Assembly: GCF_009831625.1 (NCBI RefSeq)
Contig: NZ_WUUS01000003.1
Span: 124,001-188,000, forward strand
From: Halobaculum saliterrae
Lineage (GTDB): Archaea; Halobacteriota; Halobacteria; Halobacteriales; Haloferacaceae
Length of the DNA: 64,000 bases
Reading direction: 5' to 3'
Shown: one piece after another, positions 1-64,000 of the stretch
Numbering within the stretch: the stretch's first letter is position 1
Layout of the letters: every line of letters begins with the position of its first letter
Made by a program: the position numbers and the translations under genes
Notes under the pieces: generated by a model
The model's input: only the letters and a program-made list of their open reading frames with translations
What the model was told of the DNA's origin: nothing
Database searches by the model: none

Positions 1-567
1 AACCGACTCGATCCGACTGCTGGCCAGCGTGTAATCGACCGTCGTGTTATTCGCCGACTCCGCGCTGGGAACGACAATCCGATAATCCACTAGTCCCCGC
101 ACCGTCCCGTTCGGGGCGACGTACTCGGTCGTCTCGCCCGGAGTCCGGTGGGCAGTCGTGGACGGGGTGATCGCGAACAGCGTCGCATGGGCGTCCCGAA
201 TGTACCGGCCATCGGTGAGGGTCGCGTGGGGTGGGTACACTGATACGTTCACGTCGCCCGGCGTGGCGTCGCGATGGTCAGCCCGTGTCCAGCGAGCCGC
301 GGTATCGGGCGGGCGGCGGAACGTAATGTCGCTGGCGTTGGCGAGTTGTTCGCCGGCAGAGCGCGAGTCGTTGGAGCGCCGCTCGAAGGCGGCGTTCGTG
401 ACGTAGCCGGAGTCGTTGTCTCGGCTCCACAGCGACGCCGCCTCCGCCTCCGTCAGCCCGTGTGTCTCCTCCTGGGGAGACGGTGGGCGCCCGGCGGCGA
501 CGGCGACGAGGCTCCCGACGAGCATGACGATGAGGGCCGCAACCGACAGCGAGGTTCGTCGTCGCAT
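1..567 (-). CDS. secreted or anchored hypothetical protein, partial (3' end outside window)
   Basis: The reading frame opens at ATG 567 and runs off the left edge without a stop, giving the N-terminal 189 residues. Residues 7-27 are hydrophobic (signal peptide or membrane anchor) after a run of arginines. The rest is hydrophilic and Thr/Asp-rich with several N-x-S/T sequons, as expected for an exported haloarchaeal protein. It starts 3 nt after the stop of the small membrane gene 571-1029, so the two are almost certainly co-transcribed. Given the large conjugation-type ATPase in the same element, a role in a surface or mating apparatus is plausible. I do not recognise the family. Confidence 0.7.
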   Translation of the reverse strand, partial: MRRRTSLSVAALIVMLVGSLVAVAAGRPPSPQEETHGLTEAEAASLWSRDNDSGYVTNAAFERRSNDSRSAGEQLANASDITFRRPPDTAARWTRADHRDATPGDVNVSVYPPHATLTDGRYIRDAHATLFAITPSTTAHRTPGETTEYVAPNGTVRGLVDYRIVVPSAESANNTTVDYTLASSRIESV

Positions 568-570
568 CGG

Positions 571-1029
571 TCAGAAGGGGATGAGATCGACGCACTCGGC
601 GATCGGGAGCTCCATCGCGGTGCCGGCGACGGTGAACAGCGGCCCGAGCACGACCAGCGTAAGCGCCGACCGGCCGGCGCCGCGCTTGTGCTGTTTGATC
701 TTCGCTTTCTGCTCGCGACCGAGGGTGAACATCTCCATGAGAGCGTCCGCCTGCCAGACCACGAGCAGCCCCATGATCCCCAGCCCGGTGGTGATCTGCA
801 CGAATCCCTCGATCATGTTGGCGAGCGTGTCCGATTCGTTCGTACACACGGGGTTCGTCGTGTCGTCCTGTGCGGCGACCGTCCCAGTGGCTGCCGCCAC
901 GAGGAGCACGAGACAGAGGCTCACTCGACACACCGCGCCGAAGGCTGGTGTCACGATCCGTCGATCCGGGCTTCCGCCGTCGGTCACGACCCGACCATCC
1001 CCGTTGGGCCCGTTATTGGCGGCACTCAT
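571..1029 (-). CDS. small membrane protein, pilin-like (signal segment plus two transmembrane helices)
   Basis: About 152 residues from ATG 1029. In-frame alternatives are ATG 1065 and GTG 1110, and the start is uncertain. A hydrophobic signal-like segment ending in an Ala-rich cleavage-type stretch is followed by a short acidic loop with two cysteines, a transmembrane helix, a basic cytoplasmic-looking loop (KIKQHKRGAGR) and a second helix. This signal + TM + basic loop + TM layout is that of VirB2/TrbC-type pilins of type IV secretion systems. That is inference from architecture only. The next gene starts 3 nt after its stop. A 15-nt sequence at 1090-1104 recurs upstream of the ATPase gene at 14562. 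Confidence 0.7.
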   Translation of the reverse strand: MSAANNGPNGDGRVVTDGGSPDRRIVTPAFGAVCRVSLCLVLLVAAATGTVAAQDDTTNPVCTNESDTLANMIEGFVQITTGLGIMGLLVVWQADALMEMFTLGREQKAKIKQHKRGAGRSALTLVVLGPLFTVAGTAMELPIAECVDLIPF

Positions 1030-1089
1030 CCCGCCGAACGGACCCCATTCACGTCGACGTGGCATTGCCCGTATTCGTCCAGCGACGAG

Positions 1090-1104
1090 GAAGTACTCAC
1101 GGCG
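1090..1104 (-). promoter_or_regulatory. 15-nt sequence shared with the region upstream of the conjugation ATPase
   Basis: On the minus strand this reads CGCCGTGAGTACTTC. The identical 15 nt occurs at 14452-14466 on the plus strand. Both lie upstream of a gene of the putative transfer module, 60-95 nt before the chosen start. Both are preceded by a CACTGTG/CAGTGTG-like stretch. It could be an operator or promoter element, or a conserved N-terminal coding stub: both could be read as GTG-x-CGC-CGT-GAG-TAC-TTC. Confidence 0.4.
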
Positions 1105-1143
1105 TCCCACACTGTGGAGATCTGTGAACGTTCTCTTCCGAAG

Positions 1144-1150
1144 ATATTTA
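1144..1150 (+). promoter_or_regulatory. TATA-like box for the regulator gene at 1184
   Basis: The A/T-rich string ATATTTA lies 34-40 nt before ATG 1184 in GC-rich surroundings. This fits an archaeal TATA box with a short or absent 5' leader. Confidence 0.45.
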
Positions 1151-1183
1151 TCCGATCCGACGGTGAAAACAATCGATCAGCCT

Positions 1184-2281
1184 ATGAACGAACCCTGGGG
1201 GGTCGTTCGAGAGCTGTCCGTCTCCCAAACGGACCCGGATCGAGTCGACGTACTGTCGGTCCTCGAGTCAATGGGTGGTGGCGCAACCCCGACTGAATTG
1301 GCGGAGGGATGTGACGTGAGCCGGAAGGCGATCTACCGACGGATCAGGGAGTTCCGAGAGATCGGGTTCGCGATCGATGGCTCCGACGGCGAAGTTCGAA
1401 TGACTCGCTCCGCGGTGAAAGCGATCGGAGCATACCGGTGTGTCGCGGCACAGACGGACCCGGCGGCGATCGCGTATCTCACGAACTCAGAGTCCAGACG
1501 GGACCTCCTGCGCACCCTTGTGGCCACGTCGGCCGACAAGGCGGAATTAGCCGCCGATGAGCAGCTCCCCTCGCGCTCCACCGTGCATCGGACACTCGAT
1601 CGGCTGGACGATCTTGAGTGGGTTGACCGAACGACCGACGGCCGGTTCACCGCAACCTCCCGAGCCGTCGTGGACTTGGAGCGGATCGACTGGCTCGTGG
1701 AGGCGATCCGGCAGGCGATCGCGAAGGCGCCGGCACTCCGACGAATGAGCTACTGGGTCGATCCGCCGTTGCACGCGCTTGCCGGTGGCGATCTCGTCGT
1801 CGAAACGCCCACAGACCCCAACGCGCTGTTGAGCGCCGCGGTCGATGCGGCCGACCTCCGGACAGAGGGCCTCAGCCACGTCCGGTCGATCACCCCGGTG
1901 TTCGATCCTGTCATGCTCGACCTGTTCGGGAACTATATCGACCGAGACACCACCCAACAGATCGTCTTCGACAGGCGAACGTACCGCCAACTCACACGGC
2001 CGGGTCGGATCCACTACCTCGCTGGCGCGGTGTTGGCACCGAACGTTGAGGTGCGGATCCATCCGGAACCGCTGTACACCGGACTCGCGATCTACAATCG
2101 GGAGACGGTGATGGTCGGCGGGTCGACGCGCCACACCACGGACGCGGCGGTAGTTGGAGCGGGGGCAGCGCTTCGGCGGTGGGCGGACACGACGTTCGAG
2201 AACATTTGGGCGGACAGCCAGCGACCCGCCGGACGGATCCGCGGGTGGCTCGACCGAGCAGTGTCGTCTCCCCTCGGGTAG
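1184..2281 (+). CDS. two-wHTH transcriptional regulator, FilR1/DUF1724-like
   Basis: 365 residues. The longer frame open from 416 is not used, because the upstream part is antisense to real genes and lacks this family's features. Residues ~20-65 form a winged helix-turn-helix (PTELAEGCDVSRKAIYRRIREF). Residues ~100-150 form a second one (LPSRSTVHRTLDRLDDLEW) followed by a wing. The C-terminal ~200 residues resemble the effector domain of haloarchaeal FilR1/DUF1724-type regulators. Such proteins bind promoters and sense an unknown ligand. It is divergent from the transfer-like operon at 1-1029 and may control it (inference). Confidence 0.85.
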   Translation: MNEPWGVVRELSVSQTDPDRVDVLSVLESMGGGATPTELAEGCDVSRKAIYRRIREFREIGFAIDGSDGEVRMTRSAVKAIGAYRCVAAQTDPAAIAYLTNSESRRDLLRTLVATSADKAELAADEQLPSRSTVHRTLDRLDDLEWVDRTTDGRFTATSRAVVDLERIDWLVEAIRQAIAKAPALRRMSYWVDPPLHALAGGDLVVETPTDPNALLSAAVDAADLRTEGLSHVRSITPVFDPVMLDLFGNYIDRDTTQQIVFDRRTYRQLTRPGRIHYLAGAVLAPNVEVRIHPEPLYTGLAIYNRETVMVGGSTRHTTDAAVVGAGAALRRWADTTFENIWADSQRPAGRIRGWLDRAVSSPLG

Positions 2282-2317
2282 TGTCAACTGTCCGTTCAAT
2301 CGGTTGAATCGCGAAAA

Positions 2318-3028
2318 TCAGCGCGACAGGTCCTCATCCACGACGCGTTCACGGTCGACGAAGCGGGACTCGAACCGCGGGCTGTAGTGGAACACCGGGT
2401 CACCGTCGGGGGCGTCAAGTCCGACCGTCTCGAACAGCGAATTGGTCCGCACGGTTGCGTCGACGGGGGCGAGTTGCCACGGATCCCGCTCGACGCTTCC
2501 GATCACCATCGCTCCCGCGTCCTCGTCCGGTGTGAAGTACGTATGCCGCTCGACGAGGAACTCGGCGAGCGAGCCGGCGTCCGCGGGAGCTGGCTGACCG
2601 GTCGGCCGGTAGATCACGTCATAGCGACCGCGACCCGCTGACTTCGACCGCGCACATCGGAGGACGGTCCGGTCGCCGCGGCGGTCGAAGTCGATCGAGG
2701 CGTGCGTGAACGGAAGGCCGAACGAGCGATCCCCGACCAGCGTGCCGAGCCGCTGGCTCGTGTTACACGAGAAGAAGTGTACCCCCGGATCGTCGTCGTA
2801 CCGCACGTAGGTTCGCAGGTCGACCTCGCCGAACTCAGGGAACTGCGACATCGGGACGGCGTCGAGTCCCGCGTCGGTCACTTCGTGGGCGAGGATCGTG
2901 ACCCAGCCCGTGCCGTCGTACGTGTCGATCGTGAGTGGGTCCGGGACGGTCGCTTCGAGTCGGGTCGTTGGGACCGGCCAACTCGCGAAGAGCACGTCCT
3001 CCCCCACCAGTCGGAGCGTCGGTGCCAT
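2318..3028 (-). CDS. DUF2071 family protein (YqjF-like)
   Basis: 236 residues. The start is set at ATG 3028 because the family begins shortly before the LFASWPV motif and a TATA-like TTTTTAT (3056-3064) lies about 30 nt upstream. An in-frame ATG at 3043 is only 16 nt from that box. Features of DUF2071 are the N-terminal FASWPV...LEATVPDPL segment, a central FFSCNTSQR..G stretch and the late ATVRTNSLFETVGLDAPDGDPVFHYSP region. No biochemical role is established for the family. The gene is monocistronic and convergent with the regulator at 1184, and looks like cargo rather than a maintenance gene of the element. Confidence 0.85.
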   Translation of the reverse strand: MAPTLRLVGEDVLFASWPVPTTRLEATVPDPLTIDTYDGTGWVTILAHEVTDAGLDAVPMSQFPEFGEVDLRTYVRYDDDPGVHFFSCNTSQRLGTLVGDRSFGLPFTHASIDFDRRGDRTVLRCARSKSAGRGRYDVIYRPTGQPAPADAGSLAEFLVERHTYFTPDEDAGAMVIGSVERDPWQLAPVDATVRTNSLFETVGLDAPDGDPVFHYSPRFESRFVDRERVVDEDLSR

Positions 3029-3055
3029 GAGATACAATTTCATACGACTGGAGGC

Positions 3056-3064
3056 GATAAAAAG
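3056..3064 (-). promoter_or_regulatory. TATA-like box for the DUF2071 gene
   Basis: CTTTTTATC on the minus strand, centred about 32 nt before ATG 3028. It supports that ATG as the start. Confidence 0.5.
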
Positions 3065-3134
3065 CAGTGGCTCCTCGACTGACGGAGGTAGCTGACGATT
3101 CTCCGCCCAGAGTATCGGTTGGTGGATCGCGCTG

Positions 3135-5279
3135 TTACTTCACATCGACCGAGCTGGTCGCCGTGATCGGCGTTCCACCCGTCGTTCGCCCGGCGAGCTT
3201 CGCGACCGTATCGCCCGGTTCGAAGCCGGTCGCGTCTGTCTCGAAGTGGACGAGGAGGTCGCCGCCCCCATCGCCGGAGCCGTTCACGACCGTGCTCTTG
3301 ACCGGGGTCGCCCCGCCACAGCCGTTCACGGTCGCTCTCGAGCCGAACCGAAGCGTGTCCACGTCGATGTCTGTGGCCGGGTCGATCGATTCGGTGGCCG
3401 GAATCCGGACGGGGATCCGACCGTTGGACCCGCTGTTGATCGTCGGTGCTTTCGAACCCTTGTTCGCTCCGCGAATCTGGAACTCGAACTCCGGTGGGCG
3501 GTGGATATTGAGATAGGTGAATTGGTTGTAGATGCCACCCTGATTGTTCACCCAACCGGCCCAATCCTCAAGCAGCGGCTGATAGAGGCGCTCGTACTCA
3601 AACACCATATACGGACTGTCCTCATAGATCCGGCTCAGTGCGGCCTTCACAGCCTCCGTGCGCTCGGACTGGTCGAGTGTCGTCTCGGCGTCGCGAATGA
3701 GGTCGTCCGCGCCGCGGTATCCGGTTGGGTTCCCATACCCATCCCCGGCGATTTGATTGAGGTAGCCAAGTGTTGGCTCAAGGTTTGTCCATCCGATCGT
3801 GTACGTATCGAACGCTTGCTCAGAAAAGACCTGATCAATCAGCTGTCCGAACCCCCGTTCGGAAACCTCAGCTGGAACCCCCACCAACTCCATGTTCCGG
3901 ATCCAGCGATCGATCCCTTCGGCCTGCTTCGGGTTGAACCGGGGTAACGTCGTGAGAACGGTGAGCGCACCCTGGTCGCCCGTGCCGTCATTGTCCGTGT
4001 GTGCGGCGCCAAACGGCTCCCCGTTCACGCGCAGACGCATCCCGTCGGCGGTCTCCTCGAACGAGTAGTCGTGCTGCGCCGCAGCGTTGTCGGTGAGGAA
4101 CGCCCGCGCGGCCTCGACATCGAAGTCCCCCTGTGAATCCCTGAACAGCGTGAACTGCTCGGCGGCGGAGGCATCGGGTTCGGCCGGCCGATACTCCGAG
4201 AACGGCAACGGTGCGAGGTAGTCCCCGGCGACTGCGTCCGTGCCGCTGTGGACCTCGTTGATGTAGTACTCGTCGTCCCACAGTTTGTGTAGGAACTGTC
4301 TGAACACTTTATCGTCGAACGGGACCCGCCGCGTGTTGAACCCGGCCAGCTGGAACCCGTCCTCCTCGCTTTCGACGACGTTCACCTCACAGTTGTTCGA
4401 CCGGTACCTGTCGGCCTCGTCGTAGCTCAACGATGTGTTTATCGCGTCGACCTCTCCCTCGAGTAGGGCGGTTTTGACCGCGGATTTCGAGTCGTACTGG
4501 CGGATCTCCAACGCGTCGACGTAGGGCGGATTGTCGGCGAGGAAATCCACATCGGCCGGCATCGGATACGTCTCGTCGGCATCCGCTCGCGGTTCCAGTC
4601 GGACCCACGTCTTCGCGTCTGCGTCGAACGATGCGACAGTGAACGCACCCGTTCCGATGGGGCCGCCCTCCGCCAATGGGTCCCGTTGTGCCGGGTCAGC
4701 GACGCCGCTCCAGATATGCTCGGGCAGGACCGCGACACGGAGGAGCGACTGCCGCCACGTCGCGATCGGCTCGGTCAACTCGATCCGGAACTCGTAGGTC
4801 CCCGTCTGCTCGACACCGTCGATATACTTGCTGTTTCCGCGAGAGATGACATTTTGGGTGTCGGTCGTTTGCAGGTACTCGTAGGTGAACACAGGGTCGG
4901 CCGCGGTGAACGCCTCCCCATCGTGCCACGTTACGTCGTCACGGACCGTCACTTCGATCGCCGGCGCCTCCCCCTCGTCGACGAGTTCCCAGTCCGTGAA
5001 CAGCCACGGTTGAACCGCACTCGAATCGGGATCGAGTACGACACCCTGGTCGTACACTTGCCGAACGAGGAGGCCGTTGAGCGCGGTGTTCTCGTTGAAC
5101 GGTGACACGCCGGCTGTGGTCCCGCCCCAACCGATCGTGAACGTGCCTCCGTCACGGGGGGAGAGGTCAGAACCGGCCTGCTGGCCCGTCGTCAGGTCGG
5201 GGATCGTTGCAGCCCCGGCCGCCGTTCCCAACGCGGTGAGCAATGTTCTTCGGTCGATCGGTGAAGACATATCGCTCAT
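3135..5279 (-). CDS. ABC transporter substrate-binding protein, family 5 (peptide/nickel type), with extra C-terminal domain
   Basis: 714 residues. The N-terminus has a Tat motif (DRRTLLTALG) and a hydrophobic stretch, so the protein is exported folded. Residues ~60-590 match SBP_bac_5 (extracellular solute-binding family 5), including the TWHDGEAFTAADPVFTYEY segment. The last ~120 residues are an added domain (IPVRIPATESIDP...LRFG...DLLVHFETDATGF..GDT...) resembling a beta-rich module common in secreted bacterial and archaeal proteins. Family members are usually 550-600 residues and sit beside two permeases and two ATPases. None is nearby, so this is an orphan binding protein that may share a transporter encoded elsewhere. 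Two TATA-like strings precede the start. Confidence 0.85.
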   Translation of the reverse strand: MSDMSSPIDRRTLLTALGTAAGAATIPDLTTGQQAGSDLSPRDGGTFTIGWGGTTAGVSPFNENTALNGLLVRQVYDQGVVLDPDSSAVQPWLFTDWELVDEGEAPAIEVTVRDDVTWHDGEAFTAADPVFTYEYLQTTDTQNVISRGNSKYIDGVEQTGTYEFRIELTEPIATWRQSLLRVAVLPEHIWSGVADPAQRDPLAEGGPIGTGAFTVASFDADAKTWVRLEPRADADETYPMPADVDFLADNPPYVDALEIRQYDSKSAVKTALLEGEVDAINTSLSYDEADRYRSNNCEVNVVESEEDGFQLAGFNTRRVPFDDKVFRQFLHKLWDDEYYINEVHSGTDAVAGDYLAPLPFSEYRPAEPDASAAEQFTLFRDSQGDFDVEAARAFLTDNAAAQHDYSFEETADGMRLRVNGEPFGAAHTDNDGTGDQGALTVLTTLPRFNPKQAEGIDRWIRNMELVGVPAEVSERGFGQLIDQVFSEQAFDTYTIGWTNLEPTLGYLNQIAGDGYGNPTGYRGADDLIRDAETTLDQSERTEAVKAALSRIYEDSPYMVFEYERLYQPLLEDWAGWVNNQGGIYNQFTYLNIHRPPEFEFQIRGANKGSKAPTINSGSNGRIPVRIPATESIDPATDIDVDTLRFGSRATVNGCGGATPVKSTVVNGSGDGGGDLLVHFETDATGFEPGDTVAKLAGRTTGGTPITATSSVDVK

Positions 5280-5439
5280 AAATGGAATCCAACCGATCGT
5301 ACCAGTATTGAATCATAAAAATTGGGGATCAACTCACGTCCATCACTCCTGAACGTTCTATAGGTGTGAACGGGAACACTGGTCGGCTTCCGCGGAATAA
5401 ACTAACTCAGGAATTACTCCGACAGTGTTGTGAAACCGA

Positions 5440-6365
5440 TCACTCGAGGGCGTTCCGGTGCTTGCGGAGCGTCACGGGTGTCACGTCCGCAGCCGTCGCC
5501 AACTCCGCTTGACTGAACCGATCGCGGACATTCAACTCTCGCGCTGCGACGAGGATCGCCCCGCCGGCGATCCCCGACGGGTTCGCGCTGGTCTCGACCA
5601 CAGACGGGGACGCGTGGAGGATGTCACGGGCTCGGCGTTCAACCGCTCGTGGGAGGTCCAGCGCCGACACGAGCTTCGGGAGGAACGTCGCCGGCTCACG
5701 CGGCGGCACCGGCAACCCCAGTTCCCGGTTGAGAACGGTGTAGGCGTTGCTCACCCGCGAGCGTCCCCCTGCGCGACGCGGTTCACGTCGCCCCGTGTCT
5801 CGGGGCGGCCGTTGCACCGGCACGCCGCGTACAGGGCCGCGGCGCTCATCGCCTCGATCGATCGACCCACGAGGAGACCGTCCTCCTGGGCGGAGCTGAA
5901 CAGCCGACACGCCTGATCCCGGATCGATCTCCCGAGTCCGAGCGCGCCGACCATCCGACGGATCTGTGAGAGGCCGTACGCCTGGTTTCGCTCGGCTTTC
6001 GACGCCGTGTTCGCTCGACGATGCTCGCGTCGGAGTCGGGCAAATCGGCGTCGCGTCTCCCCGTCGAGCGGCCGGCCGTGGGCGTCACGCTTCCGGCCGA
6101 TCTCCGTCGAAAGGCCACGATCGTGTCGCGCCGGCGTCCGCGGGGCGCCGGTCCGAGCTCGCGCGGTCTCGGCGTCGTCATCGTTGAACGTTCGCCACTC
6201 CGCTCCGGGATCGACCTGTTCGTCGGCAAGTACGAGCCCACAGTCGTCACATACCACCTCCGCGAGGTTCATCGTTACCCGCCCGCCACAGTCGGGACAG
6301 GTATTCGCGGTCGTCTGTCGGGTCGATTCGTCGAACCGTCGGTCGTACACAGCGTCTCCGTGCAT
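5440..6365 (-). pseudogene. tfb: transcription initiation factor TFB with a -1 frameshift
   Basis: From ATG 6365 the first frame gives a B-finger zinc ribbon (Cys 23, 26, 39, 42; CPDCGGR..CDDCGLV), a linker and cyclin repeat I (QAYGLSQIRRMVGALGL...AAALYAACR), then stops at 5751. The second repeat (SRVSNAYTVLNRELGL...SQAELATAADVTPVTLRKHRNALE) continues in another frame to 5440. Restoring one base near 5758-5770, around five C residues, rejoins them as QGD-R-SRVSNAY, giving ~308 residues, normal for TFB. TFB recruits RNA polymerase to TATA/TBP. As written only repeat I is translated, so the factor should be inactive unless the gap is a sequencing error or recoded. It carries a copy of the 31-nt leader motif. 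Confidence 0.9.
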
Positions 6366-6390
6366 CGTCGGTCACGAGGCACGCCTTCCG

Positions 6391-6421
6391 GCGCCCCTCG
6401 CCCGTCCCGGGGCCCAGAAAC
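6391..6421 (-). promoter_or_regulatory. 31-nt hairpin leader, copy in front of the TFB gene
   Basis: On the minus strand GTTTCT fills columns 1-6. GCCCC (9-13) can pair with GGGGC (25-29), and the loop holds GACGGGCG. Column 1 is 56 nt before ATG 6365. It aligns without gaps to four other copies in this element, with column pair 11/27 being C-G here. Confidence 0.75.
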
Positions 6422-6435
6422 ACCCCCGGCTGCGC

Positions 6436-6894
6436 TCACCCGTTTCCCGATAGGGGCTTGCGACCGCGGCGAACGCACTCGAAACAGGGCAGGTCCCCTA
6501 GGTCCGCGCAGTCACACCAGTCAGGCCCGTCGGCCGACTCGCTGGTTTCCGTCTCTTGACCCAGCGACTCCGTTGACTCCGACTCCGAAGCATCCTGCAC
6601 ACCACCGTCGACGACGGGGTGTGCTGCCGCCGCCTCACGGACCGGCGTGTGGATGGCGACTGCGAGTCGGTGTTTGCACGCCGGGTTGTAGTGCTCGTCC
6701 GCAGGGCACTCACACGCAATCGGGAGGTCACCGTCTATCGTGACGACGTAGCTATGCTCGCTCGGCTCCGCATAGCTGTGATTCGTCACGCGAACGCCAT
6801 CCGGAGTGAGCGAGAACGTGAACGGTTCCGTTTCGGCGCGACGGCGGGCGCCGGTCGAGACGTCGAGTCGGTCGAGAACGTGGCTCGAATCCAT
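6436..6894 (-). CDS. SWIM zinc-finger protein
   Basis: 152 residues from ATG 6894. A longer frame back to 7116 is rejected because it would run through the leader hairpin. Residues ~55-85 contain the SWIM signature CxC...CxH (CECPADEHYNPACKH), a zinc-binding fold found in transposases, MEKK1 and DNA- or protein-binding proteins. The C-terminus carries a second cysteine cluster (WCDCADLGDLPCFEC). Haloarchaeal plasmids and integrated elements often encode short SWIM proteins of unknown role. The gene is followed, across a short gap, by the broken TFB on the same strand, and each has its own leader hairpin. Confidence 0.85.
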   Translation of the reverse strand: MDSSHVLDRLDVSTGARRRAETEPFTFSLTPDGVRVTNHSYAEPSEHSYVVTIDGDLPIACECPADEHYNPACKHRLAVAIHTPVREAAAAHPVVDGGVQDASESESTESLGQETETSESADGPDWCDCADLGDLPCFECVRRGRKPLSGNG

Positions 6895-6911
6895 GGTGGG
6901 CAGGCACGCGA

Positions 6912-6942
6912 GTGCGCGCCACCCGTGGCGGCGCACACAAAC
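6912..6942 (-). promoter_or_regulatory. 31-nt hairpin leader, copy in front of the SWIM gene
   Basis: GTTTGT fills columns 1-6. GCGCC (9-13) lies opposite CGCGC (25-29), with one bulged C at column 13 and the pairing extended into columns 14-16. The loop region holds CACGGGTG. Column 1 is 48 nt before ATG 6894. Column pair 11/27 is G-C. Confidence 0.75.
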
Positions 6943-7227
6943 TACTCTGCGAGTCACGGGGACCACGCCGACGGTCATATAGATGGAAATGGCGGCTCCA
7001 ACGAGCGAGCCGCAGTAGTGGCAATCCCGGGTCGGGGAGGCGAGCCCGGTTTGGCGTGGTAACAGCTGAAGGCGGCTACACCCGCGAGCACAGATCGACA
7101 CGATACTGTTGGCCACATGCTACCTGCGGTGGGGCCAGTCGGACCCGTGACTCGCCGGCGTCATCCGAGTCGGACCGAGAGGGAAAACCCAGTCGTCGCT
7201 CGCGCCGGGAGGGTACTGTGGCCGCCG

Positions 7228-8289
7228 CTACGACCACCACGCTGCCAAGACGCGAAGCCAGTTCTCGCGGGCGATCGCTCGGACGTCGTTTTCACTATAC
7301 CCCCGCTCGCGGAGCGCGTCCAGAAGCGGGGGCACGCCGGTCACGTCGCCGATGGAGTTCGGAACGCCGGCGCCGTCGAAATCCGACCCGAGGGCGACGT
7401 GGTCGATACCCGCCACATCGACGATGTGGTCGATATGGGCAACCAGCGTCGATAGCGGCGTTTCAGGGTCGTCCTCACCGTCCGGGCGGAGCGTACTCGT
7501 AGCAAACGAGAGCCCGACGACCCCGTTCGAGTCGGCGATCGCCCGCAACTGGTCGTCGGTGAGGGTACGTGCGGACGGACAGACCGCGTGAGCGGCGGCG
7601 TGGCTCACGACCAACGGGGCATCAGTGAGTGCGTGCACGTCCTCGAATCCCGCCTGGTTCAGGTGCGCACAGTCGACGACGATGCCCCGGTTCTCGCAGG
7701 CGCGCACGAGGGCCCGCCCTGCGTCGGTGAGCCCGTCGCCGATGTCGGGCGTGGCGGGGTAGCGAAACGGGACGCCCTCACCGAAGGCGTTCGGCCGCGA
7801 CCAGACGAGGCCGATCGACCGGACGCCCGCAGCATAGAGGAACTCGAGGTTCGACAGATCCGGTGCGACGGCCGCAGCACCCTCCAAGTGTGGCACTGCA
7901 GCCACTGCCCCGCTGTCGAGACAGTCCTGAATGTCGGTGACGGAGCGTGCCACTCGAAAGCCCCCGTCGGCCCGCTCTCGCGCCTGTCGTTCGAGACGAT
8001 ACAGTCGTTCGAGCATCTCGTAGGTGACGCGTTTCGCCCGGGTGTGGTCAACCGGGTCGGCGAGAGGGATCTCGTAGCCGTCAGCCGTTTGCCGCCGATC
8101 GTACGCGCCGTCGGACGCCCCTTCGTTGGGGACGAAGACGGCGAACAGGCTGCCGCCGTACTCGGCGGCGTGTGCCCGCGGCAGATCAATGTGGCCGGCG
8201 TCGCTTCGCTCGAAGAACGACTGCCCGCCACCACGCTCGTCGACGTGTAACTCCAGAAGCGTATCGTTGTGGCCGTCGAAAACGCGCAT
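7228..8289 (-). CDS. membrane dipeptidase (peptidase family M19)
   Basis: 353 residues. Family M19 (renal dipeptidase) enzymes are zinc hydrolases that cleave dipeptides. Visible signature elements are the N-terminal DGHND (first metal ligands His7/Asp9), PHLEGA (bridging glutamate), VDCAHLNQAGFEDV, VVSHAAAHA (histidine ligands) and the C-terminal LGSDFDGAG substrate-binding motif. Length is normal. There is no signal peptide, so it is probably cytoplasmic as in other haloarchaea. It stands alone on the minus strand with no promoter-specific clue. It is a metabolic passenger inside an otherwise plasmid-like region. Confidence 0.92.
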   Translation of the reverse strand: MRVFDGHNDTLLELHVDERGGGQSFFERSDAGHIDLPRAHAAEYGGSLFAVFVPNEGASDGAYDRRQTADGYEIPLADPVDHTRAKRVTYEMLERLYRLERQARERADGGFRVARSVTDIQDCLDSGAVAAVPHLEGAAAVAPDLSNLEFLYAAGVRSIGLVWSRPNAFGEGVPFRYPATPDIGDGLTDAGRALVRACENRGIVVDCAHLNQAGFEDVHALTDAPLVVSHAAAHAVCPSARTLTDDQLRAIADSNGVVGLSFATSTLRPDGEDDPETPLSTLVAHIDHIVDVAGIDHVALGSDFDGAGVPNSIGDVTGVPPLLDALRERGYSENDVRAIARENWLRVLAAWWS

Positions 8290-8478
8290 ACTGCGGCGAC
8301 GCGCGGTCAGCTGTTAGGCGTTGTGGCGACGACCCCCTCGGAGGACCGTCACCAGCTGTTTACTTCCCTGTGCACGGCATCGAGTCTATCCGACTAGCCC
8401 GAGGGTGGGACCGGCCTCCATGGACTGCACGTCGCACGTCAGCCGACCGAGACCTCCGGAGCCGTCAGCAGACCCCGA

Positions 8479-9099
8479 TCACCCGATATCGCCGAATCGC
8501 AGGTCGTGCCTGCCGTCGGTTATCTCGACCAGTTCGCTGTGGAGGAACTGGTTCGCCATCGCCTCGCCGATCCGCTCTCGGTCGATCATCGCTCCCAGCG
8601 CTCGCTTCAGGCCTGCGAACTGCCCGCAAAGATAGTCGTCACCGGCTGGCTCGCCGTCACACCAGCGAACGGTCCGAACGGCGCCGTAGCCCAGCGTCGG
8701 GGCGTCGTCGATACGGTCGCTCTCGTACTGCAGCCCGAACCACAGCGTGCGGTACGCCGTCACCTCGAACCTCGAGTCGACGACGTACAGCGCCTCGTGG
8801 TGGAGGTAATCGAGGAGATCAGTCAAGACGGTTGCGAGGGTGACGCCCGTCTCCAGCGGCAGAACATCAACCTGCGTGTCCTGACCGCGGCCGTACTCGT
8901 CGGCGACCGTCTCCGGATCGACGCCGTCGGTGAGCGCTTCGTGCATCCGGCGTGCTCGACCCGACGAGTCGTCGGCTCCGTACGGTGTCCGCGGGGTGAG
9001 GGCGTGTTTCAGACGAAGGCCGTTCGCACCCCAGTGCGAGTAGTGGATGTTGTACGTGCTATCCGCCCGTTCGTACGCAACGAGTGCTCGGTGTCCCAT
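8479..9099 (-). CDS. conserved haloarchaeal protein, DUF6735-like
   Basis: 206 residues from ATG 9099 (MGHRALVAYERAD). The opening segment, with SHWGANGLRLKHALT, matches a family found widely on haloarchaeal plasmids and chromosomes that I recall as DUF6735. No catalytic motif is evident. It ends in a charged tail. The 31-nt hairpin leader sits 22 nt upstream, and the six bases before its ATG (GATTCC) resemble those before the next leader-bearing gene (GATTCG at 10230). Function unknown. Confidence 0.8.
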   Translation of the reverse strand: MGHRALVAYERADSTYNIHYSHWGANGLRLKHALTPRTPYGADDSSGRARRMHEALTDGVDPETVADEYGRGQDTQVDVLPLETGVTLATVLTDLLDYLHHEALYVVDSRFEVTAYRTLWFGLQYESDRIDDAPTLGYGAVRTVRWCDGEPAGDDYLCGQFAGLKRALGAMIDRERIGEAMANQFLHSELVEITDGRHDLRFGDIG

Positions 9100-9120
9100 G
9101 GAATCCGAGGGACGACTGGT

Positions 9121-9151
9121 ACGCCCCTCGCCCGTCACGGGGCACACAAAC
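9121..9151 (-). promoter_or_regulatory. 31-nt hairpin leader, copy in front of the DUF6735-like gene
   Basis: GTTTGT fills columns 1-6. GCCCC (9-13) pairs perfectly with GGGGC (25-29), and the loop is GTGACGGGCGA. Column 1 is 52 nt before ATG 9099. Column pair 11/27 is C-G. Confidence 0.75.
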
Positions 9152-9270
9152 CCGCAGATCTCGCGGTACGGATCGGTATCGATACCTACCTTTCATCATG
9201 GATAGCCTGAAATTCCATACCAGGTGTGGCGCCCCCGGCTGACAGTCGGTCACCGGTCGGCACCGAGCGA

Positions 9271-10230
9271 TCACGTATCGTGAGGGCTGTCGCGACAGGG
9301 GTACGCCTCATCGATTGCGGTGTGAATCGTTTCCGCGGTTGAGCTGATCCGTTCCAACCGCTCGCGGATCACCGTCGTGTCGTCGCCGGCCCACGAGGCC
9401 AGATAGAACGCCGACCCGCTCGCATCCACCCCGCACGCTCGTGCGACCACGTACGCGACCGCCTCGGCCTCCACCTCCCGCTTCGCCCGTTCGGTCTCGT
9501 CGTCGACGCCGACATGCAACTGGGCGTGTGCGTACTCGTGGACGAGTGTTCGCGCGAGGTCCGCCCGGTTCGATCGGTCTCGCACCTCGATCACCGGCGT
9601 CTCACCGGGTCCACGCGCCGGCCGACAGATCCCGTTCGCGTCCCCGTGCTCCCACGCACCGTCGGCGACGATCTCGACCGACGCCCCGAGTTGTGAGGCG
9701 GCGTCGATTAGGCGCTCGACGAGGTCGCCCGCCTCACCGGTCGCTTCGTGATCCAGCTCCGGCAGCGGCTCGCCCTCCGTCTGTGAGATGTCGAACACGG
9801 GCACCGGCCGGAACCCGACCACCCCCTCGTCCCACTCCTCGGGCGGCGTCGCGTCGTACTCGCAGTCGCTGTCTGCGTGGTACGACGGCGCGTTCTCACA
9901 TTCGGGACACCGCGTCGTGATGATCGGCGCCCAGATCCAGATCGCCGATGCTCCCTCCTGCACCTGCCGGTCGAACTCCTCCTGCCACGCCCGATACCCC
10001 GCAACCCGCCTCGCGTCGGGCTGTTGTTGCGTGATCAGCATCGTGTTTCGTGCCGAGTAGTCGTGGAACCGACTCTGGACGTCGAGCCACGCCTGGAACG
10101 CCTCACTCGCCCGTGCGTCCTCGGTCGCGGTCACGAGGTCGTCGATCCACTGGTCGATCGCGCTGTGCATCTCGTCGCGTCTGGAGTCGGTCTCGTCGAA
10201 GGAGACCGTGGGATCACTCGAAGCCATCAT
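9271..10230 (-). CDS. ArdC-like ssDNA-binding domain fused to M78 (ImmA/IrrE) metallopeptidase
   Basis: 319 residues from ATG 10230 (or 10227). The N-terminal ~150 residues resemble the ArdC antirestriction single-strand DNA-binding domain (FHDYSARNTMLITQQ...RVAGYRAWQEEF), with an inserted cysteine pair (RCPEC). Residues ~180-290 form a zincin domain with HEYAH at 231-235 and a following glutamate-rich helix (VEAEAVAYVVA). ArdC proteins shield incoming single-stranded plasmid DNA during conjugation, and M78 domains cleave repressors or antirestriction partners. This agrees with a transferable element. It carries the hairpin leader. Confidence 0.88.
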   Translation of the reverse strand: MMASSDPTVSFDETDSRRDEMHSAIDQWIDDLVTATEDARASEAFQAWLDVQSRFHDYSARNTMLITQQQPDARRVAGYRAWQEEFDRQVQEGASAIWIWAPIITTRCPECENAPSYHADSDCEYDATPPEEWDEGVVGFRPVPVFDISQTEGEPLPELDHEATGEAGDLVERLIDAASQLGASVEIVADGAWEHGDANGICRPARGPGETPVIEVRDRSNRADLARTLVHEYAHAQLHVGVDDETERAKREVEAEAVAYVVARACGVDASGSAFYLASWAGDDTTVIRERLERISSTAETIHTAIDEAYPCRDSPHDT

Positions 10231-10260
10231 CGAATCCGGGACCCGTCGAGATTCGTCGGG

Positions 10261-10291
10261 ACGCGCCCCGCCCGCCAGGGCGCAAACAAAC
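10261..10291 (-). promoter_or_regulatory. 31-nt hairpin leader, copy in front of the ArdC/M78 gene
   Basis: GTTTGT fills columns 1-6. GCGCC (9-13) pairs with GGCGC (25-29), and the loop holds GGCGGGCG, a variant with G instead of A at column 17. Column 1 is 61 nt before ATG 10230. Column pair 11/27 is G-C. Confidence 0.72.
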
Positions 10292-10353
10292 TCGCTGATG
10301 GCCGAGCACCTCGAACAAGAGCCGAGCGAAACCGACTGGTCTGTCACCGAGTG

Positions 10354-10599
10354 CTACACAGGCGACGACGGCCGTCTCCGACGACGTGAGCGTCCCGGCT
10401 TCGGACGCGGGATACAGAATCTCCGATCTGCCCTGTTCTCATACGTCATCTGCACCAGCCTATCGAGCTCGTTTCGAAGTTCGATCGTTGTTGTGGGGGT
10501 CGTCTCATCCCTCACAGACGAACAGAGAGGGAAACGAGGATACTGTCGTTCCTCCGACATCAAAAGGATTGGAGTGAGCAATTCGCAACAGCATCCCAT
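10354..10599 (-). CDS. possible small hypothetical protein
   Basis: 81 codons from ATG 10599, or 68 from ATG 10560. The segment YPRFPLCSSVRDETTPTTT and the LRNELDRLVQMTYENRADR helix read like coding sequence. The arginine-rich C-terminal tail looks out of frame, so a frameshift after the helix is possible. A CTTTTTAC string at 10623-10629 is at TATA distance from ATG 10599, but also lies just past the VapC stop. Not recognised. Confidence 0.35.
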   Translation of the reverse strand: MGCCCELLTPILLMSEERQYPRFPLCSSVRDETTPTTTIELRNELDRLVQMTYENRADRRFCIPRPKPGRSRRRRRPSSPV

Positions 10600-10622
10600 C
10601 AGTACCCTTGGAGTAGAAGTAG

Positions 10623-10629
10623 TAAAAAG
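10623..10629 (-). promoter_or_regulatory. CTTTTTA string: TATA box or poly-T terminator
   Basis: It lies 24-30 nt past the VapC stop codon and 24-30 nt before ATG 10599. It could end the vapBC transcript, start the small gene, or both. Confidence 0.4.
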
Positions 10630-10652
10630 AGAATTTCAACCGTGTCGCTGAG

Positions 10653-11057
10653 TCAGTATGTGACAACCCCTAATCCGTCGACCCCTTGGAAATCGGAATC
10701 ATTCGAAATGACCGGTTCATCGAGGAGGAGTCCATGAGCAGCGACGACGGAATCCGCCCCGTCGAGCTGTGCTGCTGAATCGGACGTGATGTGATGTCCA
10801 TTCAGCTCGCCCGCTCGCCGAGCTACCTGAGATGTCAACTCCAACGTTGATCGACTCGTACTAAGTCGCTCGTAGAGCATCCGCAGCTGCTCGGCCGTGT
10901 CGGTATCAGCTGCGTTCCCGATTCCAGTATACGCCTCCCAGACGACAGCAGTCGGGATTCGGATCGGGATTCCGTCTTCTTCAAGCTCTGCTGCCTTCGC
11001 TCTCGCATCTTCGTCCCGATCGACGAGCGCTCCGAGAGACTGTGTATCGAGAATCAT
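10653..11057 (-). CDS. vapC: VapC-like PIN-domain toxin
   Basis: 134 residues. PIN-domain ribonucleases cleave RNA with four acidic residues around Mg2+. Visible here are Asp4 (MILDTQS), Glu in VVWEAYTGIG (~41), Asp in LDGADSVVAAHG (~100) and Asp in SNDSDFQGV (~120). The length is typical for VapC. Its ATG overlaps the stop of the upstream antitoxin gene (TGA 11056-11054), the usual coupled arrangement. The antitoxin has a nonsense codon, so either the toxin is unopposed, a truncated antitoxin restarts downstream, or another locus neutralises it. Confidence 0.88.
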   Translation of the reverse strand: MILDTQSLGALVDRDEDARAKAAELEEDGIPIRIPTAVVWEAYTGIGNAADTDTAEQLRMLYERLSTSRSTLELTSQVARRAGELNGHHITSDSAAQLDGADSVVAAHGLLLDEPVISNDSDFQGVDGLGVVTY

Positions 11058-11269
11058 TCGTGCGTGGGCGGCGTCGCGCCCACGGCCCCATCTGTCGCTT
11101 CTTCGACGCTGAAATCCAAATCAAGTTCGGCAGCGTCATCAGCAAAGTCCGTAAGAGAGTAGCCGCCGACGAGCCGATCCAATGTCTCTGAGAGCGTTTC
11201 TCCGTCCTTATTCTCGCTCTGCACCCGTGCTTAGAGGTCCTCGCTGATCCGGATTTGTTTCGTTCCCAT
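11054..11269 (-). pseudogene. vapB: VapB-like antitoxin with premature stop
   Basis: From ATG 11269 the frame reads MGTKQIRISEDL, then TAA at 11233-11231, then continues ARVQSENKDGETLSETLDRL..SLTDFADDAAELDLDF to a stop overlapping vapC. The uninterrupted reading would be 71 residues with an N-terminal ribbon DNA-binding part and an acidic C-terminal toxin-binding tail. A Tyr codon (TAC or TAT) to TAA change is the simplest cause. GTG 11224 could restart translation, leaving the toxin-binding part without the DNA-binding end. Confidence 0.85.
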
Positions 11270-11467
11270 ACAGACTCGTTGACGCCGTTGACAGTTCAGC
11301 CTACCGCCGCGTGTTGGACGTCAGGATCGAGCCTCGATGCTTCCCGTGGTTTAGTCGGAGACTCTCACTCGACCATCGGCCTGAGAGGGTCGTGGCTGCG
11401 CGCACAGCGACCGCAGGGAGCGAGCACGGAGCGGTGGGTGGGGCGGCGGGGTTTGGGCGGTCTGGCA

Positions 11468-11480
11468 CAAAATAAAAAAA
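11468..11480 (-). terminator. poly-T terminator of the OB-fold gene
   Basis: Minus-strand TTTTTTTATTTTG about 20 nt after the stop at 11499. It is the only long T tract nearby and fits archaeal T-rich, factor-independent termination. Confidence 0.6.
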
Positions 11481-11498
11481 GAGGAGGCGCCGCCCCAG

Positions 11499-12359
11499 TT
11501 ACTTCCACCAACGGCCGCGCTCGGGAAAGTGGACCGACGTCGACCGCGTCACAGCCAGCGAGACGCGTCCCTCGTACCAGTTCCGCGCCGCACCGCGGAG
11601 ACACACCCGTTCGCCCTCGTGCATCCACGGAGCGTTCGACTTCTTCCAGACCGTCACCCGGGTTGTCCCGCTCTCGTCGGCGACGAGTCCGACCTGCGCG
11701 ATACTCGGATGCGACGGCTCCCACAGCGTCTCGACACGGCCTGCAATGCTCACTTCGTGTCGTGACACCTCCTCCAGTTCGTCGATCGGGATGACCGTTC
11801 CTGGCCGCCGTCGCTCGGCCTCTGTCACGGCTACGCTCGCGCTGAGGACGCCCTTTCCTTGTTGAACCTTCTCAGCCAGTCGCCGACTCACGGCCGCCCG
11901 TGTCCCGCTCTCGCGCACGTCTCGGGCGATCCGCTTGGCTTGCTCGTTCACTGCCGCCAGCTCCTCACGACCCAGCGTTTCCCGTGGGTCGCGTCCCGGC
12001 TCGAACGCCGGCTCCACGCTCGCCGCTCGCTCCCGGAACTCACGGGCCGACTCTGCCGCCCGCTCACGTGTACACACCCGACTGCCCTGCTCGCGCAGCG
12101 AGGACTGCGTCCGCCGCCGCTCGCGCGTTCGCTCCTTCTCCGCCTCACGGGCCTCCCACTTCTCCTGGGCTTCCAGCGTCATCCCGTACGGGTGATCCAG
12201 CTCGTCCGTGTCGGCGACCTTCTCGATCGCCTCCGAATCGACCTTCGCCTGCGTCCGCAACTCGACTGTCGCCCGCAGCTCCGGCTCGTCGTCCGCGACA
12301 TCTTGGTTACCGCTCGATACTGCCGAATCCTTTTCATCGAAGACACGATTACGTTCCAT
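11499..12359 (-). CDS. OB-fold (RPA-like) DNA-binding protein with coiled N-terminus
   Basis: 286 residues from ATG 12359. Residues ~55-190 are highly charged and probably helical or coiled (EAQEKWEAREAEKERTRERRRTQ...). Residues ~195-280 form an RPA-type OB fold: SIAGRVETLWEPSHPSIAQVGLV, TRVTVWKKS, GERVCLRGA, YEGRVSLAVT. Such fusions are common on haloarchaeal plasmids and probably bind single-stranded DNA during replication or transfer. A perfect 8-bp hairpin with loop TTGGGG occupies its 5' leader, but it lacks the GTTTGT of the 31-nt family. A poly-T terminator follows. Confidence 0.8.
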   Translation of the reverse strand: MERNRVFDEKDSAVSSGNQDVADDEPELRATVELRTQAKVDSEAIEKVADTDELDHPYGMTLEAQEKWEAREAEKERTRERRRTQSSLREQGSRVCTRERAAESAREFRERAASVEPAFEPGRDPRETLGREELAAVNEQAKRIARDVRESGTRAAVSRRLAEKVQQGKGVLSASVAVTEAERRRPGTVIPIDELEEVSRHEVSIAGRVETLWEPSHPSIAQVGLVADESGTTRVTVWKKSNAPWMHEGERVCLRGAARNWYEGRVSLAVTRSTSVHFPERGRWWK

Positions 12360-12447
12360 TGCAGACCTCGAAGGCGCTCGCGACGCGCCCGACATCCCGC
12401 GCCCCAACGCGGGATTTCCTCACGGACCACGCCGACCAGTCACGACT

Positions 12448-12502
12448 GCGCGCTCTCGCTCGCGCCTTCGCGAGCGCCCTGTGGGCGCGAGCGAGAGCGC
12501 GC
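12448..12502. repeat. 19-bp perfect inverted repeat with 17-nt loop
   Basis: Left arm GCGCGCTCTCGCTCGCGCC (12448-12466) is the exact reverse complement of 12484-12502. The loop (TTCGCGAGCGCCCTGTG) includes GCGAGCGC, related to the arms. It could be a protein-binding site, a terminator or a relic of a mobile repeat. Confidence 0.85.
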
Positions 12503-12536
12503 CCGCGACGGTGACCCCAACCAGCGCCGCGCGGCG

Positions 12537-12561
12537 TCTCACCGAGCGAAGCGAGGTGAGA
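12537..12561. repeat. modular hairpin 1 (loop GAGCGAAGCGA)
   Basis: Stem TCTCACC / GGTGAGA, loop GAGCGAAGCGA. First of three hairpins in 118 nt that have different stems but nearly the same loop. Confidence 0.8.
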
Positions 12562-12563
12562 GT

Positions 12564-12590
12564 CGGGACACGAACGGAGTGAGTGTCCCG
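12564..12590. repeat. modular hairpin 2 (loop GAACGGAGTGA)
   Basis: Stem CGGGACAC / GTGTCCCG (8 bp), loop GAACGGAGTGA. The stem is unrelated to hairpin 1, and the loop differs at only three positions. Confidence 0.8.
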
Positions 12591-12628
12591 AACAGCCGCC
12601 CGGTGCGAGCGCCCAGCGGAGTATGCGT

Positions 12629-12654
12629 CGGGGGTGAGCGACAGCGAGCCCCCG
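12629..12654. repeat. modular hairpin 3 (loop GAGCGACAGCGA)
   Basis: Stem CGGGGG(T) / (G)CCCCCG, loop GAGCGACAGCGA. The loop matches hairpin 1 with one inserted base. Confidence 0.75.
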
Positions 12655-12843
12655 GCGGATACCCGCTGGCGCCGAGGGCACATGCACTTCAGCCCGGAAT
12701 GGCGCGACTTCAGGGAGCGCCACACGCCCGGAATGGTCGGTCGCGAGCGACGCGGAGGGCGGCAGCGGCGAGCGGGGCGAGCCGAAAACGTGTCATTGGT
12801 CACAAACCGAACCGCTTTGCGTCGGCCGTCGGCAGACCAACGC

Positions 12844-13659
12844 ATGTCGACGGCACCATGGCGGTACATCGGCGTGGACTGGGACTCTGGAGCGTGGGTC
12901 GCAGTCGGCTATCCGACGGATGGAGAGCCCGCCATCGAGATCTTCGATACGATCGACGAGCTGTGGCAGGAACACGGCGATAGCGCCAACCGGATCGTCG
13001 TCGACATCCCGATCGGTCTGTGCGGGTCACTTGACGACCCAGGCGACTGTCTCAAACATGACGAGACTCTCTCCCGACGGTGTGATCGCCTCGCTCGCAA
13101 GGTGATCGGTCCCCGCTCGTCGTCGGTGTTCCCGGCCCCCTGCAGCGCGGCCGTCAACGCAGCGAGCAATAACGCGGCAACCTACAGCGAGATCAACGAG
13201 ACGAACCGAGAGCACACGGGAAAGGGCCTCACGCAACAGGCTGCAAGCATTGCGGATGGAATCCGTCAGGTCGATGCGTTGCTGGAGACGACGGCCGCAG
13301 ACGAGACGGTCGTCGAGGGGCATCCAGAAGTCTGCTTCAGAGCGTTCGCCGACGAGGACCTCCAGTTCAACAAGTCGACCGTCCAAGGAATGGTTACGCG
13401 ATTGGATGCGATGGCGGCGAGTACCGAGTACGAACCAGGTAGTTGGCGGGACTTAGCCCGCCAGCTCGATGGGAACCCTGGTATCGGGACCGACGACCTA
13501 ATCGACGCTCTCGGACTGGCGCTAACAGCCCGCGCCGGTCCTGATGAAATTCAAACGCTCCCGAACACCGAGTCGCTCCCGACCGACACGCGAGGGCGAC
13601 CGATGCGGATAGTTTATCGCCGGTCAGAGCCGTTCGCGGTCGAGCTGTCCGCGAACTGA
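12844..13659 (+). CDS. DUF429 family protein
   Basis: 271 residues from ATG 12844. The frame is open further upstream, but that part is the hairpin region. DUF429 is an RNase H-like-fold family of unknown function. Visible elements are the N-terminal YIGVDWDSGAWVAV, IVVDIPIGL, a cysteine-rich CDRLARKVIGPRSSSVFPAPC segment and VEGHPEVCFRAFA, with a late DDLIDALGLALTARAG helix, all typical. It is expressed divergently from the OB-fold gene. The 3' end overlaps the convergent zinc-protein gene by 46 nt. Confidence 0.85.
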   Translation: MSTAPWRYIGVDWDSGAWVAVGYPTDGEPAIEIFDTIDELWQEHGDSANRIVVDIPIGLCGSLDDPGDCLKHDETLSRRCDRLARKVIGPRSSSVFPAPCSAAVNAASNNAATYSEINETNREHTGKGLTQQAASIADGIRQVDALLETTAADETVVEGHPEVCFRAFADEDLQFNKSTVQGMVTRLDAMAASTEYEPGSWRDLARQLDGNPGIGTDDLIDALGLALTARAGPDEIQTLPNTESLPTDTRGRPMRIVYRRSEPFAVELSAN

Positions 13660-13973
13660 ACAGCATGATCCTCGGGGTCGCGCGTCCAGTGGGTCGCCGG
13701 CCCGTCCGGGCTACACTCGCCACACAGTTGGATCACGCCGTCCAGACGGCCGACCTCAACGCGGAACGAGGTGAGGGCCGCCGCGGTATCGAGGCCGAGC
13801 CCACAGCCGTCACATGCGACCAGGTCGGCCCGTTGTGCCGTCCGCTCGCGGACCGCACAGTCGACGCAGATCGGATGCGTCACGAGGTCGTCGACGCCCC
13901 ACGTGTGGGCGTCCCCGACATCAACCCCGGGCCCGGCGTCACAGAAGGCACAGCCGGTCACGGTGCGTCTCAT
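13614..13973 (-). CDS. small zinc-ribbon-like protein with four CxxC pairs
   Basis: 119 residues with CAFC (8-11), CVDC (~36), CDGC (~54) and CGEC (~85), enough for two zinc sites. It starts at ATG 13973, which overlaps the stop of the upstream 96-residue gene by 4 nt (ATGA), so the two are translationally coupled. Small multi-CxxC proteins are abundant in haloarchaea and elements, but their roles are mostly unknown. I do not recognise a named family. Confidence 0.75.
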   Translation of the reverse strand: MRRTVTGCAFCDAGPGVDVGDAHTWGVDDLVTHPICVDCAVRERTAQRADLVACDGCGLGLDTAAALTSFRVEVGRLDGVIQLCGECSPDGPATHWTRDPEDHAVQFADSSTANGSDRR

Positions 13974-14260
13974 TCGTCCACCCCGCCGCCGGTTCGTGCC
14001 GTCGCCCAGCCACGGTGAAACGCTGCCAACTGGCGCCGCGACCGGAACGCAACGCCCGACAGATTGTGGACGAATACCCGCGGGTCGGAACGTGCCGTGA
14101 CGACGTCGGCGGCGATGAGATCGTCGACGAGCTCCCGAGCAAACGCCGCGGTCACGTCGGCCGTCTCGACCCGGTCGGCATCCCGGTCCCGGGCGAGCTG
14201 TTCACGTTCGAAGCGGTCGCGGTCTGTCCGTGCGTCCTCGAAGTGGTCAAAGTCAGTCAT
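13970..14260 (-). CDS. small hypothetical protein of the element
   Basis: 96 residues from ATG 14260. It is highly charged, with a helical N-terminal half (TDRDRFEREQLARDRDADRVE) followed by VTAAFARELVDDLIAADVVTARSDPRVFVHNLSG, which could be a winged-helix-like fold. It forms a two-gene operon with the downstream CxxC protein (4-nt overlap). It is preceded by a copy of the 31-nt hairpin leader and is divergent from the transfer ATPase gene. Not recognised. Confidence 0.7.
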   Translation of the reverse strand: MTDFDHFEDARTDRDRFEREQLARDRDADRVETADVTAAFARELVDDLIAADVVTARSDPRVFVHNLSGVAFRSRRQLAAFHRGWATARTGGGVDE

Positions 14261-14281
14261 AACAATGCGACACGCCACAAC

Positions 14282-14312
14282 GCGCGCCGCACCCGTCGCG
14301 GCGCCGACAAAC
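14282..14312 (-). promoter_or_regulatory. 31-nt hairpin leader, copy in front of the 96-residue gene
   Basis: GTTTGT fills columns 1-6. GCGCC (9-13) pairs with GGCGC (25-29), extended to 7 bp by columns 14-15 with 23-24, and the loop is GACGGGT. Column 1 is 52 nt before ATG 14260. This is the cleanest stem of the five, and column pair 11/27 is G-C. Confidence 0.78.
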
Positions 14313-14561
14313 AACCACGCGGGCGGGACCGCCCGGGGCCGACCGGTCGCTCCGGCCCGGCCGAGGCAAGCACCCACGGCGCGCAGCGAGGCCCGGCCGG
14401 GCGAGCGGTCGGGGGCGGGCACTCCGTTTCACCCCACCGAACACTGTGTCCCGCCGTGAGTACTTCGCCGGTCACCGAGAGCGACACGTACGATGCACAT
14501 CGCTCACAGCACGAATGCCCCGCACCGGACGCCAACAACAAGTCCGGCCGACAGTTGACCG
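14313..14561. other. gene-free region between divergent operons
   Basis: It contains two GCCCGGCCG direct/inverted repeats (about 14353-14400) and the second copy of the 15-nt shared sequence (14452-14466). It must hold the promoter of the ATPase gene, but no convincing TATA box is visible. Confidence 0.5.
14452..14466 (+). promoter_or_regulatory. 15-nt sequence shared with the pilin-like operon upstream region
   Basis: CGCCGTGAGTACTTC, identical to 1104-1090 on the minus strand. It lies 95 nt before ATG 14562. Confidence 0.4.
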
Positions 14562-17500
14562 ATGGCTGCCCGCGTCTACCTCGAGATCACGCCCAGCCCG
14601 GACCCGCTGCCGGCCGAGCGAATCACCGACCAGTTTGAGCAGCTCCACCACACCCTCGACGACTACACGATCGAAGTCCTCCTCACGACCGACGGCGACG
14701 ATATCGACTACTACCTCGGGACGGCGGCGACGGGCTTTGACGCGCTGCGTCGCGTCGCGAGCCGGCTGCTCCCCGACAGGTACGCGCTCGCAACCCACAA
14801 AGCCGACCCCCTCGCCGATCTCCCGACGGAGGCGGCCGCGATCGCGGAGCTCCACGGCGTCGGCGAGCGTCGCGACGACTGGCAGACGCGTCTCCGTCCG
14901 CCGGCACTCTCCGACGCGCCGGAGCAACACGACACCGCCCGCGTCGAGGACGCCCCCACGCTTCCGCTCACCTCCGTCGTGGAGGGGCTGGCTGCCGCCG
15001 ACTTTCCGACCGCCTACCAGGCGCTGCTCCACCCCAAGCCTGACTGGAGCGGCGAAGCGGAGGCTCGCGTTCGGCGCCTCGACCGCGAGCGCGACACCGT
15101 CGGCCAGCGCCTCACCGGTGCCCTCCTCCCGATCGATGACGACCACGACCCGGGCGACGACGATCGCCACGCCCCGCGCCGGTCGGCCCACCGCCGCGGC
15201 GACACCGGTAGCGTCCCGGGCACCCGGATCGACGCGATCCTCGCGAAGTCCGCCCGCAATTGCTACGACGTGAACGCTCGAGTGCTCGCGGCCGGCCCGA
15301 ACGCCGCCCGCCGCGCCCGCGATCTGGCGGCGACGTTCACCGCCGTCGGGGGCGACTTCTATGACCTGCGGCCGGTCACCCACGACGACCCGGGGGACGC
15401 GCTTCGCGAGGCGATCCGCACGCGGACGCTTCGCGACCCGCCGGCCACGCGTCGGCTGGCCCGCTGCCTCCCGCTCGCGAGCAACCAGTCGCCGCGGATC
15501 GTCGCCGACTCGACGACCGTCCCGCACGTCGCCCTCCTGGACGGCGCAGCGCTCACCGAGACGGCCCGTCGCGCACTCGGCGCCCTCCCCGCGGAGCGAA
15601 CGGGACTCGCGCCGCCGCCGGCGGACGCGCTCGCCCGGTACGACCGTGGGCTCGCGATCGGGCGACCACGCACCAGAGACGGCACCGCGACGGACACGAC
15701 GGTCGCGCTCCCGCCATCCCTCCAACCGTTGCACGTCGCGTGGTTCGGGAAGACTGGCTCCGGGAAATCCACAGCCTTGGTTCGCGCTATCACCGAGGAC
15801 CACGCAGTGACTGACGGGGCAGACGTCTGTATCCTCCCGAAGGGCGACGAGATGGCGACGACCCTGTTGCGCACCCACTACGCCGCACACGGCGACCTCG
15901 ACGATGTCTACTACTTCGACTGCAGCGAGACGGTCCCGGCGCTGTCGCTGTTCGACATCCGCGACGATCTGGCGGCGGGGGTCTCCCGAACGACGGCGGT
16001 CCAGGACGTCACCGACCACTACCTCGAACTGCTCCGGGCGATCACGGGCGCCGAGGCGTTCGACAGCGCCGTCCGCTCGCCGGACGTGATCCGGTATCTC
16101 GTGAAGGCGCTGTTCGACCCCGAGTACGGCGCCGATGCGTTCGCCCACCGCGACCTGGAGCGGGCGGTCCACCGCTTTCGCCGGGAGGGGGAGCCGCCGC
16201 TGGTGAGCGATGATGACCTCCGGGCGATGCTGGCGGGCGTCGCCGAGAACGACCCGCAGGCGTTCGCTCGGATCATGCAGGGCGTCGCGAACCGCGTCGA
16301 AAAAGTGCCCCTGGACGACCGGCTCGCCCGCGTGTTCAACCACGTCGCCGGCGACGACACGCCGACGTTCGACCTCGCGACCGTGCTCGACGAGGACGCG
16401 CTCGTCGTCATTGACACGGGCGGGGTGCGAGCGAAGAGCCAGCAGTCGCTGGCGCTCGTCGTGCTGTCGAACCTCTGGAGCGCCCTGCGGCAGCGGCATC
16501 GACGCCGAGAGGAGGACGACCTCCCGCTGGTCAACCTCTATCTCGAGGAGGCGGCGGATCTCGCGGTGTCGGACGTCTTGAGCGACCTGCTCGCGCAGTC
16601 GCGGGCGTTCGGACTGAGCGTGACGCTGGCGATGCAGTTCCCGGGCCAGCTCCGCGAGACGGACCCGGAGACGTACAGCGAGCTGATGAACAACGTCTCG
16701 ACACTCGTCACGGGTAACGTCGCCTTGGACACCCGCCTCCAGCAGCGGCTCGCGACCGACGAGATGGATGCCGAGGCGGTCGGTACCCGGCTTCGAGCGC
16801 TCTCCCGTGGCGAGTGGCTCACCACGTTACCGGCGCCGTTCGACGACCCCGAGCCGCAGCCGTTCGTCGTCGAGTCGCTCCCGTTGCCGGCGGGGCACCC
16901 GGAGACCGACGACGGCCTCTCCGATGCGCGCCAGGCAGCGTTTCGGGCGGAGGTCGAGATGCTGGTCCGTCGAACCCGCGCGGAGGCGGGACTCACGCTC
17001 GCGGACCCGGGATCTGCGAACGCGGTGGCGGCCGGCGGCACCCGTTCTCCCGGAGCTGACCGCCCCGGGAACGACCTCGACTCGGCGCTGCCGATGACTG
17101 ACCGGCTGCCGGAGTGCGTCCGGTACGAAGAGGCGCCGCATGCGATCGTCTGCGAGACGTGTGACGGGCGGTATGAGCCGACGGTCGAGGGGATCCGTCG
17201 CGGCGTCGGCTGCTGTGGATCCCGTGCGGATATCGACCGCGATGACGTGCCGATCTGTGCGGTTCCGCTCACGCTTTCGGAACGCGAGCGCAACGCGGCC
17301 GACCACAGCCACGAACAGTTGTTGTTCCTCCAGGCGGTGTACATGGCCCAACAGGGTCGATTCGAACCGCTCGCCTACGATCTCCTCCGGGACGGGATGG
17401 ACACGCTCCGACGAGACTGTGGCCTCGATAGTGACGCCGTCGAGGAGTTGCTCGGCGCCGGCCTGCTCAGACACGACGGGGACACGCCACACACGCTGTA

Positions 17501-18050
17501 CACGGTGACCCCCGAGGGCCGCAACCGCTTACGGGAACCACACCGCGAGGGTGACGCCCACGGTCACGGCGCGGGAGACCTCGCGGAGTCGAGCCTCCAC
17601 ACGCTGCTTGTCGAGCTGGGCCGCCGGTACATTCGACAGGAGTACGTCGACGACGAGGGGTCGCAGGCTGTCGAGGCGGTGAGCTACTACGATATGGCCG
17701 ACGGTGAGGGTCGGTACGACGCGGTCGGCCTCGATGCCGACGGCGAGGTGGTCGTCACGTTGGAGGCCGAGCGGGTCAACCATGACCGCTACACCGCGGT
17801 CCCCGACGATTACGACAAGCTCGCGGCGCCCGATCCCGAGGCCGCGGTCTGGGTGACGAAGAACGGCGCCGCGGGCCACGACGTGTTGCAGGCGCTCAAC
17901 CGCCCTGCCGACGACCACCCCCGTGTTGAGAAGAGCTACAGCGAGAACTCGCCGCCGAGCAAGTGGCGGATCGACACGCCCGGGTTCACTGAGTTGGAAA
18001 CGGCGGTCACGTTGCTCCGCGATCTCGATCATGCCTCGACCGATGGGTGA
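14562..18050 (+). CDS. VirB4/TraG/HerA-superfamily conjugation-type ATPase with extra C-terminal domains
   Basis: 1162 residues. The N-terminal ~380 residues are an element-type adaptor domain. The ATPase core has Walker A GKTGSGKS (~396-403), LPKGDEMATTLLR after it, Walker B in LVNLYLEEAADLAV (~656) and AMQFPGQLRE (the usual Q-rich sensor). This is the HerA/VirB4/VirD4 fold that pumps DNA or protein. After ~residue 840 comes a cysteine cluster (CETCDG..CCGS), a winged helix (HEQLLFLQAVYMAQQGRF...) and a terminal module with YDAVGLDADGEVVVTLEAERV...AVWVTKN, which looks like a PD-(D/E)XK-type core (inference). It is the likely motor of transfer of the element. Confidence 0.85.
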   Translation: MAARVYLEITPSPDPLPAERITDQFEQLHHTLDDYTIEVLLTTDGDDIDYYLGTAATGFDALRRVASRLLPDRYALATHKADPLADLPTEAAAIAELHGVGERRDDWQTRLRPPALSDAPEQHDTARVEDAPTLPLTSVVEGLAAADFPTAYQALLHPKPDWSGEAEARVRRLDRERDTVGQRLTGALLPIDDDHDPGDDDRHAPRRSAHRRGDTGSVPGTRIDAILAKSARNCYDVNARVLAAGPNAARRARDLAATFTAVGGDFYDLRPVTHDDPGDALREAIRTRTLRDPPATRRLARCLPLASNQSPRIVADSTTVPHVALLDGAALTETARRALGALPAERTGLAPPPADALARYDRGLAIGRPRTRDGTATDTTVALPPSLQPLHVAWFGKTGSGKSTALVRAITEDHAVTDGADVCILPKGDEMATTLLRTHYAAHGDLDDVYYFDCSETVPALSLFDIRDDLAAGVSRTTAVQDVTDHYLELLRAITGAEAFDSAVRSPDVIRYLVKALFDPEYGADAFAHRDLERAVHRFRREGEPPLVSDDDLRAMLAGVAENDPQAFARIMQGVANRVEKVPLDDRLARVFNHVAGDDTPTFDLATVLDEDALVVIDTGGVRAKSQQSLALVVLSNLWSALRQRHRRREEDDLPLVNLYLEEAADLAVSDVLSDLLAQSRAFGLSVTLAMQFPGQLRETDPETYSELMNNVSTLVTGNVALDTRLQQRLATDEMDAEAVGTRLRALSRGEWLTTLPAPFDDPEPQPFVVESLPLPAGHPETDDGLSDARQAAFRAEVEMLVRRTRAEAGLTLADPGSANAVAAGGTRSPGADRPGNDLDSALPMTDRLPECVRYEEAPHAIVCETCDGRYEPTVEGIRRGVGCCGSRADIDRDDVPICAVPLTLSERERNAADHSHEQLLFLQAVYMAQQGRFEPLAYDLLRDGMDTLRRDCGLDSDAVEELLGAGLLRHDGDTPHTLYTVTPEGRNRLREPHREGDAHGHGAGDLAESSLHTLLVELGRRYIRQEYVDDEGSQAVEAVSYYDMADGEGRYDAVGLDADGEVVVTLEAERVNHDRYTAVPDDYDKLAAPDPEAAVWVTKNGAAGHDVLQALNRPADDHPRVEKSYSENSPPSKWRIDTPGFTELETAVTLLRDLDHASTDG

Positions 18051-19030
18051 TCGCGACGGACGTGAAATAGGGGTTCGGCGGTCCGCTGGAGACGGCGGGA
18101 TCTGCAAGCACGTATGAGTCAGTGGCGCCACCACTCGCGGTGGGATGCTCGACGTCTCGGCCGGGCCTCGACCCGGAGTGGCCGTCTATACCACGGGAAT
18201 CCCCCGGTAGCATGTGTGAATAGTCGAAGATACGCTGTCGGAGCGCCAGTGTCGTTCGCCGGCAGCGCCGGTGTCGATGTCTTGCTGCGACGATTCCCAT
18301 CCGAGAGTGTCGCTTCCTCCTGTATTCGGGAGTCTATCCATCGGCGATCGCGCGTCGGTTCCGATTGATTGTGGGTGTCTATCCGGTGTGACAGTCCGGA
18401 TATCGAATCAACGTTCGACGGATCGAGATCTGCTGCACCGATCAGATACTCGGGATATCACCCGAGAGAAGCCCGTATTCGGGGTTCGTTCGACCGATCT
18501 GTGAGTGCTGAACTGTGGTTGAAGATCGCGCCGCGGTGGCAGGGAAGAGCGTGTGAGGCAACCAAAATCAGACGATATACGCGATCTCCGGACAAGGTGG
18601 CCCCGATTTCGTGCGGTCGCGATCGGGGATGGTCGCTTCGAACCTGCCGCGTTCCGGTGGCTGTGTGCAGTTTTCGGCTCAGGTCGATCGCACAGCCGTC
18701 TCGTTGGACCCGTGATCGACAGCGTTCGACGGTAGTGCCGTTGAATCCGCATGTTTAGCGGAGTTCACCGACCGTATAGCACAGTGCTCATCGGGTCACG
18801 TCATTGAATATCTCGCAATCCGTTACGAGACCGGTTCTACCGAGGGTATACGGGATAGACTCATAGAAACCGTTGTAGAAGGGTATTCAGCGACCCCTTG
18901 CTTCGATTGGAGTCTCACGAAGGAGTCTGCTGAATCAGTTGCTGCCCTATCGGACAGGAGACCATGGTGACGTCTTCTAGCACTGCAATCCAGTGACCTG
19001 TTCGGCAATGGTTTCTGGTTCACTTTCGGG
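18051..19030. other. about 1 kb without an intact gene
   Basis: No frame gives a recognisable product. A plus-strand stretch at about 18719-18970 stays open (AEFTDRIAQCSSGHVIEYLA..., ...DRLIETVVEGYSATPC) but has no start codon. Lower GC and many stops suggest decayed DNA at the border between the element and the sugar locus. Confidence 0.5.
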
Positions 19031-19669
19031 GATGCGACGGCCGCCGACGTGAGCGCGTGATCGTCGCGAGTTCCTCGTCAGTATATGGAAAACCCGAGTA
19101 TCTCCCGTGTGGTGAGGACCACCCGAACGAACCGGTGAGCCCCTACAGCGTCTCGAAACTGGTGTAGGAACACTACGCAGGCGTGTTCAACGAGCTACAC
19201 GATCTCCCTACGGTGTGTCTGCGATACTTCACCGGATATGGCCCCGAATGCGACCGGACATGGCCATCTCGAACTTCGTTTCTCGATGTCTGATCGATGA
19301 ACCCCCGGTGATCTACGGCGACGGCGAGCAGACGCGCGGCTTCACCTACGTTAGCGATGTGGTGGAAGCGAATCGGACGATATTGGGGAGCGATGCCGTC
19401 GCGCGAGAGGTTCTGAACATCGGAAGTACGGATAACATCACGAGCATCCACCTCGCCGAGAAGATCCGCGATCAACTCGCCCCCGATTTGGAACTTGTCT
19501 ATGAACCTGCCCGTGAGGCCGACGCGGACCACACCCAGGGTGACGTCTCGAAGGCGCGGGAACTGATCGGCTACGAGCCGACCTACGACATCCGCGAGGG
19601 TATTAAGTAGTTCATTGACCGGCACGAACAGAACCGCGACTAGTACGAGCCGTTGGTTCGGTCATCGTA
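19031..19669 (+). pseudogene. NAD-dependent epimerase/dehydratase, multiply disabled
   Basis: The SDR epimerase C-terminal two thirds are readable in pieces: RVIVASSSSVYGKPEYLP (Ser motif), PYSVSKLV-stop-EHYAG (the Tyr/Lys motif followed by TAG at 19168-19170), LPTVCLRYF, a frameshift, then MAISNFVSRCLIDEPPVIYGDGEQTRGFTYVSDVVEANR...LNIGSTDNITS...GDVSKARELIGYEP, and further in-frame TAG codons at the end. At least two frameshifts and three stops are visible. The nearest intact relative here is the gene at 28236. The N-terminal Rossmann part is missing. Confidence 0.85.
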
Positions 19670-19858
19670 ATTGAATACTCAAATAGTATCACTTTGCTAA
19701 AATGTGCAGTTGGCGACTTCATTACCGAAGTGGACCGTTCGAAGAAAGATTGGTGTCTCTGAAAGCTATCCTCGCCACCAGATTGTACTCAACAAGTCAC
19801 CTGATATCGTTCCGCGCCGCTATCAGTTGAGCCGGGGTATTGCACACGACACGTTAGG

Positions 19859-21160
19859 TCACCACGTCAACCCCTCATACGTCAGTCCCTCTCGACGCTC
19901 GATCACGCGACGACCGTCGACCACCACAGGATCCGCCATCGCATCGAACTCCGAATCGAGCGCGGCAAATTCGTCCCAGTCAGTAACCACAGCGGCACCA
20001 TCAGCGCCGGTGAGCGCATCCGTGGCCGAATCGGCATACTCCAAGTCGGGGAAGTGCTCACGCATGTTCTCGGTCGCGACGGGGTCATAGGCGACGACGG
20101 CCGCGCCCCGCTTCTGCAACGCCTCGATCACAGGGATCGCCCGAGAGTTACGAACGTCGTCAGTTCCCGGCTTGAACGCCAAGCCCAACACCGCGATCCG
20201 GGCGCCAGCGAGATCTACCTCGTCTTGCAACAAGTCGACGAGTCGCTCAGGCTGTCGGTCGTTCACTTCGACGGCAGCGTTCAGTATCGCCGGCACATAT
20301 CCGGTAGCCTCGGCTGCAGTGATGAGCGCGTTCGTATCCTTCGGAAAACACGACCCACCCCACCCCAATCCGCTTCGAAGGAAGCGCTCACCGATCCTGT
20401 CGTCGAGACCGATTGCCTCGGCAACCTCGTAAGTATCGACGCCGAACTCCTTGCAGACGTTCCCGAGGTCGTTGATCAGGCTCACTTTCGCCGCGAGGAA
20501 GGCGTTGTTGGCGTACTTGATCATCATCGCGGTCGCCGGATCGGTGCGGACGATCGGCGCATCGTGCTCGGCCAGAAGCGGCGCGTACACGTCATCAAGC
20601 AACTCGGCGGCCCACTCAACAGTCGTCCCGAACACGAGCTTGTCGGGCTCGCGGAAATCGGACACGGCCGTCCCCTCCCGAAGGAACTCCGGGTTCGCAC
20701 CGAAGGCAACGCGATTACCCCCGTCGCCGGCGAGGGCCTCTCCTAGCCCTTTCTCGAGCGCATCGGCGACCTCGGGCAGTGACGGCGGTGCGACCGTGCT
20801 CTTGACCACGACGAGATGCCGATCGCTGCCCTCTGCCAGTGCCTCACCCGTCATCTCGGCGGCGGCACACAACGCTCCCGTGTCGATGCTCCCGTCTTCG
20901 CGTGAGGGCGTCTGGATCGCGAGGAACGTTACGTCCGCTTCCGGAACGTCGTCGTAGGACGTCGTGGCTCGCAGCCGGTCGCCGGCGTGCTCGGCGACGA
21001 GGTCATCGAGTTCAGGCTCGTGAATGGGAGCACGGCCGTCATTAAGCGCCGCGACGATCTCCTCGTCGATGTCGATCGCGGTCACCTCGTGGCCGAGATC
21101 GGCCAGCGAGGCAGCCAGCGTCGTGCCGACATACCCGGAACCGACGACGTTGATTCGCAT
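19859..21160 (-). CDS. aglM: UDP-glucose 6-dehydrogenase (AglM type)
   Basis: 433 residues. It oxidises UDP-glucose to UDP-glucuronic acid with NAD+, a step feeding hexuronic acids into haloarchaeal N-glycans. Seen are the N-terminal Rossmann motif GSGYVG (7-12), [27 protein letters not shown], the lysine motif [17 protein letters not shown] and the catalytic cysteine in [10 protein letters not shown] (Cys ~271), then the C-terminal UDP-binding domain ([17 protein letters not shown]). The ending YEGLTW resembles Haloferax AglM. It is divergent from aglF across 106 nt, the natural partner making UDP-sugars. Confidence 0.92.
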
Positions 21161-21235
21161 ATCGACGGGATGTGGACCGATTCACATCAGCGTTCCCGTC
21201 CAGTCACAGAAACCTACGCGTCAATGAGCCGAGAG

Positions 21236-21241
21236 ATATAT
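21236..21241 (+). promoter_or_regulatory. TATA box of aglF
   Basis: TATATA centred about 28 nt before ATG 21267, which indicates a leaderless or nearly leaderless aglF transcript. Confidence 0.6.
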
Positions 21242-21266
21242 ACGGTACCGACCGAACTTCTCACCC

Positions 21267-22001
21267 ATGCAAGCAGTCGTTCTCGCAGCGGGCGAGGGAA
21301 CCCGACTCCGACCGCTGACTGAGGACAAGCCCAAGGGAATGGTCGAGGTCGACGGAGCGCCGATCCTCACGCACTGTTTCGACAACCTCGTCGACCTCGG
21401 TGCGAGCGAGCTCATCGTCGTCGTGGGGTATATGAAAGAGAAGATCATCCAGCACTACGGCGACGAGTACGAGGGCGTCCCCATCACGTACGCCCACCAG
21501 CGCGAGCAGAACGGCCTCGCGCACGCACTCCTTACTGTCGAGGAGCACATCGACGACGACTTCATGCTCATCCTCGGCGACAACGTCTTCGAGGCGAACC
21601 TCCAGGACGTGGTTCGCCGACAGGCCGAGGACCGCGCTGACGCCGCGTTCCTCGTCGAGGAGGTTCCGATGGAGGAAGCCTCACGCTATGGTGTCTGTGA
21701 CACCAACAAGTACGGCGAGATCATCGACGTAGTTGAGAAGCCCGATGACCCGCCGTCCAACCTCGTGATGACCGGCTTTTACACGTTCACGCCCGCGATC
21801 TTCCACGCCTGCCACCTCGTCCAGCCCAGTAATCGCGGTGAGTACGAGATCAGCGACGCGGTGGGATTGCTCTTGGAGAGCGGCCGGACGATCGACGCGA
21901 TCCCGCTGGATGGGTGGCGGATGGACATCGGCTACCCCGAGGATCGCGACGAGGCGGATCGCCGGTTGGGGGACGAGATGGAGCCGGAAGCCGAAGCCTG
22001 A
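21267..22001 (+). CDS. aglF: sugar-1-phosphate nucleotidylyltransferase (AglF type, UTP-glucose-1-phosphate uridylyltransferase)
   Basis: 244 residues. The nucleotide-binding signature LAAGEGTRLRPLTEDKPKGM occupies residues ~6-25. LGDNVFE holds the metal-binding Asp, followed by VEKPDDPPSN and GEYEISDAV. The length fits AglF-type enzymes that lack the C-terminal left-handed beta helix. It makes UDP-glucose (or a related UDP-sugar) from UTP and sugar 1-phosphate, directly supplying AglM encoded divergently next door. In Haloferax volcanii both act in the S-layer N-glycosylation pathway. Confidence 0.9.
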   Translation: MQAVVLAAGEGTRLRPLTEDKPKGMVEVDGAPILTHCFDNLVDLGASELIVVVGYMKEKIIQHYGDEYEGVPITYAHQREQNGLAHALLTVEEHIDDDFMLILGDNVFEANLQDVVRRQAEDRADAAFLVEEVPMEEASRYGVCDTNKYGEIIDVVEKPDDPPSNLVMTGFYTFTPAIFHACHLVQPSNRGEYEISDAVGLLLESGRTIDAIPLDGWRMDIGYPEDRDEADRRLGDEMEPEAEA

Positions 22002-22061
22002 GGTGTACGTCGGCAGCGACACCGAACAGACAGGCTACCGGGCACGACCGCGGTTGAACGG

Positions 22062-22433
22062 AACATATGAACCTGCCCGGAACACAATCACGTCGCTGTT
22101 CTTTGGCGGAGTACGTATAGATTTGACACGGGATACGCCTCTCGATGAGGACAACCCTGTTCGATCAGTGGGAAACGTCCAGAGGTTGATCGAACAAGTG
22201 TTGGCGGTGCCAAGTGGTAGATATCTATATTGACGGCTGAGGGATTTGTGGCGATGAGATAGACGCCGACTGCACCGTGATCGCGGCCGATCATCCTGAC
22301 TCCGGGAGCGATGACGTCTCGAAGACACAGTACTGGTCGGGTACGAACGTATCTACGCTATCCGCGAGGGTGTCGAGGCGTTTACCGGGTGGTATAACAG
22401 AACAGAGGGTGGTACGAGCTGTTAGCCCGGCCA
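22062..22433 (+). pseudogene. second remnant of the same epimerase C-terminus, interrupted
   Basis: TYEPAR at 22064-22081 shares 14 nt (TATGAACCTGCCCG) with the first epimerase wreck at its VYEPAR site. After ~190 nt of unrelated sequence, the homology resumes at about 22280: AADHPDSGSDDVSK, then YAIREGVEAFTGWYNRTEG in shifted frames. This equals the GDVSK...YDIREG tail of the 19031 pseudogene. It is clearly dead. Together with the other copy it brackets aglM-aglF. Confidence 0.7.
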
Positions 22434-22560
22434 TCCTGACCAACTACACAAAGTTAGCACTACCGAGATCCGTAACGGCGATCTTGAATTAATTCTACCA
22501 GATCACCACCCAACCAACAGAATCATATGAGAGTAGAGTGACTCACGAACTGAGTAACTA

Positions 22561-23769
22561 ATGACGATCCTCATCACCGGCGCCGATGGCTACATTGGCT
22601 GGCCCACGTCACTGCGCATCGCCTCGCGAACCGACGACCGCGTCGTGCTCGTCGACAACTTCGGCCGGCGCGAGTGGGTCTCGGAGGTCGGCTCCGTCTC
22701 GGCAAGCCCCGTCGCGGACATCGAGACGCGCCTCGAAGCTGCCGAAGAAGTCCACGGCCTCACCAACCTCTCGTTCGTCGAGGGTGACCTCACGGACCGG
22801 TCGTTCGTCGACGAACTCCTGCAGGTCCATGAACCGGACACGATCGTCCATACCGCTGCCCAACCCTCCGCCCCCTACTCCCAGATCAACGGCGAGCGCG
22901 CCAACTTCACGCAGCACAACAACATGCAGTCCACGCGCAACCTCGCGTGGGGGCTGCACGAGAACGATCTCAGCGACACCCACCTCATCGAGACGACCAC
23001 CACGGGCGTGTACGGCGCGCCGGAGTTCCCCATCCCCGAGGGCGGCGCGACGATGGAGAACCAAGGCAAACAGGATGAGGTCCCGTTCCCGGCGATGGCG
23101 GGCAGCTGGTATCACCTCACCAAGTCCCACGACGCGGCGAACCTCCGGCTCGCCAACAAACAGTTCGGCATCCCCGTCTCGGACGTCCGAACGGCGATCA
23201 CCTACGGCGCTGCGACCGAGGAAACCGCAGCAGACGACCGCCTCGCGACGCGCTTCGACTTCGACTACTACTTCGGCGTCGTCGCCCACCGCTTCGCCGC
23301 GCAGGCGATCGCGGGCTACCCGATCACCGTGTACGGCAAGGGCGAACAGCGCAAGCCGTTCGTCTCCCTCGAGGACGCCGTCGAGGGGCTCGCGCGACTC
23401 GCGTTGAACGACCCCGACGACCGCCCGGACGACCACGTCGTCTACAATCAGGTTACGCGCCCGATCTCCATCGTCGAGATGGGGACGACCATCGCCGAGG
23501 TCGCCACGGAGTTCGGCTTCGACACGGCGGTCGAGCACTTCGAGAACCCCCGCGACGAGGACGAGACCCACAAGATGGAGATGGAGAACGACCGCTACAT
23601 GGACCTCATCGGCGACCAGCAGGTCACCTTCGAGGAGGGCATCCGCGGCGTCTTCGAGCGACTCGAGGACCACGCCGACCGCATCGGCGCCTACGAGGAC
23701 CGCTTCCTCCCCGGCGTCCTCGAGGACCGCCTCGACGAGGAGGAGGCGCCCGCGGCCGGAGACGACTAA
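22561..23769 (+). CDS. UDP-sulfoquinovose synthase-like SDR (SQD1/Agl3 family)
   Basis: 402 residues, the length of SQD1. It converts UDP-glucose and sulfite to UDP-sulfoquinovose. Seen are the Rossmann motif GADGYIG (7-13), NFGRREW after the first strands, the active-site ETTTTGVYG (~144-152), WYHLTKSHD (Tyr ~184, Lys ~188, matching the plant Thr145/Tyr182 layout) and the long C-terminal KGEQRKPFVSLEDAVEGLARLA and VYNQVTRPISI segments. In Sulfolobus the homologue Agl3 makes sulfoquinovose for N-glycans. Here it follows aglF and starts a run of three co-directional epimerases, so a sulfonated surface sugar is likely. Confidence 0.88.
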   Translation: MTILITGADGYIGWPTSLRIASRTDDRVVLVDNFGRREWVSEVGSVSASPVADIETRLEAAEEVHGLTNLSFVEGDLTDRSFVDELLQVHEPDTIVHTAAQPSAPYSQINGERANFTQHNNMQSTRNLAWGLHENDLSDTHLIETTTTGVYGAPEFPIPEGGATMENQGKQDEVPFPAMAGSWYHLTKSHDAANLRLANKQFGIPVSDVRTAITYGAATEETAADDRLATRFDFDYYFGVVAHRFAAQAIAGYPITVYGKGEQRKPFVSLEDAVEGLARLALNDPDDRPDDHVVYNQVTRPISIVEMGTTIAEVATEFGFDTAVEHFENPRDEDETHKMEMENDRYMDLIGDQQVTFEEGIRGVFERLEDHADRIGAYEDRFLPGVLEDRLDEEEAPAAGDD

Positions 23770-23798
23770 CCTACCCGACACACCCAATTTCATCACCC

Positions 23799-24758
23799 AT
23801 GCACGTTCTCGTTACCGGCGGCTGTGGCTACATCGGCAGCGCGCTCGTTCCGATCCTCCGGGACGACGACCGCGTCGATCGCATCACCATTCTGGACAAC
23901 CTGTCGATGTCCTCGCCCCGCAACCTCATGGGCAGCGGGCTCGGCAGCGACGACCGACTGCGCTTCCGACGGGGCGACATCACTGAGTACGGCGACGTGG
24001 AGTCAGCGATGCGCGGGTGTGATACCGTCATCCATCTCGCGGCGATCACGGGCGCCGACAGCACACACGACCGACGCGAGGAGACCTTCACCGTCAACTA
24101 CGACGCGACGCGCAACATCCTCCGCGCGGCAGGGAAGCTCGACGTCTCGAACGTCGTGTTCGCTTCCTCGTGTAACATCTACGGTCGTGCGGCCTCTCGC
24201 GATATCGACGAGACGGTCGACCCGGACCCGCTGAACCCCTACGCGGAATCGAAACACGAGGCGGAAACCCTCCTCGCGAACGCGATCGAGGAATACGGCA
24301 TCGACGGCACTGCACTCCGGATGAGCACGAACTACGGCTACTCGCCGGGGATGCGGTTCAACCTCGTCGTCAACCACTTCGTGTTCCGGGCGATCACCGA
24401 CCGACCGCTCACGGTGTACGGCGACGGCTCGAACTGGCGGCCGTTCATCCACGTGAGGGACGCCGCCCGGGCATACGCCCAGGCCGCACTCGAACCGGGG
24501 AACTGGCCCGAACAGGTCTACAACGTCGGGGCCAACGACAGCAACTACCGCGTCGAGGAGATCGCCGAGGCCGTCCGCGACGAACTCGACCGCGACCTCG
24601 ACATCACATATCTGGAGGACGAGCACCCGGGGCCCTCGTATCACGTGAACTTCGACCGCGTCGCCGAGACGGGGTTTGAGCCCGAACACGACCTTCACGA
24701 GGGGATCGCTGGCCTGGCCGAGCGATTCCAGAACGGTACTGGAGGGGAACACCGGTGA
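23799..24758 (+). CDS. NAD-dependent epimerase/dehydratase (extended SDR)
   Basis: 319 residues. GGCGYIG (7-13) binds NAD. The catalytic Ser is in ASSCNIYG (~123), and Tyr148/Lys152 are in YAESK. The C-terminal half binds the nucleotide sugar (VYGDGSNWRPFIHVRDAARA). The substrate cannot be deduced, and 4-epimerase or 4,6-dehydratase activity on a UDP- or dTDP-sugar is usual. It starts 29 nt after the sulfoquinovose synthase stop and is probably co-transcribed. The spacing to the next epimerase is 67 nt. Confidence 0.88.
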   Translation: MHVLVTGGCGYIGSALVPILRDDDRVDRITILDNLSMSSPRNLMGSGLGSDDRLRFRRGDITEYGDVESAMRGCDTVIHLAAITGADSTHDRREETFTVNYDATRNILRAAGKLDVSNVVFASSCNIYGRAASRDIDETVDPDPLNPYAESKHEAETLLANAIEEYGIDGTALRMSTNYGYSPGMRFNLVVNHFVFRAITDRPLTVYGDGSNWRPFIHVRDAARAYAQAALEPGNWPEQVYNVGANDSNYRVEEIAEAVRDELDRDLDITYLEDEHPGPSYHVNFDRVAETGFEPEHDLHEGIAGLAERFQNGTGGEHR

Positions 24759-24825
24759 ATGGTGCATCCAGCCGTCCCGGAGCTGGATCGCGAGGTATTT
24801 TGACTGACGCCAGTGGTGAACGACC

Positions 24826-25812
24826 ATGAGCACGACAGACGACGTTCACGTTGCGGTCACCGGTGCGGCCGGATACATCGGCAGTCGCGTCGTCAAGATA
24901 CTCCAGCGCGACCATCCGGAGTGGGAGATCACCGCCCTCGACAACTTCTACCTCGGGACCGTCCGACAGATCGACGACGTCGAGGTCGAACACATGGACA
25001 TCCGCGATCGGGACTACCTCGAGGACGCGCTCGCGGGTGCCGATATCGTCATGCATCTCGCGGCGATCAGCGGCGTCGACGACTGCGACACCAACCGTGA
25101 CCTCGCGTACGACGTGAACGTCACGGGCACGAACAACGTCGCGTGGTTCTGTCGCAAGACCGGCGCCGGGTTAGTCTTCCCGTTCAGTATGGCCGTCCTC
25201 GGCGATCCGGAATCGTTCCCGATCTCCGTCGACGACCCGCGCGATCCGCTGAACTGGTACGGGCGGACGAAGGTGCTCAACGAGCGTGCTATCGAGTCGT
25301 TCGCCGACGGCGCGTTCCCGGCGCACCTGTTCCTGAAGTCCAATCTCTACGGCGAACACACGATCGGCGACACCCGCGTCTCGAAGGGGACCGTGATCAA
25401 CTTCTTCGCGAACCGTGCCGCCGCTGGGGAGACCCTCACTGTGTATGAACCGGGGACACAGGCGCGCAACTTCATCCACGTGAAGGACGTGGCTCGTGCG
25501 TACGTCCACAGCGCTGAACGGCTCCGCGAGCAACTCGCCGCCGGCGAGACCGGAGTCGAACAGTACGAGATCGCCTCCCGTGAGGACCCCGGCGTGATGG
25601 ACGTCGCCGAACTCGTCCAGCAACACGCCGCGGAGATCCTCAACTCCGAGGTCGACATCGGGGTCGTCGAGAACCCGCGCAGCGGGGAGACGATGGTCGA
25701 GTCCTTTGAGGTGGACATCTCGGCGGCCGAGGAGACGCTCGGATGGACTCCCCAGGAGACGGTAGAGGGATCGATTCGGGACCTCCTCGAGGCGAAGGCG
25801 CGGGCTGAGTAA
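24826..25812 (+). CDS. NAD-dependent epimerase/dehydratase (extended SDR)
   Basis: 328 residues. GAAGYIG near residue 14 is the NAD motif. PFSMAVLGD supplies the active-site Ser (~121), and WYGRTK gives Tyr ~145 and Lys ~149. VYEPGTQARNFIHVKDVARAY is the substrate-side hallmark. LFLKSNLYGEHTIGDTRVSKGTVINFF replaces the more common LRYFNVYG, so it is a distinct subfamily from its two neighbours. It ends 3 nt before the convergent TrmB regulator and is the last gene of the run that starts at 22561. Confidence 0.87.
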   Translation: MSTTDDVHVAVTGAAGYIGSRVVKILQRDHPEWEITALDNFYLGTVRQIDDVEVEHMDIRDRDYLEDALAGADIVMHLAAISGVDDCDTNRDLAYDVNVTGTNNVAWFCRKTGAGLVFPFSMAVLGDPESFPISVDDPRDPLNWYGRTKVLNERAIESFADGAFPAHLFLKSNLYGEHTIGDTRVSKGTVINFFANRAAAGETLTVYEPGTQARNFIHVKDVARAYVHSAERLREQLAAGETGVEQYEIASREDPGVMDVAELVQQHAAEILNSEVDIGVVENPRSGETMVESFEVDISAAEETLGWTPQETVEGSIRDLLEAKARAE

Positions 25813-25815
25813 CCG

Positions 25816-26676
25816 TCAGGAGTCGCTGTGCGGGTCCGCGTCGAGCGTGTCGTGGTTCCACGTGAGATCGAAGTAGCGGCTCAATCCGGCGACGAACGAG
25901 TGGTTCTCGGTCACCGCAGCCTGCCGCTTGTGTAGCGGAACGTCCTCTTCCTCGACGAGAAGGACGGCGTCACCGGAGTCGTAGTCCAAACTGGGATCGA
26001 TGAGCGTTCCCCGCCAGGGGAGCCGTGTCGCGCTGAAGCGGTACTCGACTGCGGGGTACTCCGTGCGGAGGTACTCCACCATGTCCCGCTGGACCGACCT
26101 GTTCTCCGGTTCCAAGAGGTCAGGGTCGAGAAACAGAACCCGGAGCGCACAATCTCGCTCGTGCGCGTCCGCGAACGCGGGTTCGATCGCCTCGAAGTAC
26201 TCGAAGCTCTTCGTGATGATCCGGATCTCGCGTTGCGCGTCCGCGTACAGGGTCCTGGTCTCGCGCTCGCTCGGGTCACCGACGTCGACGACGTGAAACA
26301 GCTCCTCCGTCGGAGAGATGTCCTCGCTAGCCTGTTCGTACAGCGGCCCAAACGCCGCGACGAACTCCTCGCGAGTGTCCTCGATCCGAGCTCGGTCGGT
26401 CTCGTAGGTCTGTCGACGGTTCTCGATCGCCCTATCGAGGATCTCCTCGGGCGATTTCGATTGATACTGTTTCGGCCGACCGGGGATGACCTTGAGATAC
26501 CCCAGATCGGCTAGCTCGTCGAGGACACCGTAGATACGCGCCTTCGGAATGCCTGTGGCCTCCGAAAGATCGGGCGCCGTCGTTCGCCCCAACTCGATCA
26601 GGCGCTCGAGTGCCTGCTCCTCGTACTCAGTCAGCGCAAGTGGATCGAGAAGAGATTCCGTGTCGGGGGTGCTCAT
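25816..26676 (-). CDS. TrmB-family transcriptional regulator
   Basis: 286 residues from ATG 26676. ATG 26757 is also in frame, but it would overlap the promoter of the divergent small gene. The N-terminal winged helix (LTEYEEQALERLIELGRTTAPDLSEATGIPKARIYGVLDELADLGYLKVIPGRPKQY) is diagnostic of TrmB, followed by a coiled linker and a C-terminal ligand domain (TRTLYADAQREIRIITKSFEYFEAIEPAF...). TrmB-type proteins sense sugars and control sugar genes. Its position, tail to tail with the epimerase run, suggests control of sugar metabolism or of itself (inference). Confidence 0.87.
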   Translation of the reverse strand: MSTPDTESLLDPLALTEYEEQALERLIELGRTTAPDLSEATGIPKARIYGVLDELADLGYLKVIPGRPKQYQSKSPEEILDRAIENRRQTYETDRARIEDTREEFVAAFGPLYEQASEDISPTEELFHVVDVGDPSERETRTLYADAQREIRIITKSFEYFEAIEPAFADAHERDCALRVLFLDPDLLEPENRSVQRDMVEYLRTEYPAVEYRFSATRLPWRGTLIDPSLDYDSGDAVLLVEEEDVPLHKRQAAVTENHSFVAGLSRYFDLTWNHDTLDADPHSDS

Positions 26677-26754
26677 ACCGGGCATATGGGCGTCTGGTTG
26701 AAAAGCCACGGCGGTTGCTGCCGAATCGACGAGTGGTCCGCTATCCGATAGCTT

Positions 26755-26760
26755 CATATT
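26755..26760 (+). promoter_or_regulatory. TATA-like box of the 44-residue gene
   Basis: CATATT centred about 28 nt before ATG 26786, suggesting a leaderless transcript. It lies in the gap to the divergent TrmB gene. Confidence 0.5.
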
Positions 26761-26785
26761 GAATGCGCCTGTAGTTACTCACAAC

Positions 26786-26920
26786 ATGAGTAACTCAACG
26801 CGAGACGATGACCATCTCCACGACCTCGAGGACGGCGCGGGCTGCACGGAGATCTGGGAGAAACTTAGTGAACAGCGAGACGAAGCGGAATCGGCGTCCG
26901 GTAGCGAGAAGGACGAGTAG
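26786..26920 (+). CDS. 44-residue acidic small protein
   Basis: ATG 26786 to TAG 26920. The product starts MSNSTRDDDHLHDLEDG and contains GCTEIWEKLSEQRDEAE. It is very acidic, with one cysteine, probably a short helix, and no membrane segment. Similar short proteins with a GC(A/T)E(I/V)WE..LSE core occur in haloarchaea as I recall. Role unknown. It is divergent from the TrmB regulator, has its own well-placed TATA-like box, and is likely translated from a leaderless message. Confidence 0.6.
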   Translation: MSNSTRDDDHLHDLEDGAGCTEIWEKLSEQRDEAESASGSEKDE

Positions 26921-27332
26921 GGCACCGGGTCGGTAGGGAACTAAGCAGTGCTTACGGTCATATCTCACGAGTCAACCGTAGGAGGCTGTTCGTCCGGATC
27001 CTTCAGCGGTCGAACGCGGGGGCGAGGGACATTCGCGGTTCTGCGGGCAGTTCTTTTGCAGCTCCAGTCGTCCACACCTTTGGAGTCCCCCGAATCAGCC
27101 TAACTGTGCGCTGACGTCTCCACGGTACATCCTCCTGCCACAAGCATGTCTGCACTTACTTCCTGCGCGTCAGTCCGCAGGTCGACAACGGCCAAGCAAT
27201 AGATCCGGTGCTGGGAAGGGAGCCACATAGGGAGGGATTCACAACGAGACTACCCCCGGAGGACGCCATAGAGATACCAATACTGAGAATTTGAGGAACG
27301 GATACTTGTACGAATACGATACCCTTTTCGCT
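26921..27332. other. 412-nt region with no gene seen
   Basis: No frame on either strand gives a recognisable product. Composition is less GC-rich than the surroundings. A TATA-like stretch may serve the small membrane gene at 27333. Confidence 0.5.
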
Positions 27333-27548
27333 ATGGCTGGTTTCCACAATCGAAGCGACCTCCTCCTTCTCGATACGGGGAGCATCATGCTGATGGTGTT
27401 CGGAGCGCTTTCGCTTCTGCTCGGTGCGATCGTCGGTGTCGGGTTGCTCCTGGGTTCGGTATCCACGAATCTCCTCGGGACGCTCGCACTGTCGGTGGTA
27501 CTCGCAGTCGACGGGCTTGCGCTCATTCTACTGAGCAGGTACTGTTGA
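27333..27548 (+). CDS. possible small two-helix membrane protein
   Basis: 71 residues from ATG 27333 (an ATG at 27291 is also in frame). It contains two hydrophobic helices, about residues 18-40 and 45-67, with few charges between them, and a short polar N-terminus (MAGFHNRSDLLLLD). No conserved motif is recognised. The hydrophobic periodicity supports coding, but the isolated position between decayed stretches leaves it uncertain. Confidence 0.45.
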   Translation: MAGFHNRSDLLLLDTGSIMLMVFGALSLLLGAIVGVGLLLGSVSTNLLGTLALSVVLAVDGLALILLSRYC

Positions 27549-27916
27549 TCCTGAGGCTCGCAGTGCGCAGGACAACGATTGAACGCTTGGTAGTCTTGCC
27601 GACGGGGATGCGGAGGGGATCCTTCCAGTGTCTCAAGCGATACTGAGCTTCTTTGAGCCCATACCGGCCATCAATACGTACATAAGGGCGTCCACCTCGC
27701 GGGTGAGACCGTCCGTTCGATGGAGTGACCATCCGATTCGATCGTCGTCAAGCGGCACCCGACCGACGAAGTCGCAGAGAAGTCGACAGTTTCCATGCAC
27801 GTCCAGCATGGGTGTGAATGTTGATCGGTGGCGATCGTGACGCCGGTCACTGGTACAGGTTCGAACTGGGGTTCCCTATCCATGTCGGAGTTTGTACCGA
27901 GAGGCTGATCGCCGAC
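27549..27916. other. decayed intergenic stretch
   Basis: No intact gene. A minus-strand 69-codon frame (27523-27732; YVRIDGRYGLKEAQYRLRHWKDPLRIP) has a protein-like look but matches nothing I know and overlaps the small membrane gene. It is probably relic sequence. Confidence 0.4.
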
Positions 27917-28145
27917 TGACCCGTGATAGCGGTAGAACACTCCGACTCCGCGGCCGATGAGGTCATCGGCAACGCCAGCTTCCTCACTGATGCAATCGTC
28001 GACATCTGGCCGAGACACTGAGTCGTGTTCTCATGGCGGCCGACCACAGACCAACCCAGTCGAGCGTGCACAACGCTATGACTGGGACGTCGTGGCCGAC
28101 GACGTGTTGGAGGCGTACCGGGCGGCCGTCGATGGGTCATGGTAG
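27917..28145 (+). pseudogene. C-terminal remnant of a family-4 glycosyltransferase
   Basis: The frame reads PVIAVEHSDSAADEVIGNASFLTD, the nucleotide-sugar-binding E-(x)n-G-F region of GT-B glycosyltransferases. A stop and a frameshift follow, then NPVERAQRYDWDVVADDVLEAYRAAVDGSW, the normal C-terminal helix of this family. The catalytic N-terminal ~300 residues are absent. It is the only glycosyltransferase trace in the sugar locus. Confidence 0.75.
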
Positions 28146-28235
28146 TCAAAGATTCTCGAATGAATCAGTTCACACAGCGTTCCGTCGCCCGGAGTTGCCG
28201 GAGAGTATACAGTCCTGTCTGTCAATAGTCGATCA

Positions 28236-29156
28236 ATGGTCGATCTTGACGGTGCAACCGTCTTGGTCACAGGAGGAGCCGGGTTCATCGGCAGCCACAT
28301 CGTCGATCGACTGGTCGACACGGCCGACGTCCGCGTGCTCGACCATTTCGTAACGGGAGACCCCGAGGACGTTCCAGATGTCGCGACGGTGATCGAGGGG
28401 AGTATCACTGACGATCACACGCTCGAGCGCGCCATCGACGGGGTCGACGTCGTGTTCCACAAGGCGGCACAGACGAATTTCGCTCGATCCATGGAGGAGC
28501 CCAGACGGTCCCATGCGACGAACGTTGACGGGACGCTCGCTGTTCTCGATGCGGCACGGGAGGAAGACGCTCGATCGGTCGTCGCCTCAAGCGCGGCGGC
28601 GTATGGCCCGCCGGAACGGATTCCGATCCGGGAGAGCGACCAGTTGTCGCCGACATCCCCCTACGGAATCGAGAAACTCAGCGTGGATCACTACGCGCGA
28701 ACCTACGCCTCCATCTACGATCAGGATGTGGTCGCGCTCCGCTATTTCAACGTATACGGACGTCAGGGAGTTGCTGGCGATTATGCAAGCGTGATCGCGG
28801 CCTTCCTTGACCAGATCCGCGACGGCGACCCGATCACGATCCACGGCGACGGTACGCAGATCCGTGATTTCGTTCACGTCGACGACGTCGTCGATGCGAA
28901 CCTGCTGGCCGCGGAGACGGCCGCCGTCGGCGAGGCGTACAACATTGGAACCGGAAGCCCGACCACGATCAACGAGTTGGCGAAGATCTGTAAGCAGGTA
29001 ACCGATTCTGACGTCGAGATCGTCCACGACGAGACACGTCAAGGCGACATCGAACACAGCCAAGCGGATATCTCGAAAGCTTACTCTGAACTGGGGTACG
29101 AGCCGACAGTCTCGCTGGAGGAAGGGCTCTCTCGATTAGTCTCCGAGCGAACCTGA
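28236..29156 (+). CDS. NAD-dependent epimerase (UDP-glucose 4-epimerase-like)
   Basis: 306 residues. GGAGFIG (13-19) binds NAD. SSAAAYGPP holds the catalytic Ser, and Tyr143/Lys147 are in YGIEK. LRYFNVYGRQG and HGDGTQIRDFVHVDDVV bind the nucleotide sugar, and NIGTGSPTTINELA is the usual C-terminal signature. It belongs to the short GalE-like group frequent in archaeal glycosylation loci. It has the same type of product as the two wrecked copies near 19-22 kb and may be the surviving functional paralogue. It follows a dead glycosyltransferase. Confidence 0.88.
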   Translation: MVDLDGATVLVTGGAGFIGSHIVDRLVDTADVRVLDHFVTGDPEDVPDVATVIEGSITDDHTLERAIDGVDVVFHKAAQTNFARSMEEPRRSHATNVDGTLAVLDAAREEDARSVVASSAAAYGPPERIPIRESDQLSPTSPYGIEKLSVDHYARTYASIYDQDVVALRYFNVYGRQGVAGDYASVIAAFLDQIRDGDPITIHGDGTQIRDFVHVDDVVDANLLAAETAAVGEAYNIGTGSPTTINELAKICKQVTDSDVEIVHDETRQGDIEHSQADISKAYSELGYEPTVSLEEGLSRLVSERT

Positions 29157-29258
29157 CGCCGCCGACCCACTGGCTACCGAACGCCCGTCGACGGCGAGTG
29201 GTGAGCCAACTCCGGGGCCAACACCTGACTCCCGTATCCTCCACCGCCAGCCTGTGTG

Positions 29259-30140
29259 CTACCCTCCGAGGTGATCGACCAACAGTTCCGCGACGTTGTC
29301 CGGCCGTTCGTGAGTGACGAAATGGCCGGCGTCCGGGAACCGTTCGAGCCGGCCGTTCTCACAGTAGGACAGACTCCGCGGCGCCAACTCGGGGACGAGC
29401 GCCTCGTCACGCTCGCCCCACACGATCAGCGTCGGCGCCTCGACCGACTCACGCGGCGGTAGCCGTGGGTACCGCGGAACCGCTCGGTACCAGTTCACCA
29501 TCGACCGCGCGGCACGGGGCCGGCCCCACGCGGTGCGATACCGATCGAGGTCCGCCTCGTCGAACGTCCCCGCTGGAACACTCTCAGTCAACACCCGAGT
29601 CCACAGCGCGAAGTCGTTGCGCGCGGCGGTCCACTCCGGCAGCAGCGGGATCTGGAACGCGAACGCGTACCAGCTTCGCCGCAGTTGCTCGCGGTTCCCG
29701 AGCAGCGTCCGGCGGAACGCGGTGGGGTGGGGAACGTTGACGACGCCGAGGCGGTCGACCCGCTGGGGCTCCCGGAGTGCGAGGTTCCACGCGACCATCG
29801 CGCCCCAGTCGTGGCCGACGACATGGGCGGATTCGTACCCGTCCGACCGGATCAACGCCACGATGTCGCGAGTGAGCTCCGTGATCCGGTACGGGCGGAC
29901 GCCCGCGGGCTTCCCGCTGCGGTTGTACCCCCGTTGGTCCGGGACGAGTACCCGGTAGCCCGCCTCGACGAGCGGCTCGATGTATCGGTGCCAGCCGTAC
30001 CAGAACTCGGGGAACCCGTGTAACAACACCACCAGCGGGTCCGCGGGGTTGCCGGCGGCGACGACGTGGAGCCGCACGCCGCTCGCGTCGCGGAACTCGT
30101 GGTCGATCGGCAGGTCCTCCACCGTCCGGTTCGGGGCCAT
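29259..30140 (-). CDS. alpha/beta hydrolase, epoxide-hydrolase-like
   Basis: 293 residues. The oxyanion motif HGFPEFWYGWH (41-51) and the nucleophile Asp111 in VVGHDWGAMVAW identify the epoxide hydrolase/haloalkane dehalogenase branch rather than a Ser esterase. The late Asp (ERDEAL) and the base His in FPDAGHFVTHERP complete the triad. It probably opens small epoxides in the cytoplasm. It is a single gene, convergent with the epimerase at 28236, and its relation to sugar metabolism is unclear. Confidence 0.9.
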   Translation of the reverse strand: MAPNRTVEDLPIDHEFRDASGVRLHVVAAGNPADPLVVLLHGFPEFWYGWHRYIEPLVEAGYRVLVPDQRGYNRSGKPAGVRPYRITELTRDIVALIRSDGYESAHVVGHDWGAMVAWNLALREPQRVDRLGVVNVPHPTAFRRTLLGNREQLRRSWYAFAFQIPLLPEWTAARNDFALWTRVLTESVPAGTFDEADLDRYRTAWGRPRAARSMVNWYRAVPRYPRLPPRESVEAPTLIVWGERDEALVPELAPRSLSYCENGRLERFPDAGHFVTHERPDNVAELLVDHLGG

Positions 30141-30254
30141 GGAAACTGATCCGAGCGCGACCGTTGTGAAGGTTCACGGCGCGATGACGACCTCACTCGG
30201 GATCGCCAACCCTCCCAGGGCGTTCGGCGGTGAGCGTCGTATCGAGCGCGTCGG

Positions 30255-30791
30255 TCAGTGAAGCGTTCCCGCTCGGTGGACGGCGTCGTACGCGAACAGC
30301 GCGTAGCCGACCTCGGCGGGCGTGTACCCCGTCTCGGTGGCGATTGCTCGGATCGGCTCGATCATCGCGACGTAGTCGTCGGCGTCGAACGACTCCTTCC
30401 GGCCGTCGAGGCGGTCGAACCGGTCCAACGTCGCCCACACCCGCGTGTCCACGACGGCGTGCCGGTCCGGATCCAACGCGGCGAGGACACACGACGCCGT
30501 CGGCGCTTGGAACCCACTGAGGCCCGTTATCAGCCGTATCTTCGAGAAGTCGCCGGAGACACGACGGACGTTTCGCGTCACCTCGCGACACCGTTCCTCG
30601 GGATTGGATTCGACGTGATACGCGCTGCGCGTCGACGACAGATACGCGATCTCGTACAGTTGATCGCGGGTGAGATGGCCCTGTTCGCGGTACTGCTCGC
30701 CGAACGACTCCAGTTCGGTGGGCAGGAGTCCCTGTGTCTCGTCGTAGCGATCGAGATACTCGGCGACCGTGTCCCCGTCCATGGGTTGCAT
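30255..30791 (-). CDS. conserved hypothetical protein, possible helix-hairpin-helix fold
   Basis: 178 residues from ATG 30791 (ATG 30782 is also possible; a frame to 30908 is unlikely). It is helical, with LITGLSGFQAPTASCVLAALDPDRHAVVDTRVWATLDRF. This is reminiscent of the HhH-GPD DNA glycosylase arrangement in which a hairpin precedes a catalytic Asp. The resemblance is weak and the Asp role is inference. There is no iron-sulfur cluster motif. It stands apart from neighbours, 115 nt from the hydrolase gene on the same strand. Confidence 0.6.
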   Translation of the reverse strand: MQPMDGDTVAEYLDRYDETQGLLPTELESFGEQYREQGHLTRDQLYEIAYLSSTRSAYHVESNPEERCREVTRNVRRVSGDFSKIRLITGLSGFQAPTASCVLAALDPDRHAVVDTRVWATLDRFDRLDGRKESFDADDYVAMIEPIRAIATETGYTPAEVGYALFAYDAVHRAGTLH

Positions 30792-31210
30792 CCGGGGCGC
30801 CGCACAGTAATCGGCTCCGGAGTTCGTCCCGACCTTCGGCACCCGTGTCGATCCACGGTGGCCCGCGACGTATTCACCGGATCCCCGTACTTGCAGCCGG
30901 CCGTGCATTCAACGATACACTGTTCCTGTTGTCCCAATATCCATCTACCACGAGTAGACCTGCCAATCCTGGTAGTAGCGAACGACCTCAACAAAGCCGA
31001 TTCAACCGAGCACTATCGGGAGTTTCCGTGCCCGTAATCGGAGATATTCGCTCCCCTTTGCGTACGAAGACCTTCCCCCGATCCGAGCGTCGTGTCCGAT
31101 ACTCCTGTCCGGTGACGCTCGCACGGATCCCGCCGAGAGTGCCTCTGCGCCGCTCTCGGCGGTCGATCGGATCCTATCGAGACCACTGTACAGTGCGATC
31201 CCAGTATCTC

Positions 31211-32857
31211 ATGACAGACTCAACTCTCACGACACGTGCGCTGGTCCTGACTGCAGTGATGGTGTTCGGCGTCATCGCCGGCACTGTCGCGTTCGCAGGA
31301 ACGACCGCCGCGACACCCGCGACCGCAGCCGGCACGGCCGGCGACGCGCCCCCGACTGAAGACGTCGCTCCGGCGACCGCCCCCACAGGCGCAACTCCTG
31401 ATCCGAGCGTCCCGACTGACGCCTCCGGCCTCGTGCAACCCGGTGGGGACAGTGCGGTGAACCTCTCGGAGAACGTTACCGAGGTTCCTCGAGGTGGGAT
31501 CGCGACCTTCACGGTGCGCCTCAACGACTCCGGTAGCTCCGCCACCGTGGTCATCGGCAACGAGAGCGAGGACGGCTATCAGGCCAACGTCTCGCTCACG
31601 GACGCCAACGGCGACGGCGTCGTTACCTTCGCGTTCAACACCTACGCGGCGGGCGACACCTCGGCCGAAACCGTCGTCCAGTTGGTCGGCGACAGCGAGT
31701 CCGACCGGATCACCTTCGACGACACGAAGAGCCAGACCCAGTTGGACTCCCTCCTCGATCCCGGCGACTACCTCGTCTCGGTCGGAACGAGCGACGACCC
31801 GGCGACCGTTCTCGAAACCCCCGACTTCGTCGGGGCGCTCTTCGTGATCGAGCGTTCGGCCCCGTCACAGGCGCTCTGGCGGACGGCGCAGGACACGCAG
31901 TCGGTGGTCCGAGAGGCGGCGGCCAACGAGAGTCGCTCCGCCGTGACGGCCATCGGCGACGCCATCGTGGACGAGCGACTGACGCGGACCGACACGCTGG
32001 CGTACACACCCGACAACTCGAACAGCGACGTGCTCGTCGTCCAACTCACCGCGCCGGGGCTCTCCGGAGTGATCGGCACTGTCGGGGGTGGTGAGGTCAC
32101 GGACGAGTTCAGTGCGGCCCTCCGGTCGAACAACAGCTCCGAGGCGCCGCTCCGTGTCGTCCTCGATGAGCGGAACCCCGAACAGAATCGAGCCCCCGTC
32201 TCGCTCGACCTCGGCCAGGCGCTCTCCACGGGGACCGGAATCGAGGAGGCGCTCACGGTCATCCACGCGGACGGGGACACGTACTACGTGTTCGTGGACT
32301 ACGACACCGTGGCCGCCACCGTGTTCAACGGATCGGACACCGCCTTCGATGACGGCGACGAGATCGCCGTCAACAGCTCCCTACAGGATCCGCGCCTGCT
32401 CGCCGTCGACCCGAACGAACCGGACGCTGCGGAGGGTGCGTCCCGGAATCGGACCGCCTCGGCGAACGTCACGCTCGAAGCGGCCGAGGGAGGCTTCGAT
32501 CTGAACGAGGACGACCTCGTGACGACGACGGCCGAGGAGAACGCGACGGTCACCGGAACGACGAACGTCGCGCCGGGGACGGAGGTAACCGTCGTCGTTC
32601 GCTTGACGGAGGGGGCGCAGTCGTCGTTTCTCGAGAGTCGGACGGTCACCGTCAGCAGTGATGGCACCTTCGCGGCGACGTTCAACCTGAGCGCGCAGGT
32701 TCGCGGGGACGGGTTCGAGGTGAGTGTCGAGCGGGCTCCCTTCTCGGCGACGGCGGAGGGAGTGATCGTCGAGGGGAGCACAGCGGAGGCGTCGGCAGTG
32801 GCTCCCGTGAGCGATGCCGAGGCTCGGTCACTCTGGGGTCCTCGAACTCCGGTCTGA
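31211..32857 (+). CDS. secreted BGTF-type surface protein lacking the usual C-terminal anchor
   Basis: 548 residues from ATG 31211. A signal peptide spans residues ~8-32 (Ala/Val-rich). Then come a Thr/Pro/Ala-rich linker and a repeated beta-sandwich ectodomain with many N-x-S/T sequons (N-glycosylation sites) and acidic surfaces. The order of domains, LSENVTEVPRGGIATFTVRLNDS through LESRTVTVSSDGTFAATFNLS, matches haloarchaeal BGTF-domain proteins. Those normally end with a Thr-rich stalk and a PGF-CTERM helix. Here the frame stops right after the ectodomain, so the product is secreted, truncated or frameshifted. The adjacent sugar locus could decorate it. Confidence 0.8.
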   Translation: MTDSTLTTRALVLTAVMVFGVIAGTVAFAGTTAATPATAAGTAGDAPPTEDVAPATAPTGATPDPSVPTDASGLVQPGGDSAVNLSENVTEVPRGGIATFTVRLNDSGSSATVVIGNESEDGYQANVSLTDANGDGVVTFAFNTYAAGDTSAETVVQLVGDSESDRITFDDTKSQTQLDSLLDPGDYLVSVGTSDDPATVLETPDFVGALFVIERSAPSQALWRTAQDTQSVVREAAANESRSAVTAIGDAIVDERLTRTDTLAYTPDNSNSDVLVVQLTAPGLSGVIGTVGGGEVTDEFSAALRSNNSSEAPLRVVLDERNPEQNRAPVSLDLGQALSTGTGIEEALTVIHADGDTYYVFVDYDTVAATVFNGSDTAFDDGDEIAVNSSLQDPRLLAVDPNEPDAAEGASRNRTASANVTLEAAEGGFDLNEDDLVTTTAEENATVTGTTNVAPGTEVTVVVRLTEGAQSSFLESRTVTVSSDGTFAATFNLSAQVRGDGFEVSVERAPFSATAEGVIVEGSTAEASAVAPVSDAEARSLWGPRTPV

Positions 32858-33140
32858 CCGGCATCGGAACCGATCGCCCTCTCTCAGAGGTCGGTCCCCC
32901 AGATACCGAACGCGATCGAACCGGAATGTGAGCGATGAAACGTCTCCCGACGGATCGTGGATTCGACGTCTCGCTACGGCACGGGTGGTTCCGTTCGATG
33001 GGGGATCCGGACCACGGTCGGCCGCGGATCCGATCGACGTCGTCGGTCGACGTGGAACCCTGTGGCCGTCGCTCGACCGTGGTATGGGTGTCTGCAAAAT
33101 CGAGAGTGTCGTCCGTCGCTCGGACGGGTGTGTCTCGGTG

Positions 33141-33347
33141 TTACTGCCGGACGACGTTCGCCGCGCGCGGGCCCTTGGGTGAGGACTCGATGTCGAACTC
33201 GACCTCCGTGCCCTCCGTGAGATCCTCGCCACCGACGTCCTCCATGTGGAAGAACACGTCCTCGTCGTCGTCGAGGTCGCCGTCGTCAGTCGAAATGAAA
33301 CCGTAGCCGCCCGTGTCGTTGAAGAATTCAACCGTACCGTTAGCCAT
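33141..33347 (-). CDS. cspA: cold-shock domain protein
   Basis: 68 residues from ATG 33347. It contains both RNA-binding motifs: GGYGFIS (RNP1-like) and DVFFHMED (RNP2-like), with the typical start MANGTVEFFNDTG and ending PKGPRAANVVRQ. These proteins bind single-stranded RNA or DNA and melt secondary structure at low temperature or salt stress. It is a single gene, expressed from the minus strand. Upstream ATGs in the same frame are ignored because the family begins exactly here. Confidence 0.93.
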   Translation of the reverse strand: MANGTVEFFNDTGGYGFISTDDGDLDDDEDVFFHMEDVGGEDLTEGTEVEFDIESSPKGPRAANVVRQ

Positions 33348-33771
33348 TACATCCATATACACGACCGAGTGAGGCATAACCCTTCCGAGAGTCAAGTTAC
33401 CACGACTCCTCCGAACCGGCTCTCGGTTCCGAGGGCTGTACGGGGCGGTTCCGGTGTGGACGGAGTATCACAACTTGAGGGGTGAGAGACTGTCCTGAAC
33501 GGGAATCCGTCTGCATGGCGAGGAACCCTCTTTGAGCCGGTGAACCTCACAACCCCACGTATCACGCCGTGAACGGCCGTCCTCAATGTCTCCACATCGA
33601 CCGCGGCGCCGTGAGTGCCGTCACCGTCGGTCACCGAGACTGGCACACGACCGCCGCCGCAACGGGGCGATGATCTCGGTAGCCCTCCGTGGACTCGTGT
33701 GAGCTCCCCGCCGGTATTGAGACGCACGGACCATCCCGGCCCTCCACCCATCGATATATCAATGAATTATA
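33348..33771. other. 424-nt gap with no recognisable gene
   Basis: A minus-strand frame (33392-33751) is open but its product matches nothing I know. TATATC (33754-33759) and TTATAA (33765-33770) near the right end are the likely promoter of the transport operon. Confidence 0.5.
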
Positions 33772-35178
33772 ATGAGTCAAGTCGTGATACGGCAACCGTC
33801 ACCTGTGGTTCCTGACCAACCGCTGACGGACAGGCGACGGGTGTTGAAAACGACCGGCTTGGCGGCAGCCGGACTCACGACGGCGGGCTGTCTCGGAACC
33901 GGGTCGGACTCCGCCAACAATCAGGCGGGGACGTCCGGCCAGACCACCATTCGGTGGTGGCACGCCATGGGCGGCAACCTCGGAGAAACGGTCGAGGCAC
34001 TGGCGTCGGACTTCAACGAGCAGTCGGACTCCGTCACCGTCGAGACGAGCTACAAGGGAAGCTACACCGAGACGCTCAACGCGGTCACCTCGGCGATCGG
34101 CGCCGGCGAGGCGCCGGAGCTGGCGCAGATCGTCGACTTGGGGAGCCGCCTCGCCATCGACAGCGGGGCCTTCGTCCCAATGGAGGAGGCGCTGCCGAGC
34201 GACCGGATCGACTGGTCGGACTTCCAGGACCCGGTCATCGACTACTACTCGTTCGACGACACGGTCCACTCGCTCCCGTTCAACTCCTCGAACCCGATAT
34301 TCTACTACAACAAGGACATGTTCGAGGAGGCCGGCCTCGATCCCGAGTCCCCGCCCGCGACGTTCGAGGAGATCCGGGCCGCAAGCGAGACCGTCGTCTC
34401 GAAGGGCGTCGCCGAGCAGGGGATCACGTTCGCGAACGTGTCGTGGTTCCCGGAGCAGTGGTTCGCCGAGGCCGGTGAACCGTTGGTGAACGAGCAGAAC
34501 GGCCGAGCGGGGGACCCGACCGAGATCAACCTCGACACGGACGTGGCGAGCCAGATCTTCTCGTGGTGGTCGGACATGTACGACGAGGGGCTGTACAACC
34601 ACGCCGGCGTCGGCGCGTGGGGCGCCGCCGAACAGGCGTTCCTGAACGGGAAGACAGCGATGTGGATCTCGTCCACCGCCGGCGTCGCGTCGGCGACGGC
34701 CGGAGCCGAGGAGAAGGGCTTCGAGCTCGGGACCGGCTACTACCCGACGCCGGGGCAGACCCGGACGGGGGTCGTCATCGGCGGCGCGTCCCTGTGGATG
34801 ACTCGCGGCCTCTCCGAGGCGAAGAAGCAAGGGCTGACTGACTTCCTCCTGTGGCTCTCGGAGGCCGAACAGCAGGCGTTCTGGCACCGGAACACGGGGT
34901 ACTTCCCGATCAGCAACAGCGCGGTTCAACTCCTCGAGGACGAGGGGTGGTTCGACGAGAATCCGAACTTCCAGACCGCGTTCGATCAGCTCAGCGAGAC
35001 CGAGTCGTCGGTGGCGACGCAGGGCTGGCAGGCCGGTCCGGCGACGGAGGTTCGGACGCTCATCCAGGACGGCTACGTCAGCATGATCAACTCCGACGTC
35101 ACCATCGAGGAGAAGCTCTCGAGCATGAAGTCGGAGGCCGACACCGTGCTGCGGGAGTACATCGACAGCAAGGGGTGA
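33772..35178 (+). CDS. ugpB: ABC transporter substrate-binding lipoprotein (UgpB-like)
   Basis: 468 residues from ATG 33772. The TATA-like boxes at 33754-33759 and 33765-33770 lie too close to it, so GTG 33784 or 33805 may be the true leaderless start. A Tat motif (DRRRVLKTTG) plus lipobox TAGC anchors it outside. The mature part is a family-1 solute-binding fold: RWWHAMGGNLGETVEALASDFN, FYYNKDMFEEAGLDP, FLNGKTAMW. This is the UgpB/sugar type, probably for glycerol-3-phosphate or a disaccharide. It is the first gene of a five-gene operon, 3 nt from the first permease. Confidence 0.9.
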   Translation: MSQVVIRQPSPVVPDQPLTDRRRVLKTTGLAAAGLTTAGCLGTGSDSANNQAGTSGQTTIRWWHAMGGNLGETVEALASDFNEQSDSVTVETSYKGSYTETLNAVTSAIGAGEAPELAQIVDLGSRLAIDSGAFVPMEEALPSDRIDWSDFQDPVIDYYSFDDTVHSLPFNSSNPIFYYNKDMFEEAGLDPESPPATFEEIRAASETVVSKGVAEQGITFANVSWFPEQWFAEAGEPLVNEQNGRAGDPTEINLDTDVASQIFSWWSDMYDEGLYNHAGVGAWGAAEQAFLNGKTAMWISSTAGVASATAGAEEKGFELGTGYYPTPGQTRTGVVIGGASLWMTRGLSEAKKQGLTDFLLWLSEAEQQAFWHRNTGYFPISNSAVQLLEDEGWFDENPNFQTAFDQLSETESSVATQGWQAGPATEVRTLIQDGYVSMINSDVTIEEKLSSMKSEADTVLREYIDSKG

Positions 35179-35181
35179 CGG

Positions 35182-36069
35182 ATGAGCGCCCACGAGACAG
35201 CGTTCGACAGCTCGCTGGGGGCGTACCTCCTGTTGCTGCCGACGCTGGCCGCGATCGGGGCGTTCCTGTACTACCCGTCCCTGCAGACGCTCCGGCTGAG
35301 CCTCTACGAGACGTTCCTGTTCGGACAGAACACCCGGTTCGTCGGACTCGGAAACTTCGCGTCCCTGCTGACGTCGAACACGTACCTGGCGAGCGTCGGA
35401 CTGACGTTCGGATTCGCCGCGTTCGTGGTCGTGAGTACCCTCGCCGTCGGGCTGCTCGTCGCCTTCCTGCTGTACGAGGTGACGAACGGGAAGGCCGCCT
35501 ACCTGATCGCCGCCATCTGGCCGTACGCGCTGCCGACTGCCGTCGCCGGAACCGTCCTGTTGTTCCTGGCACACCCGAGCGTCGGCATCTACACGTTCTA
35601 TCTGGAGTCGTGGTTCGGCGTGGAGGTTGATTGGTTCACCGTCGGCTGGCAGGCGTTCCTCGTCGTCGCGATCGCGGCCGTCTGGAAGCAGGTCGGCTAC
35701 AACGTGATCTTCATGTTGGCCGCGCTGAACAACGTCCCGGAGTCGCTGAACGAGGCGTGTGATCTGGACGGCGTGGGGACGTGGCGGCGACTGTTGCGTG
35801 TCTACGTCCCTCTGATGTCGCCGACGCTGGTGTTCCTCGTCGTCATGAACACCATCTACGCGTTCTTCGGGAGCTTCGCGCTGATCGACCTGATGACGCA
35901 GGGCGGCCCGACGAACGCGACGAACCTGCTCATCTACCAGCTGTACCGTGACGCGTTCCAGTTCAACAACCTCGGACTCGCATCGGCCGAGTCGGTGATC
36001 CTGTTCGTCATCGTGGCGGGGCTCACCTATGTCCAGTTGCGAGTATCCGACCGCTACGCACACTACTGA
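35182..36069 (+). CDS. ugpA: ABC transporter permease (UgpA-like)
   Basis: 295 residues with six hydrophobic segments. The EAA loop that contacts the ATPase is seen as NEACDLDGVGTWRRLLRVYVPLMSPT. It belongs to the MalF/UgpA branch of binding-protein-dependent permeases. Its stop overlaps the start of the next gene by one base (TGATG), so translation is coupled. It forms the membrane channel with the product of 36069, energised by the ATPase at 36932. Confidence 0.9.
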   Translation: MSAHETAFDSSLGAYLLLLPTLAAIGAFLYYPSLQTLRLSLYETFLFGQNTRFVGLGNFASLLTSNTYLASVGLTFGFAAFVVVSTLAVGLLVAFLLYEVTNGKAAYLIAAIWPYALPTAVAGTVLLFLAHPSVGIYTFYLESWFGVEVDWFTVGWQAFLVVAIAAVWKQVGYNVIFMLAALNNVPESLNEACDLDGVGTWRRLLRVYVPLMSPTLVFLVVMNTIYAFFGSFALIDLMTQGGPTNATNLLIYQLYRDAFQFNNLGLASAESVILFVIVAGLTYVQLRVSDRYAHY

Positions 36070-36931
36070 TGGCAGCAGAAACACGACGAGAGGCCGTCTC
36101 CGAGGCGTCGTCCCCCACGCGACTCGTCCCGGGGCAGCTTCCCGTCCACGTCGGGCTGGTGGTGTCGATCCTGCTCATGGCCTCGCCGCTGCTGCTGGCG
36201 ATCGTGATGAGCACGCAGACCGTCCCGGAGATCTACGACATCGGCGACATCACCCCCGGGAGCGACGGGCTCGCCAACTACGTCTCGGTGTTGACGACCT
36301 ACAACATGCTGACGTACATGGCCAACTCGTTGATCATGTCCGTCCTCGTGACCGTCGGAAAGATCGCAGTGAGCCTCCTCGCGGCGGTCGCGCTCGTCTT
36401 CTACGACTTCCGGTTTAAGAACGGGGTCTTCTTCCTGATCCTGTTCACGCTGATGTTCCCGGTCCCGGTCCGGATCGTTCCGCTGTACGAGCTCATGGCG
36501 ACGCTCGGCTGGTCCAACACCCTGCTGGCGCTCACCGGCCCGTACCTGGCGAGCGCGACGGCGGTGTTCCTGCTGCGACAGCACTTCATGTCGATCCCGG
36601 AGTCGCTCGTCGAGGCGGCGAGGGTCGACGGCGTCGGTCCGCTGGAGTTCCTCTGGCGTGTGCTCGTGCCCATGTCGCGCGGGATGATCACCGGGCTCGG
36701 CGTGATCACGTTCATCTACTCGTGGAACCAGTATCTGTGGCCGTTGATCGTCGTCTCCGACCAGAACAAGCAGGTCGTGCAGGTCGGGATGAAGTACCTC
36801 CAGTCGGTCGGCAACGCCGGGCAGACCGATTGGGGGCTCATCATGGCGGGTGCCGTCCTGACGCTGTTGCCGCCGCTGGCGGTCCTGATCGCGTTCCGGA
36901 ACCCGCTGCTGGAAACGTTTGGACTCGCAGA

Positions 36932-36935
<4 letters not shown>
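36069..36935 (+). CDS. ugpE: ABC transporter permease (UgpE-like)
   Basis: 288 residues with six transmembrane segments. The EAA motif VEAARVDGVGPLEFLWRVLVPMSRGM is clear. It belongs to the MalG/UgpE branch, with the short C-terminal tail typical of it (RNPLLETFGLAE). It starts on the last base of ugpA's stop and ends with a 4-nt ATGA overlap into the ATPase gene. Confidence 0.9.
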
Positions 36936-38090
<1,155 letters not shown>

Positions 38091-38098
<8 letters not shown>

Positions 38099-38189
38099 AT
38101 CCACGTGTTCCGCTCGTGCCGATATCGACCGCACCGACAGGGTATCGGGGCTGGACACGGCGTTCTCATCGCGGGGTGAGCGCGCGTGA
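38091..38189 (+). CDS. possible 32-residue coupling ORF
   Basis: ATG 38091 overlaps the ugpC stop, and TGA 38189 overlaps the GTG start of the next gene. The predicted peptide (MTESTCSARADIDRTDRVSG...) has no known motif. It may be a translated linker that couples ugpC to the isomerase, or only chance. Confidence 0.35.
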
Positions 38190-38974
38190 ACCCGCGCGTC
38201 GGATTCGTCACGCAGGTGACGATGGGGCTCGACGAGCAACTCGCGTTCGCCGGGGAGGCCGGGTTCGACTACGTCGAGATCCTGATGGACGGACCCGTCG
38301 ACCGAGGAGCGCTGGCCGAACGCGAGGAGACGGTCGGAAGACACCTTGCTGAGGGTGACCTCGATTTGGTCGTCCACCTGCCGTTCCCGACCGACATCGG
38401 CTCGCCGTACGCCGGCGTCAGGGACGGGGCCGTCGCGACACAGCGACGGTGTCTCGACGTTGCGAGCGACCTCGGCGCCGAGAAGGCCGTGCTTCACCCG
38501 GAGAGTTCGGCGTGGGAGGTTGCCTGGGACCACGAGGACCTCCGTCGGCATATCGACGAGTCCGTGAGGGAACTGGACGCGTACGGCGCCGAGCGCGGGG
38601 TCGAGATCTGTGCGGAGAACCTCTTCGGTGGCGCGTACACCATCGACACGATCGACGGACTGCTCGCGGCAACCGACGTCTCGATGACGCTCGACACCGG
38701 CCACGCGCGTGTCAGCGGCTCCGACGCCGCCGACACGGCCGAGTTCGTCGCCGAGCACGGGGACCGGATCGCGCACGTCCACCTCAACGACACCCGCGTT
38801 CCGAGGGACGAACACCTCCCGTTCGGCGCCGGCAACGTCGACTTCGCGACGATCCTCGGCGCGTTCGACGACGACTGGAGCGGGACGCTGTCGCTCGAAG
38901 TCGCCACCGAGTCGGTCGAGTACCTTCGACACTCGAGAGCCGCGCTCGACGAGTTATTACCGGAGATCCACTGA
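38186..38974 (+). CDS. sugar phosphate isomerase/epimerase (xylose isomerase-like TIM barrel)
   Basis: 262 residues from GTG 38186. An AP endonuclease family 2/xylose-isomerase-like barrel: GFDYVEILMDGP, LVVHLPFP, AVLHPESS, GVEICAENL (metal Glu), MTLDTGHARVSG (metal Asp/His), HVHLNDTR (metal His) and LSLEVATES (last metal Glu). Metal-dependent isomerases or hydrolases with this pattern process imported polyols and sugars. As the last gene of the importer operon it should act on the incoming solute. Many Ugp operons instead carry the phosphodiesterase UgpQ. Confidence 0.85.
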   Translation: MNPRVGFVTQVTMGLDEQLAFAGEAGFDYVEILMDGPVDRGALAEREETVGRHLAEGDLDLVVHLPFPTDIGSPYAGVRDGAVATQRRCLDVASDLGAEKAVLHPESSAWEVAWDHEDLRRHIDESVRELDAYGAERGVEICAENLFGGAYTIDTIDGLLAATDVSMTLDTGHARVSGSDAADTAEFVAEHGDRIAHVHLNDTRVPRDEHLPFGAGNVDFATILGAFDDDWSGTLSLEVATESVEYLRHSRAALDELLPEIH

Positions 38975-39276
38975 CCGAGGGCGAGAAGTCGAGTCCCCTC
39001 GGTCGCCGGTCGATCCCCGAGTCAGGTCTCGGACGGTCGACCGAGACCGACCGCACGCTCGGTCACGTCACGGACGCCCTCGCGAACCTCGACGTAGGTC
39101 GCACATCGATACTCCGTCATACCGTTTCCACCGTACGACCGTGCTGACAAATGTCTTGTGAACAGTTCCCAGATGTCGGGCGTGAAACATACTGGCCCCC
39201 GAGTCTCCGTGCTCGTTCCCGCTCCCCGTCCGACCGGAGGACTCCTGTCCGTCCAGTCCCTACGATCGGCAATCGG

Positions 39277-39629
39277 ATGAGCAGGGCACGCGAGTGGTAC
39301 CGGTGGAAGCGCCGCGCCGGCGTCGAGTTCCGGCTCCTGTGGGCGGTGGCGTTTCTCACCTACGTCGTCGGCGACATCGTCTCGACGGTGATCCTCGTGT
39401 ACCTCGTGCCCGGGCTGGGGGAGGGGAACCCGCTGGTCGCCGGACTGCTGGAGACGTTCGGGGTCGCCGGTTTGGTCGTCGTGAAGGGGGGCGTGTTCGC
39501 GCTCGGACTGTTCGTCAGCCGACGGGGGCTCGACGACGAGGACGCCGCCTACTACTACCTCCCGCCGGTCGCGATAACGGGCTTCGGGGGGTCGCGACGG
39601 CGATCAATCTGTGGTTGGTGTTCGGGTGA
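39277..39629 (+). pseudogene. small membrane protein (DUF5658-like) with a frameshift in a G run
   Basis: From ATG 39277 the product has three hydrophobic segments (LLWAVAFLTYVVGDIVSTVILVYL; LVAGLLETFGVAGLVVV; VFALGLFVS), with a basic start and the GEGNPLVAG loop typical of DUF5658-like proteins. At the six G residues 39586-39591 the frame is lost (FGGSRRRSIC). The normal ending GVATAINLWLVFG-stop is found one frame away, stopping at 39629. Restoring seven G or removing two repairs it. It may be an assembly error or a phase-variable tract. Confidence 0.65.
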
Positions 39630-39731
39630 GTCGGGGGCCGTCAGCTCGGGCTCGTCGGTGGACCACCTCACTCAGTCACGCGATCGACTCGCCTCCAGGA
39701 CTGGGTTCGCTGCCGCGACGGAATGCCTGCC

Positions 39732-41405
39732 TCAACAGCCGGACGCGTTCCGCTCCGCGGGCAGGGAGACGACGAGGGGGTCGTACCCGTTCGCCGCGTA
39801 GACGACCGCACGATCCCGGAGCCACCCGTCGTACCGTTCGGGGGGGACCGTCGCCGGCGCCCCGGGGAACAGGTGCGCGCCGGTGGTCGTCCACGAGCGA
39901 AGCGAGACGACCGGACAGGCCGGCGAGGGGCCTCCACGAAGCCAGACGGCCGTTGGCGAGACGGACGCGTTCACGTCGGGGTAATAGTTCGCGGCGACCC
40001 GCGTCTGCGTGTGGGAACTCGTCCACCGTCCGCGAACGTGGTCCGCGGCGAAGGTGCCGCCCGCGAACTCCGAGCGGGTGGTCGTGCTCGGCACCTTCCC
40101 CGTATCGAGATCGACGTACGCGACCGGGAGCGTGGCGACGAGCGCGACGACGAGGACCGCCGCAAGCGCCGGACGCGCGAGCCGACCGAGTCCCCCGACG
40201 GGGAGACCTCCGCCGCCGAGTGAACCCGGCGAGAGGCGCGACGCGACCGCAGCGGCCGCCACGAGCGCCGGCAGGTGGAGGTGCGTCTGTGCGCGCAGCG
40301 CGGTCGCGAAGTACTCCGGGGTCAGCCCCGCAGTGAAGGAGTAGCCGATCAGGACGACCGGCCCCGCGAACAGCGCCAACAGGGGCGGCTCGGCCGCGCC
40401 GTCGCGGCCGAACCGGTGGGCCGCCGCGACGGCGAGCACCGCCGGCACGGCGAACGGCGCGACCGTCGCGAGCACGACCGGCGGCGTCATCGAGGTGCCG
40501 GGGAACACGGCGATCCGGGCGTTGACGGCGATCGCCGCGAACACCACCGCGAGCGGGAACCCGGCGGCCGCCCGCCTGACCGCGGACGTGGTGCCGCGGA
40601 GCCACGGTACCCCGACGACCAGCACGACCAGCCACGCGAGGAACAGGCCGGGCGTCCCCTCGATCCGGTCGACGTACGGGACGACGAGTCCGGTCGACCC
40701 GGCCAGCGTGTAGTAGCCGCCGAAGTACGCACAGAAGCCGACGAATCCCCCGGCGAGCACGACCCGGCCGCGCGTCAGCGGCCGGCCGACGAGGTGGCCC
40801 GCGAGCAACCCCAGCAGGACGACCGCCGCGACGAGCGTGCTGAACGTGTGCGTGAACGGGAGCGCGACGAGCAGCAGCGCGAGGACGGCGAGCCACGCCC
40901 GGCGCTCGGTGCGGACGTACGCGTGGGCCGCGAGCGCGACGACCGGGATCACGAGCAGCGTGAGCGCGTCGTCGTCCGGCACGCCCGTCCGCCGGACGAA
41001 CACGCCGTCGACCGCGAGCGCGAACGCCGCGAGCACGCTCGCCCGCCCGACCCGCCCGGCGTCCCATCCGAGGCTCCGACCGAGGCGGCGGGCGAACACC
41101 GCGCCCAGAAGGACCGACGCGGCGCCGATGCTCGCGTACAGCGGCTGTGCGAGCCGCAGCGGTGCGATGGCGGTCACCGCGCTCCCCATCGAGAGCCACG
41201 CCGTCGAGACGAGCGCGTCCGCCCGGAACCCCGCGAGCAGGATCTCCCCGTTCGCGAGCGCGTCCCGGGCCTGCGCGGCGTAGACGATCCCGTCGAGCGT
41301 CGCCGGGAGCGGGCTCCACCACAGCGGGAACAGCCTGGCGCCCGCCGCGACGACGAGACACGCGAGGATCGCGACCGACCGACCTGTCGGCCGGGAGCGG
41401 CTCAC
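39732..41405 (-). CDS. polytopic membrane protein of unknown function
   Basis: 557 residues with about 13 hydrophobic segments and a ~110-residue C-terminal outside domain (YVDLDTGKVPSTTTRSEFAGG...). Its architecture resembles membrane glycosyltransferases of the GT-C type (N-terminal large loop PLWWSPLPATLDGIVYAAQA with acidic residues), but no DxD-like first-loop motif is clear. Its start overlaps the end of the FtsX-type gene upstream (ATGA, 41402-41405), so the two are coupled. The frame 39676-41424 on the same strand is a shadow. A GAGCGAAGCGA-loop hairpin lies inside its 3' part. Confidence 0.8.
   Translation of the reverse strand: MSRSRPTGRSVAILACLVVAAGARLFPLWWSPLPATLDGIVYAAQARDALANGEILLAGFRADALVSTAWLSMGSAVTAIAPLRLAQPLYASIGAASVLLGAVFARRLGRSLGWDAGRVGRASVLAAFALAVDGVFVRRTGVPDDDALTLLVIPVVALAAHAYVRTERRAWLAVLALLLVALPFTHTFSTLVAAVVLLGLLAGHLVGRPLTRGRVVLAGGFVGFCAYFGGYYTLAGSTGLVVPYVDRIEGTPGLFLAWLVVLVVGVPWLRGTTSAVRRAAAGFPLAVVFAAIAVNARIAVFPGTSMTPPVVLATVAPFAVPAVLAVAAAHRFGRDGAAEPPLLALFAGPVVLIGYSFTAGLTPEYFATALRAQTHLHLPALVAAAAVASRLSPGSLGGGGLPVGGLGRLARPALAAVLVVALVATLPVAYVDLDTGKVPSTTTRSEFAGGTFAADHVRGRWTSSHTQTRVAANYYPDVNASVSPTAVWLRGGPSPACPVVSLRSWTTTGAHLFPGAPATVPPERYDGWLRDRAVVYAANGYDPLVVSLPAERNASGC
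39885..39912. repeat. modular hairpin inside the membrane-protein gene
   Basis: Stem GGTCGTC / GACGACC with loop CACGAGCGAAGCGA. The loop core equals that of the hairpin at 12537, while the stem is different. Confidence 0.65.
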
Positions 41406-44400
41406 GCCTCCACCTCCCCGTCATCGGGGGCGCCGACCGACTCCCCGCCGAGCAGCGTCGCCGGCGACGCCACCAGCATCGACGCGACCGCGATCCCGGC
41501 GCCCAGCGTCGCGAGCGCCACTCCCGCGAGCGAAACTCCCACGAGCAGGCCCGGCGAGGCCGCGGGCCGGAGGCGGACGCCGAAGACGGTGAGGTAGCCG
41601 GCGGCCGCGGCCACGCGCAACCCGGCGAGCCCCAGCGGCACGGCCAGCAGGGTCGCCCCCGTTCCGATCCGGACCGCGTCGCTCAGGACGACCCGGGCGA
41701 CCCTGCGGGGCGAGGCGCCGGTGGCCCGGTAGACCCCGACGGTCTCGCGTCGCCCGTGGACCGCCCGGGCGAACGCGGCGGTGGTCCCGCCGACGGTCAG
41801 GGCGGCCGCGAGCCCGAGGACGACCCCGAGCACGAGCCGGAGGTTGCCGAACGCCGTCTCGACGGCGCGCCCGATGCCGGATGTGCCGGTGCGACCGCCG
41901 GCCGCGACCGCCGCGGCGACGCGCTCGTCGCCGGTGACGCGATACCGCGTCGCGTCGAGTTCCTCGCCGTCGACTGCGACGGTCGCCTCGTAGCGGCCGG
42001 GGGGTCGGCGGGGGAGCCGGACGGACACCGTCCGCGTTTCGCCGGGCCCGAGCGTCACGACGCGCCGGACGGAGCGATCGGGGCCTGCGAGGGCGACGGA
42101 GACGTTCCGGAGGGTGCGGTTCCACGGGTTCGCGAGTCGCGCCGTGAGCGTCGGCCGCGCGAGCAGGTCCGGCTCGGCCGGCGCGACCGACAGCGTCGCC
42201 GCCGGCCGCCTCGGGGCGCCGGTCTCGATCGCGAGCGACTCGGTCCCCGAGCGGTTCCCCGCTCGTGCTTCCACGGTCAGCCGGCCCGAAGCACCCGTCG
42301 ACACCGCCGCGACGCCGTCGTTCCCCGTGGTGGTCGTCGCCCCTCCGGCGGTCACCGTCGCGTTCGCGACCGGCCCGCCATCGGGATCGCGAACGGTCAC
42401 GAGCAGCGTCGCGTTCGGGGGACCCCGTTCGGGCAGCGGACCGAGCGACAGCCCGCCCGCACCACCGCCGCCCGCGTCGCCGATGGGTACCTCCCGCGTG
42501 ATCCCGCCCACGGTGAGGGTCGTCCGACCGGGCGCACCGGTCGGCAGGGTGAACCGGACCGTCCCGGTCGCACCGGGATCGAGGCGAACGCGACGCTCCA
42601 CCGTCTCCGCACCCAGTTCCGCCTCGACCGTCGTGTTCACTCGCTCGTCGCGGTCGTTACGGACCACGGCGGCGACGGTGACGGTCCCGTCGGCGGGCAC
42701 CGACTCTGGGACGCGCACGTCGAGCACCGTCACCGGCGGCCCCGCGAGCGCGTCCGTCGGCAGCCGCTCGGCCCGGACGAAGTGCGCGGTCCCGGGGGAT
42801 CGGTGTGTGAGGTGCTGGGCGGTCGCGAGCGGGACGATCAGCTGGTCGTCGTACGGTCCCGGCGCGTCGAAGACGCCGACGATCCGGACGCGAGAGAGCC
42901 CGTCGCGGGTGAGTCCGCCGAGCGTGAGGTTCGACCCGACGCCGACCCCGAGCGTCGAGGCGAGGTCGGCGCCGACGACCGCCTCCCCCGGGTCCGCCGG
43001 TCGTCGCCCCCGAGTCAGCGTCGCGTCCGTGACCGACGCGAACGCCGTGTAGTTCGCCCCGCGGAGCGTGTACGGGCGACCGTCGTCCGCCTCGAACAGG
43101 AGGAACTCCGCGCTGGCGTCGATGCCGCGATCGCGCAACGCGTCGGCGTACGTCGTCGGCACCGTGCTCGCGATCGGGTGGGTCGCCCCCGGCTCGGTGA
43201 TCGTCGCCCCCTCGGTCCCGGAGATCGGCGCGAGCACGCCCCCCATCGCCGCCACCAGCACCGCGAACGCGACGAACACCGACAGCGTAGCGGTCGTGGG
43301 GACGACCGTCCGCGGGTCGAGGAGCGTGGGCGAAGCGAGTTCGCGGATTCGGGCGAAGGGGCTTCCGTTCCCTTCGGCGTCGCCCGCGGTTGAGCGACGC
43401 GTCCGGGCGTCCGAGGAGGTCGCGAACGGCGGGCGTCGGGCGACCGGCCACGCGGCGAGCGCGCCGGCGAGCGCGCCGACCAGGGTCGTCCCGACGAGCA
43501 CCGGCGCGATGATCGCGGCGGCGTCGGCGGTCACCCGCGGCGACAGCGAGGTCGGGAGTCCGGCGAAGACGGCGGCGTTGACGGCGGCGTGGACGCCGAT
43601 GACGCCGATCGCGTAGCCGAGCGCCGACCCGGTCGCCGCGAGGCCCCCGGCCCGGGCCGCGAACAGCGCGAGCACCGTCCGGCCGGTGCCGCCGGTCGCG
43701 CGGACCACCCGGACGGTCCGCTCGCGGTCGCGGACGGTCATCCGGGTCACGCTGTAGACGACGACGCCGAGGAGCAGGCCCGCGCCGGCGACGACCGTCG
43801 ACAGCGCCGCGAGCGCCTGCCGCGTGCCCAGCGAGAAGAAGACCAGCGCGGTCCGCAGCGGGACTCCGGTTCGGGGGACGGTCCCCTCCGGGACCGCCCG
43901 GACGACGAACGCCCCCGTCGTCCCCAGCTCCTCGACGGTTCCCCGCTCGGCCACGTACCACTGCGCCGGAAGCAGCTGGCTCCCCCGCGGCGTGACCGAC
44001 ACGGTGACCGTCCCGGCCTCGCCACGCAGCGTGTGTTCGGTCGATCCGCCGAGCGACCCCAGCGTCGTTCCCGTGCCCTCCGCGACGGCCGCGACGGCGT
44101 CGGGCGCTCCGCCCCCGGGATCGGCGGGCCTGGCGAGCACGTACCGTTGGCGTCCATCCGGGCCGCCGACGAGGGCGTACGGCAGGACCGTCGCGCCGGG
44201 CGGCGCGGCGGCGGTCGCCGCCCCGACGCTGTCGTGTGTGGTGACGGTCGCGGTCGCGCCGTACTCGGCCGCCAGCGCCGTCGTCTGTGCGCCGGCGACG
44301 ACGACGACGAGCGCGGTCCCGCAGACGAACGCGACGCCGAGCGCCACGACGACCACCGTGAGCCGGTCCCGGCGGGACCATCGCCCGAGCAACACCCGTC

Positions 44401-44410
44401 GGTAGCTCAT
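41402..44410 (-). CDS. FtsX-family permease with large extracellular beta-rich insert
   Basis: 1002 residues. The N-terminal helix (RLTVVVVALGVAFVCGTALVVVVAG), a first block of three helices (~210-320) and a C-terminal block (~840-990, LVLGVVLGLAAALTVGGTTAAFARAV...) give the paired-FtsX layout of MacB/LolE-type ABC permeases. Between them lie ~400 outside residues with CARDB- or Ig-like repeats (VPADGTVTVAAVVRNDRDERVNTTVEAELG; LTARLANPWNRTLRNVSVAL). A partner ATPase is required, but none is encoded adjacent. The downstream polytopic membrane gene overlaps by 4 nt, so the two probably work together. Confidence 0.82.
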   Translation of the reverse strand: MSYRRVLLGRWSRRDRLTVVVVALGVAFVCGTALVVVVAGAQTTALAAEYGATATVTTHDSVGAATAAAPPGATVLPYALVGGPDGRQRYVLARPADPGGGAPDAVAAVAEGTGTTLGSLGGSTEHTLRGEAGTVTVSVTPRGSQLLPAQWYVAERGTVEELGTTGAFVVRAVPEGTVPRTGVPLRTALVFFSLGTRQALAALSTVVAGAGLLLGVVVYSVTRMTVRDRERTVRVVRATGGTGRTVLALFAARAGGLAATGSALGYAIGVIGVHAAVNAAVFAGLPTSLSPRVTADAAAIIAPVLVGTTLVGALAGALAAWPVARRPPFATSSDARTRRSTAGDAEGNGSPFARIRELASPTLLDPRTVVPTTATLSVFVAFAVLVAAMGGVLAPISGTEGATITEPGATHPIASTVPTTYADALRDRGIDASAEFLLFEADDGRPYTLRGANYTAFASVTDATLTRGRRPADPGEAVVGADLASTLGVGVGSNLTLGGLTRDGLSRVRIVGVFDAPGPYDDQLIVPLATAQHLTHRSPGTAHFVRAERLPTDALAGPPVTVLDVRVPESVPADGTVTVAAVVRNDRDERVNTTVEAELGAETVERRVRLDPGATGTVRFTLPTGAPGRTTLTVGGITREVPIGDAGGGGAGGLSLGPLPERGPPNATLLVTVRDPDGGPVANATVTAGGATTTTGNDGVAAVSTGASGRLTVEARAGNRSGTESLAIETGAPRRPAATLSVAPAEPDLLARPTLTARLANPWNRTLRNVSVALAGPDRSVRRVVTLGPGETRTVSVRLPRRPPGRYEATVAVDGEELDATRYRVTGDERVAAAVAAGGRTGTSGIGRAVETAFGNLRLVLGVVLGLAAALTVGGTTAAFARAVHGRRETVGVYRATGASPRRVARVVLSDAVRIGTGATLLAVPLGLAGLRVAAAAGYLTVFGVRLRPAASPGLLVGVSLAGVALATLGAGIAVASMLVASPATLLGGESVGAPDDGEVEA

Positions 44411-44559
44411 CCGACGTGTCCGCCCCGCTGGACCGCGGCGACGCGCTCGTTTTCTGCGACCGACACGTATCGGTGACTACCCCGGCGCAGTCGGACAAAA
44501 AGCCTTCGTCACTCGCGTCGTGGCTCCGCTAGATATCGGTATTGATATTTCGCGAGTCG

Positions 44560-44568
44560 ATTTTATGT
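44560..44568 (+). promoter_or_regulatory. TATA-like box of the 57-residue gene
   Basis: GATTTTATG, centred about 28 nt before ATG 44593. Confidence 0.5.
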
Positions 44569-44592
44569 GTGTGAATTCGGTTCTTTCGCGAT

Positions 44593-44766
44593 ATGACTGG
44601 TGTACGAGCGGTGCTCGGTCACGTGCGTGAACTCGGGGTCATCGGCGTTCTGTTAGTCGCCTACGTCGTCGGACTCACCGGCGCGACGGTGGTCGGGAAG
44701 GCCAAGGGCCTCGCCACCCGTGGTTCGGGCGTCGAGGTCGATCCGGCGGAGTCGCACCAAGCCTGA
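44593..44766 (+). CDS. 57-residue single-pass membrane protein
   Basis: ATG 44593 to TGA 44766. One transmembrane helix (LGVIGVLLVAYVVGLTGATVVG) is followed by a short basic and then acidic cytoplasmic tail (KAKGLATRGSGVEVDPAESHQA). A TATA-like box at the right distance suggests a leaderless transcript. It is divergent from the FtsX gene. No function can be assigned. Confidence 0.55.
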   Translation: MTGVRAVLGHVRELGVIGVLLVAYVVGLTGATVVGKAKGLATRGSGVEVDPAESHQA

Positions 44767-44835
44767 GTGCATCGTCGACTGCAGTCGAGAGTTCTTCGGC
44801 TGAAGTGAACGACTCGGCGATCCGGTGACCGGCAT

Positions 44836-44968
44836 GGTCCGGTCCCGAAGGAATCGCGGCCGGCGCCGTCGCCTTCGTCGTCGGGTTCGTCCTGTTCTCG
44901 TACGGCTCCTATCGCGCGGTGGAACTGGTCCGTTCGACGGGCGGACGCTGGCCACCCGGATCGTGATC
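44836..44968 (+). other. membrane-protein-like frame without a start codon
   Basis: After an in-frame TGA, the frame PAWSGPEGIAAGAVAFVVGFVLFSYG...YRAVELVRSTGGRW reads like a helix plus tail and ends at TGA 44968. No ATG, GTG or TTG begins it. It may be the 3' part of a small membrane gene broken by the TGA or by a frameshift. Confidence 0.35.
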
Positions 44969-45008
44969 CGGCGTGGACGGACGACGTTGTCGCCGCGCGA
45001 CTGCCAAC

Positions 45009-45020
45009 CTTTACACTATA
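45009..45020 (+). promoter_or_regulatory. TATA-like box of the dehydratase gene
   Basis: TTTACACTATAG, about 20-31 nt before ATG 45040. It supports this ATG as a leaderless start. Confidence 0.5.
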
Positions 45021-45039
45021 GCGAGTAAACTCATCGCAC

Positions 45040-46278
45040 ATGAGCCGGAACTACGACTCGCTCCACGACCCGAACGCGGAGTACACGATGCGGGAGCTGT
45101 CCTCCGGGACGATGGGCGTGACGGCGAAGCGAGGCGGCGGCCGCGACGTGGAGATCACCGACGTGCAGTGCACGATGGTCGACGGGAACTTCCCGTGGAC
45201 GCTCGTGCGCGTGTACACGGACGCCGGCATCGTCGGCACCGGGGAGGCGTACTGGGGTGCGGGCGTTCCCGAACTCATCGAGCGCATGACGCCGTTCCTC
45301 GTCGGGGAGAACCCCCTCGACATCGACCGCCTGTACGAGCACCTCATCCAGAAGATGAGCGGCGAGGGCAGCGTCGAGGGAGTCACCGTCACGGCCATCT
45401 CGGGCATCGAGGTCGCGCTGCACGACCTCGCGGGCAAGATCCTCGAGGTCCCGGCCTACCAGCTGCTCGGCGGGAAGTACCGCGACGAGATGCGCGTCTA
45501 CTGCGACTGCCACACCGAGGCGGAGGCCGACCCCGAGGCCTGTGCCGACGAGGCCGAGCGCGTCGTCGACGAGTTGGGCTACGACGCGCTGAAGTTCGAC
45601 CTCGACGTGCCGTCGGGCCTCGAGAAGGACCGCGCGAACCGTCACCTCCGCCCCGGGGAGATCCGCCACAAGGTCGAGATCGTCGAGGCCGTCACCGAGC
45701 GCGTGAAGGACGAGGCCGACGTCGCGTTCGACTGCCACTGGACGTTCTCGGGCGGCTCGGCCAAGCGCCTCGCGGACGCCATCGAGGAGTACGACGTGTG
45801 GTGGCTGGAGGACCCCGTCCCGCCGGAGAACCTCGAGGTGCAGGAGGAGGTCACCAAGTCCACCGTGACGCCGATCGCCGTCGGCGAGAACCGCTACCGC
45901 GTGACCGAGGAGCGCCGACTCATCGAGAACCAGGCGGTCGACATCGTCGCCCCCGACATGCCCAAGGTCGGCGGGATGCGCGAGACCCGCAAGATCGCGG
46001 ACGTGGCCAACCAGTACTACGTCCTGGTCGCGATGCACAACGTCTCCTCGCCGGTGGCGACGATGGCGAGCGCGCACGTCGGCGCGGCGATCCCGAACTC
46101 GCTTGCGGTCGAGTACCACTCCTACGAGCTCGGCTGGTGGGAGGACCTGGTCGAGGAGGACGTGATCGAGGACGGCTACATCACGATCCCCGAGGAGCCC
46201 GGGATCGGCGTCACGCTCGACATGGACACCGTCGAGGAGCACATGGTCGACGGCGAGACGCTGTTCGACGAAGCGTAG
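45040..46278 (+). CDS. mandelate racemase/muconate lactonizing enzyme family protein (sugar-acid dehydratase-like)
   Basis: 412 residues. Enolase superfamily: an N-terminal capping domain with TDAGIVGTGEAYWG, then the barrel with DALKFDLDVP (catalytic Lys region), AFDCHWTFSGG (metal Asp), WWLEDPVPPENL (metal Glu), PIAVGENRYR (metal Glu) and AMHNVSSPVATMAS (His). The length and ending fit sugar-acid dehydratases such as gluconate or galactonate dehydratase, making a 2-keto-3-deoxy acid. The true substrate is unknown. It is a single gene with a well-placed TATA box. The next gene, an amidase, is 247 nt away. Confidence 0.87.
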   Translation: MSRNYDSLHDPNAEYTMRELSSGTMGVTAKRGGGRDVEITDVQCTMVDGNFPWTLVRVYTDAGIVGTGEAYWGAGVPELIERMTPFLVGENPLDIDRLYEHLIQKMSGEGSVEGVTVTAISGIEVALHDLAGKILEVPAYQLLGGKYRDEMRVYCDCHTEAEADPEACADEAERVVDELGYDALKFDLDVPSGLEKDRANRHLRPGEIRHKVEIVEAVTERVKDEADVAFDCHWTFSGGSAKRLADAIEEYDVWWLEDPVPPENLEVQEEVTKSTVTPIAVGENRYRVTEERRLIENQAVDIVAPDMPKVGGMRETRKIADVANQYYVLVAMHNVSSPVATMASAHVGAAIPNSLAVEYHSYELGWWEDLVEEDVIEDGYITIPEEPGIGVTLDMDTVEEHMVDGETLFDEA

Positions 46279-46525
46279 CTTCGTCGAGCCGGCGGGACGA
46301 AGTCACGGCCCGTTCGACGAGGGGTCAGTTGTAGGCGAACTCGAAGATCGCTGATTCCGGTGTGTACTTCGGCGCGACTCGTCGGGATCGGTCGCCAGTT
46401 GATGCGCCCCTCGACCGTACCGACGATAACGCTACGTCGTCACAACCACCACATCGTTACGGAAGTCTCCCCGGCTCCCTGCCGGATGGATCGCGTTTTT
46501 GCGACTTCGATTGCAACATGTTCCC

Positions 46526-47521
46526 ATGCCGCATCAGGGGCACGACACAGACCGCGAGGAGTACACCGTCGACCACCGACTCTCGGACGCCGACCGGAAC
46601 ATCCACTCGGCGTGGGACAACTCCCTCGAGCCGGCGCTGACCGTCGAGGACGGCGACGTCGTCCGCTTCGAGTGCCGCGACGCGGTGGACCGGCAGGTCG
46701 ACGTGGAGACCACCGCCGAGGACGTGATGGACGTGAGCTTCGACCCGGTCCACCCGCTGACGGGTCCGGTGTACGTCGAGGGCGCCGAGCCGGGCGACGT
46801 CCTCGAGGTGGAACTGCTGGACCTCCAGCACAAGGGTTGGGGGTACAACCTCTACTTCCCCGGCGACATGGGGCTGGGCCTGCTCCCGGAGGACTTCGAC
46901 GAGCCGGGTATCCACATCTGGGACCTCGAGGGCGACGTTGGGAAGTTCGTGAACGGGATCGAGGTGCCGCTGGATCCGTTCCCGGGAACCATCGGCAACG
47001 CACCCGCCGAGGACGGCGAACACGACACGCTCCCGCCGCGAAACGTCGGTGGCAACATGGACGTGAAGCACATGACCGCCGGCTCGACCGTCTACCTCCC
47101 GGTCGAGGTGGACGGCGCGCTGTTCTCGACGGGCGACTGCCACGCCGCGCAGGGCGACGGCGAGGTGTGCGTCACGGGCGTCGAGGCGCCGATGTTCGTC
47201 ACCGCGCGGTTCAACGTCCGGAAGGACCTCGACATCGAACAGCCCGAGCTCGCCACCTCGGGACCGTTCACCGCGACCGGCGTCGACGAGCCGATGTACG
47301 CGACGACCGGGATCGACTCGGACCTGATGGAGGCGACGAAGAAGGCGACCCGACACATGATCACTCACCTCTCGGAACACCGCGGGCTCACCCGCGGCGA
47401 GGCGTACCTGCTGTGCTCGGCGGCGATGGACCTGAAGGTCAGCGAGGTGGTCGACGCGCCCAACTGGACGGTGACGGCCTACATCCCCGAGAGCATCTTC
47501 CCCGACGAGGCGGAGGACTGA
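46526..47521 (+). CDS. acetamidase/formamidase family amidase
   Basis: 331 residues from ATG 46526. FmdA/AmdA-family hydrolases release ammonia from formamide or acetamide. Family landmarks are TGPVYVEGAEPGDVLEVELLDL, GWGYNLYFPGDMGLG, PFPGTIGNAPA, NVGGNMDVKHMTAGSTVYLPV (metal ligands His/Asp) and LFSTGDCHAAQGDGEVCVTGVE. It has full length and a T-rich box (TTTTTGC) ~27-32 nt before the start. Its 3' end overlaps the convergent membrane gene by 43 nt. It may provide ammonium to the glutamate dehydrogenases further right (inference). Confidence 0.9.
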   Translation: MPHQGHDTDREEYTVDHRLSDADRNIHSAWDNSLEPALTVEDGDVVRFECRDAVDRQVDVETTAEDVMDVSFDPVHPLTGPVYVEGAEPGDVLEVELLDLQHKGWGYNLYFPGDMGLGLLPEDFDEPGIHIWDLEGDVGKFVNGIEVPLDPFPGTIGNAPAEDGEHDTLPPRNVGGNMDVKHMTAGSTVYLPVEVDGALFSTGDCHAAQGDGEVCVTGVEAPMFVTARFNVRKDLDIEQPELATSGPFTATGVDEPMYATTGIDSDLMEATKKATRHMITHLSEHRGLTRGEAYLLCSAAMDLKVSEVVDAPNWTVTAYIPESIFPDEAED

Positions 47522-48126
47522 ACGTCGAGGCGCCAGCCCGCCCACAGCAGCGAGGCGACGAGCAGGAGGACCGCCGCGGGCCGCAGCCACGCGATCGCGG
47601 TCAACGCGGCGCTCGTCGCCTGTAGCCCGAGCACGATGAACACCAGCGGGCCGCAGCAGGCCGTCCCCGATAGCAGCGCCGGGAGCCCGGCTGCCAATCC
47701 CGATGCGGGGGAGATGTCACAGACTGCGGGCTGGCGCCACGCCAGCGCCGACAGCGCGAGGTTCGCACCGACGAGCAGGCCGATGCCGACGGCGACCGCG
47801 AGCGTCGCGGGCACGAACAGGTACTCGACGGGCCCGAGCGCGACGAGCGCGACCCCCTCCCCCGAGAGCGCGCGCCTCAGCGGCGCCTCGACGACGGTCA
47901 CGGACCCGAGGCCGTCCCCGCTCGCGACGGTCGCTCGCGAAGCGACACCGAGGTCGCGGACGGCGACGGCGTACACCAGCGCGTAGCCGACCGTGGACGC
48001 GACCAGTACCGCGGCCGCGACGCGGTCGGCCAGCGAGGCGGTGAGGGCCCGGCGGGTCCGCATCAGCGCGGTCGCGGCGACTGCGGCGGGGCCGCGCGGT
48101 CCCTCGGCCTCGTGCTCACGCGACAT
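47479..48126 (-). CDS. membrane protein of unknown function
   Basis: 215 residues with about five hydrophobic helices: VAAAVLVASTVGYALVYAVAV, VEYLFVPATLAVAVGIGLLVG, LAAGLPALLSGTACCGPLVFIVLG and two more. The double cysteine in GTACCGPL could bind metal or haem, or form a disulfide. Its ATG overlaps the end of the DUF3179 lipoprotein gene by 11 nt, so it is translated with it. DUF3179 plus membrane partner pairs recur in haloarchaea. The overlap with the amidase 3' end is convergent. Confidence 0.75.
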   Translation of the reverse strand: MSREHEAEGPRGPAAVAATALMRTRRALTASLADRVAAAVLVASTVGYALVYAVAVRDLGVASRATVASGDGLGSVTVVEAPLRRALSGEGVALVALGPVEYLFVPATLAVAVGIGLLVGANLALSALAWRQPAVCDISPASGLAAGLPALLSGTACCGPLVFIVLGLQATSAALTAIAWLRPAAVLLLVASLLWAGWRLDVQSSASSGKMLSGM

Positions 48127-49261
48127 ACGCGGTCTCCGGGTAGAAGCCGCCCCAGGCGTGCCACATGGCGTCGAAGGCGTACGCCCGCTCCAGCGGCAGG
48201 TCGCCCGCGCGGTACGTCTCGCCCTCGACGGCGAACAGCCCCTCGCTGTCGTCGTCCGGTTCGACGCTCGCCCCGCGGGACCGGTACACCCAGCCCGTGT
48301 CGAGACCCGGATCGTACGCCGCGAGGAACGCGTCGGCGTCGCCGTTGCCGCCGTCGGCCTCGTCGTCGCCGCCTCCGTCGTCGTTGCTTCCGCTGCCGGC
48401 GGTCTCCAGTAGCCGCCTCTCGCGGAGCGCGGGCTTGTCGAACGCGACGGCGCGGTCGGCCGTCCGCGTCCCGATCACGACGCGCTTCGGCTCGTCCAGC
48501 GTTTCGGCCCAGCCCTCATCGAGCGGCGGAAACAGCGGACCTCCGCCGCCGTAGTAGCCGCTCGTGGGATTGTAGTTGCCGTAGGGGTCCGAGCCGTAGC
48601 GCTTGGCGTAGCCGGTGTCCTCGGTGAGCACCTCGGTGTCCGGGTGGGCCTCGCGCCACCGGCCCCACGTCGTCCACGTCAACCCGAACTCCCGGAGCTG
48701 GTCGCCCTCCCGGGGCCCGTCGACGGCGGTGGCGAGCACCTGCGGCCACCGGGAGTCCGTCGCGCGGTCGTACATCACGAGGTTGTTGTTCACCAGCTTT
48801 CCGGAGACGCCGAGGGTGGTGTCGCCGCGCTCGAACCCCATCGCGGTCCCCGTGAGCGGACAGTACGTGACGGCGACGGGCGTTCCATCGAGCGAGTCGT
48901 TCGTTATCTCGTGCCAGACGAGCACGCGCTGGGTGTACGCCTTCACGTCCGTCTCGCCGGCGTAGCCGAACACCACCTCGTCGTCCGCGAGGGTGACCTC
49001 CCCAGGGGACGCGAACGAGGGCTCGTCGACTGACGGGATCCCGTCCTTGTCCGGCCCGCCCCCCACCGTCTCCTCCCGGAGCCGTTCGCGGGGCCATGGC
49101 TGATGCAACGCGCCGTCGCGCGACGGTGGTCCCGAGGCGTCGGCAGTCCCCGCGGGAACGACCTCGCGTCCGGGGAGCCCGTCGAGACACCCGGCGACGG
49201 CCGCGGCCCCCGCGAGCCCGATGGACCCGAGCAGGCGTCTCCTCGTGGGGCCCTGTGACAT
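48116..49261 (-). CDS. DUF3179 domain lipoprotein
   Basis: 381 residues from ATG 49261. A Tat-like RRRLLGSIG signal and the lipobox VAGC (~25) export and anchor the protein. The DUF3179 domain follows: FASPGEVTLADDEVVFGYAGETDVKAYTQRVLVWHEITND, VAVTYCPLTGTAMGFERG (conserved Cys), LVNNNLVMYDRATDSRWPQVLATAVDGPREG, and TYAFDAMWHAWGGFYPE-like end. Function is unknown, with suggestions of redox or cell-surface roles. It carries an Asp/Gly-rich low-complexity insert (~300-320). It is the first gene of a pair with the membrane protein downstream. Confidence 0.88.
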   Translation of the reverse strand: MSQGPTRRRLLGSIGLAGAAAVAGCLDGLPGREVVPAGTADASGPPSRDGALHQPWPRERLREETVGGGPDKDGIPSVDEPSFASPGEVTLADDEVVFGYAGETDVKAYTQRVLVWHEITNDSLDGTPVAVTYCPLTGTAMGFERGDTTLGVSGKLVNNNLVMYDRATDSRWPQVLATAVDGPREGDQLREFGLTWTTWGRWREAHPDTEVLTEDTGYAKRYGSDPYGNYNPTSGYYGGGGPLFPPLDEGWAETLDEPKRVVIGTRTADRAVAFDKPALRERRLLETAGSGSNDDGGGDDEADGGNGDADAFLAAYDPGLDTGWVYRSRGASVEPDDDSEGLFAVEGETYRAGDLPLERAYAFDAMWHAWGGFYPETAYVA

Positions 49262-49373
49262 GATACCGTGGACGGTCCCCCCGCCATTAGACGTGATCCG
49301 GTCGTGCGTCACGGTCGCACGGTATCGGTCGGAGCCCTTCGGCGTCGCTCGCGGTCGTCGCGGGCGCGACGCG

Positions 49374-49943
49374 TCACTCGCCGTGTGACTCCCTGAGTCG
49401 CTCCGCGATCCGCCGTCCCTCCGATCGCGGGTCAGCCTCGACGACCTCGATCGCGTCGCCGACGGCGATCTGGCCGGGCTCGACGACCTCCGCACAGATG
49501 CCGCCGCGGCGTCCCGTCAACGCCCGTGCGACTCCCTCCTCGTCGGCGACGTCCTCGAGGTGCGCGCAGGGAGGTCGCGGCCGGGTGCCGCGGAGCACGG
49601 CGCCGGATCCGGTCTCCGCTCCGCCCCCAGTACTCCTCGCGGCGTCCGTCCCGCCGATCCGGAACGTCGCCCCGAGGAGGTCCTCGAGGTCGACGCCGCG
49701 GACGACCACGTTGCGGCGGTGGCGGCCGTCGGTGAGGTCGATCTCGCGGTCGTCGCGGATCGACTCAAGCGCCGCGGCGTCGACGAGCGTGACCGCACAG
49801 ACGTCGAACGGAGAGTAGTACCCGGTGCCGCGGAGGTAGCGGTCGCCCTCGACGCCGCCGGAGACGAGCGTGACGCGGTCGTGTTCGACCATCGGATCTC
49901 CCTCCCCGGGGGCCGTGTACAGGGCCTCGACGCTGGCGGGCAT
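49374..49943 (-). CDS. MOSC domain protein
   Basis: 189 residues. MOSC domains bind molybdenum or sulfur carriers via a conserved Cys. Seen here are GGVEGDRYLRGTGYYS, LVDAAALESIRDD, GRHRRNVVVRGVDLEDLLGATFRIGG and the Cys in RPPCAHLEDV, then GICAEVVEPGQIAVGDAIEV. Stand-alone MOSC proteins such as YiiM reduce N-hydroxylated compounds or handle molybdenum cofactor sulfur. A Gly/Thr-rich stretch near residue 105 is unusual. It is a single gene between the lipoprotein pair and the phototrophy cluster. Confidence 0.88.
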   Translation of the reverse strand: MPASVEALYTAPGEGDPMVEHDRVTLVSGGVEGDRYLRGTGYYSPFDVCAVTLVDAAALESIRDDREIDLTDGRHRRNVVVRGVDLEDLLGATFRIGGTDAARSTGGGAETGSGAVLRGTRPRPPCAHLEDVADEEGVARALTGRRGGICAEVVEPGQIAVGDAIEVVEADPRSEGRRIAERLRESHGE

Positions 49944-50012
49944 GGGTACGCGTCGTCGCGAGCAGAAATGAACGCTGTGCCGGGACCGAGCGCGAACGTC
50001 GGCCTCGGCGCG

Positions 50013-50858
50013 TCACCGAGCGGTGTCGATCGGCCCGTCGCCGGTGGGGCCATCGCCGACCGGCTCGGCGCCGGTCGGACCGTCGTCGATCCACCGGTCG
50101 ACGACCCAGCGGAACAGCACGAGCCCCTGCACGACGAACAGGTTCGTGACGAGGAAGAACGTCGCCTCCTCGACGGGGAGCCCGGCGATCTCGATCCCGG
50201 TCGTGAACCGCTCCGAGAGGATCCAGATGTCCAGGGCGATCGCGACGCGGTCGACGACACACAGGTACAGCGTCGGCACGAGCGTCGCGAGCGCGACGAG
50301 GCGCCGCCGCGCCCACAGTTGCGGGGCGCCGACGGCCCACTGCAGGGCCAACACCGGCGCCGCCCACGCCGCGATCGCACCGAGGTACAGCGTCGCGTCG
50401 GTGCCGAGCATCACCCACCCGCCGATCCCGATCGCGGCCGCCAGTCCGACGCCGGCGACTCGGGTGGCGACCGGGCGGTCGACCGCCGGCCACGTCGACG
50501 GGATCGAGAGGTGCGAGAGCCACAGCGCCGTGATCCACGGCTGGACGAGGATGAACAGGTACTCGCCCACGGGGGCGTGGCCGAGGGTCGCGAGGGTCGC
50601 GCCCTCGCCGTACCCCCACACCCCGACGGCGATGAGGTAGTTGTCCCACGGAACGGTGTACACGAGCGCCACGAGCGTGACGACCGCGACGCCGGTCCAG
50701 TAGCGCCGTCCGTAGCCCGTTCGCGCGGCCGCGTGGTCCCCGACGGCTCGTGTCGCGTCGATCCGCGACCGGCTCACGAACCCGGTCGCGATCAGCGCCA
50801 GCACCGCCGGCACGAGGAACGCGAGGTGGAACTGGAGGTACGTGAGCGCGGTCGTCAT
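50013..50858 (-). CDS. crtY: lycopene cyclase (CrtYcd type)
   Basis: 281 residues from ATG 50858. It is an integral membrane protein with seven hydrophobic segments in two homologous halves. The half motif PWDNYLIAVGVWGYG and EYLFILVQPWITALW in the first half are mirrored by DIWILSERFTTGIEIAGLPVEEATFFLVTNLFVVQGL in the second (PxEE motif). It converts lycopene to beta-carotene, the precursor of retinal. It is adjacent to bop and bat, as in other phototrophic haloarchaea. The Gly/Asp-rich C-terminal tail (DDGPTGAEPVGDGPTGDGP) is species-specific. Confidence 0.9.
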   Translation of the reverse strand: MTTALTYLQFHLAFLVPAVLALIATGFVSRSRIDATRAVGDHAAARTGYGRRYWTGVAVVTLVALVYTVPWDNYLIAVGVWGYGEGATLATLGHAPVGEYLFILVQPWITALWLSHLSIPSTWPAVDRPVATRVAGVGLAAAIGIGGWVMLGTDATLYLGAIAAWAAPVLALQWAVGAPQLWARRRLVALATLVPTLYLCVVDRVAIALDIWILSERFTTGIEIAGLPVEEATFFLVTNLFVVQGLVLFRWVVDRWIDDGPTGAEPVGDGPTGDGPIDTAR

Positions 50859-51043
50859 GATGGATCGAGTGTCATCGATGTGGGTTCCGTCGGCGCGATG
50901 TCGGCACCGTGGGTCGTCGGTTCGCGTCGCCGCCGGGGTACTCCGGCGGCGACCCCACGGAGCCGGGTCGGTCAACGGCGGTCAGTCGAAGTCGGTTCGG
51001 CCGACGGCGAACGGTCGACGACAGTGACGCCGTTCCGGGCCGT

Positions 51044-51790
51044 TCAGTCGGCCGCGGTGGCGTCGGTCGTCGACGAGCCGGCCGCGTCGAGCACCTCGCG
51101 GCTCGACAGCAGGATGATCCCGAAGCCGACCTTCGCGACCAGGTCGAGGACCATGAAGCCGGCCGTCTCGATGTTCAGCGAGATGAGGCCGAGGCCCTCA
51201 GTGCCGACGATCCACCAGACCGGGTAGATCAGCCAGACGACGACGATCAGGTTCCGCAGGGTGCTGAACGTCGACGCGGCGTCGCCCGAGAGCTTGCTGG
51301 CCTTGTCGGCGAGCGAGCCGTACAGCATGTACAGGAGCACGAGCAGGAAGCCCGTCGAGACGCCCCACCAGACGAGGCGGCGTGCCCCGACCGAGAGGAC
51401 GCCCGCGCCCTGGCTCAGCGTCGCGACCGCGCCGGTTCCGATCATCAGCACGTCGAGGCCGACGAGCGAGGCGATCTCGTTGCGGTTGGCGCCCGCGAGC
51501 AGCGCCAGGTCGACGAGCAGCAACGGTGTGGTGAACAGCCAGTCCGTGTATCGGGCCCAGTATATCGGGACCTCCTCGCCACCGAGTTCGACGATGGTTA
51601 TGCCGAACCCGAGCGCCATCGCGAGATAGTTTACGAACGCGATGGCGGTGATGAATATCGTGACGATGTAGAACTCCTGTCGCCGCCGGTCCGTTTCGCC
51701 CCAGCCCCTGGCGATGAAGTACAACATCCCCAGGAGCATTCCGAGCGTGCCGATCCACAGCCAGATTCCTTCACTGCCGGGTTGTGGCAT
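51044..51790 (-). CDS. bop: bacteriorhodopsin (light-driven proton pump)
   Basis: 248 residues from ATG 51790, with seven transmembrane helices. Proton-pump residues are present: [15 protein letters not shown] gives Asp83 (counter-ion, BR Asp85) and Asp94 (donor, BR Asp96) with Thr87. Asp216 and the retinal Schiff-base Lys220 are in [10 protein letters not shown]. Glu198 and Glu208 correspond to the release-group glutamates (BR 194/204). Glu instead of another residue at both sites argues for an H+ pump, not a chloride pump. The ATG is 48 nt from the bat stop, and the putative UAS lies in that stop region. Confidence 0.97.
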
Positions 51791-51835
51791 GATGCATACG
51801 AACGTAGGAGTGGTACACAGGTAAGGGGGATATGC

Positions 51836-51843
51836 AACTAGTT
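51836..51843 (-). promoter_or_regulatory. palindrome AACTAGTT at UAS distance from bop
   Basis: This perfect 8-nt palindrome is 46-53 nt before the bop ATG, where Bat binds an upstream activating sequence in Halobacterium salinarum as I recall. It contains the bat stop codon TAG (51840-51838). It is therefore a candidate Bat site; the assignment is inference. Confidence 0.45.
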
Positions 51844-53589
51844 GGGGTCGACGGGGGCCGTCGCCCGTTCCTCCTCGCCCGCTCCGACAAAAGCGGCGAC
51901 GAGCTTCCGCTGTGCCGCGCGGAGATGCTGGTGGAACGTCGATCGACTCACTCCCATCGACTCGGCGAGCTCGTCGCCGTCCACGTCGCGCGGCCACTCG
52001 AAGTACCCCGTCGTGAACGCGCGGACGAGCGCGGCGTGTTGTCGCTCGGTCAGCTCCCGCTCCACGGCGGCGACGAACTCGGGTCGAGTTCGGGCCCGTT
52101 CGGTCCGTCGGCGGTAGCCGAGGAGTTCCACGTGTTCGTGGCTGTCGGTGACAGCCTCGACCAACGACTGCGCGAGCGATTCGCGTGCGACCGACACCGA
52201 GACACGGGCGCCGTCGGCGTCGGCGACCACCGCCTCGAGATCGGCGCCGTACTCCGCCAGGAGGGGTCGAAGTCGGGACTCCGACACCGACAGTTCGGCC
52301 ACCGACGCGTCAGCGGTCTCCGCGAACACGGAGTGAACGGTGACCGACTCGCCCGCGGCCGCCCGGAGCGCGTCGGCGTCGACGCCGGAGCCGTCGGCCG
52401 ACACCTCGAACAGCATCGAGGGTCGGTCCCGATCCCCGACCGCGCCGCGGTGGCGCAGCGTGCACCCGGCGGCGCCGGCGACCGCGGACAGCGGGTGGTC
52501 GACGATCCCGAACTCGATCTCGAAGGCTCCCTCCTCGCGGAGCGTTCGCTGGCTCTCGATCGCGTTGACCCCCGTCGCGACGGCGCGCCCGAGCGCCGTC
52601 AACACGGCCCGCTCGTTGCTCGCGAACCCGCCGTCGGCGCGGGTGTACACCCCGACGGCACCGTACGTCGCGTCGCCGTAGTGGATCGGGATCGCCGCGA
52701 CGGCGGTCACGCCGTCCGCCGCCGCGCCGTCGATCGACACGGTCCGGACGAACCGTTCGGACATCGCCTCCGCGACGGCCGTCCCGATCGGGGTGTCGCC
52801 GACCCCGTCGTCGACGGCGGAACCGTCTCCCGTCGCGTCGCCGAGGGGGAGACGGCTCCCGACCTCGTCGGTGCTGGTCGAGCCCGCCACTGCCGTGACC
52901 TCGATGTCGTCGGCCCGCGGGTCGTACCGACCGATCCACGCGCCGGCGTACGTCCGATCGATGCTGTCAACGATATCGCGTTCGAGGTCGTCACGCGAGG
53001 TCGCGCGGGTCACCGCCTCGGTCACGTCGACGACGACGCCGTCGAGCCGCTGGAGGAGGCGACGCTGCGCGACCCGCTCGCGCTCGATGCGCGCGGCCCG
53101 GTGTTCGGCGGCGCGCTCGGCGCGTTTGCGCCGCGTCACGTCCTGCTGGAAGCCGACGTAGTGGGTGATCGTGCCCGCCTCGTCCCGCAGGGGAGCGATC
53201 GTGACCTCGTTCCAGAACAGTTCGCCGCCGCGCCGGTAGTTGCGGAGCTCGACGGTCGTCGCCTCGCCGCGTTCGATCGCCTCCCGCATCCGCGCCACCG
53301 GCTCCTCGGTCGTCTGTTCGCCCTGCAGGAACCGGCAGTTCCGTCCGACCGCGTACGACGGCGGATAGCCGGTTATCCGCTCGAATGCGGCGTTCGCGTA
53401 GACGAGCGGCATGTCCGGCTCCGTCGCGTCCGCGATGGTGATGCCGACGGGCGCCTCGTCCATCGTCCGCGTCTTCAGCGCCTCGTCGACGGCGTCGGTG
53501 CTCGCCGCGGTCGGACCGCCGGACGCATCGAACCCACGCGTCACGGCGTCGACGTTCCCGGCGGAGTCTTCGGACCCGTGTCGCGCCAT
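51838..53589 (-). CDS. bat: bacterio-opsin activator Bat (PAS/LOV + GAF + HTH_10)
   Basis: 583 residues. A PAS domain (~45-155) carries GRNCRFLQG (Cys ~85), the photoactive-cysteine signature of LOV flavin-binding domains. Then a GAF domain (~175-330), a middle domain with [20 protein letters not shown], and the C-terminal HTH_10 ([44 protein letters not shown]). It activates bop and carotenoid genes in response to light and low oxygen. It lies directly upstream of bop on the same strand with 47 nt between them, so a shared transcript and the bop-specific promoter may coexist. Confidence 0.95.
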
Positions 53590-53705
53590 AGACCGCTAAC
53601 GGGGCGAACCGACAAAACGTGCCGGGGTAGCGACGATGGCGGAGACGGTGACTCGTGTGTGATAGAGAAGGGTCCGTCGTGTGGAGGACGAACGAACGCG
53701 ACCGG

Positions 53706-54962
53706 TTACGGCCAGGTGCCGCCGTCGGTGAACGCGTCGATGACCCGCTGGATCGCGACGACGTACGCCGCGGTCCGGAAGTTGGGCAGGTCGAGCGACT
53801 CGTAACACTCGGTGAGGTCGTCGAACGCCGAGACGATGTGGCGCTCGAGCTCCTCGTTGACGCGTTCCTCGGTCCAGTAGAAGCGCTGGCGGTTCTGGAC
53901 CCACTCGAAGTAACTGACGGTGACGCCGCCGGCGTTCGCGAGGATGTCGGGGAACACGTGCACGTCGGCCTCGGTGAGCACGTCGTCGGCTTCGGGCGTG
54001 AGCGGGCCGTTGGCGGCCTCGACGATCACGTCGGCCCGCACGTCGCGGGCGAGGTCGCCGTCGATGGCGTTCTCCAGGGCGGCGGGGACGAGCAGGTCCA
54101 CGTCGAGCGTGAGCAGGTCCTCGTTGGAGAACTCCTCGTCGGCGCCGTCGTACCCGGTGACGGAGCCGGTCTCGTTCTTGTGTTCCTTCACCTCGCGGGC
54201 GTCGAGGCCGTCCTCGGCGTACACGGCGCCCGAGGAGTCGGACACGGCGACGACGTTCGCGCCGAGGTCCTCGATGAGGTAGGCGGCGATGTGCCCGGCG
54301 TTGCCATACCCCTGGACGGCGACGCTCGCGCCCTCGATGTCCCTGTCGAGGTACTCGAACGCCTCGCGGGCGGTGAGCATCGTCGACCGGCCCGTCGCCT
54401 CGACGCGGCCCTCCGAGCCGCCGGACTCGAGCGACTTGCCCGTGACGACGCCCGGCTCGGTCGTGTTCTCGAGCGTCTCGTAGGTGTCCTTGATCCAGTT
54501 CATCTCCCGCTGGCCCGTGTTCACGTCGGGCGCCGGGATGTCCTTGTCCTCGCCGATGAACGGGCGAAGCTCCTCCGCGAACGAGCGGGTGAGTCGCTCG
54601 ACCTCCGCGGCGGAGTAGTCGGACGGGTCGACGACGATGCCGCCCTTGCCGCCGCCGTAGGGGATGTCGACGACGGCGCACTTGTACACCATCCACCCCG
54701 ACAGGGCCTTCACCTCGTCGCGGGTGACGCCCGGATGATAGCGGATGCCGCCCTTGTACGGGCCGCGGTCGCCGTTGAACTCCGAACGGAACGCCCGAAA
54801 CCGCTCCAGCGACCCGTCGTCCAGTTCCACGGAGAGGTTCAGCTCCAGCACCCGCTCGGGGTGTTTCAGTCGTTCGCGCACGTCGTCGGCGACGTCGAGG
54901 TGCGCCGACGCGTCGTCGATCTGCTCCTGGAGACTCTCGAAGGGGTTCGCCTGCTCGGCCAT
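53706..54962 (-). CDS. gdhA: glutamate dehydrogenase, paralogue 1
   Basis: 418 residues from ATG 54962. Glu/Leu/Phe/Val dehydrogenase fold: [36 protein letters not shown] (active-site Lys), [10 protein letters not shown], the Rossmann [13 protein letters not shown] (~210), [15 protein letters not shown] and [21 protein letters not shown]. It interconverts glutamate and 2-oxoglutarate + ammonia, with NAD(H) or NADP(H). The upstream region (to 55194) is shared with a divergent second paralogue, an unusual pairing that suggests joint or opposite control. Confidence 0.95.
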
Positions 54963-55194
54963 GGGGTTCCGGTTTCGTCCATCACTTGTTAGTCCTGTCG
55001 ACGGCTTCGACGCCGCGATCCCCCCGCAGTCTGCCGATCTCGATCCCATGTATAGTAATGACGATCGATGACAGTAGGTATCATATCATTGTGTATATAT
55101 CCCTTCCATGAATCAATATCATCAATATTTTATCCACCTCCAGCCGAGCGGGCAGTACCCGTGCCGTCGCGTCCACGCGGCGGCCGAACCCACC
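54963..55194. promoter_or_regulatory. shared intergenic region of two divergent glutamate dehydrogenase genes
   Basis: 232 nt, partly A/T-rich: TATAGTAATGA near 55052, ATCATATCATTG near 55080 and TATATATCCC near 55094. These are likely TATA boxes of one or both genes. No strong palindromic operator stands out. Confidence 0.45.
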
Positions 55195-56511
55195 ATGTCA
55201 ACCGGAACAGCAGGCACCGGCGAGAAGCGCGTCGCCACCGACGAACAGAGCGAGCCGGACTCGGCGCTGGAGACGGCTCGGCGGCAACTGGAACACGCCG
55301 CGGCGCACCTCGACGTCGACCCCGGCGTCATCGAGCGGCTGAAGCATCCGACGACCGTCCACCGGGTCGCGGTGCCGCTGGAGCGTGACGACGGCTCCGT
55401 CGAGGTGTTCACCGGTTACCGCGCCCAGCACGACGACGTGCGCGGCCCGTACAAGGGCGGCCTGCGCTTCCACCCGGAGGTGAGCGAGGAGGAGTGCGTC
55501 GGCCTCTCCATGTGGATGACCTGGAAGTGCGCGGTGATGGACCTCCCGTTCGGCGGCGGCAAGGGCGGCGTCGTCGTCGACCCGAAGGACCTCTCCGAGG
55601 GCGAGCACGAGCGGCTGACCCGCCGGTTCGCCGAGGAACTGCGCAAGTTCGTCGGGCCGAAGAAGGACATCCCGGCGCCCGACATGGGCACCGACGCGCA
55701 GACGATGGCGTGGTTCATGGACGCGTACTCCATGCAGGAGGGCGAGACGATCCCCGGCGTCGTCACGGGCAAGCCGCCCGTCGTCGGCGGCTCGGAGGGG
55801 CGCGAGGAGGCGCCCGGCCGCTCGGTCGCGATCGTCACCCGCGAGGCGGCGCAGTACTACGACTACGGCCTCGACGGCCTCACCGTCGCCGTGCAGGGGT
55901 ACGGCTCGGTTGGCGCGAACGCCGCCCGACTGCTCGACGACTGGGGCGCGGACGTGGTCGCAGTCTCCGACTCCGGGGGCGCCGTCCACGACCCGACCGG
56001 GCTCGACACCCACGCGATCCCGAGCTTCGCAGAGCAGCCGAACGCCGTCACCGACTACGCCGACGAGACCGAGGGCGCCGACCTGCTCGACGGCGGGAAC
56101 GACATCCTCGAACTCGACGTGGACGTGCTGATCCCGGCGGCCGTCGGCAACGTCATCACCGTCGACAACGCGAACGCGATCCGCGCGGACATCGTCGTCG
56201 AGGGCGCGAACGGCCCGACGACGTTCCCGGCCGACGAGATCCTCGCCGAGCGCGGGATCCACGTCGTCCCGGACATCCTCGCGAACGCCGGCGGCGTCAC
56301 CGTCAGCTACTTCGAGTGGCTGCAGGACATCAACCGTCGCACGTGGACGCTCGAACAGGTACAGGAGGAACTGGAGTCCGAGATGCTCTCGGCGTGGAAC
56401 GCCGTCCGCGAGGAGGTCGAGGCGAGGGACGTCACCTGGCGCGACGCCGCCTACGTCGTCGCGCTCGACCGCATCGCGGAGGCCAAGAGCGTCCGCGGCC
56501 TGTGGCCCTGA
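55195..56511 (+). CDS. glutamate dehydrogenase, paralogue 2
   Basis: 438 residues from ATG 55195 (an upstream in-frame ATG at 55108 overlaps promoter-like sequence). Same fold as its divergent neighbour but clearly different: [119 protein letters not shown] longer acidic N-terminus is added. The two copies probably differ in cofactor or direction (assimilation versus catabolism), as known for haloarchaea with several GDHs. Neither has a visible regulatory domain. Confidence 0.94.
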
Positions 56512-56551
56512 CGCGGTAGAACGGGCCTCCGACCGTTCCGCGTCTCGACCG

Positions 56552-57421
56552 CTATTCGTCGTCCCGGTCGCCGTCCCACTCGCCCGCCAGCCGCGCGTAC
56601 TCGCGGACCCGTTCGGCCTGCGCGATCAACGGCGCGTCGATCATCTCGCCGTCGACCTCGAACACGCCGCGGTCGTCGGCGGCCGCGGCGTCGCGGGCCG
56701 AGAGCACGCGCTCGGCCCACGCGATCTCGTCGTCCTCGGGGGTGAACGCGTCGTTGATGACGGGCACCTGCGAGGGGTGGATCGCCATCTTCCCGTCGTA
56801 GCCGAGCGTCGCCGCGAACCGCGTCTCCTCGGCGAGCCCCGCCTCGTCGCCGAAGTCGGTGTAGACCGTGTCGATGGCGTCGACGCCGGCGGCCGCGGCC
56901 GCCGCGACGGTCTTCTCGCGGGCGTACAGCACCTCCGTCCCCTCGTCTGTTCGCGTCGCCCCCAGGTCCGCGGAGAGGTCCTCGGCGCCGAAGGCGACGG
57001 CGTCGGTCGGTTCCGCGTCCGCGATGGACTCCGCCCGGAGGACGCCGCGGGCGGTCTCTATCAGCGCGATCACGGGGACCGAGCGGTCGTGCTCCCGGAG
57101 CTGGTCCCCGAGCTGTTCGACCGCGTCCGCCGACTCCGCCTTGGGGAGCATCACCGCGTCGAACGCGGCGTCGCCGTCGTCGACGAGGGCCTCCAGGTCG
57201 CGGTACGTCTCGGTTCCGGTGACGCGGACGCACACCTCGGCGTCCGGATCGAAGTCGGGGTCGGTGAGCACGTCGCGAACGGCCGCCCGCGCCTCCTCCT
57301 TGCGGCCGGGTGCGACCGCGTCCTCCAGGTCGAACACGATCGTGTCCGCGCCCGCGGCGGGCGCCTTCCGCATCAGTTCGGGACGATCGCCCGGAGAGAA
57401 CATGACGCTGCGTCGTGGCAT
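56552..57421 (-). CDS. HpcH/HpaI aldolase/citrate lyase family (CitE-type malyl-CoA lyase)
   Basis: 289 residues from ATG 57421. CitE-like barrel: RSVMFSPGDRPELMRKAPAAGADTIVFDLEDAV, VCVRVTG, MLPKAES, ALIETARGVL (metal Glu), VAFGAEDLSADLG (metal Asp), and DGKMAIHPSQV near the end. It cleaves or forms malyl-type CoA esters. In haloarchaea homologues act as beta-methylmalyl-CoA lyase or citramalyl-CoA lyase in acetate assimilation. It is divergent from a MaoC hydratase gene across 127 nt, the expected pair for a CoA-ester route. Confidence 0.88.
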   Translation of the reverse strand: MPRRSVMFSPGDRPELMRKAPAAGADTIVFDLEDAVAPGRKEEARAAVRDVLTDPDFDPDAEVCVRVTGTETYRDLEALVDDGDAAFDAVMLPKAESADAVEQLGDQLREHDRSVPVIALIETARGVLRAESIADAEPTDAVAFGAEDLSADLGATRTDEGTEVLYAREKTVAAAAAAGVDAIDTVYTDFGDEAGLAEETRFAATLGYDGKMAIHPSQVPVINDAFTPEDDEIAWAERVLSARDAAAADDRGVFEVDGEMIDAPLIAQAERVREYARLAGEWDGDRDDE

Positions 57422-57548
57422 GCATCGGCGTTCGTCGGACCGGCGTATCAATCCCGCCGACCGGAACGCGGGCGAGCGGGCCCCGGTCGTCGTGAGCCGG
57501 ACGACGAATTCCCGCACGGTTTTCACCCGCCCATCCGTCGCCTCCTCC

Positions 57549-58046
57549 ATGGCCGGCAAGTATTACGAGGAGTTCGAGGTCGGCGAGACGATCGTCCACG
57601 AGAAGCGCCGAACCGTCTCCGAGCGGGACAACCAGACGTTCTGCGACATGACGATGAACCAGCAGCCGCTCCACCTCGACGCCGAGTTCGCCGCCGAGAC
57701 GCAGTTCGGCGAGCGCCTTGTGAACGGCATCTACACGATGGCGTTGGCGACGGGCCTGTCGATCCCCGACACCACCGACGGCACCATCGTCGCGAACCTC
57801 TCGTACGACGACGTGGAACACCCCAACCCGGTGTTCCACGGCGACACGATCCGCGCGGAGTCGACGGTGCTCGACAAGCGCGAGACCAGCGACGGCGAGC
57901 GCGGCGTCGTGACCATGCGGGTGGACGCGTACAAGCTCGACGGGGAGGATGATGCGGCCGCCGAGGGGAAAGCCGACGGCGGCGAGACCCTCGTGTGCAC
58001 GTTCGAGCGAACGGTGCTGTCGCTGAAGCGCGAACACGCCGAGTAG
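57549..58046 (+). CDS. MaoC-family dehydratase
   Basis: 165 residues from ATG 57549. Single hot-dog domain with the hydratase-2 signature around MTMNQQPLHLDAEFAAETQFGERLVNG (Asn/His active site), then ANLSYDDVEHPNPVFHGDTIRAESTV. Such proteins hydrate enoyl-CoA or mesaconyl-CoA. Mesaconyl-CoA hydratase of haloarchaea is usually about twice as long, so this is a single-domain relative that would act as a dimer. Its divergent partner is a CitE-type lyase. The C-terminal third has a short Glu/Asp/Ala-rich insert. Confidence 0.85.
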   Translation: MAGKYYEEFEVGETIVHEKRRTVSERDNQTFCDMTMNQQPLHLDAEFAAETQFGERLVNGIYTMALATGLSIPDTTDGTIVANLSYDDVEHPNPVFHGDTIRAESTVLDKRETSDGERGVVTMRVDAYKLDGEDDAAAEGKADGGETLVCTFERTVLSLKREHAE

Positions 58047-58122
58047 TCGTCGACGGCGCCCAGGCGGTCTATTCTCCTCCTCCCCGAATCAAATTTCGCG
58101 CTCGATATCGCGAACCACTGTT

Positions 58123-58839
58123 ATGATCGCTCGAACGGAACGTGAGTCGCGAGCCATGACCGGGGAGACACCCAGCGGTGTCGGAGCAGGGAGCGGGATC
58201 GGTTCGGACGTGTCTGAGCGCGAACGCGCCGACGAGGACGCGGGGACGGTCGAACGCGTCGCTCGCCACATGGCGCGCGAACTGTGTGCGGGGTTCAGAT
58301 ACCACGATCGAGGCGAACGGGATGCGGCCGTCGAGTCGTTCACCGAGGTCGATCGCCGTCAGTTCGCCCACGTCGACGGCGAGGCGGCGCGACGGGCGGC
58401 CCAAGCGTACGTCGACGCGCTGTGGGCGAAAGACGAACTTGAGGCGGACCACGTCGACGGCGACCGGATCGATCCCGAGTCGATCCGCGACGGCGACTGG
58501 GGACGCGTCCGCGACGCGCTGGTCGAGCGTGCCGCCGTGCTCAACATCGACCGCGAGTACGCGAGTGCGACGACCCGGGCGTGGCGCAACCACAAGGCGA
58601 ACGGCGACTACTGGACGCCGATGTTGCGCGCGCAGCTGCTCGAGTACCGTGTCGCCGTCGGCGACGAGGGGTACCCGGACAAGCCGAGCGACGGCCGGGA
58701 GGGGTTCGGCGCCGCGCCGGTCCGGTACCTCCTCGGGGTGGAACTCCACGACCTCCATACCGGCGAGCGCTGGGAGGAGGCGATCCGAGTGATGGAACCA
58801 TACTACCGGGGGATCATCCGAGCACACCGGGGCGACTGA
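58123..58839 (+). CDS. conserved hypothetical protein
   Basis: 238 residues from ATG 58123, with a TATA-like AAATTT about 30 nt upstream. ATG 58156 is an alternative. The N-terminal ~50 residues are disordered and acidic. The remainder is helical with RHMARELCAGFRYHDRGERDAAVESFTEVDRRQ, DYWTPMLRAQLLEYRVAVGDEGYPDKPSDGREG and a C-terminal VMEPYYRGIIRAHRG. No domain is recognised and there are no transmembrane segments. It is monocistronic, between the MaoC gene and two PH-domain genes. Confidence 0.65.
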   Translation: MIARTERESRAMTGETPSGVGAGSGIGSDVSERERADEDAGTVERVARHMARELCAGFRYHDRGERDAAVESFTEVDRRQFAHVDGEAARRAAQAYVDALWAKDELEADHVDGDRIDPESIRDGDWGRVRDALVERAAVLNIDREYASATTRAWRNHKANGDYWTPMLRAQLLEYRVAVGDEGYPDKPSDGREGFGAAPVRYLLGVELHDLHTGERWEEAIRVMEPYYRGIIRAHRGD

Positions 58840-58893
58840 CCGACGGCGCGTCGACGCCGGCGGCTTTATCAGTCCTGCACGATATCCCCGGCC

Positions 58894-59514
58894 ATGTCGT
58901 CACCCTCCGCCGACGGGGAGCTCCCCGACGGCTTCGACTGGCTCTCGCTCGACCCCGAGGAGGAGGTCATCTGGATCGGGAAGCCGCACTCGATGAGTCT
59001 CGTCCCCGCGCTCGTGGTCGGGGTTCCCCTCTCGTTGGTCCTCATCGGGCTCGCGATCATCGCCTCGGCGTACCTCTCGCGGGAGAACACCGAGTACGTG
59101 ATCACGACCGAGGCGCTGTACAAGAAGCGCGGCGTCGTCTCCCGCGACGTGAAGCGCGTCGGCTTCGAGAAGGTACAGGACACCTCCTACTCGCAGGACT
59201 TCTTCGGCACGCAGTTCGGTTACGGGAGCGTCGACATCTCGACGGCCGGGGGATCCGGCGTCGAGCTCAGCTTCGACAGCGTCGCGGATCCCAAGCGGAT
59301 CCAGGAACTCGTCAACGAGCGCATCCGCGCCCGCGACCCCCGCGGCGACGCCGGCGACGGCGAGTCGAAGGCCGACGTGCTCGACGACGTTCTCGCGGAA
59401 CTGCGCGCGATCCGCGCCGCCGTCGAGGGCGACGCCGCTCCCGCGACCCGCGACGACGGGATCGCCCACGACGCGACGACGGAGACCGGCTCGTCCGCCG
59501 CCGACGAGGAGTGA
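58894..59514 (+). CDS. PH-domain (bPH2/DUF304-type) membrane protein
   Basis: 206 residues. A hydrophobic pair (LVPALVVGVPLSLVLIGLAIIA) follows the N-terminal EEEVIWIGKPHSMS. The PH-like core is YVITTEALYKKRGVVSRDVKRVGFEKVQDTSYSQDFFGTQFGYGSVDISTAGGSGVELSF. An acidic helical tail ends the chain. Bacterial PH domains of this kind bind lipids or partner proteins at the membrane. It shares a TGATG junction with the next gene, a divergent copy of the same fold, and both probably form one complex. Confidence 0.85.
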   Translation: MSSPSADGELPDGFDWLSLDPEEEVIWIGKPHSMSLVPALVVGVPLSLVLIGLAIIASAYLSRENTEYVITTEALYKKRGVVSRDVKRVGFEKVQDTSYSQDFFGTQFGYGSVDISTAGGSGVELSFDSVADPKRIQELVNERIRARDPRGDAGDGESKADVLDDVLAELRAIRAAVEGDAAPATRDDGIAHDATTETGSSAADEE

Positions 59515-60116
59515 TGTCCGACGCCGGTTCCGCCGACGTCCCGGACGCCGTGCCGGTCGACGACGACGAGTCCGTGCTTTGGACCGGTCGGCCGCGGCTC
59601 TCGGCGGCGTTCCCCGCGGCGTTCGTCGGTGTGCTCGTGGCTGCCGTGGGGCTAGCCGTCGCCGTCGGGCCGGCGGCGACGAGCCGATTCGGGGTCGCTA
59701 TCGCGGCGGTCGCCGTCCTCGTCGGCCTCGCCATCCCCGGGGCGGCGGTGCTGTCGCTGCTGAACACGCGGTACGTGCTCACCGATCGCGCGGCGTCGGT
59801 CAGGACCGGCGTCGTCGGGCGGCGGGTGCGACGTGCGCGGCTCTCGACGGTCGAGAACTCCGCGTACGAGCAGTCCGTCACGGGCTCGCTGTTCGGCTAC
59901 GGCACCGTGACGCTGGAGACGGCGGCCGACGGCGTCTCCTTCCGCCGCGTCGACGACCCGCAGGCGGTACGGTCGCTCGTCGACGAGCACGCCCGCGACG
60001 CCCGGGAGGCCCGGGACGCCGGCGGCGACGACGGCGAGTCGATCCCGGGGTCGATCGACTCGTGGCGGGCGGTCCGCGAGGAGCTTCGGCTGCTCCACGC
60101 GGCGCTCGACCGGTGA
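59514..60116 (+). CDS. PH-domain (bPH2/DUF304-type) membrane protein, second copy
   Basis: 200 residues from ATG 59514, which overlaps the previous stop by one base. Same order as its neighbour: DDESVLWTGRPRLSAAF, two helices (FPAAFVGVLVAAVGLAVAVG, VAIAAVAVLVGLAIPGAAVL), then YVLTDRAASVRTGVVGRRVRRARLSTVENSAYEQSVTGSLFGYGTVTLETAADGVSFRRV. It is a tandem duplicate that has diverged. Translational coupling argues for a heteromer. The longer frame 58581-60116 in the same phase is only a shadow upstream of here. Confidence 0.84.
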   Translation: MSDAGSADVPDAVPVDDDESVLWTGRPRLSAAFPAAFVGVLVAAVGLAVAVGPAATSRFGVAIAAVAVLVGLAIPGAAVLSLLNTRYVLTDRAASVRTGVVGRRVRRARLSTVENSAYEQSVTGSLFGYGTVTLETAADGVSFRRVDDPQAVRSLVDEHARDAREARDAGGDDGESIPGSIDSWRAVREELRLLHAALDR

Positions 60117-60292
60117 TCCTCGTCGCTTCGGTGACGATCCGTGGCACTACGTCGTGACGAAGTCCGAGAGGGCGTGGGGCGAACAGGCGATGCGGCGGCG
60201 TCGGACGACGGGGCATCGCGCACCCGCTGGCCGTCGTCCGGTCGGTCGTCAGGTCACGGGCGGGCTGGTCCCGTCATCTCGTATAAACCCGA

Positions 60293-62089
60293 TCAGAGCA
60301 CCGTGCCGTGCTTCTTGTCCGGGATCGACTTCTCGATGTCCTCGTAGAAGTCGAACCGTTGGACGAGTTCCTCGCGCAGATCCGACGGAGGAACGATCTC
60401 GTCGATGACGACCTCGCTGGCCATCCGATGGATGTCGATGTCGCGGCGGTACTCCTCGCGGAGTTCGTCCTCGCGTTCCGCACGCTCCTCGGGGTCGTCG
60501 ATCTCCGCGAGTTTATTCGCGTAGACGGCGTTGATCGCCGCTTCGGGGCCCATGATCCCGATCTCGCCGGACGGGAGCCCGATGACGGACTCCGGTTCGT
60601 AGGCCGGGCCCCCCATCGCGTAGATGCCCGCGCCGTACGCCTTGCGGACGACGACGGTCTGCTTGGGCACCGTCGCCGAGGAGGTCGCGTAGATGAACTT
60701 CTTCCCCTTCTCGAGGATGGCGTCCTTCTCCACCTGCGATCCCGCCATGAACCCGGGCGTGTCACAGAGGTACAGCAGGGGGATCTCGTAGGCGTCGCAC
60801 GTCCAGATGAACTCGGCGGCCTTCTCGGCGGCGCCGGGGAAGATGGCGCCCGAGCGCTCGGTCGGTTGATTCGCGACGACACCGACGGGCTTGCCGTCGA
60901 TGCGGGCGAACGCGGTGACGATCTCCTTCCCGTACTCGGGCTTCAGCTCGAAGACGGACTCCGCGTCGCAGATCCGGTCGAGCAGGTCGTGCACGTCGTA
61001 CGGGCGGTTGGGCGCCTCGGGGATCAGCTCGTCGATGCCCTCGGGGGAGTACGTCGGCGGCTTCGGATCGCTTCGCGGGGGCTTCTCGCCGGCCTTGTCC
61101 GGGAGGTACGTGACGAGATCCGCGACCAGTTCGCGGGCGTGCTGTTCGTCCTCGGCGACGAGGTCCGCGCTGCCGGAGTACTTCGCGTGCACGTCGGGGC
61201 CGCCGAGGTCGTCCATCTCGATCTCCTCGCCGGTGACCATCTTCACCATCCGCGGCGACGCGATCGCCATCGCGGACATCCCCTCGACCATGACGGTGAA
61301 GTCGGCGAAGACGGGGGTGTAGGCGGCGCCGGCGATACAGGGGCCGTAGAGCACGCAGATCTGCGGGACCCGCCCGGAGAGCATCGAGTGGTTGTAGTAG
61401 TACTTCCCGATCCCCTCGCGGTTGGCGAAGAAGCCCGTCTGCTGGTCGATCCGGCCGCCCGAGGAGTCCATCAGGTAGAGGACGGGCTTGCCGTTCTTCA
61501 GCGCGCGCTGTTGCATCCGCAGGAACTTCTCGACGCCCTTTCCGGCCATCGACCCCGCCTTCACCGTGAAGTCGTTCGCCATGAAGTGGAGGTCGCGGCC
61601 CTCGAAGGTCGCGGCGCCGGTGAGGAGCCCGTCGGCGGGGAGGCGATTCCCCTCGTCGGACTCCTCGACGTCGGGGGAGTTCCCGTGCCACGCGTCGAAG
61701 TGGGCGAACTTGCCGTCCTCGAACTTCACGCCGTCGGCGGCGTCCTCGCGGTCGGCGTCGCCGACGCCGCCCTCCCCGCTCTCCCCGAACCACAGGTCGA
61801 GGCGGTCGCGGACGAACAGCTTCCCCTGGTCGGGGAGACGTTGCTTGTACTTCTCCGGTCCCCCCTGCAGGATGTCGTCGATCTCGGCGCGGAGGGCGGC
61901 CTCGCGGTCGGTCGGTCCCAGATCGTCGTCCAGCGGGTACTCGATCTCGGGGGGCTCGGCGACCGCGATCGGCTCGTCGGCGTCGTCGCCGGCGTACACC
62001 TCGATGTCGACGCCGAAGTGCTCGGCCAGCGCCGAGGCGATGGCGCCGGCCTCCTCCTCGGTTGCAGCCGCGCCCACGTGGACTTTCAT
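60293..62089 (-). CDS. acyl-CoA carboxylase, carboxyltransferase subunit, with N-terminal extension
   Basis: 598 residues from ATG 62089. Residues ~1-50 form an extra module (VHVGAAATEEEAGAIASALAEHFG). The remainder is a biotin-dependent carboxyltransferase: the crotonase-like first half (GTGSLAGKG-like GSMAGKGVEKFLRMQQ, YLMDSSGGRIDQQTGFF) and the second half with GVVANQPTERSGAIFPGAAEKAAEFIWTCDAYEIPLLYLCDTPGF and AYGAGIYAMGGPAYEPE. It carboxylates acetyl- or propionyl-CoA with a separate biotin carboxylase. Propionyl-CoA carboxylation feeds the methylaspartate cycle. The extension resembles the small accessory (epsilon/PccX-like) subunit fused in front (inference). Confidence 0.88.
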   Translation of the reverse strand: MKVHVGAAATEEEAGAIASALAEHFGVDIEVYAGDDADEPIAVAEPPEIEYPLDDDLGPTDREAALRAEIDDILQGGPEKYKQRLPDQGKLFVRDRLDLWFGESGEGGVGDADREDAADGVKFEDGKFAHFDAWHGNSPDVEESDEGNRLPADGLLTGAATFEGRDLHFMANDFTVKAGSMAGKGVEKFLRMQQRALKNGKPVLYLMDSSGGRIDQQTGFFANREGIGKYYYNHSMLSGRVPQICVLYGPCIAGAAYTPVFADFTVMVEGMSAMAIASPRMVKMVTGEEIEMDDLGGPDVHAKYSGSADLVAEDEQHARELVADLVTYLPDKAGEKPPRSDPKPPTYSPEGIDELIPEAPNRPYDVHDLLDRICDAESVFELKPEYGKEIVTAFARIDGKPVGVVANQPTERSGAIFPGAAEKAAEFIWTCDAYEIPLLYLCDTPGFMAGSQVEKDAILEKGKKFIYATSSATVPKQTVVVRKAYGAGIYAMGGPAYEPESVIGLPSGEIGIMGPEAAINAVYANKLAEIDDPEERAEREDELREEYRRDIDIHRMASEVVIDEIVPPSDLREELVQRFDFYEDIEKSIPDKKHGTVL

Positions 62090-62227
62090 ACGGTGGTGTG
62101 CGCAAGAATTGCGGAAAGAGTTTTCCATGGACGGCGGCGCGAGTCGGCCGTCCGCGATCGCCTGTCAACCGTCTTTCCACACGGTCGATCTGGATAGACT
62201 CAAGTCGACCGCGCCGAACGATCAGGC

Positions 62228-64000
62228 GTGAGCGACGATCACGACGATACCCTCCGGTCCCTCGCAGAGCTGCCGACGATGGCCCACCCCGCGCCGGCCC
62301 CCGACGGCGACGAGGTGGCGCTGTACTACGACATCGACGGCCGCAACCAACTGTACCTCCTCGATCCCGACACCGGCGACCTCGAGCAGTGGTCCGACGG
62401 GCAGGTCCCGAAGGACGCCCGCCACGGCTTCGCGTGGGACGCCGCCGGCGAGCGCGTCTTCTTCCACCTCGACGAGGCCGGCAACGAGCAAAACGACGTC
62501 CACGCCATCGACCGCGACGGGAACGCCGAGCCGGTCGTCGAGATGGACGGGCAGGTTGCGCTCCAGTCGGTCGGCGACGACGGCGAGACGCTGCTGGTCG
62601 GCTCGAACGCCGACGGCCAGATGAACGTCTACCGTCACGACCTCCCTTCGGGCGAGACGACGAAGCTCACCGACTACGATCGCGCCGTCTGGACGGCGGA
62701 ACTGTCGCCCGAGGGTGACCGGTTCGCGTTCATGACCAACACCTCCGAGGACTACGACAACGCGGACGTGTTCGTCGCCGATATCGACGGCTCGAACGCC
62801 CGGAACATCGAGGTCGGCGAGACCGGCGCGGAATCCGCCCCCGCGGACTGGCACCCAGACGGCGACGCGCTGCTCGTCTCGGACAACACGCCGGACAAGG
62901 GGCGCTGTGGCGTCTACGACCTCCAGGCCGACGACGTGACGTGGTACGGCGACGGCGAGTACGAGGAGACGCCCGCGTTCTTCCTCCCGGACGGCGACCG
63001 GTTCCTCGCGACGCGCTCGCGTGACGCCGAGGCCGTTCCCGTCGTCTACGACGCCGAGACCGGCGAGGGTCGCGAACTCGACCTCCCCGGCGGCGTCGCG
63101 TCGCTGGCGGACGACACTCCCCTGGACGACGGCCGCGTGCTCGTCCAGCACACGACGCCGACGCGCCGCCCCGAACTGCTCGCCTACGACCTCGCGAGCG
63201 ACGAGTACGAGACCGTTCTGAATGCGGAGTACGGGCCGTTTTCACACGACGACTTCGCCGACGCGGAGTACTTCACGTTCGAGTCGGACGGCGTGCCCGA
63301 AACGCCCCAGCGTGCCGTCGACCACGACCCCTACGAGGAGTTGGAGATCGGCGCGATCCTCTACGACTCCGGCGAGCGACCGTCGCCGTTGGTCGTCAAT
63401 CCCCACGGCGGCCCGCGCGCCCGCGACACCCTCTCGTTCAGTTACCGCACGCAGTTCCTGCTCTCGCGCGGCTTCTCGGTCCTGCAGGTGAACTACCGCG
63501 GCTCCACCGGGCGCGGTCGCGAGTTCGTCGAGGAGCTGTACGACGACTGGGGCGGCGCCGAACAGGGCGACGTCGCCACCGCGGCCGAGCACGTCCTCGC
63601 GGAGTACGACTGGCTCGACGACGACCGCGTCGTCGTCTTCGGCGGCTCCTACGGCGGCTACTCCGCCTACTGGCAGCTCGTCCAGTTCCCCGACCTCTAC
63701 GACGCCGGGGTCGCGTGGGTCGGCGTCTCGGACCTGTTCGACATGGCCGAGAACACCATGCCGCACTTCCGCTCGGAGCTGATGGTGAAGTACCTCGGCG
63801 AACCCGACGAGAACGAGGCGCTGTACGAGGAGCGCTCTCCAGTCACCTACGCCGACAACCTCGACGCCCCACTGCTCATCGTTCACGGCGTCAACGACCG
63901 TCGGGTGCCCGTCTCGCAGGCGCGGATCTTCCGGGACGCGCTCGACGACGCGGGCTACGATGAGGGCGACGGCTACGAGTACGAGGAACTCGGCGAGGAG
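62228..64000 (+). CDS. S9 family peptidase (prolyl oligopeptidase/acylaminoacyl peptidase), C-terminus cut by window edge
   Basis: 591 residues visible from GTG 62228 (MSDDHDDTLRSLAELPT), with no stop. The N-terminal ~370 residues form a WD-like beta propeller (DGRNQLYLLDPDTGDLEQW, NADVFVADIDGSNARN). The C-terminal alpha/beta hydrolase domain has PHGGPRARDTLSF, the nucleophile Ser474 in FGGSYGGYSAYW and the Asp in VHGVNDRRVPVSQ (~557). The chain ends at the edge after LGEE, just before where the catalytic His (usually GH) is expected. It cleaves peptides or acylated residues and is probably cytoplasmic. Confidence 0.9.
   Translation, partial: MSDDHDDTLRSLAELPTMAHPAPAPDGDEVALYYDIDGRNQLYLLDPDTGDLEQWSDGQVPKDARHGFAWDAAGERVFFHLDEAGNEQNDVHAIDRDGNAEPVVEMDGQVALQSVGDDGETLLVGSNADGQMNVYRHDLPSGETTKLTDYDRAVWTAELSPEGDRFAFMTNTSEDYDNADVFVADIDGSNARNIEVGETGAESAPADWHPDGDALLVSDNTPDKGRCGVYDLQADDVTWYGDGEYEETPAFFLPDGDRFLATRSRDAEAVPVVYDAETGEGRELDLPGGVASLADDTPLDDGRVLVQHTTPTRRPELLAYDLASDEYETVLNAEYGPFSHDDFADAEYFTFESDGVPETPQRAVDHDPYEELEIGAILYDSGERPSPLVVNPHGGPRARDTLSFSYRTQFLLSRGFSVLQVNYRGSTGRGREFVEELYDDWGGAEQGDVATAAEHVLAEYDWLDDDRVVVFGGSYGGYSAYWQLVQFPDLYDAGVAWVGVSDLFDMAENTMPHFRSELMVKYLGEPDENEALYEERSPVTYADNLDAPLLIVHGVNDRRVPVSQARIFRDALDDAGYDEGDGYEYEELGEE

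Follow-up and report, generated by a model that had tools for sequence, protein, structure and literature searches.

In bacterial leader attenuators and translational riboswitch platforms, a shared strand has two alternative pairing partners, and one of these adjoins the ribosome-binding site. The repeated element analyzed here resembles these systems by its location in a 5' leader and by a shared strand with two alternative partners; unlike them, it is archaeal, is present in many copies per plasmid in front of unrelated genes, has a tiny constant part and lacks a terminator T-run.

For H. salinarum megaplasmid genes an "RNA regulon" was proposed in 2007 (PMC3225822); the part of that report considered here lists 394 growth-phase-dependent over-translated genes, 271 of them (69%) located on megaplasmids, with nine TBP/TFB paralogues among them, and suggests that these genes share a translational regulator. 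For H. volcanii, a lack of such over-translation of plasmid genes is reported. The present element has 5 matches on pNRC200, one of them in front of a TFB gene, and 4 on pHS3; however, four or five matches are too few to explain 68% of all megaplasmid genes, and the link to this regulon is a hypothesis, for the testing of which the element provides a concrete cis-acting sequence. The intergenic repeats of the haloarchaeal virus HF2 are described, in the sections of PMC8707807 considered here, as AT motifs and demonstrated promoters with TATA and BRE. Like these, the present element is a short intergenic repeat ahead of haloarchaeal mobile-element genes; unlike these, it is GC-rich, has no TATA and carries two locus-specific helices. 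From start-site mapping in H. volcanii, structured leaders were judged "not typical in haloarchaea" (PMC4983044). With its occurrence throughout the order, both on plasmids and outside them, before TFB and other mobile-element genes, the present element is a candidate counter-example. No description of such an element was found in the literature searched; apparently it is an undescribed switch, common to many genes of haloarchaeal plasmids, that would control their translation.

Five leader copies in the window

A first-pass annotation of the 64-kb stretch of DNA analyzed here (the window) had reported five blocks on the minus strand; they were recovered at the same positions and aligned without gaps over 31 columns. 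Searching the window with a 29-nt pattern, allowing up to three mismatches, yielded just these five copies, and 100 dinucleotide shuffles of the window gave a mean of 0.02 matches. A covariance model applied with filters off returned 25 matches, of which the five copies scored 34.0 to 42.7 bits and the next one 11.3 bits; its training set consisted of 50 sequences, the five window copies included, chosen by eye from a match listing with omission of duplicates and apparent chance matches. The alignment also confirmed the fixed features GTTTGT (GTTTCT in one copy), GCSCC, RCGGGYG and SGC, the distance of 48 to 61 nt from block start to ATG, and a compensatory change at columns 11/27, which are G-C in copies 2, 4 and 5 and C-G in copies 1 and 3. 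Complementarity of columns 9-13 to 25-29, as proposed at that time, is seen in the copies other than copy 2, which has C-C at 13/25. The sequence between block and ATG had been called not conserved; this is correct for its letters but not for its pairing, since a segment located there, segment D, complements the 3' arm. Half of the element had thus been overlooked, namely segment D as the second partner of strand C.

Each copy would constitute a cis-acting mRNA element of about 50-70 nt immediately before the start codon. Its predicted order is 5'-GUUUKU, arm A (GCSCC), loop segment B (mostly RANGGGY), arm C (GGSGC with flanks), a spacer and segment D, often followed by a weak Shine-Dalgarno sequence and then by AUG. 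In fold I arm C would be paired with A and in fold II with D, never with both at once; the predicted fold II helix comprises about 8 bp and ends near -10.

The copies, their D segments and the genes which they precede are all located on the minus strand. Copy 1 (GTTTCT, arm A, loop and arm C; 6393..6421; 38.2 bits) begins 14 nt past the SWIM stop codon and precedes a TFB (TFIIB) reading frame at 5751..6365 (Pfam TFIIB, 4e-12), the C-terminal part of which runs on in a different frame to about 5440. Segment D of this copy, the alternative partner of arm C, was assigned to 6374..6385 from the predicted fold and the C:D scan; the predicted minimum is the C:D fold at -30.3 kcal/mol, as compared to -22.7 kcal/mol when A:C is forced. 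Copy 2 (6914..6942; 34.0 bits) precedes the gene of a SWIM zinc-finger protein (6436..6894; Pfam SWIM, 2.1e-7). Its predicted minimum is a longer, register-shifted A:C-type hairpin of -26.2 kcal/mol; a possible segment D at 6898..6909, suggested by the predicted fold, would form a bulged helix extending into the loop segment, and this possible C:D fold lies above the shifted hairpin in energy (-22.5 kcal/mol) and has a low score (11) in the ungapped C:D scan.

Copy 3 (9123..9151; 42.7 bits) precedes the gene of a DUF6735 protein (8479..9099; Pfam DUF6735, 1.3e-70); according to the C:D scan and the predicted fold, CGAGGGGCG in its segment D at 9106..9114 pairs with CGTCCCTCG. Copy 4 (10263..10291; 38.8 bits) is located before a gene at 9271..10230 encoding an ArdC N-terminal-like/M78 peptidase-like protein (Pfam M78, 1.6e-4, and ArdcN, 0.0033, both under the curated cut-off), whose plasmid relatives with 60-80% identity are mostly annotated as "ArdC-like ssDNA-binding" or "ImmA/IrrE". 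Here, scan and predicted fold gave a weak segment D, GTCCCG, at 10237..10242, and the predicted minimum is A:C with -26.1 kcal/mol, the alternative being -23.0 kcal/mol. Copy 5 (14284..14312; 42.0 bits) precedes the gene of a small protein of 96 aa without Pfam match at 13970..14260, which belongs to a recurrent family (FAM2); a DUF7558 gene (13614-13973) follows. By the same two approaches, TGCGGCGCGC in its segment D (14264..14275) pairs with GCGTGTCGCA. Fold II is the predicted structure in copies 1, 3 and 5, but not in copies 2 and 4.

Two exclusive partners of arm C

Complementarity was analyzed by swapping 21 region pairs between loci (108 copies, 200 swaps). Clear locus-specific complementarity was obtained for A:C (z 12.7) and C:D (z 11.8) only, and z values of the other 19 pairs ranged from -3.8 to 2.2. 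Both signals persisted after clustering at 70% identity (31 leaders), with z 6.2 for Watson-Crick pairs in A:C and, for C:D, z 3.6 with Watson-Crick pairs and 7.0 with G-U included; at 65% identity, which left only 9 clusters, z for C:D dropped to 3.3 (range 1.8-4.7). Furthermore, A:C and C:D recurred in 31 non-redundant further copies from five named plasmids, where each was reached in 0 of 2000 swaps. These held-out copies have 29-mers other than those of the first set, and copies on pCBA1230-02, one of the five plasmids, that were identical to first-set ones had been excluded. They were retrieved with search model R1, and related leaders remain among them; pairing C:D was absent from every search model, whereas A:C was included; loci retrieved by R1 are biased towards A:C.

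For column pair 11/27, a pattern leaving both columns free was used; among all 99 listed matches (82 distinct sequences, none dropped), the pair was Watson-Crick in 64 of the 82, as compared to a mean of 32 and a maximum of 48 in 10,000 shuffles. In another set of copies the same pair stood out at 0.93 bits; the scan that gathered those copies rewarded this very pair, and we therefore relied on the free-column count. Apparently, pairing is maintained via compensatory change, as expected of a structured leader, in the A:C and C:D swaps as well as in the 11/27 shuffles. A:C and C:D share the same bases of C, so that only one of the two can form at a time, which is the logic of riboswitches and attenuators. 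Arm A can also pair with segment B; the swaps gave no locus-specific signal for A:B (z 0.9), which is a possibility and not a proven third helix.

Start regions were compared in 106 loci. The frequency of GTGA is highest at -9, and 63/106 loci contain SD-like 4-mers at -16..-4 as compared to 17% of windows within genes, counts that are not independent since 40/106 loci are TFB leaders. The median end position of segment D is -10 (93/106 loci with a helix score ≥14). Predicted energies, calculated with standard parameters and not with those for haloarchaeal salt, prefer fold II in 72/106 loci, but with a wide scatter (sd 6 kcal/mol, 30/106 loci within 3 kcal/mol).

Distribution and gene context

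The strict pattern was present in 148/392 genomes of the haloarchaeal order, the reversed pattern in 2/392. A looser tally at E≤0.05 gave 296/392 genomes; it includes chance matches, and therefore the strict count was relied on. The element was found on all six named plasmids scanned, one of them carrying 25 matches, all on the same strand. A covariance model search found more copies before the gene families seen in the window, and recurrent downstream families are TFB, ArdC/M78-like, SWIM, DUF6735, DUF6610 and small unknowns. In 46 plasmid copies, the middle of the copy was never covered by an annotated CDS, and an annotated same-strand start was located 5-60 nt downstream in 35 copies, with no such start in the other 11. 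In a set of 141 copies, 106 from ten recurrent families had an ATG 18-46 nt past the block, and the other 35 were dropped. Hence, both sets place the element on the sense strand immediately before start codons, as expected of a leader.

GTDB-wide, the strict pattern occurred in 70 stretches; judged by their titles, 58 of these are haloarchaeal (10 plasmid, 6 chromosome, the remainder draft contigs or scaffolds), and the 12 bacterial ones are taken as chance matches. In a sample of 148 genomes of the phylum, 15 genomes outside the order had matches, at most two per genome and all of them weak (best E 8.5e-5), and up to 16 matches per genome were found inside the order. Two strict exact patterns gave 0 stretches in viral contigs. 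At the gathering threshold, Rfam release 15 (4227 models) gave no match in the window or in sequences L170-L172. A permissive scan of 6300-14500 (E up to 1) produced three matches, none on a leader copy; the only cis-regulatory family named, xerDC RNA (RF03062) at 8097-8207, was rejected as chance, with 26 bits against a gathering threshold of 72.5, an E-value of 0.51 and a position within an M19 peptidase frame off all copies.

A probable two-state leader RNA and its alternatives

The sequences establish how widely the element is spread, where it lies and in which orientation, and that it has two exclusive complementarities specific to each locus; an RNA with two exclusive folds is well supported by these findings. 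We assign a probability of roughly 0.6 to a two-state leader in haloarchaeal mRNA, acting as a translational switch read by a trans-acting factor. The element would be transcribed as part of the mRNA, and folds I and II would interconvert in vivo. Fold II would lie against the Shine-Dalgarno sequence and in this way hinder the 30S subunit, and fold I would free this sequence; control of translation, its direction and the ligand are inferred. In the computed structures fold I opens the start region only slightly more than fold II does (mean difference 0.04; up in 51/106 loci, down in 33/106), so that direct masking of the Shine-Dalgarno sequence would be weak, and it was not adopted. The factor, presumably a protein and less likely a small RNA or a metabolite, would read the constant GUUUKU and loop; stem letters differ among copies on one plasmid, and the stems are therefore unlikely to be what it reads.

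The first-pass annotation had suggested a 5'-UTR RNA, an attenuation signal or a dyad DNA operator, an interpretation that is supported; RNA is favored over a DNA operator by the locus-specific C:D helix and its variable spacing, by the position relative to genes and by the absence of a promoter. It is unlikely that the element serves a plasmid regulator as a double-stranded DNA operator or promoter, with A, B, C and D as half-sites of one protein. The arms would then co-vary as protein specificity changes, and GTTTDT could be a degenerate TATA box. Consistent with this, A:C showed no gain from G-U, as a DNA dyad would also give, B and C are weakly joint in the same orientation (z 2.9), GTTTDT is TATA-box-like with a C/R step about 26 nt further on, and the considered part of PMC8707807 describes repeated intergenic promoters in HF2. 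A and D are alike (z 3.8), as half-sites would be, but any two strands that both match C must be. However, the centers of C and D are 11-35 nt apart and their loops measure 2-28 nt (93 helices), unlike half-sites at fixed spacing, and the half-site-like B does not follow A. The C:D excess rose from 1.45 to 3.41 with G-U allowed and fell to 1.14 with mirror A-C pairs allowed, an asymmetry that is partly composition: the G:T share is 24% in own and in swapped C:D helices, and that of C:A is 4% in own as compared to 11% in swapped ones.

Upstream TATA-like hexamers had been noted as missing in the window copies, which holds there and in the wider set of loci: TTTAWA with one mismatch allowed occurred at -100..-10 in 18/103 loci, rarer than the 33 expected from letter shuffles. 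Exact TATA-like words between block and ATG were found in 0/106 loci, and 108 copies showed no AT peak at a fixed upstream distance. Neither an archaeal promoter (TATA/BRE) nor one of the HF2 type was thus detected by these counts, which cover regions other than GTTTDT. Furthermore, 21/46 plasmid copies are located ≤100 nt after a co-directional stop. The reading of GTTTDT as a TATA box, with transcription starting near +29, was set aside as the main one, since it would leave arm C untranscribed in spite of the locus-by-locus match between C and D.

A role in intercistronic RNA processing or stability, in which an endonuclease would cut at GUUUKU or in the hairpin and leave the separated cistrons of an operon to decay at different rates, is quite improbable. 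Many copies are located between co-directional genes, and the part of PMC8303175 considered reports processing sites between neighboring genes of operons in H. salinarum and H. volcanii; however, processing leaves the complementarity of C to two partners and the median -10 end of D unexplained, and in 13/46 plasmid copies the upstream gene is oppositely oriented, so that these are not intercistronic. A metabolite riboswitch in the strict sense would share a conserved leader and alternative pairing with riboswitch expression platforms. It is nevertheless very improbable, given that the constant unpaired part of about 13 nt appears small for an aptamer, the downstream genes have no evident common pathway and Rfam gave no match. 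An intrinsic-termination attenuator, controlling transcription through alternative hairpins as in trp leaders, has the same segment logic in A:C versus C:D but is disfavored and retains hardly any probability, since no T-run follows the C:D hairpin: TTTT occurs between block and ATG in 0/106 loci. A Rho-like signal gained no support from the present data, nor did an RNA thermometer, a hairpin over the Shine-Dalgarno sequence that would melt with heat; either fold affects the start region only slightly.

As part of a two-state leader system, the element would jointly set the translation of many plasmid cistrons, operon-internal genes included. A plasmid-wide RNA regulon is a tentative extension, in which one widespread trans-acting factor would couple translation to growth or plasmid state through the same two-state leader, present in front of as many as about 25 cistrons per plasmid. 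Such a regulon may explain part of the growth-phase-dependent translation of H. salinarum megaplasmid genes described in 2007. The element offers a route to an archaeal RNA-binding regulator or signal, and it is a marker of plasmid-derived genes within haloarchaeal genomes.

Leader copies and neighboring genes in the window

The first-pass annotation had placed five copies of a conserved block before start codons on the minus strand, at 6391-6421, 6912-6942, 9121-9151, 10261-10291, and 14282-14312 (copies 1 to 5; copy 1 precedes the TFB gene), and all five were found at these positions, starting 48-61 nt before the ATG as it had said. A pattern search allowing up to three mismatches returned only these copies in the window, with 0.02 matches expected per shuffle, and a covariance model built from 50 sequences, the five window copies among them, scored them more than 20 bits above any other match in the window. 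The predicted hairpin of copy 2, which carries a single mismatch at column pair 13/25, is register-shifted. Copy 1 begins 14 nt past the SWIM stop codon.

Pfam confirmed the TFB, SWIM, and DUF6735 carriers, and the ArdC/M78-like gene fell below its cut-offs; the remaining carrier is a small unknown gene, which is followed by a DUF7558 gene. The TFB gene after copy 1 (5440-6365, minus strand) appears frameshifted, with a first frame of 204 aa and the C-terminal portion encoded in a different one; a sequencing error, a pseudogene, or a programmed frameshift may be considered. A membrane dipeptidase (M19) gene (7228-8289, minus strand) lies between two leader-bearing genes without a leader of its own. 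The antitoxin-like frame before a PIN-domain (VapC-like) gene (10653-11270, minus strand) is, by eye, interrupted by an in-frame stop some twelve codons in. Weak matches to a type IV coupling protein in a large protein (14562-18050) and to OB-folds in another (11499-12407) suggest an integrated element resembling a conjugative plasmid. Several leader-bearing plasmids also have genes annotated as "DNA-binding protein" or OB-fold.

Spread across haloarchaea and genic position

The leader element is real and widespread in haloarchaea. The window itself comes from a haloarchaeal genome, the relatives found being named haloarchaea. With the stem pair 11/27 left free and up to two mismatches, 67 of 293 genomes from within the order matched, as compared to 4 for the reversed pattern; a stricter exact pattern occurred in 148 of 392, and its reverse in 2. 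When 148 genomes sampled across the phylum were searched at E ≤ 0.01, 15 genomes of the order had up to 16 matches each (own genome included), and 15 genomes outside the order had one or two weak matches apiece. Among 84,980 species genomes 70 stretches matched, 58 of them haloarchaeal by title; these titles name a plasmid in 10 cases and a chromosome in 6, the remainder being draft contigs or scaffolds, so the share on plasmids cannot be read off. Viral contigs gave no match to the strict patterns, and our Rfam scans turned up no family for the element.

Six named haloarchaeal plasmids, picked for relatives of a window gene or for being well known, all contained matches at E ≤ 0.05: pNRC200 (5), pHS3 (4), pNG600 (8), pKBTZ03_355 (5), pJ7-1 (10, including a weak, partial one on the opposite strand), and pCBA1230-02 (25, all on one strand). 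Variants in loop and stem length (28-32 nt) were seen on stretches of pCBA1230-02, pNG600, pJ7-1, and pNRC200 (L168-L173), one on pNRC200 having a 7-nt loop closed by an 8-bp stem. A model admitting such variants would probably yield more copies.

We analyzed 141 copies (131 loci plus the window); a simple selection rule gave 124 of them an open frame of at least 50 aa. Most numerous among the downstream families were TFB (40), ArdC/M78-like (18), a family of small unknown proteins (15), and a second unknown family (9); two further families of 8 showed a SWIM domain, above Pfam's cut-off in one and just below it in the other. The TFB, ArdC/M78-like, and SWIM families recur behind further copies. 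Position was counted for 46 of 56 matches (E ≤ 0.01) on stretches of five named plasmids: none had its middle inside an annotated CDS, 33 had a co-directional gene upstream (21 with its stop within 100 nt), and an annotated same-strand start lay 5-60 nt downstream of 35, the PLSDB gene table being incomplete and an ATG being visible by eye for several of the other 11.

Two mutually exclusive, locus-specific helices

In 5' to 3' order the leader comprises segments A (GCSCC), B (loop), C (GGSGC plus flanks), and D, which sits between block and ATG with typical forms GTGCCTCG, CCCCTCG, and GCGTCTCG. The C-G/G-C exchange claimed at column pair 11/27 of the A:C stem is real. Among all 99 listed matches with this pair free (82 distinct, none left out), 64 of the 82 were Watson-Crick, as compared to a mean of 32 and a maximum of 48 in 10,000 shuffles, and only 3 were G-U.

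Complementarity beyond that with segments of other loci was determined for 108 non-redundant copies. A:C (z 12.7) and C:D (z 11.8) stood out clearly from 19 other region pairs (z -3.8 to 2.2). A:C is built into the model behind most copies, so that its share is favored by the search; C:D is in no model. Both signals held when related leaders were merged into as few as 31 clusters; at 9 clusters the C:D signal was weaker (z 3.3, range 1.8-4.7). A repeat set of 31 non-redundant named-plasmid copies, whose 29-mers all lie outside the first set, gave 17.1 vs. 13.7 in swaps for C:D and 15.8 vs. 12.3 for A:C; none of 2000 swaps reached the own-locus value for either. Because C offers the same bases to both partners, the helices exclude each other within one molecule, and A resembles D (z 3.8), as required by a common partner.

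The C:D signal was raised by G-U pairs and not by mirror A-C pairs, as expected of sense-strand RNA. Per position, G:T made up 24% of both own and swapped helices and C:A 4% vs. 11%; since base composition explains part of the gain, this result is supportive rather than decisive. The C-D loop, 2-28 nt long without fixed spacing, suits RNA better than DNA half-sites. That the element acts as RNA and has two folds, I (A:C) and II (C:D), is given a probability of about 0.8.

Translation start and proposed mode of action

Start codons were analyzed in 106 copies from ten families with an ATG 18-46 nt past the block (35 rows dropped). The reported absence of a TATA-like hexamer before the block was borne out more widely: TATA-like sites upstream were rarer than in letter shuffles, an AT peak at a fixed upstream distance was not found, and no exact TATA-like word occurred between block and ATG in the 106 loci. 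GTGA peaked at -9 and Shine-Dalgarno (SD)-like words occurred in 63 of 106 loci vs. 17% inside genes, counts that are less than independent owing to related leaders; both fit cistrons that are leadered or internal.

With a median length of 8 bp, the C:D helix reaches to a median position of -10 relative to the ATG, adjoining the SD (93/106 loci). Fold II would then place a helix where the ribosome sits during initiation, and fold I would clear it away; we consider it moderately probable that the element controls translation in this way. The computed opening of -12 to +3 differed only slightly between folds (mean 0.04), so the on/off direction is a guess. Predicted energies favored fold II in 72 of 106 loci, with wide scatter; among the window copies it was predicted for 1, 3, and 5, not for 2 and 4. 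The constant parts are GUUUKU and the loop (commonest form among distinct copies GAGGGGU), which a putative trans-acting factor would likely contact.

No paper describing the element was among those listed by searches of open-licence PMC articles; excerpts of PMC8707807, PMC8241225, and PMC8303175 served for comparison. Structured leaders are called "not typical in haloarchaea" in a passage of PMC4983044. Excerpts of PMC3225822 place 271 of 394 growth-phase-dependent over-translated genes of H. salinarum on megaplasmids, nine TBP/TFB paralogues among the over-translated group, and propose an RNA regulon; the plasmid effect is described for H. salinarum only, not H. volcanii. The few pNRC200 and pHS3 matches cannot explain this whole effect.

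Additionally, the loop looks like an SD (GGGUG): segment B, often GANGGGYG(A), is similar to the haloarchaeal consensus GGAGGUGA given in the excerpt of PMC8241225, and could be a candidate standby site or decoy.

Follow-up and report, generated by a model that had tools for sequence, protein, structure and literature searches.

Genes at the locus

The analyzed window, a stretch of 64,000 nucleotides from Halobaculum saliterrae, contains the following genes around the one of interest (positions are those of the window):

19859–21160, − strand: aglM, UDP-glucose 6-dehydrogenase (NF041297, 730.5 bits, cut-off 670)
21267–22001, + strand: aglF, UTP-glucose-1-phosphate uridylyltransferase (NF041313, 440.8 bits, cut-off 400)
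22561–23769, + strand: SQD1-like SDR, here called AQP type, 402 aa (H97, P102, T147, T148, V150, Y151, Y184, K188, R210)
23799–24758, + strand: SDR2, NAD-dependent epimerase/dehydratase family, 29 bp after the SQS-like gene
24826–25812, + strand: SDR3, NAD-dependent epimerase/dehydratase family, 67 bp after SDR2
25816–26757, − strand: TrmB-family (sugar-sensing) transcriptional regulator, convergent with the triad

The open frame occupies exactly 22561–23769 on the + strand, as originally predicted, and has a strong third-position GC bias, the codon bias typical of a real gene. The predicted aglF neighborhood is also confirmed, with aglF and aglM lying upstream and both scoring above their profile cut-offs. 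The complete three-SDR arrangement SQS-SDR2-SDR3 is present in the window. Judged from the spacing, the three genes are probably co-transcribed; because a 559-bp gap precedes the triad, aglF is probably on a separate transcript. Beside aglM, two adjoining PF01370 epimerase-family pieces (19045–19424, + strand), one with an internal TAG, resemble a decayed epimerase gene. Further upstream of the glycan genes, a 1162-aa ORF (14562–18050, + strand) with weak TraD/TrwB coupling-protein matches possibly encodes a conjugation-type ATPase.

The window protein has the SQD1 fold

The window protein is related to SQD1 beyond doubt, and the homology to SQD1/Agl3 named in the original prediction stands. 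In a PDB sequence search, SQD1 entries matched the 402-aa protein at E 5e-69 and the next match fell to 6e-5. An AlphaFold model built from 20 sequences (pLDDT 84.7, pTM 0.88; locally less confident, with pLDDT of ~60 around residues 101–110 and 67–84 in parts of 151–190) matched SQD1 (1i24) with TM 0.87/0.89 and E 9e-33, the next fold following at E 2e-20. The protein combines the SQD1-type extended SDR fold with the NAD-binding GxxGxxG and YxxxK motifs. Against the UDP-sulfoquinovose synthase profile NF041015 it scored 346 bits, below the 575-bit cut-off. That threshold is strict: two control genomes gave a match, and only one of them passes it. Among named organisms, Halopenitus (H. persicus, 86%) and Haloquadratum walsbyi (J07HQW1 copy, 82%) have the closest relatives.

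Two residues essential in Agl3 are replaced

In mutagenesis of Agl3, the alanine mutants H95A, R101A, M145A, Y182A and K186A are inactive, T144A is active, and E147A and Y148A retain 12–15% activity (12% for E147A) (Zolghadr 2015, PMC4388408). The Agl3 motifs EQRSAP and TMGEYGTP, read from the mutagenesis primers of that paper, are identical to those of SQD1 at these sites. The window protein has AQPSAPYS and TTGVYG instead, with P102 for Agl3 R101, T148 for M145 and V150 for E147, and R210 in place of SQD1 N208. Three of the five essential residues are thus present (H97, Y184 and K188) and two are substituted. The published UDP-sulfoquinovose synthase fingerprint, [ST]MGxnYx3K (PMC8987622), is absent as well, TTG being found in the window protein and in 134 of 135 clade members. 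The active-site layout of SQD1/Agl3, predicted to be complete, is therefore not. H95, T144, Y148, Y182, H183 and K186 (Agl3/SQD1 numbering) are retained, leaving the SDR triad intact. Among window-type proteins, the C-terminal NPRxE motif of SQS is also kept and the SQS-specific motif L(N/H)QG is replaced by VRTA.

These changes are close to invariant. In an alignment of 135 haloarchaeal and related archaeal sequences, the R101 column holds proline in all 135, the M145 column holds threonine in 134, and the E147 position is V, I or L. The canonical set used for comparison comprised seven sequences: SQD1, those of Pseudonocardia, Sinorhizobium, Pelagovum, Rhodococcus and Agrobacterium, and one archaeal sequence (L133). 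All seven have arginine at the R101 column and M, L or I at the M145 column. The third fixed change of the clade is N208 to arginine, at a column where the canonical set has N, H or Y. The change of E147 to valine was considered as a diagnostic loss and rejected because bacterial synthases also carry valine there (four of the seven canonical synthases, including the probable SqdB of S. meliloti). The pocket wall equivalent to R101 varies with the preference for Glc or GlcNAc, being Lys85 in GalE of B. longum and Gly102 in WbpP (PMC6668579; PMC12820599); the correspondence of R101 to these two residues comes from our own motif alignment.

A distinct archaeal clade

Judged by sequence, the window gene belongs to the AQP type, an archaeal clade of its own within the UDP-sulfoquinovose-synthase fold. 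The window protein has the clade's AQPSAPYS, T[TM]G[VIL]YG and arginine at the SQD1 N208 column, and it falls within the monophyletic group. In a tree of 45 rows, obtained by a quick search, a single branch (SH-aLRT 100, length 1.38) separates all AQP-type sequences from the R101-bearing synthases; one odd sequence, L134, is long-branched and its placement is unsure. Among the archaeal loci read, only L133 and L134 fall outside the AQP type.

In the window's family, 36 of 170 genomes carry an SQS-like gene; such genes are also present in other Halobacteria and elsewhere among archaea of the phylum. In Haloarcula the gene is found in 31 of 32 genomes; the genus was recognized because two of its members match H. 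vallismortis and H. argentinensis with 100% protein identity. All 28 good genomes carry one copy each, the only SQS homologue found there, and the 18 further Haloarcula loci read are all of the AQP type. We infer from this genus-wide distribution that H. hispanica itself has the gene. The Haloferax volcanii control genome gave no match to an SQS-like gene of either type, and no homologue was found in the phage records searched.

Two unusual members were encountered. The protein at L164 (7462–8979, − strand; genome G179) is intermediate, with EISSAPYS and TMGEMG and a long branch in the tree; its gene neighbors are SDR2-like, TrmB, polysaccharide deacetylase, phosphodiesterase, GlmU and GlmS genes. 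At L169 (8328–10589, − strand; genome G070), the SQS-like gene is split by an in-frame insert of ~350 aa that begins with Cys, ends in GN before Ser and matches LAGLIDADG_3, features of an intein-like element within the catalytic YHxxK motif; a split of the same size occurs in G158.

Linkage to glucosamine genes

Gene neighborhoods were compared by all-against-all BLAST of 33 representative loci, the window and two other copies. Among the 78 loci with enough flank, the SQS-like gene is followed by SDR2 in 73, SDR3 lies within 1.4 kb in 60, the strict triad is found in 60 and a TrmB regulator is near the triad in 25.

The commonest Pfam domains encoded by 130 same-strand neighbors are those of GlmS, followed by GlmU-like NTP-transferase and hexapeptide domains. 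GlmS is found nearby in 24 of 82 loci of up to ~19 kb, mostly in the same orientation and behind a GlmU-like gene. In the window-family set, a GlmS gene is no more than 10 kb from 24 of the 35 SQS-like copies and shares the strand with 21 of them. For aglM, a nucleotide-sugar gene of these genomes that served as control, the corresponding numbers are 8 of 33 and 2. The Fisher p-values of 1.9e-6 for the same strand and 3e-4 for any strand are optimistic because closely related genomes are not independent. The linkage recurs with differing gene orders in distant archaea: SQS-SDR2-SDR3-GlmU-GlmU-GlmS form a single row at L163 (genome G365), and SQS, SDR2, two GlmU genes and GlmS share one strand at L157. 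No GlmS was found at the canonical synthase loci read, nor near those Haloarcula copies for which wide flanks were read. An N-deacetylase, hinted at by L009 and L164, was considered as a further linked gene and rejected, its homologues being found in few loci and without enrichment.

The window genome has three full GlmS genes and a second cassette (L009, 9536–16960; G000:C6:187536 onward), in which SQS-SDR2-SDR3 and TrmB are followed by GlmU-like and GlmS genes. The two SQS-like proteins are identical at 382 of 404 aligned positions. The genes around this second copy form a surface-polysaccharide cluster that includes genes for glycosyltransferase, sugar transferase and flippase, and the link to surface glycans made in the original prediction is supported. 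No GlmS lies near the window copy (the nearest is 59 kb away), and the nearest nucleotide-sugar genes are aglF and aglM, which concern UDP-glucose. Linkage to GlmS/GlmU thus holds for the clade and for the C6 copy of the window genome, not for the window copy.

No sulfur-assimilation family is among the 25 commonest neighbor families, and a linked sulfite source was not found among them. On a Pelagovum pacificum plasmid (L123, 4179–4907, + strand), a canonical R101-type synthase gene is directly followed by one for phosphoadenylyl-sulfate reductase, the likely sulfite supplier there. Just upstream of the gene row at L163, a membrane protein of PF03601 (Cons_hypoth698), a family of proposed sulfate exporters, is encoded at 2909–4246 (+ strand) and is a possible sulfur link.

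Sulfonated sugars of haloarchaea

The original prediction regarded a sulfonated S-layer sugar in a haloarchaeon as notable; the premise that it would be new is outdated. As cited in a later paper, the S-layer of Haloarcula hispanica carries N-linked 6-sulfo-QuiN in the N-glycan 6-sulfo-QuiN-(1,6)-[Glc-(1,2)-]Gal, and DolP-QuiNS was detected in the same species (Lu 2015, cited in PMC9943897). Sulfoquinovose has been reported at Asn-732 in Haloferax volcanii, whose genome was remarked in the same paper to have no synthase homologue (PMC4245038), and neither synthase type accounts for it. An H. walsbyi operon of SqdB and two GalE homologues was described in 2006 (Bolhuis 2006, PMC1544339), and the Agl3 study sets apart a divergent haloarchaeal "cluster IV" of UDP-sulfoquinovose synthases (Zolghadr 2015, PMC4388408). 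Our search of the open-access literature, subscription papers lying outside its scope, found no report tying haloarchaeal SqdB to 6-sulfo-QuiN and no enzyme assigned to this sugar.

Proposed function

We see about an even chance that the AQP-type enzyme acts on UDP-GlcNAc or another UDP-glucosamine derivative, not on UDP-glucose, and yields a UDP-6-sulfo-quinovosamine donor. This donor appears the most likely product because of the pocket position of R101 and the 6-sulfo-QuiN and DolP-QuiNS of H. hispanica. The enzyme would use NAD+ to oxidize C4 of the sugar with Y184, K188 and T147; water would be eliminated from C5–C6 and sulfite added at C6, and reduction of C4 would give the donor, with or without an N-acetyl group, for use in surface glycans. 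The sulfo-sugar would probably be finished or epimerized by SDR2 and SDR3. We infer the substrate, the addition of sulfite, the roles of SDR2 and SDR3, and a use in N-glycans rather than in lipid or exopolysaccharide. More tentatively, the clade as a whole may make archaeal sulfoquinovosamine as a C6-sulfonate synthase of UDP-GlcNAc (or UDP-GlcN), which would give the SQD1 fold a second class of substrate. The amino-sugar reading is supported by SQD1 as the nearest fold, the fixed AQP signature, the single clade, the GlmS/GlmU linkage and the core status of the gene in Haloarcula. Against it stand the position of the window copy beside aglF/aglM instead of glmS and the wide-flank Haloarcula copies without GlmS. 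The lack of common sulfur neighbors and the loss of R101 and M145, which gives states resembling ordinary 4-epimerases, also argue against it.

The original prediction was that UDP-sulfoquinovose is made from UDP-glucose. Under that reading, which we regard as improbable, the gene would encode a true UDP-sulfoquinovose synthase, joining UDP-glucose and sulfite for sulfolipid or N-glycan, with the substitutions tolerated. The SQD1 fold with conserved H95, T144, Y148, Y182, H183 and K186, the valine shared with the probable S. meliloti SqdB and the adjoining UDP-glucose genes are consistent with it, as are the SqdB annotation in H. walsbyi (PMC1544339) and the placement among UDP-sulfoquinovose synthases as a divergent cluster IV (PMC4388408). 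It is opposed by the replacement of R101 and M145, both inactive as alanine mutants, in 135/135 and 134/135 sequences, by the missing [ST]MG fingerprint, and by a linkage to GlmS/GlmU, not glucose, that the canonical loci read do not share. UDP-sulfoquinovose is therefore unsupported as the product, and a sulfonated amino sugar is likelier than ordinary sulfoquinovose because of the altered active site and the glucosamine-making neighbors. A sulfur-free pathway, unlikely in our estimate, is nevertheless a serious rival because the replaced motifs resemble those of ordinary epimerases: EQR, TMG and L(N/H)QG have all given way to states found in 4-epimerases. The SQD1 fold would then have been re-used as an NAD-dependent epimerase/dehydratase in a three-SDR route to another UDP-amino sugar, such as a deoxy or epimerized GlcNAc, which would suit the linked GlmS/GlmU and two further SDRs and the absence of sulfur genes from the common neighbors. 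It fits less well with the persistence of NPRxE and the overall SQD1 fold, and some enzyme must sulfonate C6 to make the 6-sulfo sugar of Haloarcula, where this gene is core and no other SQS homologue was found.

SQD1/Agl3-type synthases are the known route to a carbon-sulfonate sugar nucleotide. If a sister clade was retuned to amino sugars, this would explain the 6-sulfo-quinovosamine of Haloarcula N-glycans and provide an enzyme source for making sulfonated amino sugars. It would also correct an annotation applied to haloarchaeal genomes since 2006: the clade, which extends across Halobacteria and into other archaea of their phylum, has so far been annotated as UDP-sulfoquinovose synthase. 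For the AQP clade, the sulfoquinovose label on archaeal genomes, and the sulfolipid and sulfur-cycle inferences derived from it, may be incorrect.

Comparison with known systems

The window gene belongs with the H. walsbyi sqdB operon and cluster IV, as far as the passages describing these go: the gene and the three-SDR operon are the same, with 82% identity to the J07HQW1 copy. Those passages name the enzyme a UDP-sulfoquinovose synthase or link it to sulfolipid, and mention neither the lost essential residues nor a linkage to GlmS/GlmU. With SQD1 (1i24) and Agl3 the window protein shares the SDR fold, the NAD site, H95, T144, Y148, Y182, K186 and NPRxE, at 32% identity to SQD1 over the structural alignment. 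The clade departs from them by having P for R101, T for M145, V or I for E147 and VRTA for L(N/H)QG, and by its linkage to glucosamine genes and two more SDRs; the window protein also scores under the NF041015 cut-off. WbpP and GalE are likewise extended SDRs, with Gly (WbpP) or Lys (GalE) instead of arginine at the R101 position and arginine at the SQD1 N208 position, but are clearly farther from the window protein than SQD1 is, by both sequence and fold. The 6-sulfo-QuiN and DolP-QuiNS of H. hispanica, as summarized in the citing paper, represent a sulfonated amino sugar in a genus in which the gene is core, and are presumably the product to which this gene is linked.
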